Origin: Thraustochytrium sp. TN22 | Lineage: Eukaryota > Sar > Bigyra > Thraustochytrida > Thraustochytriidae | Assembly (NCBI GenBank): GCA_013306675.1 | Contig: JABLUY010000127.1 | Coordinates: 42,161-106,160 of the forward strand | Reading direction: 5' to 3' | Length of the DNA stretch: 64,000 bases | Part shown: positions 1 to 64,000 of the stretch, one piece after another | Numbering within the stretch: position 1 is the first letter of the stretch | How the letters are laid out: every line of letters begins with the position of its first letter | The notes under the pieces: model-generated | The model's database searches: none | Told to the model about the DNA's origin: nothing | What the model saw: only the letters and a program-made list of their open reading frames with translations | Made by a program: the position numbers and the translations under genes

Positions 1-1261
1 CGCTCGCCGCCGCCTCTCGAGCGCCCGCGCCGCCGTCTTGCGCCGTCCCGGTAGCAGCGCTAGGACCACCAGCAGCAGCAGCGGTTTGCTCCGTTGCGGC
101 CCTGTCGCCGCTCCTGACGTCGCCATCGCCGTTGCCATGGCCGCCGCCGCCGCCGTCCACGCCGCTGCGCGACCGGCCGGGCTCGGCGCCTTGCGCACGC
201 TCGCCTGCGGCGTCCATCCCGCGCCCGCGCCTCTGTGCCGTGGCGCTGTCTGTGCCGTCGCGCTGCGCGAGCTGCTCAACTAGCGTTCGGTGTCTGCAAG
301 TTGTTCCTGCTGCTCAGCTCACGCTGTAGCCGCTGCTGTAGAGCCGCTCGGGCTGCTGTTGCTGTAGCTGCAGCTCCTGTCCTGCATGCCGAGCTTGCTG
401 TCGAGCGTGAGGTCGGGGTAGAGGTCGGGGTCTCTTGACGATGCGCCATGGGCTCTTGTTCTTCTTTCTTCTTCTTCTCCTTCTTCTTCTCCTTGACCAA
501 GTTCCCTTCAAGTCTCCTCACAGTCTATCAGAATCGTGTTTCCAGGAGAGATACATACATGTAGCTGGAAGGCTTGCACTCCGCTCGCAGCTGCTGCTCG
601 GGCTCGTCATGGTGGCTTTCAATGAACAAACAGACATTCTTCTTGATCGTTTCGCAGACGCTTCGCTCTTCGCCTTGGACCCACTGCTACGATTTCCTCG
701 CTCATCGAGGAAGGAGAATCCGAGTCTACCACATCGGCTCACCCAGCTCGCCACGCCACGCCACGCCCGGCGCCCGTCTCCCTCCGAGTCGTGCCTATCT
801 CGTTGGCCTCGAGTTGAATTCCAACGTTTCGCGCTGCGCCGGACACCGCACTTCCTTCGACTTTTGTTACGCCTCGATCATCACGACTGCAGCTCATTGT
901 CACAGCGTCGTGGACAAGTGTTGCGACTCGAAGCAACAACGGCTCGAGAGGCAGCCCCACAGCACCGAGTGCGAGTCACGCACTTCGCGAGAAGGTGAGT
1001 CGTTACGTGGAAAGTCGGAGTCCGGTCCGGAGCGCCTGGTTCGTTTTTTTGGCAGTCAGGGCTCAACACGTTGCAAGCTGTTCTGCGCTCTGAGCAGCCA
1101 CCTAACTTACGAGCGGCAAAGCGCTCGAGGTGCAGACGTGCGAGGCGTCGCGCCGTGCGACGCCGCGCGGCTGCGGCTGCGGCGGCGCGGCGTGGCGTTG
1201 CCCGGGGGGGGGGGCGTAGGCCAAGGCGCATCGCGTCGCAAATCGTCTTGCTCGGCGAGCC
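1..1261. other. Upstream region without a recognisable gene
   Basis: No convincing protein is visible. The stretch contains a CTT-rich pyrimidine tract at about 459-495 and a G run near 1205-1213. Open frames here have arginine, proline or leucine-rich compositions expected from G+C-rich noncoding DNA. It probably holds the promoter and 5' UTR of the gene starting at 1262. An exon of a gene outside the window cannot be excluded. Confidence 0.5.
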
Positions 1262-4200
1262 ATGGGGGCGTGCGCTTCGTCAGGCTACAATGGCGATCCA
1301 ATGGGCGGATGGACCGGCGCGTCGGCGATGAGCCGCAGCAACACGAGCGCACGCATCGTGGTGCCCGAGCCCGGGCCGGGCGAGTCGAGCGTCGTTGTCA
1401 CGGAGTTCGACAGTCTCGAAAGCATCACGAGTGTCGACGAGGTGTGCGGCGCCAGCAGCGCGCCCAAGGACGGGCCCCGCTTCGTTCGCCAGGCTACCTG
1501 CATGGACACCGAGACGTTGCACGCGCGAGCGCCATTTGCGGCTAGCGGCCAGGATGCGGCTAAAACGCTGGAGCCCGTGAGCGAGGACTTTCCCAACCTC
1601 TTCCGCCTCGACCGCGATGGCTACCTGGTGCAGACCGCGTCCGCGGGGGTCATGCAGTTTGGCATCCCGCCCGAATCCATCAAGGACTGCATGCACCACG
1701 GCCTGGAGGTGCCGACCTTTTACGTCATCTCGGGCGAGATGTTCGACCGGCAGTGTGGGCTGAGCACGGCAGAGTTCGAGTTCCCGGCGTACTACAACTA
1801 CTTCGTCAAGAAGCGCAGGGTGACCATCTTCACGACGACGTCTCTCGAGGCGCGCATCCGCGCCGCCTTCTCCGAAACGCTCCTTGGACCGGCCGAGAGG
1901 CACCTGCACTTGGAGCAGGACTTCGCGCCGTGGCTGCGGCACAAGTCGGCCTTTCCCAATTTCGCGGGCGAGGGCATCGGCTTGGACGCGGCGCGATCCA
2001 GCCTGACTATCGATGACTTGCTCGAGTTCAGGCCGCTCCGCGAGCTGCAGGAAAACCACATCAACGACCATCTCATGGTCAAACACGTGCGGGAGTTCGA
2101 TCGCAAGGGCTCCTTTGAGCTGCTCTTCCGCGTCTTCGAGTTTGGCGAATGCATTGCCAAGGTCCCAGCCGTCGTCCGCATTCGCCCGCCCGAGGCACTA
2201 CCGGTCGTGGCGCACCACGTGTACGTGCCGCCGCTCTTTGGCGTCACGGTGCTCGGCGCCTCCCACGGCTTCGACCCGAAGGGCAATACGACGGGCTTCG
2301 TGCTGTGGATCAATCGCTCCGGCATCATGGTGGACCCGCCGCCCAACAGCTCACAGCTCATGGAGCACCTCGGCATCGCGCCAAGTTCCATCGAGGGCAT
2401 CATCCTCACGCACTGCCACGCCGACCACGACGCTGGCACCTTCCAAAAGATCTTGCGCCAGCGCCAGGTGCGTTTGTACACAACCACCACCATCAAAGAG
2501 TCCTTTCTGCGCAAGTATGCTGCTATTACCGGCTTTGAACTCGGCTTTCTCAACTCGCTCTTCAGCTTTAAGGAGGTCGTTATCGGTACGCCGATCCGCA
2601 TCGGCTGTGCGAGCCTGCGCTTCTTCTATTCGCTTCACACCATCCCGTGCATCGGTTTCCAGGCGACCTGGAATCGCAGCTCCATCGCCTACAGCGCTGA
2701 CACCAACTTCTCGCCGGCGCTCCTGGAGCGGCTCCACTCGGAGGGCGTCATCGGCAGGGACCGCCGCGACCAGCTTTTGCAATTCCCCTTTGATGCCACC
2801 ATCGTGCTGCACGAAATGGGCGTGCCGCCCATTCATACCGCAACCCACGATCTGGAGGCCAAGTGCGAAGAAGACCCGACGCTCAAGGATCGCCTTTTTA
2901 TTGTGCACGCTGCGCCCAGCGCGGCGCTCAAGCTGCAACAGCTGCGCGACATGGAGACGTTGCGCATCCCCGTTCAGCGCTGCAACGGCTGCGTCACCAG
3001 GGAGATCGTGCGTCTTTTGCGCGCACAGTACTTCTTCCGCCCAATCTGGAGAAATCCTGCGCTGCTCAAGCAGCTCGCGGCCCTCGGAGAGGTCATGAAG
3101 TTCGAGGCTGGCGACCGAATCGTGGATGAGGACGACGCCGTGGGCCACTTCTGGGTGGTCATGTACGGCGCGGCGGTCATCACTCCGTCCGACACGGACT
3201 TCGTGTCGCGCACGCTCTCTGACGAGGCGCACCTCGCACTTGTGGCGTCATCCGCAGCTCAAGCGAGCCGCAGGCGCCACGAGGCGCTGAGCGAGGATGA
3301 TGCAAACCTGGGCAAGGCACGTGTCTGCATTCCGCCGGACAGCGACGGCGGTTGCGATCTTGACTCCACGGACGACGTTCAGGGCCGCCAGTCAGTCCAT
3401 CACCGCGAATTTCTTCGCCACACGCGATCACATCCTCGTGACCATGCTGGCCAACCTCAAAGGCACCGGCAGGTACTCAGCGGGACGGACTCGTTCGGCG
3501 AGACAGGCATCTCACACAGCCTTGAGCGGCTGTTGCAGCGCACGGACGACGCGCATGGCAACGTGAATCTGGCGGTCGGCCAGAGAGGAGGAGGCCGTTC
3601 ACAAGGGCCGGCGAAGTATCATGGCGGCCGCGGCGGCCGCGGCGGCACCAGCAGCAAGAGCGGCAAGTCGAAGCGACACAGCCTGCTTAAGAGGCTTACG
3701 GTGGCGGTCACCCCGTCCCGGGCAACCTCCAAGCCGTCGGAGACGTATGGCTACCATGTCAATGCGCACACGGATTGCTCGCTCGTGCGCTTTCCGATTG
3801 CGGCACTCGTGGATGCGCTCCTGCAATCGCGCTCCGGCACTCTGGTGTGCGACTCTCTCAGCCTCTCGAGCGCGGCGGCCAGCATCAGCGCGCTTGAGGT
3901 CCTTGCGGCGAACAGTGCGCTGCACGACATTCTCGTGGACCAGCTCTGCATGGAGGAATTCATTCGGCTCTTGAAGCGGGAATCCTTTGCCCAGGACGAC
4001 CGAGTCCCGGAGCCTGCCATTGTCATCAGCGGGACCGTTTCGGTGGAGCAGAGCTCGTCTTCCTCGGGCACCTTTCGCGGCATCACGCGAACCGATATTG
4101 ACTTCCAACCGAAGCGTTGCCTTGGCCGCGGGGTCTTCTTCGGCGATATGAACAGCGTCGCCAGAGGCCTTCCGTCAACCCTCGAAATTCGCGCTGAGTC

Positions 4201-4306
4201 CACCGTAGAGTGCTACGTTATTGGGCAGCGTGCATTCGCTAGGTTCGTCGAGCACTTCCCGGGCTTCCTCGTGCAGATCCTCGATAGGCATTACATTTTG
4301 CCGTGA
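1262..4306 (+). CDS. Metallo-beta-lactamase-fold hydrolase fused to cyclic-nucleotide-binding domains, N-myristoylation motif
   Basis: The 1,014-residue protein begins MGACASS, an N-myristoylation motif with a nearby cysteine for palmitoylation, so it is probably membrane-tethered. A metallo-beta-lactamase fold spans roughly residues 320-560. The metal motif HCHADHD starts at H384, with D480 and H549 as further likely ligands. Two degenerate cyclic-nucleotide-binding domains follow. The first begins near residue 598 and has the phosphate-cassette-like FGE at 745-747, followed by an HTDCSLVRF strand. The second has FFGDMNS close to the C-terminus. Class II cyclic-nucleotide phosphodiesterases also use this hydrolase fold, so a cNMP-sensing hydrolase is possible; the substrate is inferred, not shown. 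Residues about 660-735 are rich in histidine and arginine, and another frame reads more like protein there. The start has a good context (gagccATGG). The gene converges on the neighbouring kinase gene. Confidence 0.85.
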   Translation: MGACASSGYNGDPMGGWTGASAMSRSNTSARIVVPEPGPGESSVVVTEFDSLESITSVDEVCGASSAPKDGPRFVRQATCMDTETLHARAPFAASGQDAAKTLEPVSEDFPNLFRLDRDGYLVQTASAGVMQFGIPPESIKDCMHHGLEVPTFYVISGEMFDRQCGLSTAEFEFPAYYNYFVKKRRVTIFTTTSLEARIRAAFSETLLGPAERHLHLEQDFAPWLRHKSAFPNFAGEGIGLDAARSSLTIDDLLEFRPLRELQENHINDHLMVKHVREFDRKGSFELLFRVFEFGECIAKVPAVVRIRPPEALPVVAHHVYVPPLFGVTVLGASHGFDPKGNTTGFVLWINRSGIMVDPPPNSSQLMEHLGIAPSSIEGIILTHCHADHDAGTFQKILRQRQVRLYTTTTIKESFLRKYAAITGFELGFLNSLFSFKEVVIGTPIRIGCASLRFFYSLHTIPCIGFQATWNRSSIAYSADTNFSPALLERLHSEGVIGRDRRDQLLQFPFDATIVLHEMGVPPIHTATHDLEAKCEEDPTLKDRLFIVHAAPSAALKLQQLRDMETLRIPVQRCNGCVTREIVRLLRAQYFFRPIWRNPALLKQLAALGEVMKFEAGDRIVDEDDAVGHFWVVMYGAAVITPSDTDFVSRTLSDEAHLALVASSAAQASRRRHEALSEDDANLGKARVCIPPDSDGGCDLDSTDDVQGRQSVHHREFLRHTRSHPRDHAGQPQRHRQVLSGTDSFGETGISHSLERLLQRTDDAHGNVNLAVGQRGGGRSQGPAKYHGGRGGRGGTSSKSGKSKRHSLLKRLTVAVTPSRATSKPSETYGYHVNAHTDCSLVRFPIAALVDALLQSRSGTLVCDSLSLSSAAASISALEVLAANSALHDILVDQLCMEEFIRLLKRESFAQDDRVPEPAIVISGTVSVEQSSSSSGTFRGITRTDIDFQPKRCLGRGVFFGDMNSVARGLPSTLEIRAESTVECYVIGQRAFARFVEHFPGFLVQILDRHYILP

Positions 4307-4597
4307 CCAGCTTTGGTCCACGAGAAAGGTCGAGCCGCCTTTTTTCTTCTTTAATTGAAAGGGAACCCCGCCCGCCTGCTCGCTCGCCCGCTCGCTCGCT
4401 CGCTCGCTCGCTGGCACGTGTGAGCTCGTGCGTCAATTTTTGGAAAGAAGATGATCATCATGGATGTTTCTACTCATGTCAATCACGGTGCTGCCGAGAT
4501 CACATTGTGCGCGTAAAAGCGCGGGGAGAAGTAATGCACTTCCCCTTTTGTGCACGCCTTTGTTGTCCCTTTTTTTAGAAATTGCCTGCAGTGGGGC
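4307..4597. other. Convergent 3' intergenic spacer
   Basis: This 291-bp spacer separates the convergent 3' ends of the hydrolase gene and the kinase gene. It contains a (CTCG)n tetranucleotide run at about 4378-4411 and T-rich stretches near 4338 and 4569. Both 3' UTRs must lie here. Confidence 0.5.
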
Positions 4598-7458
4598 TCA
4601 GAACTCGTTGTACCAGGTGCCACCGGACTCCATCATGGAGTCATCTACGAACTTGTCGTCCTCCTCGTGGCGGTCGTCGCAGGACTCGAAGTTCTCCGCG
4701 TCAAGTCCCGACTCGGGGACGCGCGGGCGGAACTGCTCGGCGAGAATGAAGGTGCGCTTCTCCATCTTGTCCCAGTCAAGCGCAAAGGAGAACTCCTCTG
4801 TGACGCCGAAGAACGGGTGCTCCTTGACGTGCGCGGCGTTGGCCTTGCGCGTACCGTAGCGCTTGCTTGGCGAAGGGCAAAGAAGCCGCAGCAGGAGCGA
4901 ACAGAGTTCAGGGCCAAAGAGGGGCGGGAACTGGATGGACGGGTAGTACTTTTCGTACTTGGAGATTTCAATGTAGCAGTCCCAGGAGTTCTGGGAGACA
5001 ACATGAAAGGGCGAGAAGCCAGAGGCCATCTCGTAGACAATGACGCCGAGGCTCCACCAGTCGACGCCCTTGGAGTGGCCGCTGCGCTTGTAGACCTCGG
5101 GCGCCGTGTATTCGGGCGTGCCACACAGCGAATAGGTGCGCTGATCATGGATCATCTTGGCGAAGCCGAAATCGGCGAGCTTGAGATAGCCGGTCTCGTC
5201 CAGCAGCAGGTTCTCCGGCTTCATGTCGCGGTGGATGATGCCCTGCCCGTGCAGATATTCGAGCGCGAGCACGATGCAGGCCGTGTAGAAGCGGCACTGT
5301 GACTCGAGCTCAAAGCAGCCACAGATGATGTCGTCGTCATCGCTGATATCGGCGTTGCGCGCGTCGACGGTGTCCTTCATCAGCGAGTAGAGCTCGCCGC
5401 CCAGGCAAACCTCGGTGAGCATGTAGACCGAGTCGCCCTTGTTGTAGGTGCAGATGAGGTTGACGAGAAAGGGCGAATGCGTGGCAGACATGAGCTCACG
5501 CTCGTTCTTGACGAAGCGTTGCTGCTTCTTGGCCACAACGGTGGCCTTGCGGATGCGCTTGAGCGCGTAGGTCTCGCCGGTGACGCGGTCGCGCACGAGG
5601 TCGACCGTGCCATAGGAGCCACTGCCCAGCGTGCGCACCTTCTGCAGCTTGTCCCAGGGCACCTGGTGCTTTTTGTTCTCCTTGGCGGACTTGCGGTGCT
5701 GGAAGGTGTCGCCGAGCTTCTGCTTGAGCCCCTCGGAGAGAAATTTCTCGAAGCTGGACCGCTTGAGCCCCCATACCTTGGTCTTGCCCGGGCCGACGGC
5801 GTACACATTGCAGCGGCGCGGCGCGTTGGTGAGCAGCGCGCCCTCGCCAAAGTAGTCGCCGCTGATGAGGGTGCCGACGCGCTTCGGCTCGGCGCCCTCA
5901 CCGGCGCCGTCCTCCGTCATTGTGCATTCGAGCGTGCCATCCTTGACGATGTAGAAGATGTCGCCCATCTCGCCTTGGTGCACGACGTACTCGTTGGGCT
6001 CAAACTCGACCTCTTCAAGCGTGGACACGATCATGCTGAGCTGGGAGTCCTCGAGATCCTTGGCCAGGTCGAGGCTCTTGAGCACGCGATAGCACAGGTT
6101 GTGCTCGAAGAGCTCACGCAGGGACCCCATGTACTCCTGGAATTCATGTCGGCCGAGCGCCAGGCACTTGACCACGTCCGAGTCCGCGATCGCGTTCGCG
6201 TTGCGCACGCCGAAAGCCTCTCCGGACGACCCGTCGTCCAGCAGCGCGCCCTCGCCGATGTACTCGCCGCGCGTGCGCCGCGCCACGACCGCGGCCGTCG
6301 GCGCAGCCTTGTTGCCGCCGGCCACCTGCGTGTGCCGGCTGTTGGCTTGCGTGATCACCACCTCGCCTTCCTCGATGAAGTACATCGTGTGGCCCTGCTC
6401 GCCCTGGCGCATCAGGTACTCGCCCCGCACGAAAGTGATGGGCTTGAGCGCCGCCGCGATGGCCTCGCGCGTCTCGCGCGGCAGCTCCTTGAGGCCTGGA
6501 ATCTCCGTGATATTTTCCAAGAGCGAACCGCCGCGCTCCAGCTTGCGCTTGAGCGCCTCCACCGTAACCTTCTGGTATTGGAGCCGGGTGATGACCCACA
6601 GCCGGCAGTCCGTCACGGCGCGCAGCGTGCCGGAGCACAGGCCGGGCCCGAGAAGCGCCTGCTCGTTGCCGAAGGTCGCCGGGGCCCCGTCAATCTCCAT
6701 ATCGCCGTCAACCAGCAGCACAAAGTACAGGAACGGCAGGTCCTTGACGAAGATGTCTTCGCCCGCGGCGCAAGTCGCCTCCGACATGCTGTCGAAGAGG
6801 TCGTCCAGGACCTCCTCGCCCACCAGCGGGAAGGCCTCCATGTTCCGCCGGGCGCGTTCCTTGTCCTCCTCGGTCTTGGCGGCCTCGCCCGAGATTTTGA
6901 TGCCGCTCGTGCGCAAGCCGCTGCTCGCCTCATTGCCGTCCAGCTCAGCCCTGAAGCCCGTGAACCCCTTCTTCTTGACGCGAAAGCGCGCGCTCTCCTC
7001 GTCGCGGAAGCGCGCGCGCGCGCGTGGTTTGCGCCAATGTTCAGCGTACCAGAACCGTCAGTTTCCGCATCGCTTGGGCTCCTGCGCGGCTTTGCATTTT
7101 GCTGCGTCTGTTGCTGCTGTGCGCGCTCCTGCTGCTCACGGGCGGCCGCCCTGCGGCGCTCATCCTCGTGCTTGGCCTCCTCCTCCTGCTCTTCCTCCCG
7201 CCGTGCCGAGGCTGCGTCCTCGGCTTCCTTCTGCTCCTTGTGCGCGCGGTCCCCGTCGCCGTAGGTTGCTGCGCTCCGTGGCGACCCGGCGTCCACGTCC
7301 GCGGTCTTGCCTTCCTTGTTGCGCACGTCGATGTCCTTGGTGCTGCGGCTGCTCTGCGCGACCTCCTCCTCGGCCTTACCCTCCCCCACGTCGGGCGTAG
7401 GCGGCTCGAGGGGGCCCACCTCGCTGGCCGACGACTTCTTCGACGCGCCGCCGCCCAT
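4598..7458 (-). CDS. cGMP-dependent-type protein kinase (AGC family), frame broken at a (CG)7 run
   Basis: The ATG at 7458-7456 opens MGGGASKKS, a strong N-myristoylation motif, followed by a charged, glutamine-rich N-terminus. The frame then shifts by two bases at (CG)7, 7011-7024. Skipping one CG unit joins it to the main frame and predicts about 952 residues. Three cyclic-nucleotide-binding domains follow. The last has the canonical cassette FGEGALLTNAPRR. The kinase domain shows the loop GSGSYGTV, YALKRI, HRDMKPEN, the DFGFAK magnesium motif (D codon at 5173-5171) and GTPEYTAPE, with an AGC-type tail to the stop at 4598. The order of regulatory then catalytic domains is that of PKG; cGMP rather than cAMP specificity is inferred from family. 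An unusually small intron could instead explain the frame change. Confidence 0.88.
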
Positions 7459-8071
7459 CTTCGCAAGCCTCTGCGCGCCGCTCGGGCCCGACTCCGGCTA
7501 CGTTTTGCAGCAGCGGCCGGGCACTGCGTTCGTTGGTGCGCGGCCTGCGCGGCCTGCGCCTGCTGGCGTCCCTTCCCGCCGCGCCTGTTCGATTGGGGGG
7601 GGGATCAGCTCTCGCAGCGCGCGCTCGTTTTTGCACGGGAACTCAACCGACACTTGGGGAGGGGGGCACCATGCGTGTTCTCCAGGCGCGCGAGGCGCGC
7701 CATCCTAGCCAGAGGCAACCGGGACCGGGCCGAGCGCGGCGCCAACGCACGCCGTGCCTCTCCCGGCGCGGTGCGCAAAAGCTTCCTGGTTTGGCCTCTC
7801 CGGCTTGGCACGCTTACGACGAACTGTCCTCATTCAGGACGGGCTATGAGGAGGGGGGGGGCGTTCGTCTGTCAAGTGCGAGCATCAAGTGCGAGAGCAT
7901 CAAGTGCGAGAATTCCTGGCAAGAAACAACGCGCACAACAGTCGTATCTGGTTCTTTCCTTTCTTTTCAAGTTCACAGTGGCGGTGCCATACTCGACGGC
8001 CTTCTCGTTGGCCAGGCCGACGGACGCAGACGATATAGGTAGTTTTTTCTCGCTTTGGACCGCCTGATACA
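7459..8071. other. Intergenic region upstream of the kinase gene
   Basis: No gene was recognised. This should hold the kinase promoter and the elongase 3' UTR. Positions about 7877-7911 carry near-tandem copies of the motif AGCATCAAGTGCGAG. Short G runs occur near 7588 and 7853. Confidence 0.5.
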
Positions 8072-9121
8072 TTAGGCCGCCTTGGCCTTGGTGCTCGCGG
8101 CATCCGGCATGGACGGGACCACGGCAGCGCTGGGACCCGTGCACCAGAGCGGGGCCCAATTCATCTGAAAGCCGAAGAGGTAGAGCATGATGAGGTGATA
8201 CGAGATCTCGAGGTACGCGAGCTCCACCGGTACAATCCGCTCAAACTTGAGGGCGCAAAGCGCATGGACTGCGTGCGGTGCATGGCAGGGCGCAGGGGTC
8301 AGTCAACCAGGAGCAAACAAGCGCGAACTGGGTGGCAAGAACTTACGGACGCAACTGGCGAACTGCGTGAGCTGAAAGGCGGTGATGTAACGCTTGAACG
8401 GGTTGTTGATGCCAAAGCTCGACACGAGGTAGTGCGTGTACATGATGACGTGCGTGACGGAGTTGATAAAGGCGCCGTAAGCGCTGACGCCCGAGCCCCA
8501 GCCGCGGCTGAGCAGGAACGGCCAGACGATGGCGATCGTAGCGTGGTGGAAGACCTGCAAGAAGGAGATCTGCCGATAGCTCTTCTTGAAGACCATCACA
8601 AAGGTGTCCACGTAGTCAAGGTACTTGGACAAGAAGTGCAGAAAGACGAACCACTCGACGTCCGCGTCGCGCTGCGTGTTGAGCCCGAACGGGTTCCAGA
8701 TGCTCGCGGGCAGCAGGCCCCAGCTCATGTACGCGCACAACACAATCTGCACCAGGTTGTACACAGGCTGCACGCGGTTGCGCAGCACCTCCGTCTTGGG
8801 CGCCTTATCCGCCATGAAGCGGCTCAGAGTCCACACCGCCACCAGGTACACGGCCGGCACGCCCAGATACACGGTCGGCGACACCATCAGGTCGTAGAAC
8901 GGGCCCTGGTTGAACGCCATGCGCCCGCCCGTCGCGTCCGGCGCATGCTCGCTCGCATACGCAAGGCCGCACACGAAGAGCGTGCAGATGCTCAACGTGC
9001 GCAGAGTCCCCGCACTGCGGTCGATCTCCGGGCCCTTTCGCTTCGGCGAAGCCTTCGCCGCCGCGTCACCCACGGCGCTCGGCGCCGTGGCGCTCTCCAC
9101 CGTATCCGTCCGTACGGCCAT
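8072..9121 (-). CDS. ELO-family fatty-acid elongase (3-ketoacyl-CoA synthase), QxxHH type, two exons
   Basis: Condensing enzyme of the ER very-long-chain fatty-acid elongation cycle, adding two carbons to acyl-CoA. Exon 1 is 9121-8347 and exon 2 is 8268-8072. The 78-bp intron has a GTAAGT donor (8346-8341), a CTGAC branch-like sequence and a CAG acceptor. Joining restores one frame and gives 323 residues. The diagnostic box is QVFHH (Q189, H192, H193); Gln at the first position is typical of polyunsaturated-fatty-acid elongases, while HxxHH is typical of saturated or monounsaturated ones. Several hydrophobic membrane spans are present, and the C-terminus ends KAKAA, a lysine-rich tail compatible with ER retention. 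The start is the ATG at 9121; the frame is open further upstream, but only from a GTG. Substrate chain length cannot be read from the sequence. Confidence 0.93.
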
Positions 9122-10333
9122 GATCTCGCTCGGCACGCGTCGCACGCTCTCCGCCGCTCCGAAGATTGTACTTGCAGGTCTGCAGGTCACGACGCGTTTC
9201 TGATACGAGGCCGACCAAGCCGCCGCTCTCCGAGGTGGTAGTACCTGGGCGCACGCACCTGAAATTTTGCTCTGCGCGTCCTGCTACCCCGCCCTCGGCC
9301 AGTCAAGCTGTATCGCCGCTTCTCGATTTAGAGGTAACAAGTCTGCTGGTGCGTTTCTTGCTGCCCCCTGGGCTAGGCAACCAGGTCCAGGAGTAGCCGT
9401 GCAGAAGCCGCCGTGCAGAGCGCAGCTTCGGCACGAGAACTATGCAGCTATGCTATCAACTTACTGTGTTCGCGTCAAGACTGTCGCGGTGCGGTGCGGG
9501 GCCTCTTGCATCGTCGCCCGCGTCATCGTGGGCGCGCCGCTGCCGCCACAGACTCCGGTTTCGAGCGCCGCCTGTCATCCTTTCGCGCTGTACGTCCCCT
9601 GCTTGAAGTCTCAACGCCACCTGCCCACGAGCCTCCAAAAGCTGACGTGAGCGTGCTTCGCGCCACGTGCCATCGCGCCAGGCAGGCAGGCAGCCAGCCG
9701 GACCGCCGTGTCTTGGCCCTGTCACTGAGTCAAGAGCGGCGGTCGCTGCCAAAAGCTTTGCCGGCCGCTCTAGCCGCTGGCCGGGCAAGCAGCCCGGACC
9801 TCGGCCACGCACAAAGCGGCCTCGCCGTCCGCCGAGTCCGCCGGGTCCGCCGAGTCCTCCGAGTCCTCCAGGTCCTCCGCCGCGAGGCAGTCCCGCTTCG
9901 TGCGCACCGCGACGTCTTTACTTGTGTGACCATGACTCCTCATCATCGATCAGGCTGAGTGGTATGATGTCCGCGCGGCACTGGCACTGCAGCGCCCGTC
10001 CTGGTGCTGCTCCGAGTCTGCGCGCAGCGGCAGCTGCTAGGTTAGCTGGAGCTGCGCTTCCACGCAATGCAATGCAACGCAATGCAGTGCAATGCAGTGC
10101 AATGCAGTGCAATGCAGCGCAGCGCAGCGAATGCGAGGCCACGCGAGGCCATGGCCATGCGGAAAGTGCCGGGTTCGCCGTCGCGCGGGTTCGCCGTCGC
10201 GCAGGGCGTCGTCGTCGACCTCGTCGTCGTCTCCGAGGTGAAGCTGCTGCAGATCCTGCGGCGGGGAGCGAGCGAGCTAGGCCCGGTCCGAGGCCAGGAG
10301 CGGGCGGCGGCGGAGGCGGCAGGCCGCTCGAAG
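9122..10333. other. Divergent upstream region between elongase and SDR-CbiX genes
   Basis: The region has no recognised gene and probably carries both promoters. Positions about 10063-10125 are a tandem repeat of roughly 10-bp units related to TGCAATGCAG. Runs of GAGTCC/GTCCG-like units occur at about 9830-9880. The frame of the downstream gene is open back to 10067 through the repeat and contains further ATGs (for example 10151), so its start is uncertain. Confidence 0.45.
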
Positions 10334-12607
10334 ATGGAGCGCAAGGCGGGCCGCGGCGGCGCGGCGGCCAAGGCGCCGGAGAAGTCCATCTTCATCTTCG
10401 GGCTCGGCTACGTGGGCACGCGGCTGGCCAACAAACTCGCGCAGCAGGGCTGGCGCGTGGGCGGCAGCGTGCGCGAGCTGGAGCTGGAGGACGAGGACTT
10501 CGCGGAGTTCTCGCCGGCCAAGGACCTGGACGAGCGCGTGGAGCGATGCCAGTTCCCGTTCCCGGAGGGTGCCGCGCTCGACGTGGAGGCGTGCAAGGCG
10601 TGGCTGCGCCCGTATGACAACCTGCTCTTCACGGCGCCCGTGGGCCGCGCGAGCGGCAAGGACCCTTTTCTAGGCGACCCGGTGCTGGGCCGTGCGCTCG
10701 TGGAGCTGGCCGAGGAGGGCGAGGTGGACTGGGCCGGCTATCTATCCACGACCTCGGTCTACGGCGACCACCAGGGCGCCTGGGTGGACGAGACCACGCC
10801 GCCCACGCCGCTGCTGTCGCGCGGCGAGCGTCGCCTCGACGTGGAGCGCGCCTTTCTCACGTCTGGGCTGCCGGCGCACATCTTCCGGCTGCCCGGCATC
10901 TATGGGCCGGGCCGCGGGCCGGTGGCGCGTCTGCGGCGCGGGCTCGCCTCGCACGTGGTCAAGGAGGGCCACGTGTTCTCGCGCGCACACGTCGATGACA
11001 TCGTGGGCGCCCTGGAGGCCTCGCTGGCCAAGCCTAACCCGGGCCGCGTCTACAACGTGGTCGACGACGAGCCGGAGATGTCGCATGTGGTGAACCAGTT
11101 CGCCTGCAAGGTCATGGGTCTGCGTGAGCCCAAAGTGCAAAACTATGAGGAGGCCAAGGACTCCATGAGCGCCATGCAGCGCAGCTTCTTCGCTGAGTGC
11201 AAGCGCGTCGGAAACAAGCGCCTTAAGGAGGAACTTGGCTACACGCTGCTCTACCCGAGCTACCGCGAGGGTGTGCAGGCGCAGGTGGAGGAGGAGCTCG
11301 CTGCTGGCTGGACCATCATCGAGCCTGAGGCTGCCAAGGAGGTTGCCGCCGACGCGCCGCCAGCGCCCGCGGCCGCCGGCGCCGGTGGCGCTGCCAGCAC
11401 CGGCTCCGAGGCCGCCTCGACGGCCCCCGGCGGAGAGCATGCCGTGGCGAAGTCAAGGAAGCGGCCCGAGGCGTCGAGCCGCGGCGGCGGCAGCAGCGGC
11501 AGCGGTAGCGGCGGGCATGGCGGCGTCTCGGGCGCGATCTACGGCCTCTTGAGCCGCGCGCGGGGCCTGCTGGCGACCTTCTCGCTGCTGGCCTGGGAGC
11601 GCGTGGCGCAGCCGCTCCACACGCTCGTGTGGAGCAGCCCGGTGGCGCCCTGGCTGGCGCGCGCGCTGCGCTTCGTCAGCCTCGGCTACCTGGTGCCGCG
11701 GCAGGCGCGCCAGCCCTGGCTGGCGCCTGGCGCGGCGCAGCCCACGACCTGTCTGCTCATCGACAACGGGAGTCTGCGCGCCGCCTCATACAAGCAGCTG
11801 CGCGTGCACGCCGGCAACCTGGAGGCGGAGCTGCGTCGCAGCGGTGTCGGCGGCGCTGAGGTGATCCCGGTCTCGGCGCGCTATAGCGACCGCATCGACC
11901 CGGCCGAGCTGGACGGCGAGCCAGCCCTCACGCTCGAGCCCACGCTCCAGCGCCTGGCGGAAGATGCCCAGGCCAAGGGCGAGGACCCGCCGCGTGTGCT
12001 TGCTGTGCCGTTCTTTCTTGGCCCGAGCCGCACCGTGACCGACTTTGTCCCAAAGCAGCTCTCCAACCTGCTCGGCGGTCGCGAGGGCGAAGACTGGGCC
12101 GTCGCGCCGGCGCTCGTCGCCTCGGATGGCCGCATCGCCGACATGCTCTGCGATGGCGTGCGCAAGGTCGCCTCGGAGCAGGGGATCAAGGTGCCGCTCC
12201 GCGTGCTCCTGGTCGACCACGGCTCGCCCGAGCGCGCCGTGAACCGCACGCGTCGCGCGCTTGCGGCGCAGATGCGCCGCCGCCTTGGCGCCGAGGCCGT
12301 CTGCGTCGTGGACTGCAGTATGGAGCGCCGCGAGGGCCCGGCGTACGCCTTCAACGATCCGCTCCTGGAAAACGTTTTTGGCCTCGGCGGCCTGGACGAG
12401 GGCCCCGTCGTGCTCGCCATGGCCTTTCTCGCGCCCGGCCGCCACGCCGGCGAGGGCGGCGACATCGCCGAGATCCTCGATGGCGTGCGTCGCGAGCACC
12501 CCCGCCTCGAGGTCTTCGCCACGCCCCTCCTCGGCGACGTCCAGCTCAACGCTCCCAAGCTCCTCCCCATCCTCCGCGACCGCTGCCTCCAGGCCCGCGC
12601 CCTCTAA
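10334..12607 (+). CDS. NAD(P)-binding SDR/epimerase-like domain fused to a CbiX-like (sirohydrochlorin chelatase family) domain
   Basis: Two-domain protein of 757 residues from the ATG at 10334 (aagATGG context). Residues about 18-300 form an extended SDR/nucleoside-diphosphate-sugar-epimerase-like Rossmann domain with GLGYVG (G23, G25, G28) and the strand STTSVYGD. A Gly/Ser/Ala-rich linker and a hydrophobic stretch follow. The C-terminal third is a class II chelatase (CbiX) double domain. Its second half carries VDHGS, with the family's metal-binding His, while the equivalent place in the first half reads IDNGS with Asn. Chelatases of this family insert Fe or Co into sirohydrochlorin for sirohaem or cobalamin. 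With one of the two His missing, activity is uncertain. The protein may act in tetrapyrrole or sirohaem metabolism. An upstream start at 10151 would add 61 residues. Confidence 0.82.
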   Translation: MERKAGRGGAAAKAPEKSIFIFGLGYVGTRLANKLAQQGWRVGGSVRELELEDEDFAEFSPAKDLDERVERCQFPFPEGAALDVEACKAWLRPYDNLLFTAPVGRASGKDPFLGDPVLGRALVELAEEGEVDWAGYLSTTSVYGDHQGAWVDETTPPTPLLSRGERRLDVERAFLTSGLPAHIFRLPGIYGPGRGPVARLRRGLASHVVKEGHVFSRAHVDDIVGALEASLAKPNPGRVYNVVDDEPEMSHVVNQFACKVMGLREPKVQNYEEAKDSMSAMQRSFFAECKRVGNKRLKEELGYTLLYPSYREGVQAQVEEELAAGWTIIEPEAAKEVAADAPPAPAAAGAGGAASTGSEAASTAPGGEHAVAKSRKRPEASSRGGGSSGSGSGGHGGVSGAIYGLLSRARGLLATFSLLAWERVAQPLHTLVWSSPVAPWLARALRFVSLGYLVPRQARQPWLAPGAAQPTTCLLIDNGSLRAASYKQLRVHAGNLEAELRRSGVGGAEVIPVSARYSDRIDPAELDGEPALTLEPTLQRLAEDAQAKGEDPPRVLAVPFFLGPSRTVTDFVPKQLSNLLGGREGEDWAVAPALVASDGRIADMLCDGVRKVASEQGIKVPLRVLLVDHGSPERAVNRTRRALAAQMRRRLGAEAVCVVDCSMERREGPAYAFNDPLLENVFGLGGLDEGPVVLAMAFLAPGRHAGEGGDIAEILDGVRREHPRLEVFATPLLGDVQLNAPKLLPILRDRCLQARAL

Positions 12608-13975
12608 CGCCTGCGCGGCGCGCGCGCGCGTGAGGTTCGAGTAATAGTAGCTTTCAGAGAAGTAGGCCGCCAACTTGAAGTAGACCAAGTCCGGGAAGAT
12701 GACGATGACCACGCTTGAGACGCTGCTGCTGCTGCTACTGCTCAGGCTGGCTGCAGCAGGGAGCAAGTCAAGTTGTGATCTTGCTTGCTTAACTTACTAC
12801 CCGCCAGTCGCCAGGCTGCCTTACGTACGGTCACGTTAATAAAAAACGTTTCCAGCAAGTCGTCCGGCGACACTCCGGACGGAGTCCGATCAACCAATCC
12901 TTCTACCCGCCACAAGTGCGCCAAGTGCGCAGCTGCGGCTGCTCGCCGTGGTTCGCGCAGGCCCCGCTCCGCGCTGGCCGTCGCGCGTGATGAGGATGCC
13001 CGCCACTGCACTACTAGCGGCGGAGGTATGCGCTCGTCGACGGACGCTCCGCAGCAAGCTTCTGATCGCGGCCCTTTCGTAGCTCCGGCGCCCGGCCGCA
13101 GGTTGGTCGGCTGACCGTCGGCTTGCCACTCGCCGCGCGCTTGCCAAACGCAGCGCGCGCCACAGCCTGGCCGCTGGCGGCTCCTCCTCTCTAGCTTCCT
13201 GCACCGGGTGCACCCGCGCCACGCGCCTTTTGGCGGCAGACTCGTCGGTGTCGTCACGGCGCGAGCAGCCAGTGCCCCAGCGCCACCAGCCAAAAGGCAC
13301 CCGTCATCAAACTCTGCGCCGTGCGACACGACTCGCACACGACACGGCTCGGCAGTACTTCGCTGTGGCCACTTGGGGTAAGTTATTAGTAGACGTCCAA
13401 CGTTAGTTACTTCGCTGTCAGCCTGCTGCCAGAGCAAGGCTTCTTCGCGCAGCCCCGGGCCTTTCAGACAGGTTCGAGAGCCTCTCGCCTCGTGTAGGAC
13501 ACCCGGGCCCAGAGCCAGCCATCATCACCTGGCCGAAGCTTCTTCGAAGGAAACACAGTGCGTGCGTGGGTGAGTGAGTGAGTGCTGCTCGGCCTCGATT
13601 GTTCTGTGGTGCCACTCGCTCGCTCGCCGCCCACCTCGCCTCGCCGTGCTCTACTAGCTAGAGCACCGACGGCCAGCCCAGCCCAGGCGCGACGGCGCCT
13701 GGCACGACAGCAACGCCAGCCACGGCTCGCGCCGGCCGCCCTGGCGCCCGCGCCCGCGCCCGCCAGCGCCCTCGCTCGCTCGCTCGCTCGCGGCGCCTCG
13801 AACTTGGCTTGGACATTACGGGGACCCGCTGGAGGCGTCCCCGCGGCGGCGCGTGCAGCGGCGGCGGCGCGACAGCACAAGGCGCGCGCGGCGGGCACGC
13901 GCGCGAGCTCGATCAAAGCCGCTCGCTGGTCGCGCGGGCGCGCTTGCGGCGGCGCGGCGGGGCCGGCGCGGCGCG
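12608..13975. other. Intergenic region, no gene seen
   Basis: This 1.37-kb stretch lies between two genes on the same strand. It includes a (CTCG)n tetranucleotide tract at about 13773-13793 and G+C-rich sequence just before the next start codon. I see no coding signal. It probably carries the 3' UTR of the SDR-CbiX gene and the promoter of the channel gene. Confidence 0.5.
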
Positions 13976-16900
13976 ATGTCGGACGGGCGGTCGGCGCGCA
14001 GCAGCGCGTCGCGCAGCAGCATGGCGCGCAGCAGCATGGCGCGCAGCGAGGCGGGCCTGGGCGGGGGCGCCGAGGAGGAGGAGGTGCACGACGGCGTGGC
14101 CGTGGCGGAGGCCGTGGCGTCCGCCGAGCCCGTGGGCGTGGCCGAGGTCGTGGAGGAGGCCCCCGTGGCGAGGCGGGCCGCCGGAGGCCGCGCGTCGGCG
14201 CCCGAGCGGACGCTGGAGGAGACGGCGCGCATCATGCCGGCGTCGCGCAGCAGGACAGGCGGCAGGCCGAGGTCCCCCTTCGCGCAGACGCAGCGAAGGC
14301 CGACGCTGGCGCTGCTCACGAGCGCGCAGCGCCAGGCGCTGGCAGCGGAGACCGGCGCCGGCCCGCAGGAGGAGGAGGAGGGGGAGGGGGAGGACATGGA
14401 CGGGCTGCCCGAGCCGGAGGGCTATGGCAGCACCGCGGGCTCGCGGCAGTCCATCGGCTTCGACGCGTGGAAGCGCGAGAGCCTGGTGGCCGCGCTGCGG
14501 CGCGCCGGGATCTACGCGCCGGCCAAGGCGACCAAGGCGCAGCTCGTGGACCTGGCCCGCCAGCGCTTTGACCCGGCCGATACGGACCTGCCCGTGGACG
14601 GCAGCGGCCAGGCCGTGCGGTACACCTCGCGGCTCACGGGCACGCGCTACGTGCAGTCGTCGACGATGAGCGACGACCTGCGGCCCAGTAGTGTGCCCCG
14701 CGCCGCCAGTCTGTACTATTCGGACGGGGCCGCGGTCGTCTCCACGGAAGGCAGCATGCACCGCGCGCCGCCGTCCAACCTGCGCCGCATGCGCAGCCTT
14801 AGCCAGGACGACCTGCAGACCGAGCTGCAGGAGCTCGAGGCGGACATGGACCTGGAGGACCTGGACTTGACCTCCGAGGGCGCCTTGCAGGCGTCGCTCG
14901 ACCGTCGCATGCGGATCGAGTTCTCCGAGCCCTCGCTCCGCAAGGCCCGGGCCTTTGCCGACATGCACCATCCGCGCACGCGCGAGGGCAAGCCGTACCC
15001 GATTTGCGGCACGCATACCGGTCACCACTGCCCGGACCTGGGCTACTTTGGGAATGCCATCTTTTGCTGGTCGCGCCCCGAGTCCGAGCTCTCGCGCTAC
15101 GGCGCCGGCGTCAGCCTCTACTTCAAGTGGCTCAAGTGGCTTGGCTCCATGTTCCTCCTCCTCAGCGTCATCGTTATGCCGCAACTCTACCTCAATATTG
15201 CGGCCTTTGAAGGGACGGTGGGCTCCGGCATTGGCGCCTTCGAGGCCACGACGGTGGCCAGCCTCGCCAGCGCCAACCTCAACTCGACGCTCGTGAAGAC
15301 CGACGCGACCTTCTCTGGGCTTGGCGTCTACATCGTGCAGCCCTTTGTCAACTGCGACGCCAGCTGTGAGGTGGACCGCCGCTCGCTCGGCTACCTCTAC
15401 ATGGGCATCAACTTCACCGTCATCGGGGTATTTCTCATCGGCGTAAGCTACCTCACGCTCTTCGAGGACCGCGAGAAGCACCTCATTGCCAAAAAGACGC
15501 TTACCGTCGACGAGTACTCGGTGCAAGTGGTGCGCGTGCCGCCCGGCACCACCGAGGAGAACCTGCAGCAGTTCTTTTCAGAGATTACCGGCGAGCCCGT
15601 GCACGAGGTCATCATCGGCTACAACAGCGGCCACCTCATCAGCCTCTACATGAAGCGCGGCAAGTTCATCCACAAGCTCTGGAAGGCCGCCTCGCGCGTC
15701 TACGCGGCCCGCGACAAGTTCGCGCGCGCCGAGGCCGCCGCCATGGACGCCGCCGTGGTGGAACACCGCCGCATCATCGAGGAGGACCTTGAGCTCGGCT
15801 CGCGCTCCTCGCTGCGCCGCTCCGTGGCGCGATCCGTCGCCGGCTCCACGGCGCTGCCCATCTCGCCCGTGCGCCGCTCCGAGTCGGTGGAGTCCTTTGG
15901 CGTGCACAGCATCGAGCCGGAGGACCTCATGTCCTTCGTGCGCGTCCGCAAGGCCTTCGCGAAGCGCGTCGAGAGACTCGGCCTCGTGCAAAACGAGCTG
16001 CGCCGCGCCGTCGCCAACTATGACAAGCTCTACGCAGAGTACGAGGACATTGACGCGGAGCGCCGCGACATCGAGTTCGGAGACACTCCGGTCACCGCCT
16101 TTGTAACCTTCGAGACACAGGTCGGCTACCTGCGCTGCCTGGACCTCTACGCGGATGGCGAGCGCTCAAAGGAGCACGTGCTCTTCCTCGACACGTCCAT
16201 CCGTGTGCGCCCCGCGCCTCCGCCCTCCACCATCATCTGGGAGAACTTCGACTACGGCTGGTGGCCGCGCTTCTTCCGCCGGGTCTTCACCACGCTGCTC
16301 GTGTTTTGCGTGCTTCTCGTCTCCATCGGCGCCACGTACTCTTTTGCCATCGTGCGCGAGGTCGTCAAGACCGAGCTCACCTCGACGCAGTGCATCCTGC
16401 CCGCGAACTCCACGATCGAGGACCTCGAGGACGCCATCGCCTCCACGACGAACCAGACGCTCCTCGAGGAACTCAACAGCATGTACCTCGACTGCAAGTG
16501 CGGTCTCTCCACCATGTCCGAGGTCGGCTCCGCCGCGCTCAACAAGGATGACCCGTGCTACTACTACTGGAGCGACAAGGCCCCGCTCTTCGCCTATACC
16601 TTCCTGATCTCCGGTGTCATCGCCGCAACCAACTTTGGCATCCGCCTCGTGCAGGGCAAGTTCGTCAAGTTTGAGAAGCACCACTCGCTCATTCGCATGC
16701 AAGTCTCGCTCTCGCGCCGTATCCTCATCACGCTCATCTTCAACACCGGCCTCGTCATCTTCCTCGTCAACGAGGACTTTAGCCTCGTTGGCCTCGACGC
16801 TGTCAACGATATCTCCGGCCTCGAGGGCTACCACGACTTCTCCGCCACATGGTACGCCGACGTCGGCCTTCACATCATCCTCATCATGCTGCTTAACGTC

Positions 16901-17767
16901 TTCGCGCCCCAGGCCTTTGTTTTTCTGGAGTACATGCTCAACATGTGCATCAAGCGCAACCTGCGCTGCCGCAAACCTACCTCGCAGCGCGAGCTCAACG
17001 AGTGGCTCACCGGCCCCACCTTTTTGCTGCACTACCGCGTAGCACAGAACCTCATGACCGTCTTCGTGACCTTCCTCTACGGTCCGGGCCTGCCCATCCT
17101 CTACCCGATAGCCGCGGTCGCCTTCATCTTCTACTACTGGACCGACAAGTTCTTTTTGCTGCGCTACTACCGCACGCCGCCGCGCTACGACAGCCGCATC
17201 TGGACGCACTTCGCCTCCAGCGCGCTCTTTATCGCCATCATCCCCAACCTCATCTTCGCCATCTGGATGTACTCCACGCCGGGGCTTTTCTGGTTCGTCA
17301 ACGCGGACGGCGAGAACGAGGACGCGACCGACCTCGGCTACTTCGGCAACGCTGTGGACTTCATCTTCCGCACCAAGGCTGGGGATTCCGCCTTCAAGCG
17401 CGAGCTCAACGAGCGCGTCACGCTGCCCTTTATCCTTCCATTCATCGCCTTCCTCATCTCCTACGTGGCTCTCTTCTCCCTGCTGCGCCTCTCGCGCCGC
17501 TTCCGCCGCTTCCTCATGGCTGTCATGGACCTCATCTCCTGCGGCTTCGTTCACAAACACTTTGTCAACCGCGTCAACCTCCATCCGCCCATCTCCTATG
17601 CCAAGCGCCGCGGCATTATCAGCGGCCTGCCGTCGTACAACCTCCTGCGCAACCCCATCTACGCCAACGCTTTCGGCATCGACGGCCGCTACGCCCACGA
17701 GCACCCAGCCGGCGGCCACATGCGCGAGGTCACTGTCAACCACATCCCCACCATCCCCACCATTTGA
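13976..17767 (+). CDS. OSCA/TMEM63 (CSC1-like) mechanosensitive cation-channel family protein
   Basis: Predicted 1,263-residue polytopic membrane protein from the ATG at 13976. The cytosolic N-terminus is acidic and Arg/Ser-rich. Residues about 163-197 resemble a SAP/HeH-type helix-extended-helix motif. A first membrane span (WLKWLGSMFLLLSVIVMP) and another near residue 485 precede a large cytosolic domain with an RRM-like strand (TAFVTFETQ). This leads into the family hallmark PPSTIIWENF, then a cluster of about eight or nine hydrophobic segments that matches the 7TM region of OSCA/TMEM63 proteins. These channels conduct Ca2+ and other cations in response to osmotic or mechanical stress. The motif DLGYFGNA occurs twice (D354 and D1119). 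The C-terminus is short and His/Pro-rich. The family call is firm; channel activity is by homology. Confidence 0.88.
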   Translation: MSDGRSARSSASRSSMARSSMARSEAGLGGGAEEEEVHDGVAVAEAVASAEPVGVAEVVEEAPVARRAAGGRASAPERTLEETARIMPASRSRTGGRPRSPFAQTQRRPTLALLTSAQRQALAAETGAGPQEEEEGEGEDMDGLPEPEGYGSTAGSRQSIGFDAWKRESLVAALRRAGIYAPAKATKAQLVDLARQRFDPADTDLPVDGSGQAVRYTSRLTGTRYVQSSTMSDDLRPSSVPRAASLYYSDGAAVVSTEGSMHRAPPSNLRRMRSLSQDDLQTELQELEADMDLEDLDLTSEGALQASLDRRMRIEFSEPSLRKARAFADMHHPRTREGKPYPICGTHTGHHCPDLGYFGNAIFCWSRPESELSRYGAGVSLYFKWLKWLGSMFLLLSVIVMPQLYLNIAAFEGTVGSGIGAFEATTVASLASANLNSTLVKTDATFSGLGVYIVQPFVNCDASCEVDRRSLGYLYMGINFTVIGVFLIGVSYLTLFEDREKHLIAKKTLTVDEYSVQVVRVPPGTTEENLQQFFSEITGEPVHEVIIGYNSGHLISLYMKRGKFIHKLWKAASRVYAARDKFARAEAAAMDAAVVEHRRIIEEDLELGSRSSLRRSVARSVAGSTALPISPVRRSESVESFGVHSIEPEDLMSFVRVRKAFAKRVERLGLVQNELRRAVANYDKLYAEYEDIDAERRDIEFGDTPVTAFVTFETQVGYLRCLDLYADGERSKEHVLFLDTSIRVRPAPPPSTIIWENFDYGWWPRFFRRVFTTLLVFCVLLVSIGATYSFAIVREVVKTELTSTQCILPANSTIEDLEDAIASTTNQTLLEELNSMYLDCKCGLSTMSEVGSAALNKDDPCYYYWSDKAPLFAYTFLISGVIAATNFGIRLVQGKFVKFEKHHSLIRMQVSLSRRILITLIFNTGLVIFLVNEDFSLVGLDAVNDISGLEGYHDFSATWYADVGLHIILIMLLNVFAPQAFVFLEYMLNMCIKRNLRCRKPTSQRELNEWLTGPTFLLHYRVAQNLMTVFVTFLYGPGLPILYPIAAVAFIFYYWTDKFFLLRYYRTPPRYDSRIWTHFASSALFIAIIPNLIFAIWMYSTPGLFWFVNADGENEDATDLGYFGNAVDFIFRTKAGDSAFKRELNERVTLPFILPFIAFLISYVALFSLLRLSRRFRRFLMAVMDLISCGFVHKHFVNRVNLHPPISYAKRRGIISGLPSYNLLRNPIYANAFGIDGRYAHEHPAGGHMREVTVNHIPTIPTI

Positions 17768-18412
17768 TGTCTGTTTCCCCGCCACACCTCAGCTCCTCAG
17801 GCTCTCTTCCACTCTGATTGATTTAGTAGTAGTCACCACCCGCCGGCCGCGCTCGCGCGCCTCTCGTCGGTAACCCTCAACCCGCGGCACATGTAGTTTT
17901 CTCCTCCACTGCACGCCGCGCTTCGGACACGTACACTTGCTCTCATCACAGGCTGCAGCTGCACGCGATGCTCGCCCTGCGGTCCTCGGGCCGTGCATCA
18001 GGGCGCCGCCGCCGGCCGTCGCCTCCTCCAGGCCTGCGACCCCCGGACCTCCAGCTTTCTCTTGGGCCTTTTCCGTCATTCCCCATTTATCTATCTATCG
18101 AGGTCGTCTTTCTCCTCCTCCTTCTCCTCCTCGCTCTCCTCCTCCTCCTCCTCCTCCTCCTCCTCCTCCTCCTTCTGCTGCTTCTGCTTCTCCTTGTGGT
18201 GCGCCTCGCGCTCGTCCCAGACCTTCAACGCACGCCGCGACCGCGCAGCCGGCCGGCCGTGCGGCGACCGCGCACGGCGGGCGCGCGAGCCGCGCCGCTC
18301 GGGGCCGCGCCGTCGCCCGCGCCGAGGGCGCGAGCGAGCGAGCGAGCGAGCGAGGGCGAGAGACCGCGCGGCGCGGCGAAGGGCCGGCCTGGCCGTGCCC
18401 AGGGTCGCCGCC
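17768..18412. other. Intergenic/5' UTR region with CTC tract
   Basis: No gene was recognised. A long (CTC)n tract occupies about 18115-18175, and a (GAGC)n tetranucleotide run lies at about 18330-18354 just before the next start codon, probably in its 5' UTR. Leucine-rich open frames here come only from the CTC repeat. Confidence 0.5.
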
Positions 18413-21333
18413 ATGGACGCGGGCCCGAACCTGCAGCTGCAGCGCCAGACCACGGCGGCGGGCCGCGACGAAGTGCTGTCCGTGACGGGCTTCCGGCGCA
18501 CGCTCGAGGCCGCGCGCGGCATCCGGGTCCCCTTCTCCAAGTACGTGCACGGGAGCGGCGGGTGGGGCCAGGACGCGAGTACGGACGCCCTCGAAGAGAG
18601 GCAGGTACGAGGCCGGCGAAGCGAGGATGGGAAATGACTGACACGTCGCGCAGAGGCAGCCGCAAACGACCGCTCGCGAAGCGCAAGTGGCTCGAGGTCG
18701 GCGTCAATGAGGCCGGCTACTGCGTGCTCCGGTACTTTCGGCGCGGGACCGACGCGCAGCACGAGGCCGAGTACAACCTGATGGGGCCCAATGTGGCGCT
18801 GGAGCGCTCCGAGGACTCCAAGCAGGACGCCATGTACCGCTACTGCATCTCGCTGAGCGGGCCGCATCTAAAGAACAAGGACCTCCGCGAGGTTGGCGCG
18901 CCGCTGCACCTGTACATTGCCTCGCAGCGCGACGAGCGGCTCATGCTGAACGCCATTCAGGCGCTCATCGTCTCGGCGCTCCCGGATGGCGTCTGCAAGT
19001 TTTCACCCGAGGTGCGCGGCACCTTTCCGCGCCGCCTGCCCGGCCCGGACGAGCTCAGCGCCGCGGACGCCGACACGCTCTCGGTGCACAGCGACCAGAG
19101 CGCGTCCTCGCTCTCGTCCCTGCGCCGCCGCCTCAGCTTCCGCCCGCCCATGTTCCGCTCCGCGAAGCAGCGCCACAGCCCCCCCGGCGGTCCGCGCGTG
19201 CGGCGCCCCAGCGACCCGGGCCTGCCGGCCTTTTCGCCCACGCGCAGCGCCGAGTTCGCCTACCGGGGCCACGGTGAGCAGCTGCAGCAGCTTCCCGCAG
19301 TCCGCGTCGAGGACGACGCGAGCCTGCGCGACCTGCGCACGGTCGCGCAGTGCTGCCAGTTCCTCTTCGACTGCATTGACCTGCGCGCGCCCACCCTCTT
19401 TCGCACGCTCGACACCGCCTCGGCTGCCGAGGCGCGGGCCTTCGTCGAGGCCACAGCCTCCGCGCCGCGCCCAAACCTGCAGGGTCGCTCCGCGCCCTTT
19501 GTCGCCGACGTCCTGGCCATCACGCTCAAGGGCATGAAGGGCGGTCTCGTTCCGGACGACGTCTTCTTCCGCTACCAGACGGCGCTCGACACGCTCACCA
19601 GCCTCGGCCTCGACAAGAGCAACTCGCAGCCTGGAGCGCAGGCCGCTGCCAAGGTGGTCTCCATGCTCTCCATCGAGCGCGCTTTCGTGCTGCGCGACCT
19701 CGTGCACTTGTACAAGCGCACGGCGCGCTCCGACGCGGACAAGCTCGGCTTCTGCTGCGCCACCGCGGCTCTCGTTGTGCACTCGCTGCAGAGCTATGTC
19801 CTCGATTCGGCCGATCATCCGCACGGCGTCTTGGAAGCCGCCTATGTCGACGTCTACGAGACTCTCCTGGACACGCTGAAATCGCCCATCTCTGGCGAGC
19901 CCATCTTCGAGGACGTTCTGTGCACGGAGCCCGCCGCCGACCGCATCACGGCGTTGTGCAGCGGCATCCCGTCCAACTTTCCACCCGTGCCTGTGCGCAC
20001 GCCCAATGGGGAAGAGGATGAAGCTGGATTCGATGCTGCCGCAGAGCTCAGCGACGAATTTGATCTCGATCACGACCACGATGACCGCGACAATGAAGAC
20101 GATGACCAGACGAGGCCCAGCAGCGGCTGGAGCGCGCTGCAGCACGAGCCAGAGAAGCGCGACGACGACCGCGAGGAAGCCAAGGCGCGGGAGACGGTGG
20201 CCAAAGTCCGGCAGGCGACAGCCATTGCTGGCAGCGTGCGCGAGGCAATCTGGGACGGGTCGCCACCAGCGGAGGACTCGCCAGGTACGACGGCCATTCA
20301 GGACGCCTCGCCGGGCGCGACGGCTGGTGCGACGGCCACAGGCGCCGGGGCTGCCGCGGCAACGGCGAGGAGCGCGGCCGGTGTAGGCGCGGGAGCAGCT
20401 GCGGCGCTCGGCGTCACCGTCGCCGTCCTCGGCGCCCCGACAGCGAGCAGAGAGAGGGAAGAAACGCCAAGCCCGACGGCGGCGCCGCTGCGGCGCGAGC
20501 CGAGCCCTGCGTCCTCGCTGCCCCCTCGCACGCCGAGCCCCAGCGACACGGCGGAGGCGCTCCAGCAGGCGTTGGAGCGCATGGCGCAAGCGCGCCAGCA
20601 CAGCACGAGCGAGCTGGAGGTCCGCTCGCTCGGCGGCGCGGACGAGTCGCGCGAGGAGCGCCTGCGCCGACTTATCCAGTGGTACGGTTCGCGCCTCGCG
20701 TCCACGCCCAACTCGCGCAACGCGGAGCTGTGGAAGCGCGAGATCCGGACGCTCCGTGCCGAGCTGGAGTCTCTGGAGTCGCCGCCGGACCAGAACCGCG
20801 AGGACCTCGTGAGCGAGGTCCGCTCTCTCTGGCAGCGGTCTCGCGAGAGCACGGCCGATGCGCTCATCCGCAACAGCAGCGCCCGACGTGGCCGGGAGCG
20901 CCTCGAGAACGACCCCTACCTGCGGCATCCAATGGCTGCCTTGGACGCCTCAGATGAGCTTCTGCGCAAGGTCTTGACGGAGGCCACCGACCTGAGTGAG
21001 GCCAGGGGCGGCGCGGGCGAGGACGGCGCTCCCGTGGAGGGACTGCTGGTCGACATGCTCGCGGAGATCGCGCAGCTCCGCCTAGAGCTGAACGAGTACC
21101 AGCGCGGCGTCGTGCAGCGCACGCAAGAGAAGGCTCGCGACTTCGAGGCCGCCTTCCTCGGTAAGGCGAGCCCACGGCAACCGCCGCAGGCGCGCCCTCC
21201 CGCGGCCACGCCGCCACCGCAACATTTGCGCAAGGCGTCCTCGTCTCCTGGTGACGACCAGAGGGTCTCACCGCAGACGACGACTTCAATCTGGTCGCGC
21301 TTCATCAACCACGCTGCACCGACGGCCTCCTGA
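18413..21333 (+). CDS. Putative PH-like / RhoGAP-like regulatory protein, two exons
   Basis: Exon 1 is 18413-18540, starting at gccgccATGG. A 113-bp intron (18541-18653) has a GTACGT donor, a TGACTGAC branch-like site and a GCGCAG acceptor. Exon 2 is 18654-21333; together they encode 935 residues. The junction makes FSKGSRKR then KRKWLEVGV, which resembles the first strands of a PH-like domain. The segment LRDLRTVAQCCQFLF to about FCCATAALVV has the helix pattern of a divergent RhoGAP domain: a hydrophobic LAITLKGMKGGL helix, then ERAFVLRDLVHLYKRTA. The usual arginine finger is not obvious. After an acidic and alanine-rich linker, the C-terminal third is a charged, coiled-coil-like region. 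A role in Rho-type GTPase regulation is an inference from these patterns; the gene itself is secure. Confidence 0.72.
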
Positions 21334-21544
21334 CGAATGTCCAAATGTCTGTACCTAAGGGGGGTAATTGTCGTTTTCATTTAGGCCACCAAATTTAGCC
21401 CAGGATGGTGCCTGAGCCAATCAAATCCCTGACGAATCGACGGCGCAGGGCGCAGGCTTGGGCCGACGGCGCGCGGGCTTGGGGCGCGGAGCAGGGCGCA
21501 GGGCCGGGCGGGGCAAGACTTCCCCGATAGTCGACGCCGAGAGC

Positions 21545-24188
21545 ATGGGTTCAGGCGCGGCTGGCCAAAAGCGCCGCAAGCAGCGGTCGCCGCGTGGCGC
21601 GACGAAGAAGGTGCGCAAGAGCACCTTGGCGGCCGCTGGCGAGCAGCAGCAGCAAAAGCAGCAGCAAAAGCAGCATCAAAAGCAGCAGCAAAAGCAGCAG
21701 CAAAAGCAGCAGCAGCCCACCAAACAGCAGCAGCGGCTGGAAGGTTCTACGCTGAAGAAGGCGGGACAGTCGTCACTCCTCGGACTGGCACGCCCGACAA
21801 GGTCTCTGGCTCGTCGCATCAACGCCAGAGATGTTGAAGAGGACCTTGAAGACGACGCTGGAAGACCGTTTGAGACGGTCGCTGAGATGCGGCGCGGTCG
21901 TCGCAAGACCATTCCCAACTCCGACGGCTCCGACAGCTCCGACGAAGATGAGGAGACGCCTGCCCCCGACCGCCGTGATCACGTTGTGGAGGATAGCACT
22001 GACGACGAAGACGAAGACGACGACAACTACAACAACGACGAGGACGACGGAGACCTCGGGGCGGAGGAGCAGGCTGCTGGCGCGACGCCATCACCGTCAT
22101 CGGTCTCTACGTGTGCTGCGGCTCCTTACTGCCTCAACCTGCACACGGAGCTCACGATGGGTGCCTCTAGCCATCACTGCAGCTGCATGAAGTGTGGCAA
22201 CGCCATGGTTCACTCGCCTTGCGCAACGGCTGCGGGAGCTCCGGATGACTTTCAATACTGGTGCGCCGCACGCATCAAGGCCTTCTGGGCCGAGAAGGGA
22301 ATGGAACTCACCGTTGAGACGCGAATGGACGACAACGGGAACTTCTACTTCAAGGCAAGGACCCTCGCTGACGATGCCACGAGCGGGGTTGCTGACACTG
22401 AGTCGCTGTGGCGCGCGGCGATTTTCAGCAATGCTAGAGCCTGGATCCAGGCGGCGACAGGTCGAGATTTCGAGAGCACGAACGTGCTCGCCGCTTGCTT
22501 CGCGCAGCTTGGGATCAGACCCCATGCTCGCAAGGTGCTCAAGAACTTCTCTCGCGATCTCAATGATCTTTTCAAGGGATGTTCGACCATTGACACAACC
22601 AGATCTTTTGGCAAAAAGAACAAGAAGAAGTCCGCGCAGATCTGGGGAGCAATGCTCTCGAGTCTGCACGATGTACGCGTTCGGTACATGCCTGGTGAGG
22701 TGACCTTTGCCTCATCCGGAAGCGACGATAGCTCGCTGTTTGCGGCCGCGTGGAAGACCGTGATGGAGAAGGAGAACACGGGGGGGCATCGTGCCATCTC
22801 TCTTTCCGGGCTTTTATGAGCCTGGCACCAGGAAGCTGATCACGGCCAGCGTGGACATTCCCATCGTACTCTGCTGCGTCGTACCGCTTCTTATCTCGCC
22901 ACACCTGGACCTCCGCTTCGAGCCCGAAACGGAGGTGCACGGGCTTGCACTGCGCTGGATGGCCTCCACGAGGAGCATTCTGACCCTGCTCAAGGGCGCC
23001 TCGAGTGCTCCTCCCCCCGCGGTGCCAGATCTCAGAATCGATTCGCGCAACTGGACCGGGAGAGAGATGGCCAATCTGGCTGTTCGCCTTGTGGAAGCCC
23101 TGATCCACGTGGAACACCGCGATCTTTTCCGAGCGTTGCTCTCCTCGAATGAAACACGCGCAGCCGGGCAAGCGTTGCGTGCCGAAGGGATGAGCAAGGA
23201 TGACGCGCGTGAGAAGTTGTGCAAGATCATCAACGGCGAGCTCATCTACGACGAGGATACCTTTACCTTTCGCCGCGTGGCCGATGTGCCCGGCGCCGAG
23301 CCATTCAGCCCCGAGAACCGCTTCCCGATGTATTACCCTGATATTGTGCCCAGTGAGCTGCCCACGGGTCCATATCGCATCAACGCCAGCCAGCACGCAC
23401 AGCTGCATCGCATCATCAAAAATCAAGTCTCCAAGGCCTACGTGGGCGTCTCGCGCAGCGGCGACAACAGCAACGACGTGGAGAGCGTCCTTCACTTGTC
23501 TTCTCGGCAGGATGCGCAGCAGACAAGTGGACCGACCGAAATTGAACCAAGCAACGTGTCCGGCGCCAACACCGGGGCCGACAACAGCGCACCCCCCTCC
23601 AACGCTGGAACTAACAACAGCGTGCCTGAAGAGAACTCCGGCAACGATTCCGGGACGAGCAGCGAGGTGCCCACACGAGACATGCTGCTTCAACTCGCAG
23701 AAGAGCAACGGAGGTCTCAGGCTGGTCAGTCGATACCTGCTGATGCCGTCGGCTACATCGTTATGCTGGCCTTCACTGGAAGCGTGGAGGCACAGCTCGT
23801 GCGCGAGGTCTTCGCGCTTCGATTTCCGCGGAGCGGCTCGAGCCCCAGCTCTTTGGAGCGCGGTAACAGGCGTGTTGAGACACAAGGCGACGTTTTGTCG
23901 TCATTGCGAGATATCGCATCGTCCGTCGTGCAACAGTCTGTACAAGCTCCTGGATCCGGCCAACCGCGCGAGATGTACGAGTGGATGGACCTTTTGAAGA
24001 AGACTCTCGAGGCGGCGAAAACTGCAGCAGTGCCCGTGCCAGACGTAGTTGGCATTGTCGGCAACCTGATGCACGATGTGATCGTCGAGTGCGTTGAAGG
24101 CGTCAAGGTCTCGGTCGCTCGCGCAAAGGAACGGCGCACAACGGGAACTCAGGCAAGTCGGGAAGATGATGGCGCAGCCAACAACTAA
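21545..24188 (+). CDS. Second ORF of the Harbinger-like element: unrecognised protein with Cys/His cluster, frameshifted at a G7 run
   Basis: No family was recognised. From the ATG at 21545 the frame runs to a stop at 22819. A second frame continues from about 22785 to 24188. Reading the G7 run at 22780-22786 as six G joins them smoothly (ENTGGIVPSLFPGFYEPG) and gives about 880 residues, so I treat them as one gene with a one-base break. The N-terminus is basic, followed by a Gln/Lys repeat (about 21640-21730) and an acidic stretch. Next is a possible zinc-binding cluster, HHCSCMKCGNAMVHSPC. The remainder looks globular, with a Ser/Asn/Gly-rich segment at about 23520-23680. Its position inside the element suggests an accessory DNA-binding partner of the transposase, as second ORFs have in other Harbinger elements. 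Unlike those, no MYB/SANT domain is evident. Confidence 0.65.
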
Positions 24189-24245
24189 TCTCAGCGCATC
24201 TTGAATCTTTCACTTGGCGGTTTGATGGTGGCGTACGAAGGTGCA

Positions 24246-25619
24246 TCACTGCCGCGTGCGGGCTTGCCGACGCTGCTCGCGTGCTTCAGCTGCTCGAGCT
24301 TCATGCAACACGAGCCGAGGCGGCCTGTACGTGTAAAACTCTGCCAGTTGCTCCATGAGCTGCTCGCGCGTCGACTTTCCGGCCGGCGTAGATGGCTGCG
24401 ACGCACCCATGCCCCTCTGGAAGCTGACAGTTGTGTTGCCCGACATGAGCATCTCATGGTATGTCCGCGCCCTCCCACTTCGTGCCCAGCAAGGCTGGGG
24501 CGTTTTCGGCACAGGTCGAGGGCCTTGCACCTTGTTATCGATACAGAAGTTGTGCAGGCAGCAACAGGCGGCGAGGAGCTCACAGCAATCCATTGCGCTG
24601 TGCAGGGCCAAGGGCCGTTGCAGGATCGCCCACTTTGCCTTGAGCATGCCGAAGGCCTGCTCAACGACGACACGTAGGCTGCTCAGCTTCTCGTTGAAAC
24701 CCAGAAGCTTGATTTTGTCCACGCCTCTCTTCCCGCCTGTTGGGTTTCGGTACGGGACGATCACGTTGCTGGTGAGGCTGTAGCCGCCGTCGGCAGCGAA
24801 CCAGAAGTCGAAGTTGACATCAGTCATCGTGGCGACCTTTGTTAGCGCTTGGCCAGTAAGCGTCAGATCAAACGCCAACGCGTCGTTGGTGCCGCCTGGC
24901 ACTTCCACATCCACACAGATGAAGCGGGAGTACGAATCACAGATCGCCTGTAAGTTGATCGCGGGACCGGGCGTTTTCTGGTTGAAGAGGGGCCTGTCCG
25001 CACGGATATCGCGCTGCCGATGCACAGGCTGGATCATCCCATCAATTGCACCTATGCAACCTTGCATCGTCCGGACGCCCTCGTGGTACTTGTATGTAAG
25101 CGAGTTGAAGCCAGCGGCGAGAGCCTCAAGCTTCTCCGTGGTGTTGAATGGACGAGCCGGGATGAATATGGACGCGTGGGCTTTGAAGGCTTTTCGAGAC
25201 ATGGTGAGATTGCGATGCACCGTCGAACGAGACTGATGCAAATGATGGCAGATGTCGCCGAGGCTCGAGCCAGCACAGTAGAGAACGAAAGCTGCCAAGA
25301 CACAGCGTGGCTCGCAGGTCCCGAAAGCGCCACCCGCATCTGCCACTCGGTCGAAGGTCCCCGCCGGGAAGGACGCGAAGAGCTTCTCGAAATCATGCTC
25401 CTGCATCCGGAAGAGCGAGAAGAAGTTGGACGGGTAATAGTTGAGCACCTGTTGCCACGTGAGTGGCGGGCTCATCTTTGCCTTACTATACGAGCGCACG
25501 ACGGGGTTATTCTTCCTGTGCTCCACCAAGAGCGCGCCTCCCAACACGAGAAAGATCGCAAGCGCTTTACCTTTCGCAAGACGGTCCTCGTCTTCGCGCT
25601 TCCAACGTCGCCGCCCCAT
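24246..25619 (-). CDS. PIF/Harbinger (HARBI1-type, DDE_Tnp_4) transposase
   Basis: Predicted 457-residue transposase from the ATG at 25619; the frame extends slightly upstream but only from a TTG. It has a basic N-terminus, then a helix-turn-helix-like region around SLGDICHHLHQSRSTVHRNL. The catalytic DDE core is complete: GAIDGMI gives the first Asp, WFAADGGYSL the second and VVVEQAFGMLKAKW the Glu. The tail ALHSAMDCCELLAACCCLHNFCI is the usual closing motif of HARBI1-type nucleases. HARBI1 transposases cut and paste elements with 3-bp target duplications, usually with a second element-encoded DNA-binding protein. The ORF is intact, with no stop or frame break, so the element may be young or active. 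It ends 57 bp from the convergent ORF. Confidence 0.93.
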   Translation of the reverse strand: MGRRRWKREDEDRLAKGKALAIFLVLGGALLVEHRKNNPVVRSYSKAKMSPPLTWQQVLNYYPSNFFSLFRMQEHDFEKLFASFPAGTFDRVADAGGAFGTCEPRCVLAAFVLYCAGSSLGDICHHLHQSRSTVHRNLTMSRKAFKAHASIFIPARPFNTTEKLEALAAGFNSLTYKYHEGVRTMQGCIGAIDGMIQPVHRQRDIRADRPLFNQKTPGPAINLQAICDSYSRFICVDVEVPGGTNDALAFDLTLTGQALTKVATMTDVNFDFWFAADGGYSLTSNVIVPYRNPTGGKRGVDKIKLLGFNEKLSSLRVVVEQAFGMLKAKWAILQRPLALHSAMDCCELLAACCCLHNFCIDNKVQGPRPVPKTPQPCWARSGRARTYHEMLMSGNTTVSFQRGMGASQPSTPAGKSTREQLMEQLAEFYTYRPPRLVLHEARAAEAREQRRQARTRQ

Positions 25620-26106
25620 CCTCGAGAAGAGCAACAGAGGCGAAGAATGTCGCTCTCGCCGCTACTCTGTCGCCCCCTCCTCAGCGCGCGCCTACGGCCG
25701 CGCGCGCCCGCGCCCCGCGCGCAATCGTGTTTGCCAATGACTGGCAAGGATAACCAACCGCTGGGAAGGGCGTAATTCGCCTTTTGGATCTTACTCGCCT
25801 ATTTGTGGCTTACTGACCTGAACTCAGTGAAAATTTATAAATAGGTTATTAGCCCTAACCTAGGGGGCCATTCGGGCAAATGAGCTATTTGTAATGACCT
25901 AATTTTCGGGCTTACGGAGCGTGAATACTGGGCCTTAGTAAGTGTTTCCAATGATGGGACCGCGGGCCCGAGCCTGACCTATACCGCCCTATTTTGCCGT
26001 TGAGGCTCTTTCAACTCCCAGTCCTGAGCACTGCAGGAGTCTCATCCCTGCAGACTGCCCCTTCGCGTTTTGCGACTTGATGCAGACATCAGCCTGCGCC
26101 GCGGCC
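25620..26106. other. Right noncoding part of the element and upstream region of the methyltransferase
   Basis: From about 25775 to 25990 the sequence is far richer in A and T than the rest of the window. It contains a partial direct repeat (CTATTTGT followed shortly by TGACCT, at about 25800-25818 and 25886-25899) and the TTAGCCC/GGGCTTA motifs assigned to the transposon end. The remaining bases to 26106 precede the methyltransferase start. Confidence 0.45.
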
Positions 26107-26982
26107 ATGGAGGACGAGGCTGCGCCAGCGCCGGCCCTCGTGCGGGCGCCAACGATGCGCCGCGCGCTGACGGTGCTGACGCTGCCTACGGCCTCACGCT
26201 CGAGCTCATCCGCGAGCACGAGGGCGCCGCGCAGAGTAAGCATGACGCAGAGCAGCACGCAGCACGACGCCGCGCGCAGGTCCGGCTCGCAGACGGCGCG
26301 CGAGGAGCCAATCGAGTCGCGCATCCTACCGGGCTTCGCCAAAATTCTGCCGGACTATCTTTCGGACACGGCCTTCTGGGACCGGCGCCACGAGGAGGAC
26401 CTCGACTTCGACAAGGTGGACCACCAGTGCCCGCCGACCTATTGCGACGTGCAGGCCTTGGGCCCCGTGCTAAAGGCGAACATCATGGCGCACGCCACCG
26501 TGCTCGAGCTGGGTTGTGGGCTCGCGCCCATGGCGCCCTGGATCCGCAACAACACGATGGCCAAGAGCGTGCTGGGCACGGACGCGAGTGCCTTCGCGGT
26601 CAAGGTACTGGCAGAGAAGTTTAGCATCCTTGCGCCGCAGCTCTCCTTCGCTCGCGTCGACGTACAGTCGCTGCGCAAGGATCTCGAGGCAGCGAGGCAC
26701 GGGCGGCAGGAGCTCTTTGATGTGATCGTCTGTAAGGGACTCGTGGACTGCGTGTGCAGCGCGCCGCGCAGCGCGCAGGTTCTGCGGCGGTTCTTCCGCG
26801 CCGTGCGTACGATGCTCGTGAGCGACGGCGCTGCCGGGCGTCATGGCGTCTTCATCTTCGTGACGAACATGGAGCCGGCGCTGCGCATACGCTACCTGGA
26901 GGCCGCGCAGTGGACCGCGTCGGAGACGTGGCCGGTCCCGGACGTGGATGACACGCATGCGGTAATCTGTCGCGCGAGCTGA
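26107..26982 (+). CDS. Class I SAM-dependent methyltransferase, METTL13/EEF1A-lysine-methyltransferase-like
   Basis: Predicted 291-residue protein from gcggccATGG at 26107; another in-frame ATG at 26080 has a poorer context. The low-complexity N-terminus is Ser/Ala/Arg-rich and may be a targeting or disordered segment. The conserved part begins SDTAFWDRRHEED, typical of this methyltransferase group. Motif I is VLELGCGLAPM, followed by the acidic post-I position in LGTDASAFAV and the FDVIVCKGLVDCV strand. The C-terminus ends shortly after the last beta strand, so only one methyltransferase domain is present, unlike the two in METTL13. Substrate (protein lysine or other) is not determined. It converges on the lectin gene with a 25-bp gap. 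Confidence 0.82.
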   Translation: MEDEAAPAPALVRAPTMRRALTVLTLPTASRSSSSASTRAPRRVSMTQSSTQHDAARRSGSQTAREEPIESRILPGFAKILPDYLSDTAFWDRRHEEDLDFDKVDHQCPPTYCDVQALGPVLKANIMAHATVLELGCGLAPMAPWIRNNTMAKSVLGTDASAFAVKVLAEKFSILAPQLSFARVDVQSLRKDLEAARHGRQELFDVIVCKGLVDCVCSAPRSAQVLRRFFRAVRTMLVSDGAAGRHGVFIFVTNMEPALRIRYLEAAQWTASETWPVPDVDDTHAVICRAS

Positions 26983-27007
26983 CTCTTTTTTCGCTCGTGC
27001 GGCGCGC

Positions 27008-28531
27008 TCAAAGCGCCTCGCCGCGGCCGGCGAGGTCCAGTAGGGACTGCGCGACGCAGTGCAGGCGCGCCAGGACGCCGCGTTTCCGGCTCTCGCGCTC
27101 GTTAAAGAACGGGTGCGCGCAGAGCAGCGGCGTCTGCACCTGCACCACGTAGTAGCAGGTTGGGCTTTCGGTGATGGAGAGGAAGACCATGGGCGTGGAG
27201 ACCGCCGTGACGCTGGCCGGCAGTCCCGCGCTGGCCTGCGTGCTGCACATGAAGTGAACCTCGGCCGCGCGGTTCTTGGCGCGCAGGTCACAGGGCGTGC
27301 CCCCACCGTACGACTGCACAAAGTAGGGACGGTTGGTCTGGCGGTCCGTGACGAGGAGGCCACGCTCCGCGGCGGCGCTGGCGCGCTGGTTGCGCTCGAA
27401 GCTGCCCAAATTGTACTCGTCGGACCTGCCGTCCTTGTACTGATGAAACTGGCGCAGGGACCGGCCCACGCAGAGCTCGTAGGTCCACCAGCCCTCCACG
27501 CGCTGGAAGCACTGGTTCTGCAGCGGGGCGAGCAGCAGCTGCGCCTGCATCTCGGCGTCGTCCACGCAGGCGAGCGGGCTCCAAGCCTCGATCTCGTACA
27601 CAAGGTCCTCCGGCTCATGGATGGAGTCGATGCTCAGCAGGCGCTCCTGCGCCTTGCATTTGAGCTTGAGCGTCGTCTGACGGCCGTCGCTGCCGCCGTC
27701 GAAGCGCTGCACCCAAACCCGAGTGCCGTCGCTGGCCTCCCCGGGCCGCATCTCCCTAAAGCTGCCGAGGTCGAAGGATACGGTCTTCTCGCGGCCCTCG
27801 TAATGGTCCTGCGCCACGGACGCGAACGGGCACACCTCAAAGGTCCAGTACCTGGCGCGCGACTTCTCGCAGACGCCGCGCAGCCCGCCCTCGAGCCGCT
27901 TGGCCGCCTCTAGCAGCTCGTCCGTCTCCGCCTCGTCTTCCGTGACGTCGCTCTCGTTCTGGCCGCGCGCCTTGGCGATTTCCTGCGACGCAAAGCACAC
28001 GTACGGCTCGCCCTTGGCCGACGTCATGTGCTACACGTACGTTGTCAAGAGGACGCGTGAACGTCAGTCAGCCGTACAGACGGCAACACGCGCTTGGGGG
28101 GGGGGGGCAAAGGGCCGAAGCAGCGCAAGGGGCGAACCTACCACACCGCGCTGCAGGTCGACGCTGTCCTGCTGTGCGCTTTCGCGCAGCGCCTGCACGC
28201 TCGTGTGCACCTCGACAATCTGCGAGACGGCCTTCTCCGCGGCCAGCGGCGACACGACGCCGTCCGGGCCGGAGCCAATCTGCCAGGTCAGCAGCGGCCC
28301 GCCGTCGAGCCCCGCCGCGCGCTCCGCGCCTGTCCTCGTCGACGGCGGCGCGTCCGCGGCCTCCACGGCGACGGCATGGCGCGCGTCATCCTCGCCGCCG
28401 CGCTCTGCCGCTTCGCTCGCTCGGGCGCCGGCGCCGGCGCCGCCGGCGCCGGCACCACCTTGCGCCGCCTCGTCCGCCAGCGCCGTCGCGCCCAGCGCCG
28501 CCAGCGCGCACAGCGCGTGGAGGACGCGCAT
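27008..28531 (-). CDS. ER lectin with two MRH domains (erlectin/OS-9 type), two exons
   Basis: Exon 1 (28531-28142) starts at an ATG with a clear signal peptide (MRVLHALCALAALGATALA). A 111-bp intron (28141-28031) has a GTAGGT donor and GTAG acceptor and contains a G12-13 run near 28096-28107. Exon 2 (28030-27008) continues HMTSAKGEPYVCFAS; the total is 470 residues. Two mannose-6-phosphate-receptor-homology domains are visible. The first starts YWTFEVCP and ends in the cysteine-containing strand LKLKC. The second starts WWTYELCVG and carries GGGTPC and HFMC. Erlectin (XTP3-B) has two such domains and OS-9 one. Both recognise trimmed N-glycans on misfolded proteins in ER-associated degradation. 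No KDEL-type tail is present. The long disordered stretch after the signal peptide is Ala/Gly-rich. Confidence 0.86.
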
Positions 28532-28786
28532 GGCGCGCGGCGAGCGGACTTTGCTTGCTGCGCAACCTGACTCTAGGATCAGAAGGAGGTCGTGCCGGTG
28601 GGCGCGAGCACGGGCTGGCGCGTGCAGCGCGTCGGAGACAGGAAAACTGTTGTGCGTGGTCCTACTCTCTAACTAACTAAGCGTCTCTGTCAATGTGTAC
28701 ATGCTGCTCATCGCCGACGCCAGGTGCCGCCGCACCAGGAGCTCCATGCCCGAGGTGCGGTCGGCCAGCGCGGTCCTCTTGGCGCG

Positions 28787-29393
28787 TCAGACGATGGACG
28801 TGGCGTTCATGTGAAAGTACTCACCGGGGAAGTGCTCGGAGGCGCCGCGTGACTCGACGACGAGCCGCAGAAAGGCGTCCAGCTTGGGCACCTCGCCGGC
28901 AGGGTGGATGGCCGAGGCCGTGGTGGACTCGAAGCCCAGCGTGCGCGTCACGTCTGGGATGCTGCTGGCCCTCCAGCCGCGCACCAGGTCGCTCTTGGTG
29001 CCGACGACGAGCACGGGAAGGTCGTTGATGCGCTTGTCAACAGCTGGCGGCGGGCTGGAGGCGCCGGTGAGCCCGGCCATACCCATGCTCAGCATGCCAT
29101 TGAGGTTGAAGCCCGAAGAGTGGCTGCGCTGGTAGATGCCGGGCGCGGCAGCCGGCACGGCCGCACCCGAGGCGCGCGAGGAGGTTGCCTGCGTCGCGCC
29201 CGTCGGCTTGACCAGATTGCGCACCTCCAAGATCCACTTGCGGAGGTTGGCGAAGCTCTTGTAGTTGGAGGTGTCGTAGACCAGCATGATGCCGTCCACG
29301 TGCTCATAGTAGATGGACCTGCCCATCTCGTAGTTCTTGTGACAGCCCACGTCGAGGAACTCCACAAAGTACTGGTCCTCGCCGGCGGCCGCC

Positions 29394-29424
<31 letters not shown>

Positions 29425-29608
29425 TGCTGCCGCCATACGAGGTGGCCTGTGCGCTGCCGCGCATGAGCTTGACGTAGACGTCGCATCCGACGGTCCACTC
29501 GGGCGCAGGCAGCGTCTCGTTGTAGCACAGCCGGTGCAGCAGCGAGGTCTTGCCCACGCCCGAGTCGCCCAGCACCAGCACGCGGCCGCGCGTCGGCGCG
29601 CTCGCCAT
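28787..29608 (-). CDS. RABL3: RABL3-like small GTPase
   Basis: Predicted 273-residue Ras-superfamily GTPase. The P-loop is GDSGVGKTS (G14 to S22). The G3 region reads FLDVGCHKNY and the G4 motif GTKSD, both close to RABL3 and unlike classical Rabs (WDTAGQE, NKxD). No C-terminal prenylation cysteine is present, also as in RABL3. Two low-complexity insertions are unusual: a polyglycine run after the second strand (codons about 29397-29432) and an Ala/Ser/Gly-rich segment before the DLPVLVVGTKSD strand. RABL3 has been linked to membrane trafficking and prenylation control in animals; the role here is unknown. The start is the ATG at 29608. The upstream 200 bp hold a GCGTCT hexamer repeat. Confidence 0.85.
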
Positions 29609-29702
29609 GAGCCCCGAGCGCCAGGAGACAGAAACGCGCGGCTGCCCCTATCGGCCGGCACCAAGGACGCCCCAGGCGCCGGGCGCCGGGCGTCGGGCGC
29701 GC

Positions 29703-29761
<59 letters not shown>

Positions 29762-30172
29762 CCGCCGCGCAGCCGAACCACGACTCCGGTTTGCTTGCGG
29801 TGGTCCGGTTTGCTTGCGGTGGTCCACTGCATGCAAGTCTGGCCGCACAACGTGGTCGGCAAGGACAAGGCCAAGAGTGACGACGATGAGCCGACGATGA
29901 TGACGAGACCACGGCGGCGCGACGACGAACGAGCGTGCTCATTTGGATAGATTGGTGGATGGATGGAAAGCAAGATGTGCGTGGCCCATGCCACGCAGCT
30001 TGCACGGTGTCGAACTCGCGTGCAAGGACGAGGAGGTGTCCGTGGGGGACGAACGGTGAGGGAGCTAGCTGCTTGCTCAGGCTGCATCCCGGGAGATGAC
30101 TGTCGCTGCTTGCTCAGACCAATCACATCATTGCAACTTTTTTTAGTGAGCTAGCTAGCTCTTGCTAGCTGG
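29609..30172. other. Intergenic region with hexamer and 19-bp tandem repeats
   Basis: No gene was seen. About 29703-29762 is a (GCGTCT)n repeat. At about 29788-29825 a 19-bp unit (CCGGTTTGCTTGCGGTGGT) occurs twice in tandem. The segment 30147-30172 is an AGCT/CTAG tetranucleotide cluster directly beside the 3' end of the peptidase gene. Confidence 0.55.
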
Positions 30173-32419
30173 TTAAAGCTTGGCCGCGGAGAGCAGGCCG
30201 GAGTGGCGCAGTAGGGCGTCGGGCGTGGGGTCGCGGCCACGAAAGGCGCGAAAGACGTCGGCCGGGTGAGTGCCGCCGCCAAGGCCGAGGATGGTGTCGC
30301 GGAAGCGCTTGCCGGTGGCAGCGAGGGCCGAGGGGTCGTCGAGCCCGGCCTCCTCGAAGGCGCCAAAGGCGTCGGCGGACATGATCTCGGAGTACTTGTA
30401 GGAGTAGTAGCCAGCGGCGTAGCCGCCGGCCATAATGTGCTCGAAGGAGCAGAGGAAGCGGTCCTCGGGCAGCGGAGGCAGGAGGGAGAACTCCTGAGCG
30501 ACAGCCTTTTGCAGGGCGATGGGGTCGTCCTTGGCCGGGTCGAAGTCGGGGCCGTGGAGGCGCATGTCGAGCGCGCCAAACTGAAGCTGGCGCAGCATCA
30601 TGAGCGCAGCGTGGAAGTTGCGCGCGGCGACGACCTTGTCGAAGAGAGCATCCGGGATGGGCTCCCGGGTCTCGTAGTGCTTGGCGAAGGACTTGAGCGT
30701 GGCGCGATCGTAGCAAAAGTATTCCATAAACTGCGAGGGGATCTCGACAGCGTCCCACTCGACGTTGGAGATGCCGGCGGCCGGCGCGTGCTCGACGGTG
30801 GTGCACATGTGCTGCAGGCCGTGGCCGAACTCATGGAAGAGCGTCTCGACGTCCAAAAAGGTGAGCAGGCTGGGCTTGCCGGCCACCGGGGGCGAGCCGT
30901 TGCAGATGAGGTAGGCGACGGGCTGGCGGCCGAGCACGCGGCTGCGGCCGATGGCGGGCGACATCCAGGCGCCGCCGCGCTTCTCGCCGGGGCGCACGTA
31001 GGGGTCAAGGAAGAAGGAGGCGAGGCGGCGGCCCGAGGCGGCGTCCTCGACATGGAAGAAGCGCACGGCCTCGTCCCAGACGGGCGTCTCGCCGTCCGCC
31101 GCGACGATGCGCACGTTGAAGACGCGCTCCGTGAGCTCAAAGAGGCCGTCCAGCACGGACTCGAGCGGGAAGTAGGGGCGCAGCTCCTCCTGCGAGAAGC
31201 CGAAGAGCTCCTGCTTCTGCTTCTCGGACCAGTACGGCACGTCCCACAGCGCGAGATCGCCCTTGTGGCCGTGGTCCGCGGCGAAGCGCGTCACGTCTGC
31301 GAGCTCGCGCTCGGCGGGCGCGCGCGCCTTGGCGTGCAAGAACTCGGTCATCTCCGTCACCGCCTGCGGCGCGCCGGCCATCTTACCGGCCAGGGACTGG
31401 TGCGCGTACGACTCGAAGCCCAGCATGCGCGAGGTCTCGGCCCGGATCTGCAGGATGCGGCGCACGATGGGCGCGTTATCGCGCTCGCCCTCGGATGCGC
31501 GGCTGACGAAGGCGCGATAGACCTTCTCGCGCAGCGTGCGGTCGTCCGCGAAGCGCATGACCGCCAGGTAGGCCGGCCCGTCCAGCGTGGCGAGCCAGGG
31601 GCCGGCCTCGGCGCTGGCCTCCGCGTCGCCCTCGCGGCGCGCCGACTCAGCCATACCCTCACGCGCCGACTCCGGCAGGCCGCTCACCTGCGACTGCTCG
31701 GTGAGCCGGAGCTGGAAGGCCTTGGTGGCGTCCAGCACGTTGTTGGAGAACTGCGTCGCCAGCTGCGACTGCTCCCGCTTGAGCTCGTTGAAGCGCTCGC
31801 GCGTCTCGCCTTCGAGCCCAATGCCGGACCGCTCCATGCCGTCCAGTTGCTTCTGCACGATGCGCCGCTGCACGTCATCCAGGCCGGCCTGGTCGATGCT
31901 CTTGAGCGCCTCGTACACCGCCTTGGACTGCGACACCTTTTGGCTGACCGCGATCACCTTGGGCAGCAGTTTCGCGTGCGCAGCGCGCAGCTCCTCCGAG
32001 TTCTTCACCGACATCATGTGCGAGACGAGGCCCCAGGCGAAGTCAAGCGGCGCCTCGAGCCGCTCGCCGGCCTCCACCACGTCCGCGTACGAGGCCGCTG
32101 CGCCGCCGCGCGCGTTCAGCTTGGCCTCCAGGTCCGCGAGGCCCTGCTCCAGCTCCTGGACGCGCTGCTCCACCGCCGGCGCCACGTCTTCCGTCTTGAA
32201 GGCGTCGAACCGGGGCAGCCCGTCCTGCGCCAGCACCGCGTTCACCTCCGCGCTGCACGCCGCGCTGCTCAGTCCCCGCCGCGCGCCCGCGACGGCGTTC
32301 GGGATCATGACGCCGGCCGGCGCTGCCGCGCCGCGCGCGACTGCGCACGCCACGGCACCGCCGCTCGTGCGACCGCTCGCGGCAGCCGCGCCCAGCACCA
32401 GCCTCACCGCCCAGCGCAT
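30173..32419 (-). CDS. M3-family oligopeptidase (oligopeptidase A/thimet type), probably organelle-targeted
   Basis: Predicted 748-residue zinc metallopeptidase. The catalytic motif FHEFGH has H529, E530 and H533 and lies in the usual place, with the third ligand Glu expected in the following helix around NVEWDAVEIPSQF. Flanking blocks such as FLDVETLFHEFGHGLQHM and AGGYAAGYYSYKYSE match oligopeptidase A rather than mitochondrial intermediate peptidase. About 50 N-terminal residues are rich in Arg and Ala and lack acidic residues, consistent with a mitochondrial (or plastid) presequence. Enzymes of this group degrade short peptides, including cleaved targeting peptides. The start is the ATG at 32419. 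It is divergent from the glutathione transferase gene. Confidence 0.93.
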   Translation of the reverse strand: MRWAVRLVLGAAAASGRTSGGAVACAVARGAAAPAGVMIPNAVAGARRGLSSAACSAEVNAVLAQDGLPRFDAFKTEDVAPAVEQRVQELEQGLADLEAKLNARGGAAASYADVVEAGERLEAPLDFAWGLVSHMMSVKNSEELRAAHAKLLPKVIAVSQKVSQSKAVYEALKSIDQAGLDDVQRRIVQKQLDGMERSGIGLEGETRERFNELKREQSQLATQFSNNVLDATKAFQLRLTEQSQVSGLPESAREGMAESARREGDAEASAEAGPWLATLDGPAYLAVMRFADDRTLREKVYRAFVSRASEGERDNAPIVRRILQIRAETSRMLGFESYAHQSLAGKMAGAPQAVTEMTEFLHAKARAPAERELADVTRFAADHGHKGDLALWDVPYWSEKQKQELFGFSQEELRPYFPLESVLDGLFELTERVFNVRIVAADGETPVWDEAVRFFHVEDAASGRRLASFFLDPYVRPGEKRGGAWMSPAIGRSRVLGRQPVAYLICNGSPPVAGKPSLLTFLDVETLFHEFGHGLQHMCTTVEHAPAAGISNVEWDAVEIPSQFMEYFCYDRATLKSFAKHYETREPIPDALFDKVVAARNFHAALMMLRQLQFGALDMRLHGPDFDPAKDDPIALQKAVAQEFSLLPPLPEDRFLCSFEHIMAGGYAAGYYSYKYSEIMSADAFGAFEEAGLDDPSALAATGKRFRDTILGLGGGTHPADVFRAFRGRDPTPDALLRHSGLLSAAKL

Positions 32420-33729
32420 TCTCCGTTTGCTGCGGCAGCTTCTCTTGGTCTGCTCGTGCTTGTCCTCGTGCTCCCTCTCCTTCTCTTTCTTTCTCCTGGC
32501 TTTCTCCTGCTCCTGCTCTTGCTCACCTCACAGACCGAGGGCGCGAGGACGAAAACGTGAACGAGGGCGAGGACGAGGGCGAGGGCGAGGGCGAGGGCGA
32601 GCAGCTGGAGGAGGGCTCCTTCCTGTGCCGCTGCTGCAACGACTCCTCGAAGAATGGCGGCCTGGACCTCGCAAGTCAGTTCGCCGAGGTCGAGGTCAAG
32701 GACGTGGACGAGGACCCAAACGAGAAGCGAGGGTGACACAAGGACAACAGGACAAGGACAAGGGCAAGGACACGCATTGCATTGCCGAGGGCCCGGCTCG
32801 ACTTGACGCGCAGAAACCGACCCTTGGCCTGCGGCTGCTGCGGCTGCTGCGGCTGCTGCGGCTGCTCAGCTGGAAGCTGGTGAGAAGACACAAGATGTGG
32901 ACAGGCACGAGGAAGGCTAGCCTATGGACGAGGAAGACTTGCAGGACTGGCGGCTCTTTTACAAGCAGCGTCTCTTGCGCGCCGCGCCTACGTGCCGATG
33001 TTCACTGCACCTTTGTTGTGCTGGCTCACGAGTCGCCTCGCAGCAAACGTCACACGTCGGCGCGATGCAGCCACCGGTTTGGGGCGAGAGCCGCAGCAAG
33101 CCTGCAGCCAGCGCGTCATCTCTCTCTCTCTCTCTCTCCAGCTCTCTCTGCACTGCGAGTCGTGCCGTAAATCATGCGCTTTCGCTGTTTTGCCGAGCGG
33201 CTGGCTCAACATGAACGGCGCGACTCGGAGCGCCACGCTCAAACTAAGCTAGCTCAAGCTCCCTCAACCGAGACGGAGGGACGCAAAGATGCCGAATGTC
33301 CATACGATGCCGGCGTTGTATGCATGCATGCCCACGCGGCGGTCCTTCTTCAGGCAGGCAGGATCCCCGTGCCAAGGCGGCTGCGTCATTCGCTGTTCCT
33401 TCGCCTGTCTGTATCCTGCTGCAGGCTGTGGCGGCCAGTCTCGGCACGACCGGCGCCAGCGCCGAGGGGGCGGGCGGCGACTCGGCGCGACTCGGACGCC
33501 GCGCCCGTTGGCCCCGTTCCGAGCCGCCGAGGAGAAGAGCCGCGCGAGCGAGCCACGGCCCGCCGGCCGCAGACCCGCTTCGCCGCGCTCGAGCTGTGAT
33601 CGAAGCACAGCCTGAGGTATCTAAAAAGATAGCCCTTTGATCCACGAAGCTCTGCTCAGGCTGCATCCAGTGCGTCATCAAGACAAGAAGCAAGACCAAG
33701 ACCAAGACCGCGGCAGAGGAGACGACAAG
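32420..33729. other. Divergent upstream region, possible short acidic coding stretch
   Basis: This 1.3-kb region lies between two divergent genes. At 32557-32736 a plus-strand frame reads an acidic peptide rich in Gly and Glu with a CRCC cysteine group and ends at TGA, but it lacks a clear ATG. A (GAGGGC)n repeat makes up part of it. A CT run is present at about 33120-33140. I do not call a gene here. Confidence 0.35.
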
Positions 33730-34626
33730 ATGAGCGAGGGCGGCAAGATGCGCGGCAGCGATGCGGCCGGCCTGAGCTGGCTGGAGGTGGCGGGCGTGGC
33801 AAGCCTGGCGCTGGTGGCCGGGCTGGCGGTGGCGCGGCCGCTGTACAAGCGGCTGGACTACTCGCAGGGCGTCGCGCTCGCGCACAAGAACTTCAACTCG
33901 AGGACGAGCGGCGCGCGCACGCAGAAGGAGCTGCCCAGGGGCAAGCACGCGCTGCAGCTGTACTCGCTCGGCACGCCCAACGGCCAGAAGGTGACGGTGG
34001 CGCTGGAGGAGATGGGGCTGCCGTACGACGCGCACACGATCAAAATCGGCAAGGAGGAGCAGTTCACCAGTGGCTTTGTGGAGATCAACCCGAACAGCAA
34101 GATCCCGGCGCTCGTGGACCGCGACGGCCCGGCCGGCAGGCCGATCCGCGTCTTCGAGACCGCGTCCATCCTCCTGTACCTGGGCGAGAAGACCGGCCAG
34201 TTCGTGCCCAAGGATCCGTCTGCCAAGGTGGAAATGATGAACTGGATCATGTGGCTGCAGGGCGCCGCGCCGTTTTTGGGCCAGTTCGGCCACTTCTACC
34301 ACTACGCCAAGGTCAAGCTCGGCTACCCGATCGAGCGCTACACGATGGAGGCGCAGCGCCTGCTGGACGTTCTGGACAAGCAGCTTGAGGGCAAGCAGTA
34401 CGTGATTGGCAACGAGTACACGCTGGCCGACATGACCATCATGCCTTGGATCGTTTGCCTGTCGAAAAACTACAAGGCCGACGAGCACCTCGGCATGCAC
34501 AAGTACGTGAACGTCAACAACTGGCTCAAGCGCCTCCAGGCGCGCCCCGCCGTGCAGCGCGGCATGGACGTGAACCACCCTTCGCACATGAAGAACTACT
34601 CCACCGACGGCAAGAGTAGCCTGTAA
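33730..34626 (+). CDS. YghU/Ure2-type glutathione S-transferase-like protein with N-terminal membrane anchor
   Basis: Predicted 298-residue protein from gacaagATGA at 33730. A hydrophobic span (VAGVASLALVAGLAVA) near residues 18-33 looks like a signal anchor. The thioredoxin-like N-terminal domain contains LYSLGTPNGQKVTVALEEMGLPYD, in which TPNGQKV is the glutathione-site signature of the YghU/Nu-class group. NSKIPALVDRDG supplies the conserved cis-proline, and FETASILLYLGEK follows. The helical C-terminal domain ends near residue 285. Bacterial YghU enzymes bind two glutathiones and reduce disulfides or organic hydroperoxides. The membrane anchor is unusual for that group. The substrate is unknown. 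Confidence 0.92.
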   Translation: MSEGGKMRGSDAAGLSWLEVAGVASLALVAGLAVARPLYKRLDYSQGVALAHKNFNSRTSGARTQKELPRGKHALQLYSLGTPNGQKVTVALEEMGLPYDAHTIKIGKEEQFTSGFVEINPNSKIPALVDRDGPAGRPIRVFETASILLYLGEKTGQFVPKDPSAKVEMMNWIMWLQGAAPFLGQFGHFYHYAKVKLGYPIERYTMEAQRLLDVLDKQLEGKQYVIGNEYTLADMTIMPWIVCLSKNYKADEHLGMHKYVNVNNWLKRLQARPAVQRGMDVNHPSHMKNYSTDGKSSL

Positions 34627-34700
34627 GTAAAAGCCGCAAGCAGGCCAGTTGCTGGCTTTTTGAAATCAGATCTGATCAGCCTAGGCTACACAGTCAGCTT

Positions 34701-36767
34701 TCATTTCGCTCCTTCGCCCCCGCCTGCAAGACCGAGATCCTGGGCGAGCTTGGAGAGCTCTTGCACGCGCTCCTGGGCGGCCGTGTTGCTCGGATCGGTC
34801 ATGATGGCCTCCTGCGCATAGATGGACATCTCCGCGATGGTGGGCGCACACTGCGACTTGAGCGTGAGCATGTAGGCCTTGTCGCCCTTCTTGTTGGCCC
34901 GCAGCTTGTTCTCGTCGGGGCGATCGATGTCCAAGTAGGCAATCGAGTCGTCGACCAGCTCAATGGTCTCGTTGCAGCGCCCCGTGGCGCGCAGCGTCAC
35001 GCCTAAAACGTAGCGGTTGGAGAAGTCGTGCGGGCGCGCCACCAACACTTTGCGCAGCAGAGGCTCCGCTTCGTCGACCTTGCCGTACCGAACCAGCTGC
35101 ACCGCGTAGTTGTACCAGGTGTGCCAGGAGCGCGTGTTGACCTGGTTGGCGGCGCCCCAGAGAAAGTACGGGTCGGTCCAAGCGTGCGCGCGCTCCGCGG
35201 ACCGCAGCGCAAGCGCGATGAGGTAGGCGCAAAGGAGCACCTGGATCCACGCCGCGGGGGGCTCGTGCAGGCGGCGGCCCACCCAGCGCGTCGCCATGTC
35301 CACCACATATGCCGTCAGCATGCAGGGACCCAGGCTGGGCAAGTAGGCGACACGCTCGGCCTTCATCGTGCCTGTCACCACGAGCATGTTGGAAGCCATG
35401 AAGAAGGGCGCCACCGTGTACGCCAGCACGGAGCAGAGAATGGCGCGGCGGCTGCGGTCTAGGCGGTCCGTGAGGAGCGCGTAGCCAATGGACCCAAAGA
35501 GCCACACCCAAAAGAGCAGCACCAGGGCGATGCGCAGGTCGCTGGTCGAGTCGATGAGCGGGATGCTCGGGCCGGACCAGTCCGGTGCGAGCCAGTACGG
35601 GAATACAAAGCTCTCCATGTAGGAGTAGTACACGTAGTTGACGCTCATGATGCGCGTGAAGGGCTCCTTGGAGAAGGCTGCCGGGTTCTGCTCGAAGATC
35701 AGGTTCGGCTCGCCCTCGCCGTTCAGCCAGAGCCGCCACACAGCGATGGCGATCACGCCCACGCCCTGCACCGCGGCGCGCACCACGAGCCATCGCATAT
35801 CCTCGCGCCGCAGCGCCCAGGCAGGGCCAGAGGTGGAGACAGAGGCGGACGCGGACGCGGACGCAGAGGCCTCCTTGCTCGGCGCAGCATCCGCCTTCTC
35901 CTTCTCGGTCTCCGTCTTGCTAACCTCGGCCGCAGCGGCCTTGACATCAGCCTCGTCCTCCATGGGTGGCGGGACCGCAGCACCTGCAGGCAGCAGTGAG
36001 CGCAAAATCGCAGGGATGGAGGCGTCCGTGCGGCAAAAGTCGCACACCACGCAGGTGACCGGCAGAATGATGCCGGTCTCCTTGCTGAGCAGCGCCAGGA
36101 TTGTGCAAACCAGCGGCACAATAGCAACCTTGATCGAGGCGCCCACCGTGTGCAGCTGGCGCCGGTCGCGCGCGTCCAGGCTCCGCAGGTACACGAGCAC
36201 TCCCAGGAGATAAAACAAGGCCATGAAAAGCTCGGCACGACCCGTGATGTTGCAGACCGCCTCGCCGTGGATTGGATGCACCGCGAAGAGAAGGCCGGTT
36301 AGCAGCGTCGAGAAGCCGTCCTCTGACTCGAGCGCGCGCGCCGCCAGCAGCGTGCCGAGCGCCGTGACCACCACGTGCAGGACGCGGTTCACAATGTGAA
36401 ACCAGAAAAGGTCCTGCGTCCCGGACATGAGCACGTTGATGCGGTAGCTCAGCGAGGTCACCGGCCGGAACGACTTGTGGCTTTGCGGTGACGCCAGCGG
36501 CGTGCCCCAAAAGTCCACGAGCCAGATATAGTACAGCTCCTCGCGCACCTCCTCCATCAGCGCCGCCGTCGTGTTGAACCACTCTGCCGTCGAGAAGTTG
36601 CCCGCCCACTCCGGTACCTCTTTCGGCGCGCGCGCTCGGTGCACCACCGCGTTGTCCTTGACCGTGCCGCCATCGTCGTACACGAAGGTGCCGTGCAGCG
36701 ACTGCTCGTCCGCGAAGCACGCCGCCGCCACCACGCAGCTGATCGCCACGGCAGTCCACGTGCGCAT
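34701..36767 (-). CDS. TMTC-type membrane O-mannosyltransferase-like protein with TPR tail
   Basis: Predicted 688-residue multispan ER protein from the ATG at 36767 with a hydrophobic N-terminal segment. The first lumenal loop has FVYDDGGTVKDNAVV with the acidic pair D31/D32, equivalent to the metal/donor-phosphate site of GT-C enzymes. Further TMTC hallmarks are SHKSFRPVTSLSYRIN, HPIHGEAVCNITGRAEL, LSKETGIILP and RVAYLPSLGPCML. A Ser/Ala/Glu-rich insert separates two groups of membrane spans. The C-terminal 170 residues form a short TPR-like helical region, shorter than in animal TMTC1-4. Animal TMTCs transfer O-mannose to cadherin domains; the acceptor in a protist is unknown. It converges on the glutathione transferase gene with a 74-bp gap. 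Confidence 0.88.
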   Translation of the reverse strand: MRTWTAVAISCVVAAACFADEQSLHGTFVYDDGGTVKDNAVVHRARAPKEVPEWAGNFSTAEWFNTTAALMEEVREELYYIWLVDFWGTPLASPQSHKSFRPVTSLSYRINVLMSGTQDLFWFHIVNRVLHVVVTALGTLLAARALESEDGFSTLLTGLLFAVHPIHGEAVCNITGRAELFMALFYLLGVLVYLRSLDARDRRQLHTVGASIKVAIVPLVCTILALLSKETGIILPVTCVVCDFCRTDASIPAILRSLLPAGAAVPPPMEDEADVKAAAAEVSKTETEKEKADAAPSKEASASASASASVSTSGPAWALRREDMRWLVVRAAVQGVGVIAIAVWRLWLNGEGEPNLIFEQNPAAFSKEPFTRIMSVNYVYYSYMESFVFPYWLAPDWSGPSIPLIDSTSDLRIALVLLFWVWLFGSIGYALLTDRLDRSRRAILCSVLAYTVAPFFMASNMLVVTGTMKAERVAYLPSLGPCMLTAYVVDMATRWVGRRLHEPPAAWIQVLLCAYLIALALRSAERAHAWTDPYFLWGAANQVNTRSWHTWYNYAVQLVRYGKVDEAEPLLRKVLVARPHDFSNRYVLGVTLRATGRCNETIELVDDSIAYLDIDRPDENKLRANKKGDKAYMLTLKSQCAPTIAEMSIYAQEAIMTDPSNTAAQERVQELSKLAQDLGLAGGGEGAK

Positions 36768-37701
36768 GGCGCCTCCGCTCTCCGCCGCGAACCGCCGCGC
36801 ACCGCTGTACTCTGCCGTGCCACGCTGCCGCCCCGCAAGCGCGCGCGCGCGCGCGAGCGAGAGCGAGCGAGCGAGCGAGCGAGAGCGAGCGACTAAGCTC
36901 CAGGTTTGGCGGCTCGCCTTGTCCGGGGCACTTCTTGTAACCTTGTGCGCCAGCTTGGCACGTGCCCGTCCGCGACCATCACGGGCTTCGCTTTGCTGTC
37001 GGAAGCCACGGCCAGGGGCTTTGCTGCGCTTTGCTGCACTTCGCTGCATTGCAAAGGCGGATCTTCTCGCCGCTGTTGGCCTGCATCGTTTCTGGTTGGC
37101 TCTAGCTAGCATCATTGGTCTCCATACCTTGCAGTGGCAGTGCAGTGCAGTGGCGTCGCTTTGGCTAGACGCCAAGCTCTTCACATTCACATGCTTCCCA
37201 GCGCTCTGTAGCAGGCTAGCAGCCACTCTTCTCTCCTTCATTCCTCCACACATGGACAGCTCGCTCCCTAGCTAGCTAGCTAGCGCGCTCTTCCTCCTCT
37301 CCGACGAAGAACATTGATCTCTCACCACCTGACGACTCGGAGATCCCGCCCAAGAGTCTCTCGGAGCTCAGCTCTTGCGTCCAGCAGCTAGCTCGCAGGC
37401 ATGGGCACGTGGTCGTCGCGCCCGCGGGCTCGAGGCGAGCGCGCTCCCGCGCCGGTCCCGTCCAACCGCGCCCTGCGCTTGAACGAGCCCGTCGTTGGCG
37501 CACTGCACGGCGCTCCGCGACGCCTCGTCCCTTTCTTTCCGCAACGCAAACGCAAAGCCCCTTCGGCTCGAGCTCGCGGGCGGCGGCGGCGGCGGGCGGC
37601 GGCGGCGGCGCGGCGGCGGCGGCGGCGGCGCAGGCGGCGGCGGCGGCGCGGCGCGGCGTCGGCTCCGGCGGCCGGCCGCAGCGGCTAGCGCGGGCGCGGC
37701 C
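36768..37701. other. Divergent upstream region with GAGC and GGC microsatellites
   Basis: No gene was recognised. A (GAGC)n-type run lies at about 36852-36893 in the presumed TMTC 5' UTR. TAGC/CTAG clusters are found at about 37262-37286, and a long (GGC)n tract at about 37577-37651 immediately precedes the next start codon. TGCAGTGC-like units occur at about 37130-37150. Confidence 0.5.
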
Positions 37702-39126
37702 ATGGCGGGCAAGAAGCGCCCGGCCAAGAGCGCCGGCGTCGAGGCGAGGGAGGAGCGGGCAAAGGAGGAGGAGGAGGAGGAGGAGGAGAACGACGACGGC
37801 GACGAGGAGTTGACGGTGTGGGCGCAGCGAAGGCGCATGCGCAAACAGGCGTTCCTGGACGACGATGACGACAGCTCGGACGACGACAGCGAGGCGGGCG
37901 ACAAGGCCGACGGGGGAAATTCTGCTGAAGCGGCGGCGGCGGCGAGGGCGACGCGCGCCAAGGAGGGCAAGGCGCGCAAGAGCCAGGGCCAGTGGAGTCA
38001 GTCGGCGGACTCGCTGGATCTGGATGACTCGTCCTTGGACGTCGTCTTGCTCAGCGACGACGACGATGATGATGGCCTGCCGGGCACGAACAGGCGCCTC
38101 GGGGCGAGGGCCAACGGCAAGCAGGCGAAAGGGACGCCGGAGAAAGAGGCAGCCAAGCACGACCATGACGTGGTCGACCTCGAAAGTGACAGCGACAGTG
38201 ACGTCGAGGTGCAGGCGTCCAAGGTGTTCAACCATCCCCTGCTCATGGCGCAGGAGAGGCTCGCCAACTCGATCAGGAGCAACATCGCCGCCTCACACGC
38301 CGCACGCGTGACGCCGGCCAAGAGAAAGTTTCATCTGGAGGATGACGACGACGAGGACGACGAAAGAGCCGCCGCGGCGGCCGCAAACCTGGAGGTGAGC
38401 AATTTCCGCAAGCGCTTCGGCGGCGAGAACGACGATAGCATTCTGGATAAGTACCTGCAGGCCGGCAAACAGGGCGCCGCTGCGCCAGAGCAGGCGCAGG
38501 GCTTGAGCTCGAGTTCTTCGTCTTTTAACGGGCCACCCATCCCGGCCGGCGCTCCGCGTATCAAGCTGAAGTTTCGCGCCAGCAACAGAGACGTCAAGAC
38601 CGTGGTTGTCGCGAGCTCCGCGCCGCTCGGCCCGACATTCGAGAGCTACTGCAAGAGCGTTCTGAGTTGCCTGCCGCGGAGCAAGGTGGTATTTATGCTG
38701 GACGGTCAAGCGCTTTCGGACGCGTTCAAACCGGAGGACGAGGATCTCGAAGACGAGGACCTCATTGATGTCTCTCCGCTCGGCGGCGGCGATCTCGAAG
38801 ACTACGTTGCAAGAGCTGCTGCTGGTTCCTCCTCATCTTCGTCTTCGTCTTCATCCTCGTCTTCGTCTGCTCCTACACAGGCTGCAGGGCCGCGAATCAA
38901 ACTCAAGTTCCGCGTGGATGCGAAGCAGGTCAAGGCCGTGACAGTCGCGAGCAGGGCGCCGCTCGGGCCGGTCTTTGCCAACTTTTGCGCGAACGCGCTT
39001 GGCGGCGTGAGCAGATCAAACGTGGTTTTCTCGTTGGACGGCGAGGCGCTCCAAGACAGCTTCAGACCAGCGGACGAGGACCTGGAGGACGATGACCTCA
39101 TCGAGGTAAATGTGAAGCGTCGCTAG
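37702..39126 (+). CDS. Rad60/Esc2/NIP45-like protein with tandem SUMO-like domains
   Basis: Predicted 474-residue protein from ggccATGG at 37702. The N-terminal half is disordered and strongly acidic, with basic patches such as KKRPAKS that could be nuclear localisation signals. It also has two candidate SUMO-interacting motifs of the type Val/Leu cluster plus acids (DVVLLSDDDDDD, VVDLESDSD). Two homologous ubiquitin-fold domains follow, at about residues 284-360 and 396-474. Each begins PRIKLKFR and ends in a LEDEDLID/LEDDDLIEV motif, separated by a Ser-rich linker. Tandem C-terminal SUMO-like domains define the Rad60-Esc2-NIP45 family, which guides SUMO conjugation during DNA repair. The two copies are similar enough to suggest a recent internal duplication or gene conversion. 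Confidence 0.85.
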   Translation: MAGKKRPAKSAGVEAREERAKEEEEEEEENDDGDEELTVWAQRRRMRKQAFLDDDDDSSDDDSEAGDKADGGNSAEAAAAARATRAKEGKARKSQGQWSQSADSLDLDDSSLDVVLLSDDDDDDGLPGTNRRLGARANGKQAKGTPEKEAAKHDHDVVDLESDSDSDVEVQASKVFNHPLLMAQERLANSIRSNIAASHAARVTPAKRKFHLEDDDDEDDERAAAAAANLEVSNFRKRFGGENDDSILDKYLQAGKQGAAAPEQAQGLSSSSSSFNGPPIPAGAPRIKLKFRASNRDVKTVVVASSAPLGPTFESYCKSVLSCLPRSKVVFMLDGQALSDAFKPEDEDLEDEDLIDVSPLGGGDLEDYVARAAAGSSSSSSSSSSSSSSAPTQAAGPRIKLKFRVDAKQVKAVTVASRAPLGPVFANFCANALGGVSRSNVVFSLDGEALQDSFRPADEDLEDDDLIEVNVKRR

Positions 39127-39407
39127 CTCGCTAACCAGCGAGCCGGTGAGGTGCGCTGCGCTACCTTTGGTGGTAAACAGCCACTTTCCAGCCGGCGAGC
39201 ACTTGCTAGATAGCTAGCAGCTCTACTTGCTCTAGCTAGCTACTAGCGAGCCAGGCTCGAGCTAGCTGCCTTGCGAGCGAGCTCCACCGAGCCAACTAGC
39301 CAGCCAGCCAGCCAGCGTGTGAAGAAGGCCAGCCAGCCAGCGTGTGAAGAAGGATGCATGTTTCTTTTTGGTTTCGCGAAGTTTTCGTGACAGGGGTCAT
39401 AGACACA
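39127..39407. other. Convergent spacer rich in AGCT/TAGC motifs
   Basis: This 281-bp spacer separates the 3' ends of the SUMO-like-domain gene and NOT1. About 39203-39270 is a cluster of TAGCTAGC-type motifs. At 39301-39353 a unit of about 26 bp containing CCAGCCAGCGTGTGAAGAAG occurs twice in tandem. Confidence 0.55.
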
Positions 39408-41204
39408 TCAGGCGCGCGCCGCAGAGGGGTCTTGCGAGTTGGGCGGCACAGGAGCGCCGCCATTGCCGCCCGTGGACGAGGGCGAGGGGCAGGAGCGTTC
39501 GACGGCCTCAAAGAGGCGCTGAATTTCCGGGTGGCACTCCGTAAAGGCGTAGGAGCGGAAGCGGAAGCGCGGGTTCTTGATGAGCTCAATGAAGGTGATG
39601 ATGAGGCCCCACGGGTGCGGGCGGTGCAGGATGAGACGCTCCAGCAGCACGCGCGTGATCTGCTCGCGCACCAGGTCGTGGCGCGCCTCCAGAAAGAGGT
39701 AGAGCAGCATGGAGCTAAAGAAGTGCGTATGCGAGTTCGGGTAGCGCAATTGGTTCGCCATGGCATTGATGAAAATGTAGCGGCCCTCCTCGTCCAGGTC
39801 GTTAAGCAGGTGCACGAACAGCTGCACAGCAGGCAGCGAGGCGGCCTGCTGCAGGCGGTCCAGCAGCGGCTCCAGCTCCGCGCCCTGCTGGCCGGACCGC
39901 GCCAGGCGCGTAATAGCAGACACGCCCACGTACAGCACGAGCGAGTTGACCAGCGGCGAATTGTAGGCGCTGTCCGAGTCGTCAGCCACCGGCGCGGCGA
40001 GCTGCGCCTTGAGCCCAGTCAGGAACTTCATGGGCTGCCCGCTCGACAAGAAGTCGTCCAGCGGGCCGCGCAGGCCGGAGTCCTCCAGAGCGCGGCTGTA
40101 CTTGGGTGAAATCTTGGGCGGCACCAGGACGTCCGGGATGCTCTCCACGCGCAGGTCGCGCGTGAACTGGTCCGGCAGCTGCAGCGAGCGCGGGAACGCC
40201 GAGAGCACCAAGTTACGCAGCTGAATGCAGGTGTCCGGGATGGCGTCGCAGAGCTCGAAGTGGAAGAAGCACAGGAACTCCGGGAAGTCGCGCAGCAGCA
40301 CCAGCATCACGCGCAAGATGCCCTTGTACAGGACGCGCAGGCTCACGGTGAGCTGCGCCTCGCGCAAAAAGGGCGCCATGAAGGTGAAAAGGTCCACCAG
40401 GAGACCCTCCAGGAGCTCGGACGCGCGCACGTCGCGGCACCGCAGCAGCTTGGGCATGAAGCAGCGGTGCGAAACCAGCTCCAGCCAGGCAAATGCGAAG
40501 CACGGCAGCTTGCTGGGCGGGATGACGCGCAAGTAGACGTCTGAGAAGGTGGCCAGCAGCGCCAGCTCGTGCTCCTCCGACACGCCCTCCGCCTCGTAGG
40601 CCTCGATGAGGTCCTGCTGCAGGTTGAGGAAGAGCCGAAAGTACGGCCGTTGGTCCAAAAACGCCTCCACATTCTGCTGGGACCGCAGGAGGAACTCGCG
40701 GCACAGCACGCCGGCGATCACGTCCAGCACCATGCTCAGCAAGGGCGTGCGCTCGCGGACGTCCGCGTACTTGACCAGGAGGACCACCAGCTTGCAGTAG
40801 GCGTCCACGGCCACGTACGAGAGCTTGACCGGGAAGCCACGGCTCGTCCCGGCCGCGTCCTGCGCAGCGGCCGACTGCGTCAGCGACGACTCCACGCAAA
40901 GCTCCGTCGTGATGCGGAAGAACCGAAGCGCGTTATCGTTGCCCTTGAGCGCGCCCTGCTGCTGGAGAACCGCCATGTACGGCCGGTGCACGGACTCGTG
41001 CATGACGCCGTCCGGCGTACCGCACAGCTGAATCCACCGGTGTAGCAGCTGCGCCACCTGCTGCCGCATCTGCGGCGGGTCCTGTGACCGCAGAAAGAGG
41101 CCAGGCTGCAGATTGGGGCCCGGCGCGTGTGTGGGCTGCTGCGGGTGCTGCAGCGGCGAGTGGTTCTGCGGCTGCTGCTGCCGCTGCTGAGGCTGCTGCT
41201 GTTG

Positions 41205-41235
<31 letters not shown>

Positions 41236-44200
41236 TCAGTTGCGAGCATGCGGACGCTGTCCAGGAGATTCTCGAGGCCCGGGAGCTCGGGCAGGCTGTT
41301 CTGTTTGGTCATGTGCAGCACCTTCTGCAGCGTATCGAGCGTGCGGAGCATCTGCGGGATGGGTACAACGCGGCCGAGGATGGTCTCGCGCACCACGTCC
41401 ATGGCAAAGGACACGGCGGGCATCTGGCGGCCCATATCCATGAGGCCGGCCAGGTAGGTGTCGAACTCGCTCAGATTGATGAGCTTGGTCTTGATCAGGC
41501 CGACCGCGACCTGGCGATTCAGCGAGTGCTCGAGCGGCGCCGAAATCACCCACTTGGTAATGTCCTTGCGCAGGACCGACACGTCCGAAACGAGGTCGCG
41601 CAGCAGCTCGAGCATGGCTAGGTGCACCTCGAGCATCATCTTCTCGCCCGAGCCCACCTCATAGAGACGCTTGAAGACGAGTTGCACAAAGCTATGCACG
41701 GCCGAGTCGCGCTGCTCCGGGACAATCTGCTGGCCCGTGCCGCGCATGGCGCGCAGGTAGGCCACTACGTCGTGGTCGCTGGGAAGCTGGTTAATGCCCG
41801 CGGTACGCGCGCCGGGAGAAGCCGCAATGAGGTCCTGCAACAGGCGGTTCACCTGGATGAGCAGCATGCGCCACTTCTCCAGCGCCTGCGCGCTCGAGAT
41901 GCCAGTCTGGCCGGGCGGCAGGCCGCCCGGCTTGCCGGGCATCGCGCCGGGCTTGGCAGCCATCTTGCCAAGCTGCTGCGCCTGCGCCTGTTGCTGCGAC
42001 ATTTGGCCACCACTGCCCACGGCGGCGCGCGACGGCGGCACCATGGGCTGGCGCGGCGTGCGCTGGAAGGCCTCGTAGACCAGCAGCTGGTGCGGGCTGA
42101 GGCCCTGCACGTTGGGCGTGGGCCGCAGGCTGTCCGGGAGCGCATTCGGGTAGCGCGCACCCGTCTGGAAGATGGACATGTCAAAGTACGGCGTGCCGTG
42201 CAGCTCGCGCGACTCGCGGCGGATGGTGAGCGAGGACTCAATCTGCTCGTCGATGTCACGCATGGCCTTCTCGGTGGCAGCCTTCTCGATGAGCATGCAG
42301 CCGAGCTCGATGTTCTCCTGCGAGCACTTGGACACCACCTCCTCGACAGCCTGCGTGTCGCGCGCGTTCTGCAGGAGCTCGCGCAGGTTCTGGCTCATGG
42401 ACGCGCGCAGCGGGTCCTTGCACGTGACGAGCGCCAGCGCGCCGGCCAGGTTCGACACCATCAGGTGCGCGGCCTTGCGCATCTTCTTCTCGTCCGGCTC
42501 CATGGCGAACTCCTTCGTGATGAGCTCGCGGGTCGTAATGCACGCGATAGTCACGGCGCGTTCCACGACCGGCTGGATGATCTCGCGGATGGCGCGGTCC
42601 ACGGCCACCGGCACCACGCGGCGCAGGTCCGGGTTCTGCATGAAGAGCTGCAACTGCGGGTTGATGTGCACATACGCCGCGAGGTTCGGAATCTCCGTGT
42701 GGTCTGGGATGGCAGGCATCTTGCCGTCGCCCGCGCGGCCGGCGCCGGGCCCCTGGCCCTGCTGCGCCTGCTGCTGGCCTTGCTGCTGCTGGCCCTGCTG
42801 CTGTTGCGGCGCCTGCGAGAGCATCTGCTGCTGGCGCTGTTGTTGCTGTTGCTGTTGCTGCTGTTGCTGCTGTTGCATGGGCGCGGACTGGTGTTGCAGA
42901 ACCGGACTAGGCGGCTGCGCGGGCTTGTCCGTGGCCTTGAAGTTGAAGTCCGGGTTGGACTCGAGCTGCGGGCGGCGGCAGTAGCGCAGGATATTGGAAG
43001 GCTGGATGGCCTTGAGGTCAATGGACAAGTTCTTGCAGAGCACCTCGATCTCGAACTTGAGGTTGAGCTTGAGCTCCGCCAGCTGGTAGAGCTCCGCCAG
43101 CACGCGCAGCAGGCCCATCACCCACGGGTTGTGCGAGGTGAAGACCGCGGAGCCCTTGCTGCCGTCGAGGATCTTGGCCGCGAACGGCACGACCGCGATG
43201 AGCCAGCCCCGCTCATAGCCGTCGAGCAATAGGCCCTTGAGGTTGAGCTCGCGGTGCAGGAGCGGCTTGTTCTTGGCAAGCGTGAGGCGGCCAAGCCACG
43301 AGCCCAGGTGCTTGAGCACGGAGCGCTCGTTGGTGGAGGTGACGATGTCGTTGCTGGCCAGCAGGCGACGGACGGTGCAGAGCGTGCGCATCCGCACGTG
43401 CTCCATGAGGCCCGGCTCCTCGAGCTGATCAAGAAAGACCATGTAGAGCGTGTGGTAGTTGCCCTGCGTGCTGACGCGCTTCGCCACGAGGTAGTAGGCG
43501 ACCCAAGAAAAGTACTCGGGCCGCAGCACCTCCTTGGCCTCGCGCACCTTTTCGGCCAGGTTACGTTGCGCCAGCTGGTTGATGATGAAGGTCATGCGTT
43601 CCTCGACATCGCCGCTGGGCGGTGGCACGGACTCGCTTAGGTTTTGCGCGCCACCGATGAGCTCGTCCAGGCGCGCCGTGAAGCTCGCGTAGCGGTCCTC
43701 GGAGCGCTCCGACCCGCGCAGCGGAAAGGGTCCCGGCGCCGCGCCACGCCGCGCGGCCTGCGCCTGCTGCACGACCGAGGGCGCGGGCGGGACGGCCGCC
43801 ACGGCGGCGGCCGCGGCCGCCACGGCGTTGAGCCCGGGCGAGCCATTCACCATGGCGGAGCCCAGGCCGCCCGGGGCACCGACCAGACTGGACTCGATCT
43901 CGCGAACCAGGTCCGGGTAGCGCTCGCGCATGTGCGGGATCTGCACGATCTGCGCCGCGGTCTGCGGCATCTCGGCGAGGCGCGACTTGATCTGGTTGAG
44001 CGCCACGATGCCGAAGCGAAAGTAAGGCGAGCCGGTTGGCTTTCGCAGCGCCTCGAGCACGTAGCGAATGGCGACGCCGACGGCGATGGAGGAGATAAGC
44101 TGGCGCTGGATGAAGGCGCCCACGATGATGGCGGTGAGCTGCACGTTGCGCTCGGATTCGGACTCGAGCACGAGACACTTGTCCAGCACGCCAGACGCCA

Positions 44201-46700
44201 GCGCATTGAAGGCATTCTGCTCCATCGGGTTGCTGGAGTTCTTCATGCGCACGAGCGCCTCGACCGTGTCGCCGGGGGGCACGTTGGAAGCGTAGATTGC
44301 CTGCAGGATGGCGCGCGTCTGCTGGTCCATGCCGCGATCGCCCGAAGGCGTGCTGGGCCCGGAGGCCGCGGCGGCGGCCGCCGCGGTGGCGGCGCTGGCG
44401 AGGCCAGCGGCCGCCGCGGAGCCGGCACCGGGCCCGCCTGGCGCGCCCAGCATGTTGCCGCGACCGCCGCAGGCCTCGTAGGTCTTGGAGAGCTCCGCCA
44501 TGAAGTCATCGGTGCGAAGACCAGGCTCCTGCGCCAAGACGGCGAGACGAGAGAAGATGATGTCAATCTCGCGCGGCGTAAGCGGGGCGCCACCGGCGCC
44601 CTGCACCGGCGGCTGGCCCTGCGGCTGCTGCCCGGCCGCCGCCTTGCGCTGCACAAAGTTGAGGAGGTTGCGCGCGAAGGCGCGGACCTGCTCCTGGCCC
44701 TGCGAGAGCGCGGTCTTGGCGCGGTCCGCGAGCCACTTGTCGAGGTCGTACTCCTGTGGATCGGTGCGCGAGGCCCAGCAGATGGCGTCAAAGACCAGCG
44801 TGGTGATGGGCAGGTCGAGGAACTTGTCCATGCCATCGGGCTGCTGGCGCACGATGTCCACGACAAAGGGAAGGAAGCTCGCGTCGCGCGCGTAGAGCGC
44901 CACGAGCGCGCGCAGCAGCACGAAGTGATTCAGCTTCCACATTTCCTTGACGGTGTCGAGCTTGGGCTGCAGCGGCTGTACCTTCTGCTGGATGCTATGC
45001 AGAAAGCGCGGCAGCAGCACGGCGTAGGTCTCCTCGCGCAGGGCATCAAAGGGCGACCGGATCTGCAGCAGCCCCAGCAGCAGCGTCTCCGGGTAGCGCT
45101 CGACGGCCTGCTCAAAGAGCGCCTTGACGAACTGATAGTAGCCCGAGCCAGCGAGCGCGTCGAGCGTGGCGACCAGGTCACGGCACTCCCAGGCGCCGCT
45201 GGGCGAGGCCTGCACGCCGGCCGGCACGGCCACCACCTCAGGGCCGGATGCACCGCCGGTGCGCGGCGCGAAGGACACGGCGTCGGCTGGCGCCGTGACG
45301 GCGTGGAAGAGGAGCGCCATCTGCGCGCCGCGGTTCTCCCAGAGCGTGCCGGGCAGCTTCTTGCCGCCCGAGGCCTCGAGGAAGACCTGACCCGGCACGG
45401 GCTTGCCGCCCTTCATGAGCTTGTAGGTGCGCACGATGAGGTCGAAGCCCGTGCGGTCGAGGGTCTCCGGCGCGAGCTCGCAGGCGCAGGCGCCCAGGCG
45501 CGCCAGCACCTCGTCCGCGTCGAGGCTGCCACCGCTGAGCTCCTTGGCCACGTGCACGAAGATGCCGACGTCCCAGCCGGCGGACCCGTCCGCGATCCCA
45601 GGTGGCGCGGCACCTGCCGCGCGCTGCTGCTTGCTGTCGTCCGTGCGGAGCATAGCGAAGGACTGCTGCAGGTCGACAATGGCGCCGGCGACGTCGGCGG
45701 CGCGCGCGCCGCTCTGAAAGGCCGTCTGCGTGCGTGCCATCATGCCAAGCGCCGCGGCCACATCGTCGCTGCTGAGCTTGGCCTGGCGGTCCGCGCAGAG
45801 GGGCTCCAACACGCTCTTGAGTGCCTCGGTCGAGGCCGTGCACGAAGGCCCTAGGTCCTCCATGAGGCCATCGATGCCGATGCAGCCCACGACGCGCGCG
45901 AGCGAGAGCACGTCGGCGCCCGCGCCCGAGACGGCGTCCTGGAGCGTGTCCACGCAGAGTGGGTCCGCGAGCGCAAAGGGCGCCACGGAGAGACGCTTGA
46001 AGGTCTCGGGCAGGCGGTGTTCCAGCGCGAGCAGGCAGCTCTTGCCCAGCTCGGCGTCCGCCAAGAACACGTGCTGGCTGCGCAGAACCCATACGACCTT
46101 GGCCACGATGTCGACGTCGGCGTCGCGGTCGCTCATGTCCATGTTTTCAAATAAGGTGGATACAAGGAAGCGCGCGCCCTCGTCCGAGACCTTCTTGTCC
46201 GCACTGGCGCTGAGCCCCAGCCCAACGCACAGCTGCTGCGACGTGTTGAGCCGCAGCACCTTGCGGCACACTAGCTCGAGCTGCTGCACGACCAGCGCGC
46301 GCAGCGGCTCCCGGGGGCCCGCCGGCGGCTCACCCGCCGTCACGGCCTCGTCCGCGGCCTCCTTGGCCAGCGCTGCGGCGCCCTCCAGGATGCGCCGCAT
46401 GCACACGTCAAAGTCCGCGCGCCGCGCGCGCCACAGCAGGCCCACGCGCTCGCTCAGCACGTTCAGCTTGCTCTGCATGTCCGCGGGCACCTGCGCATCG
46501 CGCTGGCTCTGGCCGCCCGGGCCAACCAGGCTCAGGTCGATTTCCTTCACCAGGCACGACAGGCAGAACAGCTCCGCATCTTGGCCGTACAGCGCCACGA
46601 TTTCGTCGATCTCCGCCGTGCACGCCTGCTGCGTCTTCTTCGTCAACGACTCCACCAGGAACCGAATCTGCCAGAACACCGGCGAGCAGAAGTACCCCAT
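39408..46700 (-). CDS. NOT1: CCR4-NOT complex scaffold subunit NOT1/CNOT1
   Basis: This 2,430-residue scaffold of the main cytoplasmic mRNA deadenylase is uninterrupted by introns. Human CNOT1 has 2,376 residues, so it looks full length. Landmarks are the central MIF4G domain that docks CAF1 (around residues 1040-1270, with LRPEYFSWVAYYLVAKRV), then the CNOT9-binding helical domain (about 1330-1460, with PNLAAYVHINPQLQLF). The C-terminal NOT1 superfamily domain (about 1930-2400) binds NOT2/NOT3 and includes NSLVLYVG and TFIELIKNPRFRF. Glutamine tracts flank the CNOT9-binding region (near residues 1280 and 1830) and are encoded by long CAG/CAA runs. The start is the ATG at 46700. The N-terminal HEAT-like region is less conserved, with low-complexity Ala and Gly insertions. 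Confidence 0.97.
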
Positions 46701-47474
46701 CCTGCCACCCTGGCTCGGACCCGCCCTCCCCTCCCTCTCGCGCGCGCTCCCGTCGCCTCGCCCGCGGCGGCTCTGCTGCTGCTGCTGCTGCTGCTGCTGC
46801 TACCGCTGTTGGTGCCCGGCCCGTTAGCCCCCTGCTAAGCGGCCGCCGCCGCAGCCAGCAGCCGCCGCCGCCCCTCCGCCGCGCCGCTCCTCGCCTCGCG
46901 TCGCGCCGCGCTTCTCGCGCGCGCTGTCTCTCCTCTGCGCTCTCCCGCCGCAGCTCGCGCGCGGAGCGCGTCTCCCGCGCGCGCTTCGCCGCGCCCGCGC
47001 GCCGCTGGCAGCGCGCTCGCTGGCTGCCGGCGAAGATTCAATTCGATCAATCAATTCAAAATCGCGGCCGCCGCCGCGCCGCGCCGCCGCTGCCGCGCCG
47101 TGCCGCGCCGTGCCGCGCCGCGCCCAGCGCGCGCGGCCGCCGCGCGCCTCCCGCCAGCCCGCCGCCGCCCGCGCCGCCGCCAGCCGCTCTGCCGCGCGCG
47201 GCGGCAGGCGCGGCAGCCCTCTCTCTCTCTCTCTCTCTCCCTCTGTCTCCTCGCGCCTCCCATCAAAATCTGGCCTCAATCCGGCGCCGCCCGCCTTACG
47301 CCGCCTGCCGCGCGCCGCGCCGCGCCCGCGCCCTTTAAGGCGCGTACTTCGGCGCGCGCGGGCGCCGGGGCGCCGCCGCGCCGCGGGAGATCCCGCCCAA
47401 CGGCCCGCCGCGGCGCGCCTCGGCGAGGGAAAAAACAGCCTCAGCGCAGGGCGTGGAGAATGGCAAGGCGCGGC

Positions 47475-47523
<49 letters not shown>

Positions 47524-47825
47524 TGCAGACTGCGAGGCCGAGGCCACGAGCTTGTGCTCTGCCTGGCTAGTTCGTAGAGCTGGCCAGCTGGTAGAGCTAG
47601 CGAGCTAGCCTAACTCGAAGTTAGGGAGCGCGGCGGCGCGGCAGGACGCGGCAGCGCAGCGCGAGCGTTCGCGGGCGCGGCCGCGCTGCCTGCCTGCTGT
47701 GCTCTGCAGCAAGGCGCCGCAGAACGGCAAGATGATGATGGAGGAGGCAGGGCCGGCGAGGCCGGCGCCGCCGGCGACGCCCAACGCGACGCGCGCGAGG
47801 ACGGGCGTCGCCGGCTTGGCGAGGA
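46701..47825. other. Divergent upstream region with CTG, CT and GA microsatellites
   Basis: No gene was called. Repeats include (CTG)n at about 46771-46800, (CT)n at 47220-47240 and a long (GA)n at about 47479-47521, with GCTAG clusters at about 47568-47612. A minus-strand frame at 47605-47931 is an antisense shadow with biased composition. The promoters of NOT1 and the WW-domain gene probably lie here. Confidence 0.5.
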
Positions 47826-50800
47826 ATGGCGCAAGGGTAATGTAGGTTGGCGAGCGGGAGCGCGAGGGAGCGGGGCGCGGCTGACGCAGGACGAGGGCGG
47901 CACGCAGGACGGCCATTCGCGAGGAAGCCAAGAGCCCGGAGACGCACGCGGCGGCGGACGTGGCGCGCGACGAGCTGCTTGGGAACCCGTTTCAGGCGCT
48001 CCGCATTGAGCCCAAGCAGCTGCAGCAGCCGCTGCGCGCCGGCGGCTTGGCCGTGGTGCGGTCGCCGAGCTCGCCGGACCGCGAGGTGGCGAGGCGCACA
48101 GCAGACGCCCGCGCCAGGGCGGCCACGATGGAGCGCGTGCGAGGCCGCGTGGCGCTCTTCGTGGACAAGGGCATGGACTGGCGCAACCTTTTCGATGAGG
48201 CGCTCGTCGTGGAGACAGCCAACCAGGCCGAGGCCGGCGAGCTGCCAGCGCGCCTCTTCGAGACCTGTCTGTGCGAGGGTCTCGGCGTGACGAGCGAGGA
48301 TTGCCAGGCCGTCATGGCCGCCTATTCTGGCAGCGGCCGCTGCCGCGACGGCCTGCGCAAGGTGCGCTACGCGGAGTTTCTCGAGATGCTGAGTCCGACG
48401 TGGGGCGCCGACTGGGACACGGTGGAGCGCTTCCGCGCGCGGCTCCTGCGCGAGGCGCAGGAGTGGGGCGCCGACACGAGCCTGGACGTCATGTTCGCCG
48501 ACCTGGTGGGCGCACAGGCCGCGGCGAACGGCCAGCTCCGCACGGCCGACATGCGCGCGCTCGCGCGCCGCCTGCGGTGCTCCTACTTCTCTGACGCCGA
48601 GCTGCAGGCCGTGCACAGGGCCATGCGGCCGTGCCGCGGCGGCGGCGAGTCCGTGCTCCTGTGCGACTTTGTGGGGTTTTTGCGTGACCCGCGCTTCCAC
48701 GCGGACGTCTTGCCGCGCCTCGCGCGGGGCGTTCGCTGTACGTCGGGCGCCAAGGTGCGCGAGGAGATCCGTCAGACGCTGGCAAGTGCACGGTCCATGC
48801 GCGACTTCCGGGATGGGCTCACATCGCTCGGCGTGGTCGCACTTTCGCAGGAGGAGGTGTTTCGCGTCGCGCAGCGTTTCGCCAAGGACTCTCGTCTGCG
48901 CGGATTTCATGTGGACGCGCTGGCTGCGCTCGTGGCAGACTACCTCGCGCGGCATCCGTCTGTTGCGGACAATGAAGAAGATCGTGAGTCGTCAACAACG
49001 GGGTGGGCTGGCGCACAACGGTCCGTGCCGGCACGGGATGGCCAGGCGCACCCCGTGGCGGAGAACAAACTTGTGCTCGTGGAGGACGATTTGACGCTTG
49101 CAGAGCCCTCCTTTGACGGTGACGAGCAGGAGGAGCTCGCAAGCGCAAGCGCAAGCGAGGTGGACGAGGACGAGGACGAGGACCCACAGGACAGCTTCAT
49201 TGTCATCGATGATGGTGATGACGACGGAGAGAACGATGTGGAGGCCAAGGTGGAAGCACTGCAGCGACGCGATCCATCTTCAATGTCGGGACTGCAGCGG
49301 CACACGTCGTCGTCGTCGACGACGACCACGCTATCGTCGCGGTCCGATGCATGGTTCATGCGCGGACAGGAGATCGGGCGGCGGCTGGCGCCGGCGCGCA
49401 AGGATATCTTGGACTTTGCCATCTACCTGGGCATGGACCCGGAGGAGGACAAGGAGTGGCTGTGGCTTGCGGAGGAATGCCTGTACGCGCCGCTGCCGGA
49501 CGGGTGGCGGCAGGCGCGCGACGAGTCGGCGACCGGGCGCGGCGACGTGTACTATTGGCGGGAGGATGACGCGGCGCAGAAGACGCAGTGGGAGCACCCG
49601 CTGGACCCTTTTTTCCGCAGGCTGTACGAGCGGCTGAAACAGGACAAGGCGCAGCGCGTGCTGGATGCAAAGACGCAGGGCCGCATCTGCCGCGGGCCGC
49701 GGCGTGCGATGGGTGCCCCGGAGCGGCCCAAGAGCGCGCATTATTTGGGCCCGCGGGACGAGCACGAGAGCGTGCGCGCGGAGCTGGCCCTGCTGCGCCG
49801 CATGGCTCGGCGCGCAGGCGGCTGGGGCGCCGAGGTGGGTGCCGAGACGGAGCAGCCCGCCGAGAGCATTCTGGGCACGGCGCCGGCACCGACAGCCGCT
49901 GCGAAACGCCGCCGGCCGACCTCGGCGCTCCCGCTGCGCTCCAAGAACCGCGTGCTCCCGGCCGGCAACCTGGCGGACGACCAGGACTCGTCCGTGACGG
50001 GCGAGCGGGCGAGCTCGATCGTCGGCGTGCTCGGGGACGAGGACGAGGTGGAGGAGGACCAGGTGGGCTCTGCACTGCGCGAGCAGCGGCGCGTGGGCGC
50101 GGAGCGGCGCCGACGCGGCGGCCGACAGCGCGTGCAGCCCTTGGGCGACGTGGCGGACTACGCGGCGGCCGCAGCCTGCCTTGTGGACCCCGGCGCTGAC
50201 CCGGAGGCGGAGACGGCGAACCTGGGCGACCTGCCGATGCCGCGACCGCTGCCGGAGGACAGGTTGCGCCCGGTGTGGTGGCTGCACGGGAGTGGGGAGG
50301 CCTTGCGGCGGCTGGCGGGTCGCGCGCCTGCCTCGTTCCGGAGGCAGCTGGCGCCCGAGGACGTGCTTGAGATGGCGGCGTACCTGGGCATCTCGCTGCC
50401 GGAGGAGGCGCACCTGATGTGGATCGCCAAGGCGGCGGCGCTGGCGCCAATTCCGGCGCAGTGGCAGCTGTGCTTTGACGAATTCCACACGGAGCATTTC
50501 TTTGCGAACCAGGAAACCTTTGCCATTTCGCGCGCGCACCCGCTGGACGCGTTTTACAGCTTGGTGCTGGACGCGGAGCGTGTGCTGGGCTCGGACGCCG
50601 CGCGTGCCGGCGGTTCGCAGGCGGCAGAGACGCACGTGCCGTTCCTGGACGAGGACGGTGACACATACTACTATGAGTTCTCCTCGTGCGTGACCCGGTA
50701 TGAGCTCCCGGACGGGGCGGGCGACGTGCTGGCGCCGGCGCTCGTGCGCGCGGGCTGCCTTGTGTCCAAGGGCGCGAGCGGCGACGCTGGCACGGCCCGA

Positions 50801-51118
50801 CGCGAGGCGGCCGCCTTTCGGGCGAGCTTGTGGGCGGAGCTGGACGCCGTGGATGACCTGCGGGGCGCGCAGGCGCGTGCCAAGGCGGCACTGGCGCGCC
50901 TTGTGGCCTGGCCGTACTCGCAAATGCTGGGCAGGTTGGTTATGATCAAGCTGACGCTGCTCTTGGAGTGGCTCGCCGAGCCGTGCACGGCAGCTCTTGA
51001 CGCCGTGAAGAGCACGCGCGCAGCGCTGCTGACCTCGGTGCAGGCGCGGCGGGAGACTGCGGAGCAGCTCACCAAGCACGCGGTTCGCTCCGGCAAAAGG
51101 AGTTCAAATAGATTGTAA
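47826..51118 (+). CDS. CEP164-like protein with tandem WW-type modules, EF-hand-like N-terminus
   Basis: Proposed structure: an 11-nt first exon ATGGCGCAAGG (47826-47836), a 71-bp intron with GTAATG donor and CGCAG acceptor, and exon 2 at 47908-51118, giving about 1,073 residues. The long frame itself has no ATG before 48128, so the tiny exon is my best solution. The N-terminal third has EF-hand-like helix pairs. Residues about 500-565 match the CEP164 N-terminal module: a helical lead-in AIYLGMDPEEDKEWLWLAEECLYAPLP, then a WW domain with DVYYW and TQWEHPLD. A second copy (MAAYLGISLPEEAHLMWIAKAAALAPIP, then HPLDAFY) lies near residues 822-890. CEP164 sits on mother-centriole distal appendages and its WW region recruits TTBK2 to start ciliogenesis. 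The middle has acidic and Arg-rich disordered parts. Confidence 0.78.
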
Positions 51119-51783
51119 GCGTGACGAGAGTGACGAGATTGACGAGAGTGACGAGAGTGACGAGAGTGACGAGATTGACGAGGAAAGTAAGAGTGATGTG
51201 AAATGAAAGAATGTTTTCTGTGTTTACTTCAGAAAGGGTGGAGAGCTGCTCGAGCATGCTCGCGACCTCGGTGCAACCGCAGCACGAGACTGCGGAGCAG
51301 CGTGTGACAAGAGGATGATCCACAAAAGGCATGAAGTTCGAACGAGCTCCTGCAGCCCTCCGCCACTGCACCTGGTCGCGCCGTGAAGACTGCGGAGCAG
51401 CAGCAGCTCATCAAATGCTCGCGCGGTCTGGTCCGGCAAGAGACACTCCAAAAGGCATGATGTTCGAGTACTTTTTGTTCACGTGTTACTTCGGAGAGGG
51501 TGGAGAGCTGCTCGAGCCCACCGCCACTACACCTGACGCAGCATCGAGGTCGCCCACGACCTCGACGCTACGCAGGCGAGTGAACGGAGTAAATACAGTG
51601 CTCACAGTCAGTGCAGCCCGCCTTGACAAAAATGAAAGGAGACCTGATTCCAGACGCGCTTCGGTTTGCTTCGCGGCTGCGCACGACGCCCCTGCGCCAC
51701 GCACGGCTGGCTGCAAACGCAAACGCCGGACCGGTCGTCTTGTTGTTGTGAGTCGCGGTGTGCGTAGGAAAAGAAAAGCAAGC
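51119..51783. repeat. 3' flank with 9-bp minisatellite and degenerate copies of the gene's 3' end
   Basis: Directly after the stop codon a unit close to GTGACGAGA is repeated about seven times (51121-51185). Further down, the segment ending GAGACTGCGGAGCAG, which is coding at about 51036-51068, recurs at about 51265-51300 and again near 51386-51402. GGGTGGAGAGCTGCTCGAG occurs at 51237 and 51499, and CAAAAGGCATGA at 51324 and 51450. The region therefore appears to be built from local duplications. No gene was seen. Confidence 0.65.
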
Positions 51784-52371
51784 TCAGACGCCGAGCGTGA
51801 GGCCCTCAATGGTGTCGGCGAGCTCGTTGGCGTGCGCGCCGCGGCGCAGGCGGTCGCGCATGTCCTGCGCGAGGACGCTCCGCGAGCGCGCGCCCTTCCA
51901 GCGCGGGCCGGCGTCGGCCTTGGCGTTGGCGTCGGCGCCGTGCAGGTTGTCCCACATGCGCTGCAGGAAGGCGGCCTGCGAGTCGTCCGCCGGGCGCTCC
52001 GGCACGGGCGGGAGGTCGTCCTCGTCACCGGTGCGCGCGTCGTGAAACTCCTCCTCGTTCAGCAGCTCTACGCGCACGAGCGCCGCCTGCTTGCACTCCA
52101 CGAGCACCTCCGTGAAGGAGCACGCCGCGGGCGCGGCGTGGCGCAGCGCGGGCTCGCTGGCCAGCAGCTTGACGGGGTCATCGTTCGCGACGTGCCTGCG
52201 CAGCTCCTCGCTCGAGCACGTCACCGTCCGCTGGCGCCTCTTGCGCCTCGCCGGCGCGCTCGTGCGCCGCCGGCCCACGGACTCCTTCACCAGCGCCGCG
52301 AGCGACGACCGCCACGTCGCCGCCGTCTCGTACAGCCGCGCCATCTGCTCGTCCACGCGCACCAGCAGCAT
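51784..52371 (-). CDS. Small uncharacterised protein
   Basis: Predicted 195-residue protein; I do not recognise it. The ATG at 52371 has an aaccATGC context. The N-terminus (VRVDEQMARLYETAATWRSSLAALVKES) is helical and amphipathic. It is followed by a basic patch (RRKRRQR) that could be a nuclear localisation signal, a hydrophobic strand/helix region (SFTEVLVECKQAALVRVELL), an acidic proline-rich stretch and a C-terminal helix. Composition is balanced and, unlike random frames here, not dominated by Arg, Pro or Ala, which supports coding. No membrane segment or signal peptide is present. It lies tail-to-tail with the WW-domain gene. Confidence 0.6.
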   Translation of the reverse strand: MLLVRVDEQMARLYETAATWRSSLAALVKESVGRRRTSAPARRKRRQRTVTCSSEELRRHVANDDPVKLLASEPALRHAAPAACSFTEVLVECKQAALVRVELLNEEEFHDARTGDEDDLPPVPERPADDSQAAFLQRMWDNLHGADANAKADAGPRWKGARSRSVLAQDMRDRLRRGAHANELADTIEGLTLGV

Positions 52372-55300
52372 GGTTCCTCTCGCCGCGGGTGAGTGAGGTG
52401 AGTTCGTGTTTTGCCTTTGCTTTCCGCGCGCGCCTCACGAGTCACGTCCCGAAGCTCCCAGCCCTGTGAGTGATTTTGGTCGAAGCAATGCACCTCTCCC
52501 CGGCCGCCTGCACTGCACTGCAGTGCGCGCCTGCTGCACGCGCCGAGCCCGTGCCGCGCTCCTCGGCTCCGCTCGGCTCCGCCGCGGCCGTGCGCTGCGC
52601 CTCGGCTCGCGCGGCCCGGCTGCCGCCGCTCCGCCTCGCCCGCGCGCCGCCGCCGCCGCGCCTCGCCGCCGCGCGCCGCGCCCGCGCGCCACCACGTCAG
52701 CCGCCCTCTCTCTCCGAGTCACCGTGATGGCTGGCCGGTCAGGTGGGCTAGTTGGGTAGTTGGAGCCTGGCCCTGCGCCGCTGGAAGGGCGCGCGCCGCG
52801 GCGCCAGCGCAGGGGCGCGAGAAGAAGGGTGGCGCGCGGCGGCGCGCGCGAGCGGCACACCGTGGCCTCGCGCGCGCGCTCGCGCTCGCTCGCTCGCGCG
52901 CCGAGCTCGCCCGCCCGCCCGGGCTGGCTGGCCGGCGGCCACGTGGTCGCCTCGCCCCGCCCGGCGTCGCGCATGCTTGCGCCGCCCAGCCGGCCCGGCC
53001 CGCCCCGCCGCGCGGAACCCTGCCAGCGCGGCGCTGCGAGTCAGCCTCGGGAGGGGGGGACGCTGCGCAGCGCGGCGCGGCGCGGCGCGGCGCGGCGCGG
53101 CGCGGCGAAGCGCAACGCGGCGTCCGGTGGCGGCGCCGCGCTGCGAAGTTCTCTCCAAATTTCAAAAAAACTTCGCTCGCGCTGCAGCGACGCCTGCCTA
53201 CAGGCACCGCCGCACCGTGCAAGCAGCGGCATCATGCTCATCCTCGTGCTCGTCCTTGGCGTGTCGTGACGTCACGGCAGTCAGTGCGCACAACCCCGGC
53301 TTCGTCCAGCACCGCGGCGCCGGCGCGGCAACGGCGCGCCGCGGGGTCGGCGACTCGGCGGCACGGCGCGGTCGCCAGCCAGCCAGTCCAGCCGGCTGGT
53401 TGGTTGGCTGGGTGGCTGCCAGTGCCCGGTCTCGGCAGCGCGTGCACGTGCGCCGTGCGGTGCTCGGCCGCGGGGCGGGGCGGGGCGGGGCGGGTCGTGA
53501 TCGCGCGGCGAGGCGAGGCGCACGCTGCGCGGCGTCGTGACGTGGACGATGCTCGGCAAGTTGGCAACCAGTCAGCCGCTGGCCGCGGCAGCGCACTGCA
53601 CGCACTAGCTAGTGTGCGACCTCATGAGCTGCGTTGGCTCGTTGGCGGCGACGGGGTGGTCATCCTGCCCGTGGGCCAGCGCAAGAAAGGCGGCGCGCGC
53701 CGCCTTCGTGCACGCCACGCCGCATGGTTCCCGCGCGTGTCAGTGCAGTGGAAAGCACCGGCGAAATGCGCGCAGCGGTTGGCTTGGGGACGGACGGCCG
53801 GGACGAGCCCCGGCGGCTAGCTAGCTAGACTCGGACCACCCTTCATCAAAGTGCCACGTGGTGGCGTGTCGACGCCGAGGCGGAGACCGGCGGGAGACGG
53901 TCGAGTGGTTGTCTTCAACTCACCCTTGGCCACGGGAAACTTGCCGCCCCGGCCCTTGGAAGCGGAGGCGCCCAGCCCAGCGCTGCTGCGCGCTGCTGCG
54001 CGCGCGGTCTCGGTCAAGCCTCGGCCCTCGGGTCCGGGACCGGGTCCGACTGGTCGGGACTCGCGGCTGTCTCGCCGTGTTTTGCTTGGCTCGCATCGTG
54101 GCGCCCGGGACAAAGTCTCGGCCTCCGCAACTTGAAGCCACCAGCGGTCAGCCAGCCAGCTGCCAGCCAATGCTTGTGGGTCCGCGCGTCCATCATCTGC
54201 TTCCACATCTCGGCAGGCCGTCACTGGCCGTGGTCGGTGAACTTGGTGAAGCACAAATCTGTCCGTCATCCATTTGACAAGCTCTTTCTCTTAGCTTCTT
54301 CAAAGCGTCAGAGGACGCTCTGACCTGCCGTTCGCATGCTGCAGCCAAGCCCTTGTAGCTTGTCCAGGACCCAGGCTTCGAGCTAGCTAGCTTTCGACAG
54401 CCACTCAAGCGCCGAGCTCTCCGACTCACCGCGAGTCACCCGCGAAATGTGAAGGACCAGTCACCGTTGCGTTGGCCGCCAGCATTTTCTAGCTAGCTAG
54501 CTAGTGAGGCCTAACTTTACTTTGGGGCCCGTGCAGCGCTGACTCACAGTCTGCTGTCTGACTTACCTTTGTCGTTCGACGCCAGGACGCGCACGGCCAG
54601 CTCCCAGCTCGCGCTTGGCACGCGAGATCGCAATTCGCGGCAGCCGCTGAGGATGCCTCGAACACTAGATTTGAGCTCGGGTTCACTCACTGACAGCTTC
54701 AGCGACAGCAACTTCACAGTTGCCCAAGGCGCCTTTTCTGTGAGTCTCGCAGCTGACTGTGAGGCCGCTTCGCTGTCAGTCCGCGTCAGTCTTCGCTCTA
54801 GGCCTAGGCCTAGCTCTAGCTAGTCCTTGTCCTCGCTCATCCTCGTTCCAGTTCCCGTTCGCACGTTCGCATCGCCGGCGGGGCGAGCTCCGAGTCACAG
54901 ACAGGCTCGACTCGAGTGAAAAGCATTCATTCTGCTGCCTTGGCGCCGGGCGAGCCCGACTCACTGTCAAGGGAAAGAAGCTTGTAGAGAGCTTGGCAAG
55001 CTCGCCGACTCCGGTCCGACTTGCCAGTTGACAGTTAGGCATCTGGCCCGCCAGGCCCGGCGGCTTCGACTTATCAACTTATATCAAGACAGCAACGAGC
55101 GAGCCTTGCGGCGGCGAGCAAGCTCAACGAGGCCTCATCCTGTGAGCCAGCAGTCGTGCTGACTCGTGCATCATCTCGCCTGGCGGCGAGATGATCCATC
55201 TTCGGAAGCAGCCCGCGGCGCGGAGCAAACGCAGCACCTCTGTCTCCGCCCCCCGCCCACGGGCCTCACGTTGTTCCCGTCAAGTCAAGTCTTGAAGAGT

Positions 55301-55789
55301 CCTCAAGTCTTGAAGCGCCCCATGACGAGGCCGATGACGCCCTCGACGATCTTGACCAAGTCCTCCCGCGCTTCGCTGCTGGGTTGTGCTCGTTGTCTCC
55401 GTAGGCGCGCGATCATGTTGTTCTGTCTCCGAGTCCTTCGAAAGTAGCTCGTCGGGCACGGCGCCGGCGGCGAGCAAGGCCGCTCGCTGCGCTTGTGCGC
55501 GGCGCAGCGCGGCGCTGCGCAGCGCTCGCGCGGCGCGAGCGGCGGGGGCGGGCGGCGGCCGCGCGCGCCGGCCGCAGGCCGCAGGCCATGGGGCCCAAGC
55601 ATGACCAGGTGCGTCGGGAACGGGCAGGGCGCGGCCGGTTGACGTGCACGCCACGCATGCCACCTGGCGGCGACAGCGCGCGCGAGCGCGCGCGCGCGCG
55701 CCAGCGCGCGAGCGCGCGCTCGTCCGATGAGAGAGCGCGCCGGGGTCGGCCGGCGGGCGGGCTGACTAACTTGGGAGGCAACGCAGCGC
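52372..55789. other. 3.4-kb region without a recognised gene
   Basis: This is the largest gap in the window. It contains (GGCGC)n at about 53067-53107, a (GGGGC)n run at 53472-53494 with G-quadruplex potential, TAGC/CTAG clusters near 53815, 54380 and 54488, and alternating CG/GCGCGAGC sequence at about 55677-55725. The part from about 54240 to 55300 is less G+C-rich than its flanks. Open frames here are short and overlap one another on both strands. RNA genes or small spliced genes could be missed by eye. Confidence 0.45.
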
Positions 55790-57277
55790 ATGCCAATGTG
55801 CACGTACGGCGCCGCGTGCACGCGCAAGGACTGCGCGTACCGGCACCCGAAGAAGCACGTTGTGAACGATGACGTGATTTGCATGCCGTTCCTCACGGAC
55901 AGCTGCCTGTTCGGGCGCAAGTGCCGCAACAAGCATGTCTCGGCGGAGGAGAAGGAGCGCCTGCTGGCCAAGTTCGCCTCGCGCCCGTGCCGCTTCGGCA
56001 AGCACTGCCGCACGCAAAACTGCCTCTACAAGCACCCGGACGACGAGCCGAAGCTCTCCGCCGCGGCGCCGGCCGACGCCGACCTGGCTGCACGCATCGC
56101 TAGCCAGGAGCGCCAGAAGGAGGCCTACGAGGCCGCTATGCTGGCGCATCAGCGCCAAATGGAGGCCATACAGCAGGCGCAGCCCGCGCACGCGGGCCTC
56201 TACGCAGACTCCCACGCGCACGCCTACCTGCAGCAAACGCAGCAGCCTAGCCAGCAGCACCAGGGCCACCACCACCAGCAGCACGAGTCCGATGACTACT
56301 ACGAGGCGCACCAGGCGTTCCAGCAGGAGGATTACCTCCACCAGCATTTTGCGGACGATGCGCACCAGTACGAGGGCGGCGACTTCCAGCAGGACCTGCA
56401 CGCGCAGCAGGCCTTTGAGCCCGGTGGCTGGTGGCCCGCGGCCGGCCACGACGGGGCCAGCGGCGACGCGCAGCTGGCGGCGGACCATTCTCAGGCGGCG
56501 CCGCAGCCGCTCTTTGGGAGCCCGTCCCTCACGTCCAGCACCCCAGCGGGCGACAACAACCCGTGGGCTGCCGCAGCAGGCCCAGGCCTCGCGACGCCCT
56601 TTGGCAGCACCACCGGCGGCGCCGCCGCTGCTGCCGGCGACTGGACGCCTTCGCTGCCGGCCGCCACCGCGCAGGTGGCTGCGGCCTCAAGTCCGTGGGA
56701 CACCGCGAGCATGCCCACGCCTGCCGAGGCGCTCGCACTCCCGCCGCCGGCCTCCACGGAGGTGGAAAGCGTTGCGCTCACCATGGCACAGCGTCTCAAG
56801 CTCAGCACCGCGCACCCCTCGCCGGCGGCTTCGTCCGGGGCCGCTGCAGGCGCCGGCGTGAAGCAGAACGGCAAGGCCATCACACGCACCATGCGCATCC
56901 CGCAGGAGCTTTGGGTGGACGCTGCCGCGCGCAACCCGTCAGCCTTTGACATTCCAGACCCAATCCAGCGCTTTTATGAAGCTAACCGCGTGCACAGCCA
57001 TGTCGGCGTCCTCGATCTGCACTTCCAGTCCGCCTACACTTTCGAGGTTGTGCTCGACAAGATGCTCGCTACCTCGCCGCTCTACGACGCCGACGCCGAC
57101 GAGCCAACCTCCGGCTACGTCTGGGTCATCACCGGCTCCGGCCACCACACCACGCAACGTCTGTACAAGCTCTTTGACCTCGTCCGCGAGTACCTCGACC
57201 GCAAGGACTACTCCTACGCGATTGGCAAGGACGGCAATGGTCACCAGGGCGCCTTTTACGTGCGCATAAGGCGATGA
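55790..57277 (+). CDS. CCCH zinc-finger protein with C-terminal Smr domain
   Basis: Predicted 495-residue protein. Three C3H1 zinc fingers lie at the N-terminus: CTYGAACTRKDCAYRH near residues 4-19, CMPFLTDSCLFGRKCRNKH near 31-49, and CRFGKHCRTQNCLYKH near 67-82. A long disordered middle is rich in Gln, His, Ala and Pro. The last 90 residues form an Smr (small MutS-related) domain with LDLHFQSAYTF from residue 408 and the TGSGHH turn. Smr domains act as endonucleases or RNA-binding modules, and CCCH fingers usually bind RNA, so an RNA-surveillance role is likely by family. The first finger starts only four residues after the ATG at 55790. An upstream exon is therefore possible; a CGCAG acceptor-like sequence directly precedes the start. 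An (ATG)n repeat follows the stop codon. Confidence 0.85.
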   Translation: MPMCTYGAACTRKDCAYRHPKKHVVNDDVICMPFLTDSCLFGRKCRNKHVSAEEKERLLAKFASRPCRFGKHCRTQNCLYKHPDDEPKLSAAAPADADLAARIASQERQKEAYEAAMLAHQRQMEAIQQAQPAHAGLYADSHAHAYLQQTQQPSQQHQGHHHQQHESDDYYEAHQAFQQEDYLHQHFADDAHQYEGGDFQQDLHAQQAFEPGGWWPAAGHDGASGDAQLAADHSQAAPQPLFGSPSLTSSTPAGDNNPWAAAAGPGLATPFGSTTGGAAAAAGDWTPSLPAATAQVAAASSPWDTASMPTPAEALALPPPASTEVESVALTMAQRLKLSTAHPSPAASSGAAAGAGVKQNGKAITRTMRIPQELWVDAAARNPSAFDIPDPIQRFYEANRVHSHVGVLDLHFQSAYTFEVVLDKMLATSPLYDADADEPTSGYVWVITGSGHHTTQRLYKLFDLVREYLDRKDYSYAIGKDGNGHQGAFYVRIRR

Positions 57278-57310
<33 letters not shown>

Positions 57311-57397
57311 CCTTTGTCGGTCGTGCACGAGAGCTCGAAACACAATTTCCTTTCAGATACAGCCACTTCCTACCTTCTGCGGCCTTCGCGCAGTTCG
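57278..57397. repeat. (ATG)n microsatellite in a convergent spacer
   Basis: Beginning just after the CCCH-Smr stop codon, ATG units are repeated about eleven times (about 57279-57310). The remaining spacer is ordinary sequence up to the stop codon of the convergent gene. Confidence 0.7.
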
Positions 57398-58066
57398 TCA
57401 CAGCGACTTCGCAAAGTCGGCCACGTGCGCGGGGACCTCCTCGGCGTCCTCCAAATCGCGGATGAGCCGTTCCAAGAGCGCGCGCCGCTCGCGCAGATCC
57501 TGCGCGCGCTCACTGGGCTCCTTCAGCAGACCCGAAAACCTCGCCACGAACGCGTTTTGCGCCTCCTCGGTGGGTACCTGGCGGACCGCAATGCGCGGCT
57601 CGCTTCGCCGCATCGTTGCGCGCGGGCCAAACGCGGATGACGGACGGCGGCGCACGCCCTGCGTTGAGACACGCTGCGAGACGCTGGTGCGCCGCCGCCA
57701 CGGCTCCTCCACGGCCAAGTCGCGGCGTAGCTTTCGCGCCGCCGTCGACTGCGTGGGTGAGGCGAGCCCGGCCTCGCTCATGTGGTCCAGGGTCTGCGCG
57801 AAGCGGATCGCGGTGCGCGGCCTGCTCATGAGCGACGCCGGGAACTGTGTGCTTGCCTCCATGAGGTGCACGACCTCTTCATGATCCTGCTCCTCCTTGG
57901 CCTCATGCACAGAAGCGTGCATTGTCGCGCGTCTCGCGCTGCGTCGAAGGCTGCACCGGTACGCTGACGCCGACGACTGCCGCGGCGCAGTCCACGTCGA
58001 CCCTTCCACGACATCCAGCAGACCCTGCCCGTACCCGGCCGCGACTGCCTCCGTCTGGTGCGCCAT
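57398..58066 (-). CDS. Uncharacterised protein
   Basis: Predicted 222-residue protein from aagATGG at 58066; no family was recognised. The N-terminal 60 residues are Ser/Arg-rich. They are followed by an acidic helical segment (VHEAKEEQDHEEVVHLMEAS), a basic Arg-rich middle and a C-terminal helix with heptad-like spacing (ERAQDLRERRALLERLIRDLEDAEEV). There is no signal peptide, membrane span or Cys/His motif. Its neighbours towards the right are ciliary genes, but I would not infer a ciliary role from position alone. A short intron near the Arg/Ser-rich part cannot be excluded. It lies tail-to-tail with the CCCH-Smr gene. Confidence 0.5.
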   Translation of the reverse strand: MAHQTEAVAAGYGQGLLDVVEGSTWTAPRQSSASAYRCSLRRSARRATMHASVHEAKEEQDHEEVVHLMEASTQFPASLMSRPRTAIRFAQTLDHMSEAGLASPTQSTAARKLRRDLAVEEPWRRRTSVSQRVSTQGVRRRPSSAFGPRATMRRSEPRIAVRQVPTEEAQNAFVARFSGLLKEPSERAQDLRERRALLERLIRDLEDAEEVPAHVADFAKSL

Positions 58067-58886
58067 CTTTCGTCCTGCGGCACGCCTGCCAGGCGCGCGC
58101 CCTCTGGCAACGCCAGGCCAGCCAGACCTTGGCCCCGGCTGGCCGGCTCGACTCTGCTCTGCTCTGCTCCGCTCCGCTCCGCTCTGTCCTGCTCGGCTCT
58201 GGCCCCGGCTCTGGCCGCGCGGCCGCGCCGCGCCACGGCCGAAGCCTGCGGGCTCAAGCCTGCATGCAAGCAGCAGCGGAACTCCAAGTTCCGCTGCCCT
58301 GTCCTGTGCTGCTGCCCTCCCACACTTGGTCCCATGGTTCGCAAAACCACAACAAGACTCACCAAGCAGCAATTCCAGCCGCACGCCACGGCACGTCGTC
58401 GCGCAACCCGTGCCACACTGGCACGAGCGGCTAGCCCCGCGCGCGCGGCCATCGCGTCATGTAGCGCAGCACAGTGCAGTGACGCATCCTCGTGCATGCC
58501 ATGAGCCTCCGACTCGGCGCACCGCAGCGCCGCGCGGCCCTGACCCGAGTCACCGGTCACGAGCGCCGCGCGCACCCTCCTCTGCGGGTGCGCGCTGGTG
58601 CGCGCGGGGACTGGCAGTCAAGTTGCGCCTCCCTCCCTCCCTCTCTCCCGCCGTCATGGTGGCTGTGCAAATGTTGATGGAAAACCCCGGCCGGGCCCCG
58701 ACCGTGCCGGACGGCGCGGCGCGTGACGGGCGAGGCAGAGCTGCAGCGCGGCGCGGCGCGGCGCGGCGCGGCTAGCGGGCGGGCGGGCGGTGGCACGCGA
58801 GCTCGCGCTCGCTGCCTTGACTCACGTGCTCGGTGGAGCAAGGAGCCCGAGCGTGGCTGACGGTGGCCAGCGCCCAGGGGCCAAAG
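58067..58886. other. Intergenic region with GCTCT/GCTCC and GCGGC repeats
   Basis: No gene was recognised. About 58150-58201 is a degenerate pentamer repeat (GCTCT/GCTCC), and 58747-58771 is a GGCGC run. Frames here have the biased composition of noncoding G+C-rich DNA. Confidence 0.45.
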
Positions 58887-59117
58887 ATGGAGTCGGCACT
58901 GGCCGCCGGCCAGCGCCTGCGCCGCACGCTGCGCGCGACCGATGACGAGGACCTGCGCGTGTCGGTGGTGGTCATGGTGGTCATCGTGCTGATTGGGCTC
59001 GCGGTCGTGGCGTGCCACCGCAGGCAGCAGAGAAGTCTTCCGCGCCAACGCGTCAAGGCGCCTTCCGACGAGTGCGTCTCCGAGGACAACGCGTACGGGC
59101 CGCCCACCCTGGCATGA
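58887..59117 (+). CDS. Small single-pass membrane protein
   Basis: Predicted 76-residue protein from aagATGG at 58887. It has a short, charged N-terminus (RRTLRATDDEDLR), one clear transmembrane segment (VSVVVMVVIVLIGLAVVAC) and a basic juxtamembrane stretch (HRRQQRS), followed by a polar tail. The positive charges after the span suggest that the C-terminus faces the cytosol. No known family was recognised. The contrast between the hydrophobic core and polar flanks in so short a frame supports a real gene, but conservation could not be tested. The frame is open a little further upstream to an ATG at 58833. Confidence 0.45.
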   Translation: MESALAAGQRLRRTLRATDDEDLRVSVVVMVVIVLIGLAVVACHRRQQRSLPRQRVKAPSDECVSEDNAYGPPTLA

Positions 59118-59422
59118 AGCGCGCTTGACTGCGTGGCGCTGCGTGCAGTCTGGCTGCGTGCTGCCTGTGTTCTCATTAGGAGACTACTCCCTCTTGCCGC
59201 TGAGCCTGATGTGGATGCAGTTCGCGTCCTACCACGGAAACCTGCGTTTTATACATGTACCACCTATTCCCACATACACCAATGCTTTCCTATTTTATCA
59301 GTCCTGTTTGTCTGCGCCCTCACTCATTCATACACTGATCCGGTCACTGACCCACTCACGCACAGCTCTCTAGCTCTAGCTAGCTAGCGAGGGCCTCTAT
59401 AGCTCTCTAGAGAGCTAGAGGC
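59118..59422. other. Spacer between the small membrane protein and CCDC103
   Basis: About 300 bp without a gene; the section from 59200 to 59370 is less G+C-rich. TAGC units and a near-palindrome (59392-59423) abut the CCDC103 stop codon. Confidence 0.5.
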
Positions 59423-59423
59423 C
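59392..59423. repeat. Near-perfect palindrome at the CCDC103 stop codon
   Basis: The 18-bp palindrome TAGCTCTCTAGAGAGCTA (59400-59417) is nested between GGCCTCTA (59392-59399) and its complement TAGAGGCC (59416-59423), with a two-base offset. In the transcript this would form a stable hairpin just after the stop codon (59425-59423). It may act in 3'-end formation; that is inference. Confidence 0.6.
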
Positions 59424-60193
59424 TAGCTCGACACCAAGGCCTTGGCGTACGATGCCTCGAGGTCTTCGACGCCAGCCTGGGGCGACTGGTTGCCACTAGC
59501 CTCGCCCTCGCCCTCGCCCTGGTCGGCGAGCGCGTGCCGTACAACACGCGCCACGAGAGACCGTTCGCTGCCACCGAGGAAGTCAAGCGCCAGGTCGAAG
59601 CGAGGCGCGCGGGAGAGCCCGCCGAGCAGCGCGCGCAGCTTGCCCGCGTCGACCGGCTGCGCGGCGTCGAGCAGGTCCACAAAAGGCCGCAGAAGGCCTG
59701 CCAGGTCGTCCACGCCCGCCGCGAAGACCTTGCCCACATCCATGTCAAGCGCCGCGGTCGCGCGCTCCGACGTAGTCAGGTCTCGCCGACGCCAGAGCCG
59801 CTCAAAGTCCTGCGCGCAGGTCGGCGCCCGCACGGGCTCGCGCACGCCGCTAGCGCCCGGCGCCGCGGCGGCGCCGCGCTGCGCCAGCTGACGCGCAGTG
59901 GCGGACCCCTTGAAGCCAGACCTCCAGTCGGACTTGCGCTGGTGCGCATACATGAATCCCTCCGCCTTGCCCGGGTTGCCAATGAAGTCCATCTCCTTGC
60001 GCGACACGGGCTTCTGTCCGTCATGCGCGCACGCCACCAGGTTCCTGAACTCGTGGTACGACCTGGCCGTCATCACGGACCTCTTCTTCATCTCGTCCAC
60101 CTCCTTCCGCCGCCTGTCCTCCTCCGCGGCCGTCTCCAGCTCGCGCCGCAGCTGGCGCTCGTCCAGCGCCGCTGCCGCGGCCGCGCCCTGCAT
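59423..60193 (-). CDS. CCDC103: CCDC103/DNAAF19-like dynein-arm attachment factor
   Basis: Predicted 256-residue protein from the ATG at 60193; human CCDC103 has 242 residues. The N-terminal coiled coil (LRRELETAAEEDRRRKEVDEMKKR) is followed by the family signature YHEFRNLVACAHDGQKPVSRKE. The C-terminal helical domain (DFERLWRRR, then LAGLLRPFVDLLD, LRALLGGLSRAPRFDLALDFLGGSE) matches the RPAP3_C-like domain of CCDC103. CCDC103 is needed for stable attachment of outer dynein arms to axonemal microtubules, and its loss causes ciliary immotility in animals. The gene is divergent from CCDC40, another motile-cilium gene, with only 472 bp between the start codons, so shared regulation is likely. 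Confidence 0.86.
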   Translation of the reverse strand: MQGAAAAAALDERQLRRELETAAEEDRRRKEVDEMKKRSVMTARSYHEFRNLVACAHDGQKPVSRKEMDFIGNPGKAEGFMYAHQRKSDWRSGFKGSATARQLAQRGAAAAPGASGVREPVRAPTCAQDFERLWRRRDLTTSERATAALDMDVGKVFAAGVDDLAGLLRPFVDLLDAAQPVDAGKLRALLGGLSRAPRFDLALDFLGGSERSLVARVVRHALADQGEGEGEASGNQSPQAGVEDLEASYAKALVSS

Positions 60194-60665
60194 CCCGCCT
60201 CCGCCGCTCCGTTCTTTCGCTCCGCAGCCGCGCCGCGCCGGGCCGGCTGGCCGGAGGTCGCGCTGTGCGCGTGCGTCCTGGCCCACCAGGCCGCGCCCGC
60301 CTCGCCCGCGCAGCTCGGGGCGTACGAGTCCGGGTCTGCGGCGCAAGCTGCTCCGCGTCCTTGCTGCCGTTGCCGCGGGTCCCGACAGCGGTCCCGCTTT
60401 CCGGTACCGGTTCGGCGGCACCGGAAAGCGGGACCGTGCGCGCGCCGCGCGGTCAACGGACACGCGCGTGCGCGAGAGCGAATTGCGGCGGAATCGAGGG
60501 CGCCGAGCGGGGCGGAGGCCCGGCACGCGCACAGAGCGCGAGCGAGGCGCACGCGGCGCGGCGCTGCGTGGCGTTGCGTTGCGTGGCGTTGCGTGGCGTT
60601 GCCTGGCGTGGCGTGGCGTGGAGTGGCGCTGCGTGGAGGTGGGGTGCCGGGCGCGGCAGAGGACG
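60194..60665. promoter_or_regulatory. Shared divergent upstream region of CCDC103 and CCDC40
   Basis: This 472-bp region lies between the two start codons. It contains a perfect 17-bp inverted repeat at 60389-60405 and 60420-60436 around a 14-nt spacer. A half-site GTTGCC (60369-60374) resembles half of an RFX X-box, but no full X-box is seen. The part next to CCDC40 (60560-60645) is a repeat of GCGTTGCGTG/GGCGT units. Promoter function is inferred from the divergent arrangement. Confidence 0.5.
60389..60436. repeat. Perfect 17-bp inverted repeat between divergent ciliary genes
   Basis: Left arm CGGTCCCGCTTTCCGGT (60389-60405) and right arm ACCGGAAAGCGGGACCG (60420-60436) are exact reverse complements, separated by 14 nt. 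An inner palindrome CCGGTACCGG (60401-60410) overlaps the left arm. It could be a dimeric transcription-factor site or a hairpin. Confidence 0.8.
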
Positions 60666-63437
60666 ATGGCGGACCGCGACCCGGAGGAGGACGCCTACGG
60701 GCGCGAGGAGGACGCCGTGCAGGGCGCCGAGGAAGATGGCGATGCTGACTATGAGGAGGAGGAGGAGGAGGAGGAGGGCAGGCATGGCGCGTTTGCGACG
60801 CGCGAGGACGCGGAGGAGGCCGTGCGCGCCATCGGGCAGACGCCGATGCTGGACTCCGTGCAGGAGATGCTGCGCAAGCAGCAGGCGACGGAGCTCAAGG
60901 AGAAGGAGCTGGAGCTGGAGGACCTGCGCGAGGACCTGCGACGCACCAAGCAGAGCCGCGAGACGCTGGGCGTGACGCTGTACGGGCTCCAGCAGCAGCT
61001 GGCCGGCCTGCAGGTGCAGCTGGAGGAGACCCACAATGACCTGGCGGAGACGGCGCAGAGCCGCACGGGCGCGGAGCAGGATGCCCGCGAGCGGCGGCGT
61101 ATCCTGGAGACGTGCGAGCGTGAGGTGAAGCTGGCCGAGGACAAGGTCAAGGCGGCGCAACAGGAGGAGAACGCGGTCAAGGCCGCCGTGCGCCAGGTGG
61201 AGTCATACCTGGCAGAGACGCGCGGCGAGATTGCTGTGATGCGGCGCGCAACGCACAAGACCGAGGAAGCCGTGGGTGAGCTGGAGAAGAAGAAGCAGGA
61301 GCAGGACCTCTACATCGACTCGCGCGTGGAGAAGGTCAAGCAGCTGCAGGAGGACGTGGCGCTCGTGGAGGCGCAGCGGCAGTCGCAGCACGAGGAGACG
61401 CAGGCGGCGGAAAACACGCTGCGCGAGGCTTCGAAGGAGATGCAGACCACGCAGTTCGAAAAGAAGCAGGTGATGCAGCAGTGGAACAGCACGCTCATCG
61501 CGCTGCAGAAGCGCGACGAGGCGCACGAGGCCATGCTGCGCACAATCCAGGAGAAGAAGGAGGAGCTGCGCGCCACGCGCGCCGAGATCGAGGGCTACAA
61601 AACCAGCGCGTCCAAGGTGCAGTTCGAGAGCGAGAAGCTGGTGGAGCGCAAGGTGCGCCAGGAGCACGCGCTCAAGCAGGTGGAGGACGCTCTGCTAAAG
61701 TACGAGAAAATGTACACCAAGCTGAGTGACCAGTACAGCATGCTCAAGAAGTCACTCGAGCAGCAGGACGGCGAGGCGCACAAGCTGCAGGGCATGCTGG
61801 CGTCCTGCAACAAGTCCATCAAGAGCCTGCAGGCCCAGGTGGGCGTCGTGGACCGCCAGCGCCATAGCTTCGAGGAGCAGACCTCGGCGCTGCTCAACGA
61901 GCGCACGACCATGAGCAAGGCGGCCAAGAACCTCGCCCGCGAGGCGGCGCGCCTGCAAAAGGACGTGCACGCCAAGGAGATGGAGGTGGCCACCACGGAG
62001 AACGAGCTGTCGCGCATCAAGATCGACCGCCTCAACACGCAGGCGCACGGCGACCAGCTCCAGGAGGAGGTCAATCGCCTCGCCGCGGACCTCGACGAGA
62101 AGGACAAGATGATCGAAAAGTACAAGCTCGAGATCCGCCAGCGGCACGACCAGATTGAGAAGAAGATGTACGTCAAGGACCGCCTCAACCGCAAGCTCGA
62201 GGTCATGGCCGCCAACCAGGATGAGCCGGAGAGCCTCGGTCCGCTCGAGGCCACCATCAAGAACGTCAGCCGCGAGACCGCCGCGCTGCAGACGCAGAAT
62301 CGCGAACTGGAGCGCACCTGGCTCAAGCTGCAGACCGACTTCGTCCAGGTTGTCAACGAGATGGAGCAGGAGAGCACCACGGTGCACGAGCTCACCAGCA
62401 CGGAGACCATCTTGCAGCAGAAGCGCACGCGCCTTGATAACCGCATCCGCGCCCAGACCGCCGAGCTCAAAGACCTCGAGGGCCGCGTGCGCCGCATGCA
62501 CAATGACATGCACAAGCTCAACGGGCTCATTGCCGAGCACAAGGACAAGCAGGACTCGCTGGCCAACGCCAACGAGGTCATGCAGGCGGACTTCGTCAAC
62601 GAGCTCAAGGAGCTCGAGTCCCAATCCGTCGACGCCGAGGCGCGCATCGAGAGCACCAAGCTCGAGAAGCAGGCGCTCCTGGACGAGATTATGGAGTCCG
62701 AGCGCCAGATCAAGCTTTGGGAGAAGAAGATCCAGCTCGAGAAGGAGACGCAGGAGGCGCTCGACCCGACCGTGGGCCAGTCCGAGGTCAAGGCCATGGA
62801 GAAGGAGATCCACCGCATGAAGATCCGCCTCGGCAACCTGCACCGCGAGCAGGAGAAAATGGTCAAGGAGATGGAGATGGCCATCCTCAAGCGCGAGACT
62901 ATCGCCACGCGCCGCAAGGGCGCCGCCAAGGCCGGTGCACAGGCGCCCGGCCGCCGCGCCAAGCCCGGCACCGACGACTACATTGCCGAGCTCACGCAGG
63001 CCGAGCTGCACCGCAAGCTCAAGCTCGAGCGCAAGGAGTCCAAGCGCCACGCCGCCGACTGCCTTGAGTTCGAGCGCGGTATCGCCGACCGCCTCCAAGA
63101 GTCCGAGAACATGAGTCTCGAGCTCGAGAAGGCTTCCAACCAGTTCGCCGAGGTCGAAGACGCCATCGCGCAAAGCAAGACCGCCATCAATGAGGCGCTC
63201 TACCAGAAGCAGCGCAACATCGAGACGCTCAACCGCACGCGCGCGCTCGTGCAGCGCTACATCGACTTTTCTCGCAACCCGGCCGCCGATGCGCCAATTT
63301 CAGAGGAGGAGGCTGACATCATGCTCGACCAGTCCAGCGACCAGATCGAGACCATTCGTCAGACGCTCCTCAAGGTCCAGGACTCACACCCGCACCTCCG
63401 CGAGATCCTCGACCGCGTTGCCAAGCTGCTCGACTGA
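60666..63437 (+). CDS. CCDC40: CCDC40 (FAP172) axonemal 96-nm ruler coiled-coil protein
   Basis: Predicted 923-residue protein from gacgATGG at 60666. A short acidic N-terminus is followed by almost continuous coiled coil from about residue 65 to 900. The diagnostic C-terminal block includes QIKLWEKKIQLEKETQ, then EVKAMEKEIHRMKIRLGNL and EKMVKEMEMAILKRETI, which closely match CCDC40 of animals and FAP172 of Chlamydomonas. With CCDC39 it forms the 96-nm ruler that sets the spacing of radial spokes, inner dynein arms and the nexin-dynein regulatory complex. A basic insert (RRKGAAKAGAQAPGRRAKPG) interrupts the coil near residue 760. No introns are needed. It shares its upstream region with CCDC103. 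Confidence 0.94.
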   Translation: MADRDPEEDAYGREEDAVQGAEEDGDADYEEEEEEEEGRHGAFATREDAEEAVRAIGQTPMLDSVQEMLRKQQATELKEKELELEDLREDLRRTKQSRETLGVTLYGLQQQLAGLQVQLEETHNDLAETAQSRTGAEQDARERRRILETCEREVKLAEDKVKAAQQEENAVKAAVRQVESYLAETRGEIAVMRRATHKTEEAVGELEKKKQEQDLYIDSRVEKVKQLQEDVALVEAQRQSQHEETQAAENTLREASKEMQTTQFEKKQVMQQWNSTLIALQKRDEAHEAMLRTIQEKKEELRATRAEIEGYKTSASKVQFESEKLVERKVRQEHALKQVEDALLKYEKMYTKLSDQYSMLKKSLEQQDGEAHKLQGMLASCNKSIKSLQAQVGVVDRQRHSFEEQTSALLNERTTMSKAAKNLAREAARLQKDVHAKEMEVATTENELSRIKIDRLNTQAHGDQLQEEVNRLAADLDEKDKMIEKYKLEIRQRHDQIEKKMYVKDRLNRKLEVMAANQDEPESLGPLEATIKNVSRETAALQTQNRELERTWLKLQTDFVQVVNEMEQESTTVHELTSTETILQQKRTRLDNRIRAQTAELKDLEGRVRRMHNDMHKLNGLIAEHKDKQDSLANANEVMQADFVNELKELESQSVDAEARIESTKLEKQALLDEIMESERQIKLWEKKIQLEKETQEALDPTVGQSEVKAMEKEIHRMKIRLGNLHREQEKMVKEMEMAILKRETIATRRKGAAKAGAQAPGRRAKPGTDDYIAELTQAELHRKLKLERKESKRHAADCLEFERGIADRLQESENMSLELEKASNQFAEVEDAIAQSKTAINEALYQKQRNIETLNRTRALVQRYIDFSRNPAADAPISEEEADIMLDQSSDQIETIRQTLLKVQDSHPHLREILDRVAKLLD

Positions 63438-63769
63438 TGCTCGCGTCTCGTACGCTTCTTCCTCTGTGTGTCATGATGTTTTTTGTTGCCTGCTGTTTCT
63501 GAGTCCTCCGAGTCCGTCATCAGGCTGACATCAACACTGCCAGCGCCAGCGGCGGCGTCCCGAGCCGCCCTCAGGGTGCCGCCCTCCGCAGCTTCACCCT
63601 AAAAGCGCCGTAGGGAAGGTAATCAATCACCATTGAGAGGGAGCGCCCCGCCTCGATCCCTACGGCGCCGCCGGCGACCGCAACCTTCGAGGCACGAACG
63701 AACGAACCGCAGCCAGCTAACCAGACATCCAGACATCCGGACATCGACGCAAGGAGAGAGCATGCGAGC
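63438..63769. other. Intergenic region, no gene seen
   Basis: This stretch holds the CCDC40 3' UTR and the presumed upstream region of a partial gene starting near 63770. ACATCC-type units recur at about 63725-63743. No coding signal was recognised. Confidence 0.5.
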
Positions 63770-63950
63770 ATGCAAGAGCTCGCGCGGAGGCTGATTTCGC
63801 GCGCCGTGGCCAGCAGCCCCAGGGCGCGCGTCGCGGGCGTGGTCCTCCTGGCCGCGGCTCTCCGCGCCCTCTTCGGTCCCGAAGGCTATCATTTTATGAG
63901 CCCTGTTTCGGCCCGGCGCTTGCGGTACGGGCGCGCAGACCTCGTCGGCA

Positions 63951-64000
<50 letters not shown>
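63770..64000 (+). CDS. N-terminal part of an unidentified protein cut by the window edge
   Basis: From the ATG at 63770 the frame stays open for 77 codons to the end of the window. It begins MQELARRLISRAVASS, then a hydrophobic segment (RVAGVVLLAAALRALFG) and an Arg-rich stretch, and ends in a polyglycine run encoded by (GGC)n (about 63950-64000). The start resembles a signal anchor or an organelle-targeting sequence. Too little is visible to name a family, and the polyglycine run could instead be 5' noncoding sequence. Confidence 0.35.

Follow-up and report, generated by a model that had tools for sequence, protein, structure and literature searches.

The gene considered here occupies positions 1262..4306 on the forward strand of the window (the whole stretch of 64,000 nucleotides of Thraustochytrium sp. 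TN22 DNA that was analysed), where a single open reading frame, with no intron needed, encodes a protein of 1014 aa. The earliest ATG in this frame is found 14 codons past the upstream stop, and GC3 along the frame varies between 0.64 and 0.92 in 50-codon windows. Searched against Pfam as a whole, the protein matches cNMP_binding (5.7e-10, 39.5 bits, cut-off 27.5), Lactamase_B_2 (4.1e-7, 30.2 bits, cut-off 27) and Lactamase_B (4e-6, 27.3 bits, cut-off 22.7). Four parts can be delineated, all on the forward strand: a conserved N-terminal domain (residues ~112–268; 1595..2065), a metallo-β-lactamase (MBL) domain of the RNase Z/PDE-like kind (residues ~320–560; 2219..2941), recognized by Pfam, alignment, profile and PDB search, and two cyclic nucleotide-binding domains, CNB1 (residues ~575–862; 2984..3847) and CNB2 (residues ~880–1014; 3899..4303). 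With family-specific profiles built from bacterial rows (see below), these parts score 134.2, 311.2, 12.6 and 30.7 bits, respectively; the top scores among 200 shuffles of the protein, which served as the control, are 3.4, 0.1, 2.9 and 4.5 bits. The CNB1 match spans only profile positions 28–68 of 121, and that of CNB2 positions 62–116 of 134. The original prediction, of a lipid-anchor signal, an intact HxHxDH hydrolase fold and two degenerate CNB domains, is borne out in each of these elements, and the HMM search that it proposed places both the MBL and cNMP_binding families over their cut-offs, with cNMP_binding matching the C-terminal region. It had missed the N-terminal domain, seven paralogues in the host and the bacterial relatives.

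The protein begins at that first ATG with MGACASS (1262..1282). N-myristoylation follows the rule Gly2, a small or uncharged residue at position 3 and Ser or Thr at position 6; checked by eye, MGACASS fits this rule through Gly2 and Ser6, making it a candidate site, and Cys4 is a possible palmitoylation site. Six of the eight host members, namely, the focal protein, L006, L007, L089, L090 and L091, have MG at the first in-frame ATG, and in four of them (the focal protein, L006, L007 and L090) it is accompanied by Ser6. L008 presents MGAGAS at its third Met, and the N-terminus of L002 reads MNEA.

Tail-to-tail with the gene, and ~290 bp from it, lies a cGMP-dependent-kinase-like (PKG-like) gene (4598–7458, reverse strand) whose product combines a kinase domain with three CNB stretches. 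An open reading frame at 6613–7458 on the same strand, in another frame, starts MGGGASKKS and may represent the first exon of this kinase, in which case the kinase may also be lipid-anchored. Beyond the PKG-like gene, positions 8303–9190 (reverse strand) encode an ELO-type fatty-acid elongase (PF01151, 4.2e-35).

Family members and their conserved domains

A protein search of the host genome found eight family members, the focal protein and seven paralogues (L089, L090 and L091 being longer versions of L003, L004 and L005). In each of the seven paralogues, cNMP_binding scores over cut-off, as does one of the lactamase models; L006 is the only paralogue in which both lactamase models do so, with L003–L005 having been scanned without their 5' ends. 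The prokaryote collection yielded 217 candidate stretches, 208 of which encode relatives; the best 80 of these 208, all bacterial, were kept, and they belong mainly to Spirochaetota, Myxococcota and Planctomycetota, with a few from Thermodesulfobacteriota and one from Wallbacteria. No match to the family was found in the plasmid collection. The bacterial relatives are 33–40% identical to the focal protein over their best-matching segment; one partial match reaches 43%. Once three that run off a contig end (L026, L032 and L041) had been dropped, 77 bacterial proteins (703–860 aa with script-chosen starts) were aligned with the eight host proteins to give 85 rows, 56 of which make up alignment A1. 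Among 56 members scanned with Pfam (8 host and 48 bacterial), an MBL family and cNMP_binding are both found at E<=0.01 in every one.

The HCHADHD motif of the MBL domain (2411..2431) corresponds to HCHADHDS of Dictyostelium PdeD and PdeE. By the RNase Z-type scheme, the metal ligands are His384, His386, Asp388, His389, His459, Asp480 and His549; all seven are identical in 77/77 bacterial and 8/8 host rows. The motif is extended to HCHADHDA in 61 of the 77 bacterial rows and to HCHADHDS in the other 16, whereas the host rows have HCHADHDA in seven cases, including the focal protein, and HCHSDHDA in one. By sequence, the closest solved MBL structures are 1zkp (5.3e-7), 6kns (1.1e-4) and two Apyc1 entries (5.6e-4 and 1.9e-3).

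Besides class II phosphodiesterases (see below), Ribonuclease Z and Apyc1 were rejected as families for the focal protein: no NCBIfam family is over cut-off in the three host members scanned, the strongest match, to the Ribonuclease Z model TIGR02651, reaching 28.5 bits against a cut-off of 292.95, and the Apyc1 family PF23023 scores 15.4 bits, its cut-off being 50. Apyc1 nucleases cut cyclic nucleotides, and the title of a publication names them anti-Pycsar nucleases. They resemble the focal protein in the MBL domain, but at 245 and 250 aa the two chains so named are too short to hold the extra domains. The weak similarity to RNase Z models and to Apyc1 would also suit an enzyme acting on some other phosphodiester, such as RNA 3' ends, pyrimidine or 2',3'-cNMPs, or cyclic dinucleotides, with cNMP serving as the regulator only. 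We regard this as unlikely: the RNase Z score is far below its cut-off, and both HCHADHD and the MBL-CNB-CNB order are common to the known cAMP/cGMP phosphodiesterases.

The N-terminal domain is marked by the family motifs QFGxPPETIKD, EFPxYxNFF and ETLxGP, with small variations in the focal protein, and its invariant positions across the 56 rows of alignment A1 include Gln132, Pro136, Pro137, Lys141, Asp142, Glu173, Phe174, Pro175 and Phe181. It matches no Pfam family over cut-off and has no convincing relative in the PDB; the top match there, to a LEDGF/JPO2 construct, has an E value of 0.0077 in a search extending to E 10 and was taken as chance. The domain appears to travel with the catalytic domain. 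A search of the host genome with the N-terminal domain alone returned the same eight members and no stand-alone copy among the best-scored candidates, and in all 80 of the kept bacterial relatives a PPxx(I/V/L)KD motif, from the N-terminal domain, and an HxHxDH motif share one frame. Of the 24 N-terminal-domain matches in 20 bacterial genomes, 23 belong to open frames 713 aa or longer. The remaining one (genome G004, contig C181:453-1058) is divergent and its frame spans only 398 aa; it may be a short form, or may have been truncated at the contig end. The Wallbacteria genome G009, from which L036 comes, has three copies of the domain, on contigs C104, C18 and C93, in frames of 1037, 888 and 1496 aa.

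A tree was computed by a quick method from the N-terminal and MBL columns of the 77 bacterial and 8 host rows, the host being the sole eukaryote included. The eight host copies fall on one side of a branch with SH-aLRT support of 93, which falls short of the star threshold of 95, and this branch sits inside a set of 33 rows together with Myxococcota and Planctomycetota rows (support 100). The focal protein clusters with L008 and L090 (support 99). The program flagged a meeting of long branches (L008 with L090) and an odd amino-acid make-up in 14 rows, so the exact placing is unsure; the topology is compatible with a bacterial origin of the host family followed by duplication.

The CNB sensor domains

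Scored singly against Pfam cNMP_binding, the two CNB parts reach 22.2 and 27.3 bits; because each alone is under the cut-off of 27.5, the term 'degenerate' used for them in the original prediction is fair. In CNB1, the FGE of the phosphate cassette is kept (residues 745–747), and its Gly and Glu are present in 85/85 rows. The cassette Arg, in the column of residue 829, is Arg in 77/77 bacterial rows, but in only four of the eight host members (L002, L006, L089 and L090); the focal protein has Tyr829, L007 has Glu, and L008 and L091 both have Val. An Arg does occur near this column in L007 (one place off) and L008 (two places off), so a true loss is less certain there and the function may be kept. 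The full cassette pattern, FGE-x7-9-RxA with F or L as its first letter, occurs in 74 of 77 bacterial and four of eight host rows. In the focal protein FGE is present and RxA is absent; Arg756 stands at FGE-x8-R, followed by ~70 inserted residues, and could, going by the alignment, still bind the phosphate. The best CNB1 piece in the focal protein, at 12.6 bits, is the lowest of the eight host members, six of which score 42.6–95.7 bits; L008, also lacking the aligned Arg, scores 17.7 bits.

Long inserts interrupt CNB1 at residues ~645–740, before FGE, and ~757–825, after it (3194..3736 on the forward strand, with approximate borders). The eroded appearance of the domain could be an artefact of annotation or assembly, for instance, an in-frame intron or a frame error within residues 645–825: GC3 in residues 651–750 (0.68 and 0.64) is below that of most of the frame, and the adjoining kinase gene may hold an intron, as suggested by its two overlapping frames. 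Such an artefact is very unlikely, however, as the frame runs without a stop, residues 640–840 contain no donor-like GTRAG site and both other forward frames of residues 701–850 contain stops (one and three). Moreover, three paralogues (L002, L008 and L089) have long inserts of their own where the pre-FGE insert of the focal protein sits, and L091 has one after its LGE.

CNB2 has a non-canonical phosphate cassette (FFGDMNSVARGLPSTLEIRA). No conserved cassette Glu or Arg is found in this domain, the bacterial rows included; since this is so even in bacteria, CNB2 is likely to be structural, or to act in a non-canonical manner, in most members. Toxoplasma PCR12 is a strong match in the PDB profile search, but in the part of the alignment listed it covers CNB repeats only, and it was set aside.

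These features bear directly on whether the focal enzyme could be regulated allosterically in the manner of Dictyostelium GbpA and GbpB, with cNMP still binding to one or both CNB domains and switching the MBL domain. The retained FGE, the presence of Arg756 at the FGE-x8-R position and the score of CNB2, still recognizable as a CNB domain at 30.7 bits, would all allow this, as would the cassette Arg being in place in the four host members and throughout the bacterial rows. Set against this are the Tyr in the Arg column and the missing RxA of the focal protein, its CNB1 score and the lack of a conserved cassette Arg or Glu in CNB2. On balance, we find it somewhat doubtful that the focal copy is gated in this way.

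Proposed function and comparison with known enzymes

The original prediction knew of no well-described family with this domain order, but one does exist. According to PMC11988041, Dictyostelium GbpA/PdeD and GbpB/PdeE are class IIb phosphodiesterases in which an MBL domain is followed by two CNB domains, and they are activated by cNMP; PMC3188802 adds that PdeD and PdeE (GenBank AAL06059 and AAL06060) hydrolyse cGMP and cAMP, carry HCHADHDS and resemble lactamase_B proteins. Compared through these published descriptions (PMC11988041, PMC3188802), the focal protein has the same MBL-CNB-CNB order and, with HCHADHDA, seven of the eight letters of the motif; as expected for the GbpA/GbpB type, two CNB regions are found downstream of its MBL domain, amounting to 39.5 bits over the whole protein with each alone under cut-off. 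It differs in its possible lipid-anchor start, eroded CNB1 and long inserts; the Dictyostelium pair are given as cytosolic (PMC11988041, Table 1). The bacterial proteins have all four parts in common with it, including the N-terminal domain, but keep the CNB1 Arg in 77/77 rows, and nearly all of them are too short to contain inserts of the focal size. The comparison with class II phosphodiesterases made in the original prediction is loose: PDEase_II enzymes, such as Dictyostelium PdsA/PDE7, have a related metal-site motif (PMC3188802), but this reads HSHLDH, as opposed to HCHADHD here, and PDEase_II is absent from the Pfam hits of the focal protein at E<=1. A literature search, to which most subscription journals were out of reach, brought up no publication recognized as describing the family in bacteria, or in any protist besides Dictyostelium, and PMC12422582 gave no match to MBL terms. 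The arrangement itself thus has a precedent in Dictyostelium. The present analysis contributes the extent of the family, its N-terminal domain, the MG start that recurs in the host paralogues and the finding that CNB1 is eroded in the focal copy.

Judging from sequence, the focal protein is probably a class IIb-type cNMP phosphodiesterase, tethered to the membrane, with its catalytic residues intact and an eroded, possibly insensitive, sensor. Myristate on Gly2, perhaps together with palmitate on Cys4, probably holds it on a membrane, where cAMP or cGMP in the vicinity would be hydrolysed by its di-metal MBL domain. The activity of the bacterial relatives and of four host paralogues is likely controlled by cNMP bound to CNB1, in the way reported for GbpA and GbpB. 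As CNB1 is eroded in the focal copy and the catalytic residues are kept, this copy may be a local sink that is either constitutive or regulated by other means. For the self-regulated membrane cNMP hydrolase that was originally conceived, the part best supported is a cNMP phosphodiesterase tethered to a membrane; self-regulation is doubtful for the focal copy because the CNB1 Arg common to all the aligned bacterial rows is missing at the aligned place, and the erosion of CNB1 argues against simple self-regulation. In favour of this overall reading we count the Pfam domains and their order, the invariant ligands, the motif, the GbpA/GbpB precedent, the Apyc1 structures, the co-occurring cyclases and host class I PDEs (see below) and the MG starts; against it we count the lack of an NCBIfam family over cut-off, the lack of a recurring cyclase beside the bacterial genes and the alternative offered by Arg756.

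More tentatively, the host may have derived, from a bacterial-type phosphodiesterase gated by cNMP, a set of eight enzymes that are mostly tethered to membranes; the canonical FGE-x7-9-RxA cassette of CNB1 is missing from four of them, and CNB1 is weakest in the focal copy. Copies of this kind would act as local sinks of fixed activity, or might answer another signal through the N-terminal domain, which is conserved from bacteria onward and may be the true second input for regulation or dimerization. With this family, the architecture of the two slime-mould enzymes is found in a further host and in many bacteria, an uncharacterized N-terminal domain accompanies the catalytic domain in the members sampled, and the host paralogues form a natural set for comparing gated with possibly ungated phosphodiesterases in a single cell.

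The neighbourhoods of the bacterial genes show no recurring operon: with 15 of the 80 loci skipped as near-duplicates (by eye) and 10 of 116 neighbours dropped for exceeding 700 aa, no Pfam family occurs more than four times among the 106 immediate neighbours. Nor is a cyclase recurrent beside these genes, being absent among the 25 families listed of 124. Class III cyclases are found in 20/20 sampled bacterial genomes that have the gene; this co-occurrence is weak evidence for a phosphodiesterase role, because 5/14 control genomes also have them. In the host genome (37.9 Mb, 453 contigs), matches to class III cyclases fall in 21 stretches on 14 contigs and those to class I PDE in 14 stretches on 11 contigs, indicating that cyclic-nucleotide signalling is well developed in this organism. 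On contigs C423 and C116, a cyclase match and a class I PDE match apparently share one open frame (2658 and 2247 aa, respectively), which suggests cyclase-phosphodiesterase fusions.
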